Origin: a virus
Reading direction: 5' to 3' (one strand)
DNA length: 21,242 nucleotides
Virus record (IMG/VR): IMGVR_UViG_3300027712_001734
Coordinates: 1-21,242 of that record
Position 1 is the first letter of the stretch; each line of letters begins with the position of its first letter. Shown here piece after piece: positions 1 through 21,242 of the stretch. The position numbers were made by a program, and so were the translations under genes. The notes under the pieces were generated by a model. It was not told the origin of the DNA and did no database searches. It saw nothing but the letters and a program-made list of their open reading frames with translations.

Positions 1-1
1 T

Positions 2-3000
2 GGTCTATGTACGCTGTACTATAACACTTCTGGTAGTAATAACATAGCTATTGGTGGCTGTGCAATGCGTTTTACCTGCGCTGGCAATGATAACGTAGCC
101 CAGGGATATCAGGCTTTGTATTGTAACTCTTATGGTAATAATAACACAGCAATTGGAAAGAAATCTCTGTACGTCAACAGCTCTGGTTGTAATAACACAG
201 CTATTGGATATGGTGCACTCTGCGGAAATACCTCTGGTTCAAATAACACGGCTATAGGATGTCTTGCACTCGCCTGCAACACCACTGGTTCAAATAACAT
301 AGCTATAGGGCAAAGTGCACTTGCCTGCAACACCATTGGTTCAAATAACACAGCTATTGGCAATAACGCACTTTTTGCCAATACTACTGGCTCACATAAC
401 ATTGCATTTGGATGTCTCGCAATGAATAAAAATGTGTCAGGATGTCATAACTTTGCTCAAGGATATTATGCACTCTACTGCAACACTATTGGCAGTAACA
501 ACTTTGCTGTGGGATGTAATGCACTTAAATATAACACCACTGGTGTTAATAATACGGCTATAGGAGATTGGGCATTACGCAACAACTCTAGTGGAAATAA
601 TAACACGGCTATAGGATGTCTTGCACTCGCCTGCAACACCACTGGTTCAAATAACTTTGCTGTGGGATGTAATGCACTCAACTGCAACACTTACGGTAAT
701 AGTAACTTTGCCGTTGGATATCGTGCACTTTTCATCAACACCACTGGTTCAATTAACACAGCTATTGGATGTCAGGTACTCACCTGCAACACCATTGGAT
801 CTAGTAACTTTGCCGTTGGATATTTTGCACTCTATGGCAACACCGCTGGTTGTAATAACACTGCAATTGGATGTAATGCACTCCGCTGCAATACCATCGG
901 TATTAATAATATAGCCATTGGATATAGTGCACTATATTGCAATACCACTGGTTCAAATAACATAGCCATTGGACATGCAGCACTCGCCTGCAACACCACT
1001 GGCACAAATAACTTTGCAGTTGGATGTTTTGTACTTAAATGTAACTCTGGTGGATCTAATAACTTTGCTGTAGGCTACCAAGCTCTTGCTTTTAATACTA
1101 TTGCTGATAATAATACCGCTATTGGAATTAGTGCGCTGTTGTGCAATACCACTGGTGTTAGTAATACGGCTATTGGATATAGTGCACTATGCGCTAATAC
1201 ATCTGGATCAAATAATACGGCAATTGGATGTAATGCACTTAGATGTAACACCACTGGTAATAACAACACAGCAATTGGATTTAATGCACTCTACGGCAAC
1301 ACCACTGGCTCAAATAATTTTGCAGTTGGATGTTTTGCACTTAGATGTAACTCCGGTGGATCTAGTAACTTCTCTGTAGGCTACCAAGCTCTTGTTTTTA
1401 ATACTATTGCTGATAATAATACCGCTATTGGCAATTCTGCGCTGGTGTGCAATACCACTGGTGTTAATAATACGGCTATTGGATATAGTGCACTATACAC
1501 TAATACATCTGGATCAAACAATACGGCAATTGGATATCTTGCACTTAGATGTAACACCACTGGTTTAAATAACACAGCTATTGGATATGGTGCACTCTAC
1601 GGCAACACCATAGGCTTACATAACACAGCTATTGGGTGCAGTGCACTTAGATGTAACACCATTGGTTGTAGTAACACGGCTATAGGATATTTAGCACTTC
1701 GATCAAATTCAAGTGGCAACCATAATACTGCTATTGGAAATAATGCACTTTATACCAACACCACTGGCTCAAATAACACAGCTCAAGGATATCGGGCACT
1801 CTACGGCAACACCACCGGCTCAAATAACACGGCTCAGGGATATTGTGCACTTAGATATAATACCATTGGTAATAATAACGTTGCAATTGGATTTAGTGCA
1901 CTCTACTGCAACAGCAATACTGGCTCAAATAACACGGCCATTGGATGTTGTGCACTCTACAGCAATACTACTGGGTGTTCAAACATTGCTATAGGACAAC
2001 AAGCAATGCAGTGCAATTCTACCGGGTCTTTAAACATTGCTATAGGACAACAAGCAATGCAGTGTAACACTTTTGGAACTTATAACACTGCACTGGGATT
2101 CAAAGCTCTGTATGGTAACACTACAGGTAACAATAACGTTGCAATAGGATGGTGTTCGTTAGGAAACAACGCTGGTGGCCTAGCCAACACAGCTATAGGA
2201 AATACGGCGCTCCGCTGCAATACCATAGGTAATAATAATACGGCTATTGGATGTCTTGCACTCTCCAACAACACCTTTGGTTGCAATAACACAGCTTTTG
2301 GATTCAGTGCACTCGTCTGCAACACTACTGGTTCAAATAACACAGCTATTGGACATTGTGCACTCTACGGCAACACCACTGGCTCAGACAACATTGCAAT
2401 TGGATGTCTCGCAATGGCAGTTACTTCTGGTGCTAGTACAAGCAATGTTGCGCTTGGAACGCAAGCACTTCGATTTATCACCAATGGCACTAATAACGTT
2501 GCTATTGGATGTTTCGCACTTAAATGCAATGTTGGCGGAAATAATAACATAGGTATTGGAAACAATACACTTGCTGTAAGTTCTGGATCCAATAATGTAG
2601 CCGTTGGCGGCGGCACCCTTCAGAACAATACCACAGGTAATTTTAACATAGGTATCGGATACTGTGCACTCGCCTGCAACACCACTGGGTGTAGTAATAC
2701 AGCGATTGGTATATGCGCACTTTATTGTAATCAATTTGGTAACAATAATTTTGCTCAAGGGTATAGTGCCCTATGGGCTAATAGCAGCGGATGCAATAAC
2801 ATCGCAATTGGTGATCGAGCACTGTGCAGTAATACTTTTGGTTCATATAATTTTGCCGCAGGCCAGTTGGCTTTGCTGAAAAATACGTCTGGATGCAATA
2901 ACATTGCAATAGGGGTATGCGCACTTTATAACTCAAATTCAAGTACAACTAATAATGGAAATATTGCTATTGGTTGGCTTGCTGGTAGTGCCAACACCAG

Positions 3001-3100
3001 TGGTTACAACAATATCTTTATTGGTAATAATGCTCAGAACATAAACACCAGTAGCTGTAACCAAATTGTAATTGGTACTACTGCGTATGTTAGCCAATAT
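2..3100 (+). repeat. About 60 tandem 51-bp coding repeats
   Basis: The period is exactly 51 bp (17 codons), in frame throughout. A few units are irregular, for example an extra codon near 1910-1920 and altered units near 2410-2450 and 2570-2600. Copies differ by both synonymous and amino-acid changes. The most alike neighbours are the two units at 1986-2036 and 2037-2087 (both IAIGQQAMQCN). Confidence 0.95.
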
Positions 3101-3484
3101 GCACCTAGCGCAACTTGGACTGCAATTTCGGATGCACGTGACAAGACCAATATTGAAACTATTCCATTGGGTTTAGAATTCTTGAAAGAAGTTCGCCCAG
3201 TTAGGTTTACTTGGAATTTAAGAAATACAGATGATTCTCATCCACGTTTTGGAATGCCGGATAGTGGATTTATTGCTCAAGAACTAGCCGATACTGCTAA
3301 CAAATACGGAGTTAGTGAATGGCTTAAAGTTGCAACTGGCGAAGGTACTAATCAGATGTATGCAGATCCGGGAAGATTATTGCCAGTTACTATCAAGGCA
3401 GTTCAAGAATTGTCTGATTTAGTTGATACATTAACTGCTAGAGTAATAACACTTGAAGAAAAAATTCAGCAGCTTGGCGGGTAG
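2..3484 (+). CDS. Giant repeat tail fibre with C-terminal S74 chaperone domain (5' partial)
   Basis: The frame is open from base 2, so the gene begins before the window; the ATG at 65 is just a codon inside a repeat. About 1,030 residues are built of some 60 copies of a 17-residue unit of the type NNTAIGxxALxxNTTGS. This resembles the head repeats of YadA-type trimeric adhesins and of many phage tail fibres, which fold as left-handed beta-rolls. The last ~118 residues look like a Peptidase_S74 intramolecular chaperone: SDARDKTNI with Ser at 3128-3130 and Lys five residues on, then GFIAQE, then a heptad-like helix. In this family the domain helps the fibre trimerise and then cuts itself off before that Ser. 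The product is most likely a host-recognition or whisker-like fibre. Roughly half of the units have Cys in the same place (ALxCN), which is unusual. Fibre identity is secure; the receptor is unknown. Confidence 0.9.
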   Translation, partial: GLCTLYYNTSGSNNIAIGGCAMRFTCAGNDNVAQGYQALYCNSYGNNNTAIGKKSLYVNSSGCNNTAIGYGALCGNTSGSNNTAIGCLALACNTTGSNNIAIGQSALACNTIGSNNTAIGNNALFANTTGSHNIAFGCLAMNKNVSGCHNFAQGYYALYCNTIGSNNFAVGCNALKYNTTGVNNTAIGDWALRNNSSGNNNTAIGCLALACNTTGSNNFAVGCNALNCNTYGNSNFAVGYRALFINTTGSINTAIGCQVLTCNTIGSSNFAVGYFALYGNTAGCNNTAIGCNALRCNTIGINNIAIGYSALYCNTTGSNNIAIGHAALACNTTGTNNFAVGCFVLKCNSGGSNNFAVGYQALAFNTIADNNTAIGISALLCNTTGVSNTAIGYSALCANTSGSNNTAIGCNALRCNTTGNNNTAIGFNALYGNTTGSNNFAVGCFALRCNSGGSSNFSVGYQALVFNTIADNNTAIGNSALVCNTTGVNNTAIGYSALYTNTSGSNNTAIGYLALRCNTTGLNNTAIGYGALYGNTIGLHNTAIGCSALRCNTIGCSNTAIGYLALRSNSSGNHNTAIGNNALYTNTTGSNNTAQGYRALYGNTTGSNNTAQGYCALRYNTIGNNNVAIGFSALYCNSNTGSNNTAIGCCALYSNTTGCSNIAIGQQAMQCNSTGSLNIAIGQQAMQCNTFGTYNTALGFKALYGNTTGNNNVAIGWCSLGNNAGGLANTAIGNTALRCNTIGNNNTAIGCLALSNNTFGCNNTAFGFSALVCNTTGSNNTAIGHCALYGNTTGSDNIAIGCLAMAVTSGASTSNVALGTQALRFITNGTNNVAIGCFALKCNVGGNNNIGIGNNTLAVSSGSNNVAVGGGTLQNNTTGNFNIGIGYCALACNTTGCSNTAIGICALYCNQFGNNNFAQGYSALWANSSGCNNIAIGDRALCSNTFGSYNFAAGQLALLKNTSGCNNIAIGVCALYNSNSSTTNNGNIAIGWLAGSANTSGYNNIFIGNNAQNINTSSCNQIVIGTTAYVSQYAPSATWTAISDARDKTNIETIPLGLEFLKEVRPVRFTWNLRNTDDSHPRFGMPDSGFIAQELADTANKYGVSEWLKVATGEGTNQMYADPGRLLPVTIKAVQELSDLVDTLTARVITLEEKIQQLGG
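1019..1586 (+). repeat. Six-unit segmental duplication inside the fibre gene (306-bp offset)
   Basis: The stretch from about 1019 to 1280 recurs at about 1325 to 1586, offset by 306 bp, which is six 51-bp units. Both copies share an unusual unit, YQAL-(A/V)-FNTIADNN, followed by the same order of later units. That order is not found elsewhere in the array, so a block duplication is the simplest explanation. Confidence 0.8.
3128..3484 (+). other. S74 intramolecular chaperone domain and predicted self-cleavage site
   Basis: The region starts at Ser (TCG, 3128-3130) in the motif SDARDK. In known S74 domains this Ser and the Lys at +5 form the catalytic pair, and both are present. Cleavage would release a 118-residue chaperone ending in a coiled-coil-like segment (LTARVITLEEKIQQLGG). 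Cleavage itself is inferred from the family. Confidence 0.8.
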
Positions 3485-3492
3485 GTTAAATA
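3485..3492 (+). promoter_or_regulatory. Late-type promoter box GTTAAATA
   Basis: A TAAATA-core box directly after the fibre stop codon, 23 nt before the glycosyltransferase ATG. It matches the T4 late consensus TATAAATA in its last six bases. Support comes from similar boxes ahead of the other transcription units in this window. Confidence 0.4.
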
Positions 3493-3517
3493 GTAGCACT
3501 TAACTATGTGCTATTAT
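3490..3517 (+). promoter_or_regulatory. Hairpin covering the start codon of the first glycosyltransferase gene
   Basis: Bases 3490-3499 pair with 3508-3517 in a 10-bp stem with one G-U pair and an 8-nt loop. The 3' arm includes the first two bases of the ATG at 3516. No T-run follows, so it is not a standard terminator. It could hide the start codon in read-through mRNA from the fibre gene. Confidence 0.5.
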
Positions 3518-4430
3518 GCGACCACTTGGCGGCTCTGAAATATTAAACAATAACCTTGTAAAATACACTGGACAAGATTGGCAAACCAATGTTAATCTTG
3601 TCCTAAGTGTCTGTGACTCTGCATTCATTGATCCTAATCGTGTAAATGTTATTTGGCAGCATCTTGCCTACGATCAAGGCGCAATTAGAGGAATGGCTGA
3701 CTCTAACTTTATACAAGCAATAGATCACTTTGTCTATGTTAGCAACTGGCAACGTCGACAGTTTGAAAATAGATTTGCAATAGATCTAAGCGAAAATCAC
3801 GTGATTCGTAATGCAATTGAGCACATTGAATTCAAAGAAAAACCAAACAATAAGATCAAACTAATCTATACATCTACACCCAATAGAGGCCTAGCGGTAT
3901 TATTACAAGCATTCAAGTTACTCAATCGAACAGATATAGAACTTACTGTATTTTCCAGCAATATAATCTACGGTAAAGGATACAGCAATCAACTTGCTGG
4001 GCAACACGACTACCTGTTCCACCAGTGTCGAACAACTCCGGGGATTGTCTACAGAGGTTATGCCACAAACAAGGCAGTAAGGCAAGCATTACAATCTAGT
4101 CATATCTTGGCCTATCCCAGCATATACGAAGAAACCAGTTGCCTGGCTGCAATAGAAGCAGGTGCAGCAGGATGTAAGATTGTTACTACCAACTTGGGTG
4201 CATTGCCTGAAACTTGTGCCAACTGGGCGACCTATGTTGACTACAAATATGGAGACAATTTAGATCTTTTGGCAGAAAGATATGCAGAAATATTGAATCA
4301 AGAAATTGACAATTATCAAAATACTTGTTATACTGTAAAAGACCAAAGTATTTGGTTCAATGAACAATATTCCTGGCACCAACGTGGTCAAGAATGGTTG
4401 GAATTTTTTAATAAAATATGCGTAAAGTAA
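3516..4430 (+). CDS. Glycosyltransferase, GT4-like (GT-B fold)
   Basis: Predicted retaining glycosyltransferase of the GT4/GT1 type, transferring a sugar from a nucleotide-activated donor in the cytoplasm. Visible signs are an N-terminal glycine loop GGSE (residues 5-8), a central FVYVSNWQRRQF segment (72-83), YTSTPNRGL (118-126), and the EX7E signature within EETSCLAAIEAGAAG (E206 and E214), followed by GALPET. At 304 residues it is short for GT4, and it starts almost at the glycine loop, so the usual first strand seems absent; a stop at 3501-3503 prevents a longer start in this frame. No clear Shine-Dalgarno site is seen. It is the first gene of the glycan cassette and overlaps the next gene by 13 bases. 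Sugar donor and acceptor are unknown. Confidence 0.82.
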   Translation: MRPLGGSEILNNNLVKYTGQDWQTNVNLVLSVCDSAFIDPNRVNVIWQHLAYDQGAIRGMADSNFIQAIDHFVYVSNWQRRQFENRFAIDLSENHVIRNAIEHIEFKEKPNNKIKLIYTSTPNRGLAVLLQAFKLLNRTDIELTVFSSNIIYGKGYSNQLAGQHDYLFHQCRTTPGIVYRGYATNKAVRQALQSSHILAYPSIYEETSCLAAIEAGAAGCKIVTTNLGALPETCANWATYVDYKYGDNLDLLAERYAEILNQEIDNYQNTCYTVKDQSIWFNEQYSWHQRGQEWLEFFNKICVK

Positions 4431-5146
4431 TGATTGGCACACCGTGCTATTCGGGTCAAGTTGATGTCTGGTATACCAATAGTTTGGTCAATACCATCAA
4501 ACAAAGTTATGCACACAATATAGCAATAACTCCAATGTGGGTCAGCTTTGATGCACTGATCCAACGTGCACGTAATGATACCGTGCATCTTGCTCTAGAA
4601 GGTGAGTTTGATGACTTGATTTGGATTGACAGTGATATTGAATGGGAACCTGAATGGTTTTTTAAACTACTTGATTATCCTGTGGATGTAGTTGGCGGTA
4701 CTTATCGTAAAAAAGGTGATCAAGAAGAATATGTGGTTCGACAGTTGGGAAAACATTCACGGAATCCTGCCACTGGCTTAATTGAAGTCAGTGGTCTAGG
4801 TACTGGTTTTTTACGTATGAATCGCAAGTCTATGCAGTATCTCTGGGATACAAATAAACCTTATATTGATAAAAAAGACAACAAAGAACGTAGAATGATT
4901 TTTGATGTTATTATTGCCAATAGTGATCTAATGAGCGAAGACATTTATGCATTACAAAAATTGATTGATGGTGGATTTAAGATATGGTTGGATCCAAGCA
5001 TGACTTGTAATCACATTGGTCCATATAAATTCAAAGGTGATTATTTTGCTTGGTCAAAGAATGGCAGCCCTGCCACTATTACTGCTCCTGCAATAGTGAA
5101 ATCTACTGCAAAAAAAATCCCAACTTTACCGCGCAGACAATTATGA
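4418..5146 (+). CDS. Glycosyltransferase, GT-A fold
   Basis: A 242-residue predicted glycosyltransferase. The key motif is a DxD triad in IWIDSDIEWEPEW (DSD at 71-73), which in GT-A enzymes binds the divalent metal and the nucleotide sugar. It is preceded by ALIQRARND (46-54) and followed by VVGGTYRKK and a GLGTGFLRM stretch, a layout seen in phage and giant-virus GT2-like proteins. There is no membrane segment or signal peptide, so it should act in the cytoplasm. Its ATG lies inside the end of the upstream glycosyltransferase gene (13-base overlap) and its stop overlaps the next start as ATGA, which implies translational coupling. The last ~20 residues are basic and rich in Lys and Pro. The exact family is uncertain. 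Confidence 0.7.
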   Translation: MRKVMIGTPCYSGQVDVWYTNSLVNTIKQSYAHNIAITPMWVSFDALIQRARNDTVHLALEGEFDDLIWIDSDIEWEPEWFFKLLDYPVDVVGGTYRKKGDQEEYVVRQLGKHSRNPATGLIEVSGLGTGFLRMNRKSMQYLWDTNKPYIDKKDNKERRMIFDVIIANSDLMSEDIYALQKLIDGGFKIWLDPSMTCNHIGPYKFKGDYFAWSKNGSPATITAPAIVKSTAKKIPTLPRRQL

Positions 5147-5943
5147 ACAAGAATTTTATCATGCTTTCCGGACTTCCCCGTTCTGGAAGCCAAGTATTAA
5201 GTTCAATGTTGAATCAACATCCTGAAATATATGCATCTACCACAAGCCCAGTGGCCGACCTTGTAGGCATTATTGGCGAACAATGGCCCGCGATTAGTCA
5301 AGCATTGATCGATCCTGATCCTAAACAATACAGCAATATCATGCTGGGCGCAATTGATGGTGCATACAAACACATTGATAAGAATACCATTGTTGATAAA
5401 AATAGATTATGGCCCAGATACGGTGCTATAACAAGAAAAACATTTGGATTCAAACCTCAAATCATTTGTACTGTTCGTAGTATTCCTGATATTCTAGCAT
5501 CTTATTGTTTGTTAATTGAACGTAATCGTGACAGAGTTACATTTGTTGATCAGGAGTTAATTGATTCAAGTTTGCCTGTCAATACTAAAAATCGCTGTAA
5601 GATATTATGGGAAAAATATATTACACATCCTTATAATAGTCTGCGTATGGGAGTTAATTCTGGCGATGTTGATATGCTATTTTTAGAATATAAGGATATT
5701 GTGGACAACGGTCAGGCAACTATTGATAAGATATGCAACTTTATCAACATTGATACTTTTGCATTGGATACAGGTAATCTACAACCCATGGATGAAAATG
5801 ATGTATTCCACGGAGGATTGGTTGGATTGCATGATGTAAGACCTATATTAAAGAAAGCAAGTCCTCCTCCCGAAGAAGTGATTGGCAGAGAGTTGACCAA
5901 CATGTATAGAAATATGCATTTAGAATTTTGGAGAAAGAAATAA
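5143..5943 (+). CDS. Sulfotransferase 1 (PAPS-dependent type)
   Basis: A 266-residue predicted sulfotransferase that would move a sulfuryl group from PAPS to a hydroxyl, probably on a sugar. The N-terminal SGLPRSGSQVL (9-19) is the PAPS-binding P-loop typical of the Sulfotransfer_3 family. IICTVRSIPDILAS (107-120) corresponds to the 3'-phosphate-binding segment, with R112 and S120 kept but Ser where many members have Asp. VDKNRLW near 85-90 fits the family's conserved Lys region. I chose the ATG at 5143 because it overlaps the previous stop as ATGA; a longer frame from 5050 would run through the upstream gene. It resembles the sulfotransferase at 10031 at its N terminus, so the two are probably paralogues. 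Confidence 0.82.
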   Translation: MNKNFIMLSGLPRSGSQVLSSMLNQHPEIYASTTSPVADLVGIIGEQWPAISQALIDPDPKQYSNIMLGAIDGAYKHIDKNTIVDKNRLWPRYGAITRKTFGFKPQIICTVRSIPDILASYCLLIERNRDRVTFVDQELIDSSLPVNTKNRCKILWEKYITHPYNSLRMGVNSGDVDMLFLEYKDIVDNGQATIDKICNFINIDTFALDTGNLQPMDENDVFHGGLVGLHDVRPILKKASPPPEEVIGRELTNMYRNMHLEFWRKK

Positions 5944-7349
5944 TGCAGAGCACAGTATATGCAATGATATCATGTAGATCGTCAGATCAATACACCAAGT
6001 CGGCAATCGATAGTTTTTTTAAAAATACCAAATTAACCAGCAACGATGTCTTTTATCTAATAGATAATGATGCAGTAGGCACCAATGCTCGCGCTAATAT
6101 CACAGTAATAGTAAACGCTCAACCACAGTCCTTTGCTAAAAATATAAATGACATTATCAAGATTGCACAAGGCCGAGATGTAGTAATACTGAATAATGAT
6201 ATTGAATTTACTCCTGGATGGAGTGAACCATTAAAAGGCTATAGAAATAGTATATTGATTCCATCATGTAATCAAACACACTCATACACCAGCAGTGATG
6301 GAGCATTGGTATTGAAAGATTCAATGACACTTGATGAGTTTGCTAATGATACTTATAGACTCAATGAAATTGTTAGGCATCATCGATCTTTAGTTAAAGG
6401 TTTTTATGAAACGGTATTGATGCCATTTTATGCATTTAGATTACCTGCAGATGTTTATAACAAGGTTGGATTGTTTAATGAAACATTTGGACCTGCTGGT
6501 GGCGAAGATGTTGATTATAGAATACGAGCCATACAACATGGGTTTAGTGTAAAGTATGTAGGCCAATCATACCTTTTACATTTCCATGGTAAATCTACCT
6601 GGAATGGTCCTGAACAAGAACAGGAATTTAAAGAAAGAAATCAGTTTTATTTTCAACGCTTTACAGATGTATGGGGGTCCGATCTAGCCAATATGCTACT
6701 CATTGGTGGTCATATGCAGCCTGTGGTTGAAAAGTATCAATTATATCCATTCTTACAATCTAAAAAAATAACAGATATGATAAAACAATTATTGTTTGTT
6801 AGAGAAGGAAATAGTATAGTGTCTCTAGAGCAAGTATCTGCTGATGGATTATTAGAATATGTTAGAAAATTGGGTAACAATCTTATTGGTTGTGAGTTAG
6901 GCGTATGTCTAGGTTATACGCTTAGGTATTTTTTAGACAGATCAACTGAAATTAAAAAAGTCTATGCAGTTGATGCATATGAACCTTACATGGATCATTG
7001 GGGAATGGTAACTCAAAATTTAGTTGATAGATGGAAAACCGGTGCTCACGCATTATTAGACTCTTATAGTAATCAAATAGAATGGTTGGAATTAGATTCT
7101 ATCAAGGCATCTGAGTATATTGCAGACAATGAGCTGGATTATATTTTTATTGATGGCGATCATAGTTATGATGCAGTGTCTAGAGATCTAAGACATTATT
7201 GGTCCAAGGTACGGCCTGGCGGAATATTTGCAGGACATGACTGGAATTTACCCGAAGTTAATCGTGCAGTAAATGATTTTAGAAAAGAGTTTGACATTGA
7301 TACTGAGATACATTACACTAGTAAACATGTTTGGTTTTGGTACAAATAA
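5943..7349 (+). CDS. Glycosyltransferase (GT2-like) fused to a class I methyltransferase
   Basis: A 468-residue two-domain enzyme. Residues 1-250 look like GT2: an ILNNDIEFTPGW motif (82-93, with NND in the DxD place) and GEDVDYRIRA (187-196), the acidic pair expected near the catalytic base. Residues 290-468 look like an SAM-dependent methyltransferase of the Methyltransf_24 type: GCELGVCLGYT (317-326) as the SAM loop, YAVDAYEP (341-348), FIDGDHSYDAV (402-412) and RPGGIFAGHDW (424-433). It may add a sugar and O-methylate it, or methylate the product of a neighbour. The ATG at 5943 overlaps the previous stop by one base and has GGAG nine bases upstream; a TTG at 5928 would add five residues and is less likely. 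Confidence 0.8.
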   Translation: MQSTVYAMISCRSSDQYTKSAIDSFFKNTKLTSNDVFYLIDNDAVGTNARANITVIVNAQPQSFAKNINDIIKIAQGRDVVILNNDIEFTPGWSEPLKGYRNSILIPSCNQTHSYTSSDGALVLKDSMTLDEFANDTYRLNEIVRHHRSLVKGFYETVLMPFYAFRLPADVYNKVGLFNETFGPAGGEDVDYRIRAIQHGFSVKYVGQSYLLHFHGKSTWNGPEQEQEFKERNQFYFQRFTDVWGSDLANMLLIGGHMQPVVEKYQLYPFLQSKKITDMIKQLLFVREGNSIVSLEQVSADGLLEYVRKLGNNLIGCELGVCLGYTLRYFLDRSTEIKKVYAVDAYEPYMDHWGMVTQNLVDRWKTGAHALLDSYSNQIEWLELDSIKASEYIADNELDYIFIDGDHSYDAVSRDLRHYWSKVRPGGIFAGHDWNLPEVNRAVNDFRKEFDIDTEIHYTSKHVWFWYK

Positions 7350-7380
7350 TCAAGATTTGTAGTACACTGATTATGGCTGT

Positions 7381-7388
7381 ATTAAATA
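7381..7388 (+). promoter_or_regulatory. Late-type promoter box ATTAAATA
   Basis: Lies in the only gap inside the glycan cassette (7350-7407), 19 nt before the next ATG. It shares the TAAATA core. The rest of the 58-nt gap shows no gene. Confidence 0.45.
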
Positions 7389-7407
7389 ACGTACAAAGGG
7401 TATATAG

Positions 7408-8337
7408 ATGAAAAAAGTTTTTTGGATCGACGGCGGTGCCGGTAGAGTTGTAGCAGCAATTCCGGCATTGCTAAAATATAATAGATTAAACCCTAACACC
7501 GACTGGGCAATTTTGATCGGCGCCTGGGATTTCTTTCTTTGGGGTATTCCAGAATTACAAGATCGTGCATACAACCTAGACACCAAAGGTGTGTTTGACA
7601 ATGTGGTTAAAGATGCAGATATAATCATTACGCCAGAACCATATCGTAACCCTGCTTACTTTAGACAAGAGATCAGTCTAGTACAGGCATTTGATAGAGA
7701 GATCAACAACACTACCGATCATAGTGATCTAGGTGTTCCATCATTGGTATTCAATAGACAAGAGCAATTGGTTGCTGAAAATACACTTAGTGATTTGAAA
7801 AATATGCAGAAGCGTCCTAAGAATGTAATTTTCCAACCATTTGGACGTGGAGCAAAACTTGATAGGGACTTAATTATTGATGAAGAAAGCCGTAGTCTTG
7901 GACAAAAAGATTATTTGTTTCTAGTCCGTAAGTTGTCTCAAAAATATAACATGGTATTCTTTGGAGAACCAGAATTTCAGCTCAAAGCAGATACGTTTGC
8001 TCAAAAATATACTTGTGACCTACGTCAATGGGGTGCATTGATTGCACAGGCAGATTACTTTATTGGTTGTGATTCAGTTGGACAACATCTTGCACGAGCA
8101 GTTGGCACACCGGGATCAGTAATTTTTGGAAGTACATTCCCAATTAATACAAGTTATCCTGATTATTTTAATTGCATTGACATGGGACGAATTAAGAAAT
8201 ATAGTCCTATTAGAATTGCTGGTCTTGATGTATCACTATCTAATCGTTTGAACGAAAACGCCATGAACTTTAGTGATGTAGAATTGAATACAATCTATAA
8301 TAGTATTGTAGCAGACATTGAAAGAAAAACAAAATAA
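7408..8337 (+). CDS. GT9-like (heptosyltransferase-fold) glycosyltransferase
   Basis: A 309-residue protein with a GT-B layout resembling GT9 (ADP-heptose:LPS heptosyltransferase) proteins. The N terminus has a glycine-rich strand-loop followed by an IPAL helix (WIDGGAGRVVAAIPALLKY, 6-24). The C-terminal half has FQPFGRGAK (142-150) and FIGCDSVGQHLARAVGTP (218-235), matching the donor-binding loop where GT9 proteins have a D-S/T-G-x-x-H-x-A-x-A pattern. It likely transfers a sugar in the cytoplasm. The start is preceded by AAGGG about seven bases upstream and follows a TAAATA promoter box. It shares one base (TAATG) with the carbamoyltransferase start, so the two are probably coupled. Fold-level assignment is moderate; substrate is unknown. 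Confidence 0.65.
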   Translation: MKKVFWIDGGAGRVVAAIPALLKYNRLNPNTDWAILIGAWDFFLWGIPELQDRAYNLDTKGVFDNVVKDADIIITPEPYRNPAYFRQEISLVQAFDREINNTTDHSDLGVPSLVFNRQEQLVAENTLSDLKNMQKRPKNVIFQPFGRGAKLDRDLIIDEESRSLGQKDYLFLVRKLSQKYNMVFFGEPEFQLKADTFAQKYTCDLRQWGALIAQADYFIGCDSVGQHLARAVGTPGSVIFGSTFPINTSYPDYFNCIDMGRIKKYSPIRIAGLDVSLSNRLNENAMNFSDVELNTIYNSIVADIERKTK

Positions 8338-10034
8338 TGACATATAGTATTTTAGCAATTAATCCAGGCCATAATGGATCTGCTGCATTGGTAGTAGATG
8401 GCACCGTTGTTTATTATTCAGAAGAAGAACGTCTGAGTAGGATGAAGTATGATGGTAATCCATTTAGAGCAATGATTCATGTATTGGTTAATCATCAAAT
8501 TGATGAACTAATAATAGGTGGAACAACTGATCAATTATCTCAATTGCCCTGGACTGGCGAAGATGCATACTCTGCTCTTGCGCGAAAGTTTAATCCAAAC
8601 GTTAAAATTACTAAACTTGGTGGATTACATCACTTGGGTCACGCTGCTAATACATTTTATGGATCCGGTTTTGATACTGCCGCAGCGGTCATTGTGGACG
8701 GTGCAGGATCATTTCATCAAGAACAGGTAAATGAAAACTTTGTAGTAGGTGGATTTGAAACTGAAACAATTTATCAATGCTCTTATCCACATGAATTTAA
8801 TGCCGTTTATAAGAGATATTCAAACGATCAATCTGCATACTATGACAATGGTATTCAAGAATTTGATAACAGTGTCACTATTACCAAAGCATACGAGGCA
8901 GTTAGTGACTATTTGGGCTTTGGCTTTATTGAAGCAGGTAAGACCATGGGGCTTGCACCATACGGATCACATGACGAAAATATTCCAGAGTTTTTTGTCA
9001 ACGGAAAAGGCAATAAGAACTTATTGATTCCTCGCTATCCAGCTGGCGCAAATATTGATGAAAATCGTAATCCTTATTTGAAGAGATTTATTGACCCTAA
9101 AGAATGGCATAACGATTTCAATCTTGTACGTGATGTAGATAAAAATCTTGCATTCCACGTTCAAGCAGCAGTTGAAGAACAGATGTATGATCTAATACAA
9201 AAGGCTGTTGATATTACTGGCGAAACAAATATAGTTATTTCTGGCGGTTTTGGCTTAAATTGTGTGGCAAATTACAAGTTTGTTAAACGTTTCCCCAACT
9301 TAACCTTCTATATTGACCCTATTGCGCACGACGGCGGCACTGCTATTGGACTTGCAAGATATGCATGGTTTGTTCATTCTCAAGAAACTATTCCATCTGC
9401 GTTAGACACTGTATATCTAAGTGCACCACCGGATTATAATCAACTAGCAGTAATTAAAAATAATAACCTCAATGCTGAAATTGTTGATGCAACTGCTGCT
9501 GATATTGCACAACTAATTGATCAAGGTAATATTGTTGCATTATTCCAAGGACGTGCAGAAGGTGGTCCACGTGCGTTGGGTAATCGTAGTATCTTGTTTG
9601 ATCCACGTAGAGCAGATGGTAAAGACTTTGTTAATCGTGTCAAACGTCGTGAATGGTTTCGCCCATTTGCAGGATCAGTTATGGAAGAACATGCCAACGA
9701 GTGGTTTGATATGGCAGGTATGCAGTCAAGTCCATTTATGATGTATGCTGTTGATGTTCGTAGTGACAAGGTTCAGCAAATTCCAGCAGTAACTCATGTA
9801 GATAATACTTGCAGAGTTCAAACAGTTAATCCAACACAGAACACTCATTACTACGAATTGATTAGCGAGTTTCAAAAGCTCACAGGTGTTCCTTTGTTAT
9901 TCAATACTAGTTTTAATCTTGCCGGCCAGCCGCTAGTTGAAACAATTTTTGATGCATTGGTTACATTGTTTAATAGTGATATTGAATATTTGTACTTACC
10001 TGATATTGGTCAACTTGTCAAGAAGAATAAATGA
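8337..10034 (+). CDS. O-carbamoyltransferase (NodU/CmcH family)
   Basis: A 565-residue, apparently full-length member of the NodU/CmcH/TobZ family. These enzymes make a carbamoyl-adenylate from carbamoyl phosphate and ATP, then carbamoylate a hydroxyl, usually on a sugar. The start ILAINPGHNGSAALVVDG (5-22) is the family's N-terminal signature. HHLGHA (98-103) supplies the metal-binding histidines and VDGAG (120-124) follows. Later come ISGGFGLNCVANYK (about 299-312) and EGGPRALGNRSIL (about 407-419), the strongest C-terminal signature, then a KRREWFRPFA segment. The gene overlaps the preceding stop by one base and the next start by four (ATGA). A glycan or a modified nucleoside is the likely acceptor; the sequence does not say which. 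Confidence 0.92.
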   Translation: MTYSILAINPGHNGSAALVVDGTVVYYSEEERLSRMKYDGNPFRAMIHVLVNHQIDELIIGGTTDQLSQLPWTGEDAYSALARKFNPNVKITKLGGLHHLGHAANTFYGSGFDTAAAVIVDGAGSFHQEQVNENFVVGGFETETIYQCSYPHEFNAVYKRYSNDQSAYYDNGIQEFDNSVTITKAYEAVSDYLGFGFIEAGKTMGLAPYGSHDENIPEFFVNGKGNKNLLIPRYPAGANIDENRNPYLKRFIDPKEWHNDFNLVRDVDKNLAFHVQAAVEEQMYDLIQKAVDITGETNIVISGGFGLNCVANYKFVKRFPNLTFYIDPIAHDGGTAIGLARYAWFVHSQETIPSALDTVYLSAPPDYNQLAVIKNNNLNAEIVDATAADIAQLIDQGNIVALFQGRAEGGPRALGNRSILFDPRRADGKDFVNRVKRREWFRPFAGSVMEEHANEWFDMAGMQSSPFMMYAVDVRSDKVQQIPAVTHVDNTCRVQTVNPTQNTHYYELISEFQKLTGVPLLFNTSFNLAGQPLVETIFDALVTLFNSDIEYLYLPDIGQLVKKNK

Positions 10035-10903
10035 ACAAAACATACCATTTTATATCTGGATTACCAAGATCGGGCTCAACACTTTTGAGCTCTATCTTGA
10101 AACAAAATCCTAGATTTACATCTGGCATTAGTGATCCTTTGAACTCTTATGCTCATAGTATCATACGTGATACAAATACCGCGGTAGGAATGGATGCCGC
10201 AGTATCTATAGAAAAACGTCGAGAACTTATTAGAGATATGTTTGACAGTTTTTATAAAAATGATAATGAAGTTTGTTTTAATACCAATAGAGGATGGACT
10301 GCTGATACTGCCTTATTAAAAGATCTGTTCCCTAATTTTAAAATGATTGTATGTCTCAGAGATGTACCATGGATATTGGATAGTTTTGAACAACTCAATG
10401 CTAAAAATCCATATACTATCAAGCCATTATACCATCATCAAGAATTGGGTAATGTGCATGATCGTTGTAGAATCCTAATGGGCGAAATGCCTAACTATGG
10501 AGGGTATGTTCATGGTCCATTGATCAATGTCCAACAGAGTATGTTTAGTAACGAAATTGGTCATATTTGTTATGTAGAATATGATAACTTAGTAAGAAAT
10601 CCCGAATCTGTATTGCGTCAAATATATACATTTCTAGGTGAAACATTGTATCAACACGACTTTGACAATGTTGAAGATACTTATGATGAATTTGATCAAC
10701 AGGCCAAAATAATAGGGCTACATACTGTGCGCAAAAAAGTTGAATATCAAGATCGACGTAGTATACTACCTGGGGAATTGTGGGACAAATATAGTCCCAT
10801 GAGTTTTTGGAAACAAAATTTTGATCAAAAGAAACAATTGAATTGGATCAATAGTTCATTACCTGCTAAACGATATATTCCTACCGTAAATAAACAACTA
10901 TAA
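10031..10903 (+). CDS. Sulfotransferase 2 (PAPS-dependent type)
   Basis: A 290-residue predicted sulfotransferase. FISGLPRSGSTLLSS (7-21) is an almost ideal PAPS P-loop, and MIVCLRDVPWILDSFE (105-120) has the R110-D111 and S118 arrangement of the 3'-phosphate-binding motif, more canonical than in the copy at 5143. The N terminus (MNK, then ISGLPRSGS) parallels the first sulfotransferase, so they are likely paralogues that have drifted to different acceptors. It starts within the carbamoyltransferase stop (ATGA) and ends the cassette; its TAA lies inside the strong late promoter of the next unit. No signal peptide or membrane anchor is seen, so sulfation would take place in the cytoplasm, unlike eukaryotic Golgi enzymes. 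Confidence 0.85.
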   Translation: MNKTYHFISGLPRSGSTLLSSILKQNPRFTSGISDPLNSYAHSIIRDTNTAVGMDAAVSIEKRRELIRDMFDSFYKNDNEVCFNTNRGWTADTALLKDLFPNFKMIVCLRDVPWILDSFEQLNAKNPYTIKPLYHHQELGNVHDRCRILMGEMPNYGGYVHGPLINVQQSMFSNEIGHICYVEYDNLVRNPESVLRQIYTFLGETLYQHDFDNVEDTYDEFDQQAKIIGLHTVRKKVEYQDRRSILPGELWDKYSPMSFWKQNFDQKKQLNWINSSLPAKRYIPTVNKQL

Positions 10904-10906
10904 ATA
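10899..10906 (+). promoter_or_regulatory. Late promoter TATAAATA
   Basis: A perfect match to the T4 late consensus, 25 nt before the ATG at 10932, with AAAGGAG six bases ahead of that ATG. It overlaps the stop codon of the second sulfotransferase gene. This is the best promoter in the window. Confidence 0.85.
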
Positions 10907-10931
10907 ATAGGCTATAACAAAGGAGACAACC

Positions 10932-11228
10932 ATGGCAACTATTCTAGATACTCAAGCACTTACTACTGAAATTGTTCTTTCAGAAAGACGTGTAACAACT
11001 GAGTTTGTTATTCGAGAAATTCACGAATCTGTTCGCAACAGATTTGTTCGCGCAGAGGTTGAACTCGGGCCATTCACAACTGAAACTTTTCCAAATGGCC
11101 GTACAGAAACTCGTGGTTCAAGTAACCGTGGAGTAACCGTATGGGAAAATGAAGCATATGATGCAGTACGTGACGTATGGCGCAATGAAGATCTAATAGA
11201 AAAAATTACAGAGATTTTAAACGGATAA
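10932..11228 (+). CDS. Small hypothetical late protein
   Basis: A 98-residue protein that I do not recognise. It is soluble-looking and charged, with no signal peptide, membrane segment or Cys. The first half has ERRVTTEFVIREIHESVRN; the middle has FVRAEVELGPFTTETFPNG followed by a Gly/Ser/Arg-rich turn and GVTVWENEAYDAVRD; a short helix closes it. The gene has the strongest expression signals here (TATAAATA and AAAGGAG), which suggests an abundant late product such as a small virion or assembly protein. Six bases separate it from the APS-kinase-like gene, which presumably shares its transcript. Confidence 0.75.
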   Translation: MATILDTQALTTEIVLSERRVTTEFVIREIHESVRNRFVRAEVELGPFTTETFPNGRTETRGSSNRGVTVWENEAYDAVRDVWRNEDLIEKITEILNG

Positions 11229-11234
11229 TTAAAC

Positions 11235-12092
11235 ATGCAAAAAATCCTAATCATGGGACTACCCGGTGCAGGTAAAACTTATCTTGCAACAGCATTAAAA
11301 AAATATTTAGAATCACACGGAGATCTTTTTAAAGTTAATCCTAGTAGATTGATGAATAACGAAGGTATCCCTTCAAGACAAGATCTATGTGTTCGTGTAG
11401 ATTGGTTCAATGCTGATGAAATTAGAAAGCGTTACAATGATTGGGATTTTAGCCGAGAAGGCCGTATCCGTCAAAGTTTACGTATGGCAGAATTTGCATT
11501 AAGGTCTTCGGGTGATTATGTTATCTGCGACTTTGTTGCACCATTAGTGGAAATGCGTAATAACTTCAAAGCAGATTGGACCATATGGGTAGACACTATT
11601 GAATCTGGTAGGTTTGACGATACCAATAAAGCATTTGTGCCACCTACTGTATATGACTTTAGAATTACTGAACAAGATGCAGAAAAGTGGGCAGAATTTA
11701 TTGGTGATCACATATTGGCAAATCGTCGTCGCCCTGTATTTGATTGGAAGAAAGAAACCGTTGAGCAACTTGGCAGATGGCAACCTTGGCATACAGGACA
11801 TCGTGCATTGTTTGATAGACTGATCCAACGTACTGGACAGGTATGTATTATGATTCGCGACTGCCAAGGATGGCAAGGTAGTAATCCGTTTGCTATTGAC
11901 CAAGTTAAAAACGCTATTAAAAGAGATCTTGATCCGTTGTATCAAGGGCAATATGAAATACTGGTAGTACCTAATATTACACATATAGGGTATGGCCGAG
12001 GTGTAGGATATACTATAGAAGAAGAAAAATTCGACGAATCTATTACAAGTATATCGGGAACTGCTATTAGAAAATCTATGGGATTAAAATAA
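11235..12092 (+). CDS. APS-kinase-like domain fused to HxGH nucleotidyltransferase
   Basis: A 285-residue bifunctional protein. Residues 1-120 look like adenylylsulfate kinase (CysC), which phosphorylates APS to PAPS: P-loop GLPGAGKT (8-15), then WFNADEIRKRYNDWDFS (57-73) in the place of the DGDNIR...LGFS motif, and a VICDFVAP strand (97-103) where CysC has its (T)AFISP loop. A ~25-residue insertion precedes the second motif. Residues 175-285 look like an HxGH nucleotidyltransferase: GRWQPWHTGHRALF (180-193) and ISGTAIRKS (273-281). ATP sulfurylase shares this fold and an ISGT-x-x-R motif, so the protein may mimic a PAPS synthetase; a NadM-like or cytidylyltransferase role is also possible. 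It probably feeds the two nearby sulfotransferases. The first domain could instead be another small-molecule kinase. Confidence 0.78.
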   Translation: MQKILIMGLPGAGKTYLATALKKYLESHGDLFKVNPSRLMNNEGIPSRQDLCVRVDWFNADEIRKRYNDWDFSREGRIRQSLRMAEFALRSSGDYVICDFVAPLVEMRNNFKADWTIWVDTIESGRFDDTNKAFVPPTVYDFRITEQDAEKWAEFIGDHILANRRRPVFDWKKETVEQLGRWQPWHTGHRALFDRLIQRTGQVCIMIRDCQGWQGSNPFAIDQVKNAIKRDLDPLYQGQYEILVVPNITHIGYGRGVGYTIEEEKFDESITSISGTAIRKSMGLK

Positions 12093-12100
12093 AATGGGGA

Positions 12101-12133
12101 AAACTAGATTAACTCCAACAGTAATTCTAGTTT
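12101..12133. terminator. Possible weak bidirectional terminator
   Basis: Bases 12101-12108 (AAACTAGA) pair with 12126-12133 (TCTAGTTT) across a 17-nt loop, at the meeting point of two convergent genes. The stem is AT-rich, the loop long and the T-runs short, and the hairpin overlaps the Nudix stop, so support is weak. Confidence 0.25.
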
Positions 12134-12544
12134 AGTTCGAATTGTTCGATTGCTGACACTATTCTTTACACCTTGATGCAATGGTCTAGGCCAGCAATCA
12201 ATGGCACACCAAGCATATCCACTGTGTTCTCCATTAAGCGTAGGAACAAATTCTCGATCAACTATCAACACATAGGTGTTATATTGGAAGTTTTGATCAT
12301 TACTAGTGAATAGTTCTAATGGTACTATTTTCTTTATGGTAGGTGTCTTACCTACTTCTTCCTGTATTTCTCTAGTCAGGGTATCAAGTGCAGTAACATC
12401 CCCTGGTTCTTTCTTACCACCAACTAGGCCCCAGGTACCAGCAGTTTTGCCCTGTGTGCGTAATAAAAACAAAAATCTCCCAGTGTCGCGAGACAGAAAT
12501 AATCCACCACTGCAAATTACTGTGTTTAAAGAATTAGACGCCAT
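12104..12544 (-). CDS. Nudix hydrolase
   Basis: A 146-residue Nudix-fold protein, expected to hydrolyse a nucleoside diphosphate linked to another group (such as a nucleotide sugar, dinucleotide or damaged NTP). The Nudix box runs at about 42-66: GGKKEPGD, then TREIQEEVGK with the essential REXXEE core intact (R58, E59, E62, E63). The spacing before that core has one more residue than usual and Asp replaces the common Glu of the GE pair. The leading strand (FLFLLRTQGKTAGTWGLVGG) is typical. It overlaps the gp15-like gene by 19 bases and is last in the minus-strand operon. Its place among virion genes is odd. A role in managing nucleotide sugars or PAPS by-products would fit, but that is a guess. 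Confidence 0.85.
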   Translation of the reverse strand: MASNSLNTVICSGGLFLSRDTGRFLFLLRTQGKTAGTWGLVGGKKEPGDVTALDTLTREIQEEVGKTPTIKKIVPLELFTSNDQNFQYNTYVLIVDREFVPTLNGEHSGYAWCAIDCWPRPLHQGVKNSVSNRTIRTKLELLLELI

Positions 12545-13923
12545 AAGCCTTTATCGTAGATACCTTCAAAACTTTTACTCCAGGTATTATTACTCCACTT
12601 GTATTGTATACCTGTATATGAATTAGTTATATAAGTTGTCTCTGTAGCATCAGAAGAAACGAAAACAGTAACCCAAGCAGACCCGTCCCACTCAATAATA
12701 TCATTGGCATAGGCCAATGGGTCTGTGCCATCAGTATTTTTCCAAGCATCCGGACCATCATAACCAGGTCTAGCATATTGATTATTAATATTGATATTTT
12801 CTAATATTAGATACCTAGTTCCTGTACGAGCCGTGCCTGGGTTATATGTTTCAGGATTTATAATAGCATCAACAGTTCCTCTTCCTTCAATAATGGTATT
12901 GGCAGGTACAGTATCTGCATCTATATTCAACATCATACGATTCTCATCATCGGGATCCATGCTAATGTAGGCAACAATTTCGTTGCCATCAGACTTCATT
13001 AGGCGCAATTGGCTTAGGCCAGCACGAAATTGTCCAGGATACATATCTAATATTCTTAACCAAGAAGTGGAGGTTTGCGGTACGCTTATATTAACTACAT
13101 TTTCAACAACAGTATTGGGCATTAGTGTTGCCACATTGTTCAATACCAATAAATCAAAGTTTCCTGGAGTAAGTATGGTTTTGAGAACATCAGACCCTAA
13201 ACTAGTCAAAACCATTTCAGGATTGGATAAATCGCTAGAGATTGTGCCTTGTGCAGTGGTAAATGCTGATGTGATAATTTTGGTAATGATACCCAATTGT
13301 TTGACCTTGGCAGGCGCAGTGATCCAAACATGTGCTTCAAAGGTCATATTTAAAATATCAATATCCTGCTCAAGACCCTGTGGCACTTGACGACTACTCC
13401 ATGTATTGGTCATGAGAGTCAATACACTGATACTGGTCCAGTCTATGTAGTTGTCTGTGGTTTGTAGTTCTAAACTGGGTGTAAACAATACTGCTAACTG
13501 TTCAAATATTTGAAGTTTTTGATCTATATTTGTTGTCCATATATCAGCTGCAAAGGTAGCAAGATATGGCGTGGGCATTATACGCTCAACGGTATAATTA
13601 GAACCTTGCGTGTTCAGGTATGTATTATCAGCTGAATCTACTGCTCGTTCTCTAATATTGACCTTGCTGATAAAAGTAGGATCTTGCATACGAGCACGAT
13701 CAAACTGTAGATCTTTAATATAGCAAGCAATGAATGGTGCGCTGGCAATGGTGTTTTCACTATTCTTCTTTAGTATTGCGCCCACTTGTCTATTCATGTC
13801 ACCAAATCGAACTGGAATTTGTGTCAATTGGCCCTTGGCATCTTTATAACTAAAGTTGCTCATGATACGCATGAATTGTGTCAAGTATCTCTTTACTTGC
13901 CCGTCATAAAAGTGATCTGACAT
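12526..13923 (-). CDS. Tail completion / sheath stabiliser protein, gp15-like, with extra C-terminal domain
   Basis: The first ~230 of 465 residues fit the T4 gp15 family, which caps the tail tube and sheath and joins tail to neck: HFYDGQVKRYLTQFMRIMSNF (4-24), GQLTQIPVRFGDMNR, MPTPYLATFAADIWTTNIDQ, and a LEQDIDILNMTFEAHVWI strand. T4 gp15 has 272 residues, so this protein is almost 200 longer. The extension ends in two W-containing hairpin motifs (IIEWDGSAW at about 409-417 and GIQYKWSNNTW at about 438-448). The start is one base after the gp14-like stop, implying coupling. Identification rests on sequence pattern and on its gp14-like neighbour. Confidence 0.78.
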   Translation of the reverse strand: MSDHFYDGQVKRYLTQFMRIMSNFSYKDAKGQLTQIPVRFGDMNRQVGAILKKNSENTIASAPFIACYIKDLQFDRARMQDPTFISKVNIRERAVDSADNTYLNTQGSNYTVERIMPTPYLATFAADIWTTNIDQKLQIFEQLAVLFTPSLELQTTDNYIDWTSISVLTLMTNTWSSRQVPQGLEQDIDILNMTFEAHVWITAPAKVKQLGIITKIITSAFTTAQGTISSDLSNPEMVLTSLGSDVLKTILTPGNFDLLVLNNVATLMPNTVVENVVNISVPQTSTSWLRILDMYPGQFRAGLSQLRLMKSDGNEIVAYISMDPDDENRMMLNIDADTVPANTIIEGRGTVDAIINPETYNPGTARTGTRYLILENININNQYARPGYDGPDAWKNTDGTDPLAYANDIIEWDGSAWVTVFVSSDATETTYITNSYTGIQYKWSNNTWSKSFEGIYDKGLWRLIL

Positions 13924-13924
13924 A

Positions 13925-15091
13925 TTAATTATCCGCAGTAGGTTTTAAGGCTTTACTCAGGGCCTGGCGCTCTTGTACAACCTTGCCTGCAATGGTTGCA
14001 GTGTTTGTATTATTAATGAAACTGGTCTTCTGTGTTTGTTGTATAGGTTTGCCAGCATTAACTCCACTGGCTACATTTTCAGCGCCAAAGTTATTTAATG
14101 TCATGCGTACATTGTCTTCAAATTTGATCCAATGCGCACCATCATATCTAAACAATCTATTAGGCAGATAATCTGTTCTAAGATAAAACTCACCTTCTAC
14201 GGGCATACTGGGAAAACTGATACCAGAACTATAGGGAGCACCATTTGGTGGAACCCCATTTCCAGACATGTAGCCTACATATAGGTCTTGACTGGGAGTT
14301 TGCAATACCAAATGTGCATCTGATAAAGTTAGATCAATTAATCCCGTACTAGTTGATATAGGTAATACAAACAAGTTGGTGGTATCAAAACCACTTGCAG
14401 GTGTATCATGATCGGCCTGCGCAATAATTTGATTGTTGATATCTATGCTCTTTTGATAGGTACTTAGTAAATCTCTTAAACTACTACCATCCTCGGCACC
14501 AGCATCACTATCTAGTATTTCTTTAAATTCTTGACTATCAACCAGTGGTACACATTTGGCACGCAACAAGTGTGGATACCATGTTTGACTATAACCTGAA
14601 GCAGGCCTGGTAACATCTTGAACCACATAGAATCGTTTCAATGCAACTAGGCTATCATCCAATGCGTATTCGTCTTTCATGTGCGGCAATTCAATTACAT
14701 CACCGGACATGAGTTTTCTAGATAAAGTATCTACGGTATTTTTAAGATGGAATGTGATAAAAATATTGTCGTTTTGTAAAAATAAACCAAACTGACTCAA
14801 ATTAAAATCTATATCTTGCATGGTATAAATTCCACGCATGACATATACATCCGGAGCATAATGACGATCACGATTTTCCATGAAGATTAAATCTTGAATG
14901 CCTAATTCTGGGATGGGATTGTTATTCACTGGTAATCCCGGCGTGCTAGTACCTGCCGCAGGATCTACTGGACCCATGTATCTATGCACATAGACATCAA
15001 CTCCGCCAATTTGAAATTGCTGATCTATAGCCCTATCTAAAAAGCGAAAGTCATTGCCCTTTTCTGGGCGATAAAGTGATAATCGTGGAAT
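13925..15091 (-). CDS. Neck protein, gp14-like, probable ATT start
   Basis: A 388-residue neck protein like T4 gp14, which helps form the collar where head joins tail. Family-like stretches include GVDVYVHRYMGP, RKLMSGDVIELPHMKDEYAL, and KRFYVVQDVTRPASGYS followed by TWYPHLLRAKCVPLVDSQEF. The first GTG (14989) would cut off 34 well-formed residues (PRLSLYRPEKGNDFRFLDRA and on). That extension has no ATG, GTG or TTG before a stop, but an ATT at 15091-15089 sits seven bases after a clean AGGAG (15103-15099) and 21 nt after CATAAATA. I therefore place the start at ATT. A W-containing hairpin lies at residues 297-321. It heads the minus-strand operon with gp15-like and Nudix genes. Confidence 0.78.
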   Translation of the reverse strand: MPRLSLYRPEKGNDFRFLDRAIDQQFQIGGVDVYVHRYMGPVDPAAGTSTPGLPVNNNPIPELGIQDLIFMENRDRHYAPDVYVMRGIYTMQDIDFNLSQFGLFLQNDNIFITFHLKNTVDTLSRKLMSGDVIELPHMKDEYALDDSLVALKRFYVVQDVTRPASGYSQTWYPHLLRAKCVPLVDSQEFKEILDSDAGAEDGSSLRDLLSTYQKSIDINNQIIAQADHDTPASGFDTTNLFVLPISTSTGLIDLTLSDAHLVLQTPSQDLYVGYMSGNGVPPNGAPYSSGISFPSMPVEGEFYLRTDYLPNRLFRYDGAHWIKFEDNVRMTLNNFGAENVASGVNAGKPIQQTQKTSFINNTNTATIAGKVVQERQALSKALKPTADN

Positions 15092-15098
15092 TTTAATT

Positions 15099-15103
15099 CT
15101 CCT
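15099..15103 (-). promoter_or_regulatory. Ribosome binding site AGGAG deciding the ATT start
   Basis: AGGAG on the minus strand, followed by a seven-base spacer and ATT. There is no other well-placed start codon in any frame just downstream, so the site supports initiation at 15091. Confidence 0.65.
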
Positions 15104-15112
15104 GTCTATATG

Positions 15113-15120
15113 TATTTATG
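15113..15120 (-). promoter_or_regulatory. Late promoter CATAAATA for the gp14-gp15-Nudix operon
   Basis: Minus-strand CATAAATA, one base off TATAAATA, 21 nt before the proposed ATT start. It lies back to back with a plus-strand box at 15121-15128. Confidence 0.7.
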
Positions 15121-15128
15121 GCTAAATA
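15121..15128 (+). promoter_or_regulatory. Late-type promoter box GCTAAATA before the gp13-like gene
   Basis: Identical to the box ahead of the tail sheath gene (17973-17980). In T4 the start site lies about six bases after the box, which here is the A of the ATG at 15134, so the mRNA could be leaderless. Confidence 0.5.
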
Positions 15129-15133
15129 TCAGT

Positions 15134-15892
15134 ATGACCGAAACTGAAAACGAACGCCAAAAAGTTATTGATTATGTACAAGCCATGCTAGGCGCTGGCA
15201 TGATAGACATAGAACTTGATCCTATACACTATAATACGGCTGTAGATCGTGCCTTGGCGAAATATCGTCAGCGCAGTTCCAATGCAGCAGAAGAAAGTTT
15301 TGGATTCTTAACCATACAGGTAGACCAAAACGACTACATTTTACCCAAAGAAGTTACCAGTGTTAGACAGCTTTTCCGTCGTAGCATTGGTAGTAGAACT
15401 GGTGGCGGTGATGGCGGTAGTTTGTTTGAACCATTTAACCTGGCATATTCTAATACCTATTTGTTATCTAGTACCAACATGGGTGGCCTAGCAACATACT
15501 ATGCTTTTGCCAGTTATCAGAAACAAGTTGGTAAAATGTTTGGATCAGATATTAATTTTACCTTTAACAAGACTACCAAGTTGCTGACAATTATGCAACG
15601 TCCACGTTCATCAGAAGAAATTCTAGTATGGATGTATAATTATCGTCCAGATTTTAACCTGTTGCAAGACGAATTTGCCGGCATGTGGCTTAAAGATTAT
15701 AGTTTGGCCACTTGCAAAATCATGTTAGGCGAAGCTCGTGAAAAGTTTGGTACAATTGCCAGCCCTCAAGGTGGCACTACTTTGAACGGTACTGCACTTA
15801 AAGCTGAAGGCAAAGCTGAGATTGAAATGTTAGAACTTGATCTAATCAATTACAAAGCTGGCGAAAATCCACTTACGTTTGTGATTGGCTAA
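15134..15892 (+). CDS. Neck/connector structural protein, gp13-like
   Basis: A 252-residue structural protein that I place tentatively with gp13-like neck proteins. Features are an N-terminal helical region (VIDYVQAMLGAGMIDIELDP), a DRALAKYRQRSSNAAEESFGFL segment, IQVDQNDYILPKEVTSVRQL, a Gly-rich loop, LAYSNTYLLSSTNMGG, and a C-terminal MLGEAREKFGTIASPQGG and TALKAEGKAEIEML run. The connector-like make-up and position next to gp14 support a head-to-tail joining role. I prefer the ATG at 15134 over 15110 because the latter's eight extra residues (MYLWLNIS) overlie the promoter boxes; neither start has a clear Shine-Dalgarno site. It is divergent from gp14, which is unusual, as these genes run together in T4. 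Confidence 0.62.
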   Translation: MTETENERQKVIDYVQAMLGAGMIDIELDPIHYNTAVDRALAKYRQRSSNAAEESFGFLTIQVDQNDYILPKEVTSVRQLFRRSIGSRTGGGDGGSLFEPFNLAYSNTYLLSSTNMGGLATYYAFASYQKQVGKMFGSDINFTFNKTTKLLTIMQRPRSSEEILVWMYNYRPDFNLLQDEFAGMWLKDYSLATCKIMLGEAREKFGTIASPQGGTTLNGTALKAEGKAEIEMLELDLINYKAGENPLTFVIG

Positions 15893-16092
15893 ACAGAAGT
15901 GAAGTAGATCTAGATCACATCTACAGTATACAACAAGGATTTAGGGACAGTATCCCACCATATATAATTGGACACCATACCAATTTACAAATGTTGGATA
16001 AACAAGAAAATTCTTCTAAGGGAATGAAATGTTCAAAATCTCAGGAACAATTATTTACAGACTTCTTTAACACGTTCACTGGAGAAATATAA
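15893..16092 (+). pseudogene. Orphan reading frame, possible gene remnant
   Basis: The 252-nt gap 15893-16144 has no complete gene, but one frame stays open from 15841 (inside the gp13-like gene) to TAA at 16090-16092. It encodes protein-like text such as HIYSIQQGFRDSIPPYIIG and EQLFTDFFNTFTGEI. The first ATG is at 15991, giving only 33 residues with no Shine-Dalgarno site. It looks like the 3' end of a gene whose front was lost, perhaps when the next glycosyltransferase gene came in. I do not recognise the family. Chance openness is possible. Confidence 0.3.
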
Positions 16093-16104
16093 CTGGTTAA
16101 TTTA

Positions 16105-16146
16105 ATGTTGACTCTGTATAGCAGAATATGCTATACTTGTCAACAT
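16105..16146 (+). promoter_or_regulatory. Long dyad with start codon in its 3' arm
   Basis: Outer stem 16105-16112 with 16139-16146 (8 bp) and inner stem 16116-16123 with 16129-16136 (8 bp, GTATAGCA/TGCTATAC), 5-nt loop and a 3x2 internal loop. The first two bases of the ATG at 16145 are paired. It overlaps a sigma70-like promoter, so it could act as an operator in DNA or a translation block in RNA. Confidence 0.7.
16108..16137 (+). promoter_or_regulatory. Sigma70-like promoter with extended -10
   Basis: TTGACT (16108-16113), 18-bp spacer, TATACT (16132-16137) preceded by TG one base upstream (TGCTATACT). The predicted start site, about seven bases on, falls at the ATG at 16145. It is the only such promoter I found in the window; other units carry TAAATA boxes. 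Confidence 0.55.
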
Positions 16147-16921
16147 GAAACCAATTGAAGTATTTTACCATGTGTATATTCCAATTCATGATGTAACAAA
16201 TACATGGGTCTGGTTTGTAGACCAGCAATTATCTTTAATTAGGGACTCGGGTTTATCAGAATGTGCTAAAGTTAATATAGCAATAACCATGCCAATGCAC
16301 ATAACTGAAGTTGCTGGAGTTAAATACCACACTGATAGTCATCCTCCAATTTATATTAGTTTTCATGAAAAAGTTAGAGAATATATAACAGCTAGATACT
16401 CGTTTGCCAATATATTAGATATAAGAGATATATCAGAATCTAACCTATTTGAGGCCCAAACTCTTAGATTTTTGCACAAAACCTGCTGTGAATCTACAGA
16501 AAGTATCAATGTATTGTACATTCATACCAAAGGTGTATATAGTGGATGTGTTGGTCCTAGTATTAGCAATTGGCGTGAAATATTGAATTATTATTTTATC
16601 ACACGCTGGCGGGATTGTATTAAGAATTTAGAAAATTCAGATATAGTTGGGCTCACGGATGCCTATAAAGATCAACGAGTATTGAGTGGAAACTTCTGGT
16701 GGGCAAGATCAGACCATGTAAAAACTTTAATAATGCCAACGGAATGCGATGGCGTTCGTGAAAATGAACCCAAGAATCGGTATCCATTAGAAAAATGGAT
16801 AACTGAAAATCAACCATGTATACATCGTATCCTAGACACAAATATTAATCATTATCAAAATTATTGTTTTTTAGAAGATTTGATAAAATTAGAACAACAA
16901 AATATTGACAATACAGTTTAA
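16145..16921 (+). CDS. Glycosyltransferase-like protein with host-type promoter
   Basis: A 258-residue protein resembling a bacterial and viral glycosyltransferase-like family seen among capsule or LPS genes. The recognisable parts are VLYIHTKGVYSG (about 144-155), NWREILNYYFITRWRDCIKN (with a tryptophan- and tyrosine-rich helix), DIVGL, and SGNFWWARSDHVKTL near 180-194; the SGNFWWA stretch is the most telling. No typical DxD is obvious, so catalysis is uncertain. It sits alone between structural and nucleotide genes, away from the glycan cassette, with its own sigma70-like promoter and dyad, and no Shine-Dalgarno site. That pattern is typical of a late-acquired 'moron' gene. It may alter the host surface early in infection or join the cassette's pathway. 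Confidence 0.62.
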   Translation: MKPIEVFYHVYIPIHDVTNTWVWFVDQQLSLIRDSGLSECAKVNIAITMPMHITEVAGVKYHTDSHPPIYISFHEKVREYITARYSFANILDIRDISESNLFEAQTLRFLHKTCCESTESINVLYIHTKGVYSGCVGPSISNWREILNYYFITRWRDCIKNLENSDIVGLTDAYKDQRVLSGNFWWARSDHVKTLIMPTECDGVRENEPKNRYPLEKWITENQPCIHRILDTNINHYQNYCFLEDLIKLEQQNIDNTV

Positions 16922-16924
16922 ATA
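16917..16924 (+). promoter_or_regulatory. Late-type promoter box TTTAAATA
   Basis: Overlaps the end of the preceding gene and lies 30 nt before the dNMP kinase ATG. Shares the TAAATA core. Confidence 0.45.
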
Positions 16925-16954
16925 GTATAAATTATAGTATCACTGGAGGTCATT

Positions 16955-17620
16955 ATGATTGTAGGTTTTGTAGGATTGATTGGTGCTGGTAAAGATACCG
17001 CCGCAGATTACTTGGTTAATACACACGGATTTAGACGAGATAGTTTTGCCAACACATTGAAAGATGCTGTGGCCTGTGTGTTTGGATGGGATCGAACTCT
17101 GTTAGAAGGCCGCACAGCAGAAGCCCGTGCATGGAGAGAACAACCAGATACTTGGTGGTCAACTCGCCTGGGGCGATCAATCACACCGCGATGGGTTCTA
17201 CAGTACTGGGGCACAGATGTTCTTAGAATGAACTTCCATGATGATATTTGGATTGCTAGTTTAGAAAATAAAATGCGTAAAACTACCGATGATATTGTCA
17301 TTAGTGATGTGCGCTTTCCTAATGAAATTCAAGCTATTCATAATTCTGGTGGCATCGTAGTACGTATTAAACGTGGTAAGGATCCTGAATGGTTTGATTC
17401 AGCAGTTTCTTTCAATTACGGACCCGATGGCAATTCTACGTGGTCACTAAGTAAAATGCAATTAGAACGAATGAAAATTCATGCAAGCGAGTATTCTTGG
17501 GTAGGTGGCAATATTGATTATACTGTTTACAATGATACCACAATAGATGAACTGTTTGAACAGATTGAATCCCTAATTAAAAGTCAGGAGTTAGATCACC
17601 CTGTTTCCATGGCAGCTTGA
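16955..17620 (+). CDS. Deoxynucleoside monophosphate kinase (T4 gp1-like)
   Basis: A 221-residue P-loop kinase of the T4 gp1 type, which phosphorylates dNMPs to dNDPs for phage DNA synthesis, including modified nucleotides in T4. Motifs: GLIGAGKDTAADYL (7-20, Walker A), SFANTLKDAVACVFGW (30-45), VLQYWGTDVLRMNF (81-94) and VISDVRFPNEIQAI (115-128). T4 gp1 has 241 residues, so this is near full length. GGAGG lies six bases before the ATG, a strong ribosome site. Its 3' end overlaps the convergent zinc-ribbon gene by 44 bases. Because a dNMP kinase can accept modified bases, its presence is compatible with, but does not prove, DNA modification by this phage. Confidence 0.88.
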   Translation: MIVGFVGLIGAGKDTAADYLVNTHGFRRDSFANTLKDAVACVFGWDRTLLEGRTAEARAWREQPDTWWSTRLGRSITPRWVLQYWGTDVLRMNFHDDIWIASLENKMRKTTDDIVISDVRFPNEIQAIHNSGGIVVRIKRGKDPEWFDSAVSFNYGPDGNSTWSLSKMQLERMKIHASEYSWVGGNIDYTVYNDTTIDELFEQIESLIKSQELDHPVSMAA

Positions 17621-17912
17621 GTTTGTGCAGTATGCGTTGACAGTTGGCGCATACTGTTTTTAAGTTAGTGACTCGACAGTTTGTTGGATTACCATCTATA
17701 TTGTAAACATTAAACTGTTCAGCATATTTAGAAGTGTATCCACAGCGATCGCACACTGCTTTCTTCTTGTAGCCAGCAATGACCCATAGAGGTTTGCCTG
17801 TTCCCCTGTTCTTAGAACAATGATCACACCTTGATCTATAGAAAGGTTGTCCTTCTTTGTAGTAGTTGATTGCTACTGGTCTCTCACCACACGTCTTACA
17901 TAAATTTCTCAT
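17577..17912 (-). CDS. Zinc-ribbon HNH-like protein, possibly without nuclease activity
   Basis: A 111-residue protein with two Cys pairs at the front (C5-x2-C8 and C29-x2-C32) and two further on (C54-x2-C57 and C88-x2-C91), likely binding zinc. The middle, FNVYNIDGNPTNC (67-79) then NLKTVCANCQRILH (83-96), follows the HNH pattern seen in phage endonucleases, where the first part usually reads D/Y-H-x-D-G-N. Here the histidine is Asn71, so cleavage may be lost or may use another residue such as H96. The start has AGGG six bases upstream and a TTAAATA box 31 nt away. It overlaps the dNMP kinase gene tail to tail by 44 bases. A DNA-binding or structural role is possible. Confidence 0.72.
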   Translation of the reverse strand: MRNLCKTCGERPVAINYYKEGQPFYRSRCDHCSKNRGTGKPLWVIAGYKKKAVCDRCGYTSKYAEQFNVYNIDGNPTNCRVTNLKTVCANCQRILHKLKLPWKQGDLTPDF

Positions 17913-17917
17913 ACTCC

Positions 17918-17939
17918 GCCCTTTTCACGCCCTTTTCAC
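17918..17939. repeat. Tandem 11-bp repeat in the leader of the zinc-ribbon gene
   Basis: GCCCTTTTCAC occurs twice in a row (17918-17928 and 17929-17939). On the minus strand each copy reads GTGAAAAGGGC; the nearer one provides the AAAGGG that serves as ribosome site. Confidence 0.8.
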
Positions 17940-17943
17940 ATAG

Positions 17944-17950
17944 TATTTAA
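17944..17950 (-). promoter_or_regulatory. Late-type promoter box TTAAATA (minus)
   Basis: 31 nt before the minus-strand start at 17912. It is divergent from the sheath promoter 23 nt away. Confidence 0.45.
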
Positions 17951-17972
17951 CCTTGTATTTTTTGGTAGAGTT

Positions 17973-17980
17973 GCTAAATA
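17973..17980 (+). promoter_or_regulatory. Late-type promoter box GCTAAATA of the sheath gene
   Basis: 30 nt before the sheath ATG and identical to the box at 15121. The leader then carries AAGGAG nine bases before the ATG. Confidence 0.65.
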
Positions 17981-18010
17981 AAACAAGTAATCCATAAGGA
18001 GATATACAAA

Positions 18011-21000
18011 ATGGCACTAGGTTCCCCAGGCGTACAAGTAACTGTTATTGATGAGAGTTTTTATACTCCAGCAGCACCAGGCACAACACCAATTATATTC
18101 GTTGCTACGGCACAAAACAAGAAAAATGCTTCAGGCACAGGTACTGCTCAAGGTACTACAGCAGCCAACGCAGGTAAAGTTTATGTAATCACCAGTCAGA
18201 GAGATCTTGCTGATACATTCGGTACTCCTGTATTCTATACAGATACCAATAGCAATCCTATTCATGGTGGCGAATTAAATGAATACGGTCTACAAGCTGC
18301 TTACAGTTTGTTAGGCGCAAGTTCAAGGGCTTACATTGCTCGTGCAGATGTTGATCTAGCACAATTAGTAGGTAAGACTAGCGCACCTGTTGGGTTGCCC
18401 GGTAATGGTACATACTGGGTTGATACCACAAGTTCATTGTTTGGTATCAACGAGTGGGATAACACCAAGAAATCTTTCACAGTTAAGACACCATTGATCA
18501 TTGATAATGACAATCGTGCAACTGCCGCAAGCGGTGGCGTTCCATTATCTAGCTTTGGTAACAAGGGCGACTATGCGATGTTTGTTACATCAGACAATGG
18601 CGCTACTGTTGCAAACGCAATTTATTACAAAAAATCTGACAATACTTGGGCATTGGTAACTACTGGTTTTGACAGTACCAAATCAGTACAGATTAGTCCT
18701 CATACATCATACCCAGATACATCTGCTTGGATAACAGGCAGTGTATGGATTAAAACGACTACACCGGGACTTGGTGCAAACTGGTCTGTAAAGTATTACA
18801 ACGGTAGCACACAGGCCTGGAGCACAGTTAGTGCCCCAATCTATAACAGCACACGTCAAGCCCTACAAACTCTAGATCTTACAGGTGGTGGAATTAACAT
18901 TCCAGTGGGCAACTTGTTCATTGAAACCAATACTAATACACCATCTGCTACTTTTAAAGTATGGAGACGTAGTGCAGCTGGTGCAACTCGAGTCACAACA
19001 ACAGCCACCGCATCAACAAGCGCTTCTACAAGTACATTTAGAATTAGAGAAACACTTGCTAATTCTAGTGAATGGGGGGACGTAGTAACTGTCAATATTC
19101 CACCAAATACAACTACAAATATTGCTTCTTTAATTCCAGCAGCAATTAGTGCGGCAGGTTTAACCAATGTTAGTGCTACCTACGATGCAGATAACACACG
19201 TTTAACAATCACTCACAAACTTGGTGGAGATGTTGCATTTAACGACGGTGATAGTACATTGTCCAAGATTGGTGTTGTTTCTGGAGTTACCAATCTATAT
19301 GCAGCAGGACTGACTGAAAACATATTTACTACCTTGGCTACTTCGGCTACTACTAGTACTATAAGTACATTCACAATTAGTGATAAAGAGGCAAATACCA
19401 GTACATGGAACGCAGCAATCACAGTAACTATTCCACCAAATACAACTACAAATATTGCTTCTCTAGTTCCGGCTGCAATCCGCGCCGCTGGTCTAACCAA
19501 TATTGGTGTCAGTTATGATGCCACCACTACAAAATTATCATTCACTCACAAATTAGGTAAAGAAATTTTATTTGGTGATGTTGGTGGTACATTGGCCAAG
19601 ATTGGCATTACTACATCTACAGCATATGTTCCAGTGTTTCTACTTCGTGCTTCTAACTGGAAGCCTTTGGTTTATGAAGCTAAGAAAACAGCCCCATCTA
19701 CCTTACCAGCAGACGGTACTTTATGGTACAGTTCCGCAGTTGACCAAGTTGACATCATGATCCATGATGGAACTAAATGGGTTGGTTATTTAAATGGCAA
19801 GGCTGGAACAAATGCTACAGGTCCAATTGTTAGTGCTACCCAGCCAACTACACAGACCAATGGTAATCCATTAGCTGATGGCGATATTTGGATCAGTACA
19901 AAAGATGCAAGCAAATACGGTCAAGAGATTTACGTTTACAACAATGATACCAAGAAGTGGGACTTGCAAGATGTTGCTGATCAATCAACACCAGATGGAT
20001 GGTTGTTTGCTGATGCTCGTTGGAGCGGTGCCGGCGACGATATAGTTCCTGATTCTATACAAAAATTATTGACATACAATTATGTTGATCCAGATGCTCC
20101 AGATCCTGCATTGTATCCAAAGGGTATGAAATTGTGGAATCTACGTCGTAGTGGATTCAATATTAAGAAATATATCAGTGGATATATCAATAAAAATGCC
20201 AACAATGGACAAAATATCAGATATCAAAATGATATATTAGATGGATATTTTGCAGATCGTTGGGTCACGGTTAGCCCTAACAATGAAGATGGTTCTGGCA
20301 AGTTTGGTACACACGCCCAACGTGGTTATGTTGTATCCAAGATAAAGGCCATGATTGACACCAACGCAGCTATTCGTGACACAGACACATTGGTGTTCAA
20401 CTTGATCGCTTGCCCTGGCTATCCAGAAGCCATTCAGAACATGATTGCGTTCAATACTGATCGTGGACAAACTGCATTTGTAGTTGGTGATACACCATTC
20501 CGTTTAGAGCCAAATGCTACTGCATTGAATGCTTGGGGGATGAATACAGCATTGGCTTATGACAATGGTGATACTGGTGCAGTCAGCTATGACGAATACA
20601 TGGGCATGTTCTATCCAAGCGGTTATACCACAGATAATACAGGAAATAACATTGTTGTTCCACCAAGTCACATGATGCTACGCACTATCGTTAACAGCGA
20701 TGCCAAGAGCTATCAATGGTTTGCTCCAGCAGGAACACGCCGTGGTGGTATTGACAATGCTACATCAGTGGGTTATGTTAATAAAGAAGGCGAATTTAGA
20801 ACTGTAGCTTTATATGAAGGTCTGCGCAACGTATTGCACGATGTTAAGATCAATCCAATTGCTACATTGCCAGGTGTTGGTATTGTAAACATGGGTCAAT
20901 ATACTCGTGCTAAAAACGCCAGCGCATTGGATCGTATCAATGTGGTACGTTTAGTTGCATTCTTACGCAGACAGCTGGGTATTCTTGCCAAGCCATACTT

Positions 21001-21242
21001 GTTTGAACCTAACGATACACAAACACGTCGTGAAATCAAAGCGGCTGCTGAAAGCCTAATGCTAGAGTTAGTGGGTCAACGTGCTATCTATGACTTCCTT
21101 GTTGTATGTGATACTACAAACAACACACCTGCAAGAATTGATCGTAGCGAGTTGTACATGGACATTGCTATTGAACCAGTTAAAGCTGTCGAGTTTATCT
21201 ATATTCCATTGAGAATCAAGAACACTGGCGAAATCGCAGCCG
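18011..21242 (+). CDS. Tail sheath protein, gp18-like, enlarged (3' partial)
   Basis: Open from ATG at 18011 to the window end without a stop (1,077 codons). It is the contractile sheath subunit. The N terminus MALGSPGVQVTVIDESFY is typical, and the last ~350 residues carry sheath-core stretches: RGYVVSKIKAMIDT, DTLVFNLIACPGYPEAIQNM, WFAPAGTRRGGIDNA, GLRNVLHDVKINPIATLPG, LDRINVVRLVAFLRRQLG and AIEPVKAVEFIYIPLRIK. By comparison with the family only a few residues should be missing. T4 gp18 has 659 residues, so about 420 are extra and lie in the middle: residues 130-275 and 568-653 hold five W-containing hairpin motifs, and 331-543 hold a duplicated module. These probably project from the sheath surface. 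The ribosome site AAGGAG is good. Confidence 0.92.
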   Translation, partial: MALGSPGVQVTVIDESFYTPAAPGTTPIIFVATAQNKKNASGTGTAQGTTAANAGKVYVITSQRDLADTFGTPVFYTDTNSNPIHGGELNEYGLQAAYSLLGASSRAYIARADVDLAQLVGKTSAPVGLPGNGTYWVDTTSSLFGINEWDNTKKSFTVKTPLIIDNDNRATAASGGVPLSSFGNKGDYAMFVTSDNGATVANAIYYKKSDNTWALVTTGFDSTKSVQISPHTSYPDTSAWITGSVWIKTTTPGLGANWSVKYYNGSTQAWSTVSAPIYNSTRQALQTLDLTGGGINIPVGNLFIETNTNTPSATFKVWRRSAAGATRVTTTATASTSASTSTFRIRETLANSSEWGDVVTVNIPPNTTTNIASLIPAAISAAGLTNVSATYDADNTRLTITHKLGGDVAFNDGDSTLSKIGVVSGVTNLYAAGLTENIFTTLATSATTSTISTFTISDKEANTSTWNAAITVTIPPNTTTNIASLVPAAIRAAGLTNIGVSYDATTTKLSFTHKLGKEILFGDVGGTLAKIGITTSTAYVPVFLLRASNWKPLVYEAKKTAPSTLPADGTLWYSSAVDQVDIMIHDGTKWVGYLNGKAGTNATGPIVSATQPTTQTNGNPLADGDIWISTKDASKYGQEIYVYNNDTKKWDLQDVADQSTPDGWLFADARWSGAGDDIVPDSIQKLLTYNYVDPDAPDPALYPKGMKLWNLRRSGFNIKKYISGYINKNANNGQNIRYQNDILDGYFADRWVTVSPNNEDGSGKFGTHAQRGYVVSKIKAMIDTNAAIRDTDTLVFNLIACPGYPEAIQNMIAFNTDRGQTAFVVGDTPFRLEPNATALNAWGMNTALAYDNGDTGAVSYDEYMGMFYPSGYTTDNTGNNIVVPPSHMMLRTIVNSDAKSYQWFAPAGTRRGGIDNATSVGYVNKEGEFRTVALYEGLRNVLHDVKINPIATLPGVGIVNMGQYTRAKNASALDRINVVRLVAFLRRQLGILAKPYLFEPNDTQTRREIKAAAESLMLELVGQRAIYDFLVVCDTTNNTPARIDRSELYMDIAIEPVKAVEFIYIPLRIKNTGEIAA
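19001..19623 (+). repeat. Duplicated 111-residue module inside the sheath gene (333-bp offset)
   Basis: Copy 1 is about 19001-19290, copy 2 about 19334-19623, offset exactly 333 bp. A 33-bp segment is identical in both (19097-19129 and 19430-19462), encoding IPPNTTTNIAS. Shared protein marks are PAAI-x-AAGLTN, an SYDA/TYDA turn, THKLG and LSKIG/LAKIG. The rest has diverged. Confidence 0.9.

Follow-up and report, generated by a model that had tools for sequence, protein, structure and literature searches.

Sulfate enters metabolism through ATP sulfurylase, and, to our knowledge, Sat and CysDN are the only recognised enzymes of this kind. In the human PAPS synthetases PAPSS1/2, and also in the Aquifex Sat-APS kinase, an APS kinase and an adenylyltransferase are joined in one chain. 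In Allochromatium vinosum, sat lies directly upstream of aprMBA and is co-transcribed with it (PMC3779200), and SAR11 have been reported to possess AprBA without sat (PMC5069961, PMC10356861). Phage sulfotransferases are already on record, their function being given as unclear (PMC10580990). The cyanophages S-SKS1, S-SRM01 and S-SCSM1 and marine OM43 phages encode PF13469 sulfotransferases that are 27-37% identical to the two described here. A search of the open-access literature found no phage PAPS synthase and no NMNAT-like ATP sulfurylase.

The DNA analysed here, referred to as the window, is a 21,242-base IMG/VR virus fragment from a T4-like phage, with genes for tail sheath, sheath stabilizer, neck and dNMP kinase. 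The source phage is of a freshwater type. We consider it likely that the gene at 11235-12092 of this window encodes a two-domain PAPS-making enzyme, in which the second domain, N, acts as the sulfurylase, and that the sulfotransferases ST1 and ST2 then sulfate a glycan made by the surrounding cassette.

Sulfotransferases within a glycan gene run

The glycan gene run is set amid structural genes of the phage, and its features, with the fibre gene that precedes it, are listed below.

65-3484: large repeat fibre gene; the glycan gene run begins about 30 nt after its end
3516-4430, + strand: GT4-type glycosyltransferase, first gene of the glycan cassette (Glycos_transf_1 1.5e-12, phrog_2170)
4418-5146, + strand: GT2-like glycosyltransferase (phrog_1574 2.2e-24; Glycos_transf_2 weak)
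5143-5943, + strand: sulfotransferase ST1 (Pfam profile, phrog_27463, motifs)
5943-7349, + strand: GT2-like domain fused to a methyltransferase, Methyltransf_24 (profile 2.1e-15)
7408-8337, + strand: GT9 (heptosyltransferase-like) glycosyltransferase (profile 5.4e-6; phrog_8954 2.3e-83)
8337-10034, + strand: NodU/CmcH-type carbamoyltransferase (profiles 1.3e-62 and 2.6e-21; phrog_1601)
10031-10903, + strand: sulfotransferase ST2 (Pfam profile, phrog_27463, motifs)
10932-11228, + strand: 98-residue ORF separating ST2 from the fusion gene (copies with 39-73% identity in related loci)
11235-11726, + strand: N-terminal APS-kinase domain, about residues 1-164 of the fusion (Pfam, fold, motifs)
11727-12089, + strand: C-terminal NMNAT/PPAT-fold adenylyltransferase domain N, residues 165-285, proposed ATP sulfurylase (fold, motifs)

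From 3516 to 10903 the genes overlap or abut, with gaps of -13, -4, -1, +58, -1 and -4 nt, and the 98-residue ORF begins 28 nt after ST2 and ends 6 nt before the kinase fusion gene. This ORF, for which profile searches gave no family match, is retained in the closest relatives of the locus. Rfam and tRNA scans of the 21,242-base window were empty, and a promoter scan of the window returned the same number of sites as in shuffled sequence.

The original prediction, made from the letters of the window, had placed two sulfotransferases (5143 and 10031) and an APS-kinase-like fusion (11235) within 7 kb of one strand, and our searches confirm all three genes there, on the + strand. Against the Sulfotransfer_3 profile (cut-off 27), ST1 scores 38.8 bits (1.6e-9) and ST2 61 bits (2.5e-16), and the curated cut-offs of PF13469 and PF00685 (27 and 22 bits) are both exceeded by each protein (ST1 38.8/32.8, ST2 61/34.4). 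Both belong to phrog_27463, with 27% identity between them. In ST1, whose residue numbering here begins one codon upstream of the ATG, the 5'-PSB loop LPRSGS occupies residues 12-17 and the 3'-PB is formed by Arg113 and Ser121; in ST2, the loop LPRSGST occupies residues 11-17, the 3'-PB is Arg110 and Ser118, and His231 is conserved. Among 85 aligned proteins, the Arg and Ser of the 3'-PB are 100% and 94% conserved. By their sequences, then, ST1 and ST2 are real sulfotransferases that keep their PAPS-binding residues, a point that the original prediction had named as a check. The family assignment rests on Pfam and motifs; a PDB sequence search with ST2 alone gave only weak matches, some of them due to chance.

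ST1 and ST2 differ from the cyanophage sulfotransferases in being present as two copies and in lying inside a glycan cassette. When the match lists of the fusion and of ST2 were compared, no KinNT relatives were found in the S-SKS1, S-SRM01 and S-SCSM1 records. Because ST1 and ST2 are located inside a glycosyltransferase/carbamoyltransferase operon, the sulfated product is likely to be a glycan.

The two domains of the fusion protein

Profile and fold identify the N-terminal half of the fusion as an APS-kinase domain. The gene matches APS_kinase (PF01583) at 31.6 bits (cut-off 21.1), and APS kinases give the best superpositions with the structure model of its product (Z about 17, rmsd 2.3-2.4 over about 142 residues), with the best 29 structural matches all being APS kinases or proteins with an APS-kinase domain. 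This half contains the P-loop GLPGAGKT and the residues D61, R64, N68, F72 and R77, and its lid is shortened (GRFDDTN). The window kinase is divergent, reaching 23 bits against the TIGR00455 apsK equivalog cut-off of 138.7 bits, and for this reason we name it APS-kinase-like and not a certified CysC. The same cut-off is passed by fused relatives (L122 with 200 bits, L131 with 148 bits) and by standalone kinase partners (L124, 285 bits; L119, 261 bits; L204, 168 bits). The grouping of the kinase had been proposed as a further check, and by profile and fold it falls with APS kinases, not with non-APS kinases.

The earlier description of this protein as a fusion is correct in that two domains are present; the second, an adenylyltransferase of the NMNAT/PPAT fold that we call N, had been missed. 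The structural match list of the whole-fusion model covered residues 1-165 only, and N was therefore folded alone. Sequence and structure model define N (residues about 164-285) as a minimal NMNAT/PPAT-fold adenylyltransferase with an HxGH motif. Its model fits NMNAT and PPAT at Z about 10.4-11.1, and its nearest solved relatives by sequence are NMN adenylyltransferases (1f9a, 1e-11). The motifs of the window domain are GRWQPWHTGH, R208, YGRGVGY (R255) and ISGTAIR (R279), and its family is characterized by invariant Arg residues and the pattern YGRxVGY...SxTxIR.

Like the genes for Sat (PF01747) in sat-aprMBA operons, N is found upstream of aprMBA in SAR11, and its GR and SxTxxR motifs may correspond to those of Sat. 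In a comparison by motif and order only, its near-invariant YGRxVGY...SxTxIR resembles the Sat active-site GRD and SGTxxR. N differs from Sat in having GRxQPxHxGH and not QxRNPxHxxH, the QxRN being replaced by GRxQP, and in being about one third of the length; profile searches gave no PF01747 match in the window fusion. No Sat chain is present among the 50 structural matches listed for N, though the two may share a core. The domain order of the fusion is that of PAPSS, and PAPSS1 can be superposed on its kinase half (Z about 17), whereas its adenylyltransferase is about 120 residues long and of the NMNAT/PPAT type, not Sat, with a total of 285 residues against about 620. The likeness to PAPS synthetase that we claim is one of predicted function and not of descent, the second half not belonging to the Sat family.

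Genomic partners of domain N

N is paired or fused with APS kinase (K) in phages, SAR11, SAR86, Bacteroidetes, CPR bacteria and one haloarchaeon. The two genes are adjacent in 40 cellular and 49 viral loci, and they are fused in both orders, as K-N in 12 cellular and 107 viral loci and as N-K in 3 cellular loci and 1 viral locus. Canonical Sat is present in 3 of 45 N-bearing genomes and CysD above cut-off in none of them (weak matches in 3); in HTCC9565, N occurs together with a Sat-like gene.

In seven SAR11 loci, a standalone N is located directly upstream of aprM-aprB-aprA (AprA 995 bits). Within one SAR11 family of 118 genomes, aprA is present in 55, N in 59 and both in 47, a co-occurrence whose significance is inflated since it was counted among related genomes. 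Of these 47 genomes, 25 have N on the strand of aprA, at a distance of 1.4-4 kb upstream. The exceptions are eight genomes with aprA without N and 12 with N without aprA, several of which may be incomplete; canonical Sat is found in 5 of the 118. APS is the metabolite common to APS kinase and APS reductase, the gene partners of N.

An initial reading of ours, in which the kinase fusion was unrelated to sulfation (from its NMNAT-like C-terminus and a NADAR neighbour in phage Bhz60), was dropped because distant relatives are clean APS kinases beside sulfotransferases and because N occurs before aprMBA.

Its coupling to K, its sat-like site before aprMBA, the near-complete lack of Sat and CysD in N-bearing genomes and the metabolite that its partners share make it probable that N is an ATP sulfurylase of a kind not recognised so far. 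The window protein would most likely convert sulfate to PAPS, as the human PAPS synthetase does, but with an unrelated sulfurylase half.

Proposed sulfation route and its alternatives

In the route that we propose, N would act as an ATP sulfurylase on an NMNAT/PPAT scaffold, forming APS and pyrophosphate from ATP and sulfate, and the N-terminal APS kinase would convert APS to PAPS. ST1 and ST2 would then use PAPS to place sulfate on the glycan that the cassette's glycosyltransferases, methyltransferase and carbamoyltransferase would build. This glycan is probably carried by a virion surface protein, for example the large repeat fibre; glycan and virion target are the weakest step of the scheme.

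The fusion could also make PAPS as a general auxiliary metabolic gene for host sulfate assimilation, the nearby sulfotransferases being incidental, which we regard as possible though doubtful. The genes cysC, cysD and cysH are known from viromes (PMC8066274). No sulfotransferase was detected within 5 kb of K/N in 97 of 138 dereplicated viral loci; several such phages have other metabolic genes, and Sulfotransfer_3 matches only 3 of 124 neighbouring proteins in loci of this kind. Likewise, 14 of 16 sulfotransferase-seeded records checked, which are fragments, have no N domain, and many phages carry a sulfotransferase or K/N, not both. Nevertheless, sulfotransferases are strongly enriched near K/N, occurring within 5 kb in the other 41 of the 138 loci and in none of the 131 control loci (0/59 and 0/72), and their distance to K/N within 15 records is below chance (combined p 8e-4). 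The two sometimes overlap (L009, L242, L267); in L108 an APS kinase-N fusion begins 5 nt behind a sulfotransferase, and the order in L124 is apsK-N-...-CysQ-flippase-ST-ST. The original prediction that the phage has a PAPS supply of its own beside its sulfotransferases is supported by the kinase, the PAPS-binding residues and the recurrence of the association in unrelated phages and cells. A strict reading as a sulfation module is opposed by the 97 loci without a nearby sulfotransferase and by the 14 records without N.

It is likewise rather unlikely that the sulfated product is a glycan or lipid of the host surface, serving for instance to block superinfection, and not a virion glycan. Cassettes with carbamoyl- and methyltransferases are able to alter host polysaccharides; against this stands the start of the run almost immediately behind the fibre gene, amid structural genes.

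We judge it improbable that the fusion is a NadR-like kinase and NMN adenylyltransferase pair for nucleotide or NAD metabolism with no link to sulfation. N shares with NadM (1f9a, 1m8g) and PPAT/CoaD the fold and the (T/H)xGH adenylyltransferase motif, NadM-type genes occur in many T4-like phages, and the fusion relative of phage Bhz60 directly follows a NADAR protein gene. However, the kinase is an APS kinase and not a ribosylnicotinamide kinase, and the curated NadM models score the window fusion far under their cut-offs (PRK01153, 23 bits against 127; TIGR01527, 22 bits against 181), with about 55 bits at best on N relatives. N also has the family-specific Arg208 and YGRxVGY; it is found in the aprMBA operon and near sulfotransferases, and its partners are APS kinase and APS reductase, not NAD genes. 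Quite improbable, finally, is that N is another type of sulfurylase, such as an ADP sulfurylase (APS:phosphate adenylyltransferase), for which ATP is not the starting substrate: the gene-neighbourhood evidence fits any APS-making or APS-consuming enzyme, but the adenylyl donor of NMNAT- and PPAT-fold enzymes is ATP, and the reaction of ADP sulfurylases goes towards APS breakdown.

We think it quite likely that N represents a third class of ATP sulfurylases, built on an NMNAT/PPAT scaffold and belonging to neither the Sat nor the CysDN family, that it is the missing SAR11 enzyme, and that the phage K-N fusions are compact PAPS synthases feeding glycan sulfation. SAR11 are among the most abundant marine cells. 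If this assignment is true, a third kind of ATP sulfurylase in SAR11 would provide the step that, in published accounts, SAR11 lack between sulfate and AprBA (PMC5069961, PMC10356861). The fusion of N with APS kinase, present in hundreds of phage contigs, would mean that phages bear the cost of making the sulfate donor themselves, and phage sulfotransferases would gain a testable role.

The phage gene run and its probable sulfation genes

The 21,242-base IMG/VR fragment comes from a T4-like phage. About 30 nt after the gene of a 1,139-residue repeat fibre protein, a co-directional gene run begins, in the order GT4 glycosyltransferase, GT2-like protein, sulfotransferase ST1, GT2-methyltransferase fusion, GT9 glycosyltransferase, carbamoyltransferase and sulfotransferase ST2, with overlaps of 1-13 nt between most of its genes. 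A 98-residue ORF and then the gene of the kinase fusion, KinNT, lie 3' of ST2.

65-3484: fibre protein, a candidate glycan acceptor; many near-identical NNTAIGxxAL-type repeats and an intramolecular-chaperone-like C-terminal end
5143-5943 (+): ST1
10031-10903 (+): ST2
11235-12092 (+): KinNT, 285 residues
12104-12544 (-): NUDIX hydrolase, directly past the fusion gene on the opposite strand, retained in the closest relatives
17577-17912 (-): HNH endonuclease, on the strand opposite to the dNMP kinase gene, whose end it overlaps

The original prediction was of a phage with two sulfotransferases and its own PAPS supply, sulfating a glycan. Both sulfotransferases were borne out, as ST1 and ST2 pass the Pfam cut-offs and retain the 5'-PSB loop and the 3'-PB Arg and Ser; phage sulfotransferases of unassigned function are already on record (PMC10580990). 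The APS-kinase-like character of the fusion was likewise upheld by profile and predicted fold: residues 1-164 are an APS kinase domain (K; Pfam APS_kinase, 31.6 bits), and the predicted structure (pLDDT 81) matches APS kinases with a Z of about 17, compared with at most 14.8 for unrelated kinases. Against the equivalog model TIGR00455 KinNT scores 23 bits, below the cut-off. Its lid is short, GRFDDTN replacing the long KGLY...GFTGID segment, and this is common to the versions of the kinase from the window, SAR11, SAR86 and a Stenotrophomonas phage.

Domain N and APS reductase in SAR11

Residues 164-285 of KinNT are a minimal NMNAT/PPAT-fold adenylyltransferase, domain N (model pLDDT 91; Z of about 11). 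Near-invariant in 64 representatives are GRxQPxHxGH, R208, G254-R255-x-V257-G258-Y259 and S274-x-T276-x-I278-R279. The GR and SxTxIR motifs recall the active-site GRD and SGTxxR of the ATP sulfurylase Sat, whereas the QxRN motif of Sat is missing.

Seven SAR11 loci carry an unfused N immediately 5' of aprM, aprB and aprA, the AprA of this context being certified at 995 bits; in Allochromatium vinosum that position is occupied by sat, co-transcribed with aprMBA (PMC3779200). Among 118 genomes of one SAR11 family, aprA is present in 55, N in 59 and both in 47 (Fisher's p 3e-13, inflated by shared ancestry), and in 25 of these 47 N is on the same strand, 1.4-4 kb upstream of aprA. Five of the 118 genomes encode canonical Sat, as do 3 of a set of 45 genomes with N. 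No CysD above the cut-off was found in those 45, and 3 of them gave weak matches. ATP sulfurylase has been reported absent from most SAR11 (PMC10356861), and Pelagibacter is described as having AprBA without sat and cysDNCHIJ in the text of a paper whose table includes cysC (PMC5069961). In contrast to the latter picture, SAR11 HTCC9565 (G086) encodes N plus a 344-residue Sat-like protein, a natural test case for redundancy. In eight SAR11 loci (L149, L157, L160, L162, L164, L165, L189 and L194), K and N, sometimes split by other genes, lie amid genes resembling those of glycine-betaine/methylamine catabolism (Rieske oxygenase, dimethylglycine dehydrogenase-like proteins, BHMT).

APS kinase and APS reductase have APS in common, and what these genomes otherwise lack is an enzyme to connect it with sulfate; N is therefore a putative ATP sulfurylase, an assignment that we consider quite probable.

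Association of N with APS kinases and sulfotransferases

More than 600 IMG/VR stretches fitted the KinNT search patterns; of 600 inspected, 597 code for relatives. Bacterial and archaeal genomes, scanned with the family alignment, yielded N in SAR11, SAR86, Marinimicrobia, Bacteroidetes, Dadabacteria, Omnitrophota, Acidobacteria, CPR bacteria, Rhodospirillales and the haloarchaeon Halocatena. Across all loci, K and N stand side by side as two genes in 40 cellular and 49 viral cases; they are fused in the order K-N in 12 cellular and 107 viral loci, and in the order N-K in 3 and 1, respectively. These counts are biased to pairs by a query holding both domains, which also returned N-only and K-only loci. 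Several partner kinases are certified apsK. A Flavobacteriales locus (L124) has the order apsK, N, further genes, CysQ, a flippase-like gene and two sulfotransferases, and sulfotransferases are also close to N in L122 (match below the family cut-off), L129, L130, L131, L204 and L209.

Other proteins occur beside these genes. Immediately 5' of a K-N fusion in a CPR genome is the gene of a 623-residue protein (L122:3368-5236) that combines a sulfotransferase-like region with a NUDIX domain at its C-terminus, and one marine Bacteroidetes genome has a different cytidylyltransferase-like gene (L121:8500-8898) between APS kinase and N. In 19 of 80 viral loci (including L043:3288-4049 and L013:9243-10004) a second nucleotidyltransferase, an HldE-like CTP_transf_like domain fused to a MannoseP_isomer/cupin domain, is found just upstream of the kinase fusion.

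The expected co-occurrence in related phages held in part. Of 138 dereplicated viral loci, 41 have a sulfotransferase no more than 5 kb from K/N (43 genes in 1,137 kb), and none was found in control loci without K/N around tail sheath (59 loci, 373 kb) or capsid genes (72 loci, 564 kb); since these controls lie among structural genes, placement was also tested within the 15 records having both (combined p 8e-4). Whole records with K/N have a sulfotransferase above the cut-off in 13 of 37 cases. The 124 proteins neighbouring K/N in loci without a close sulfotransferase gave just 3 weak matches, so that one is truly absent near K/N in many of these phages. Conversely, N was not detected in 14 of 16 sulfotransferase-seeded records, many of them fragments; hosts can supply PAPS. 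Upstream of the kinase fusion in L017, two small P-loop proteins (L017:9369-9995 and L017:8081-8710) resemble very divergent sulfotransferases, one with a weak PF13469 match and the other with none, and sulfotransferase counts may therefore be low.

Predicted pathway and its target

KinNT would most likely convert sulfate to PAPS, and we regard this predicted PAPS synthesis as probable. ST1 and ST2 would most likely add sulfate to what the glycan cassette makes, and their use of PAPS from KinNT is likely, if a little less so. The putative target is a virion glycan at roughly even chances, with the host surface as the competing location. A role for KinNT in nucleotide or NAD metabolism, considered since the nearest solved relatives of N by profile are archaeal NMNATs (1e-11), is unlikely in view of the company that N keeps with apsK and aprMBA; that KinNT is a general metabolic gene, as the many viral K/N loci without a nearby sulfotransferase might suggest, is less likely than a role in sulfation and is weighed against the sulfotransferases placed near K/N.

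The gene cysC is already known from viromes (PMC8066274). Searches of open-access text turned up neither an NMNAT-type ATP sulfurylase nor a phage PAPS synthase. If the assignment is true, the activity of N would be of a known kind, but would come from a new protein family.
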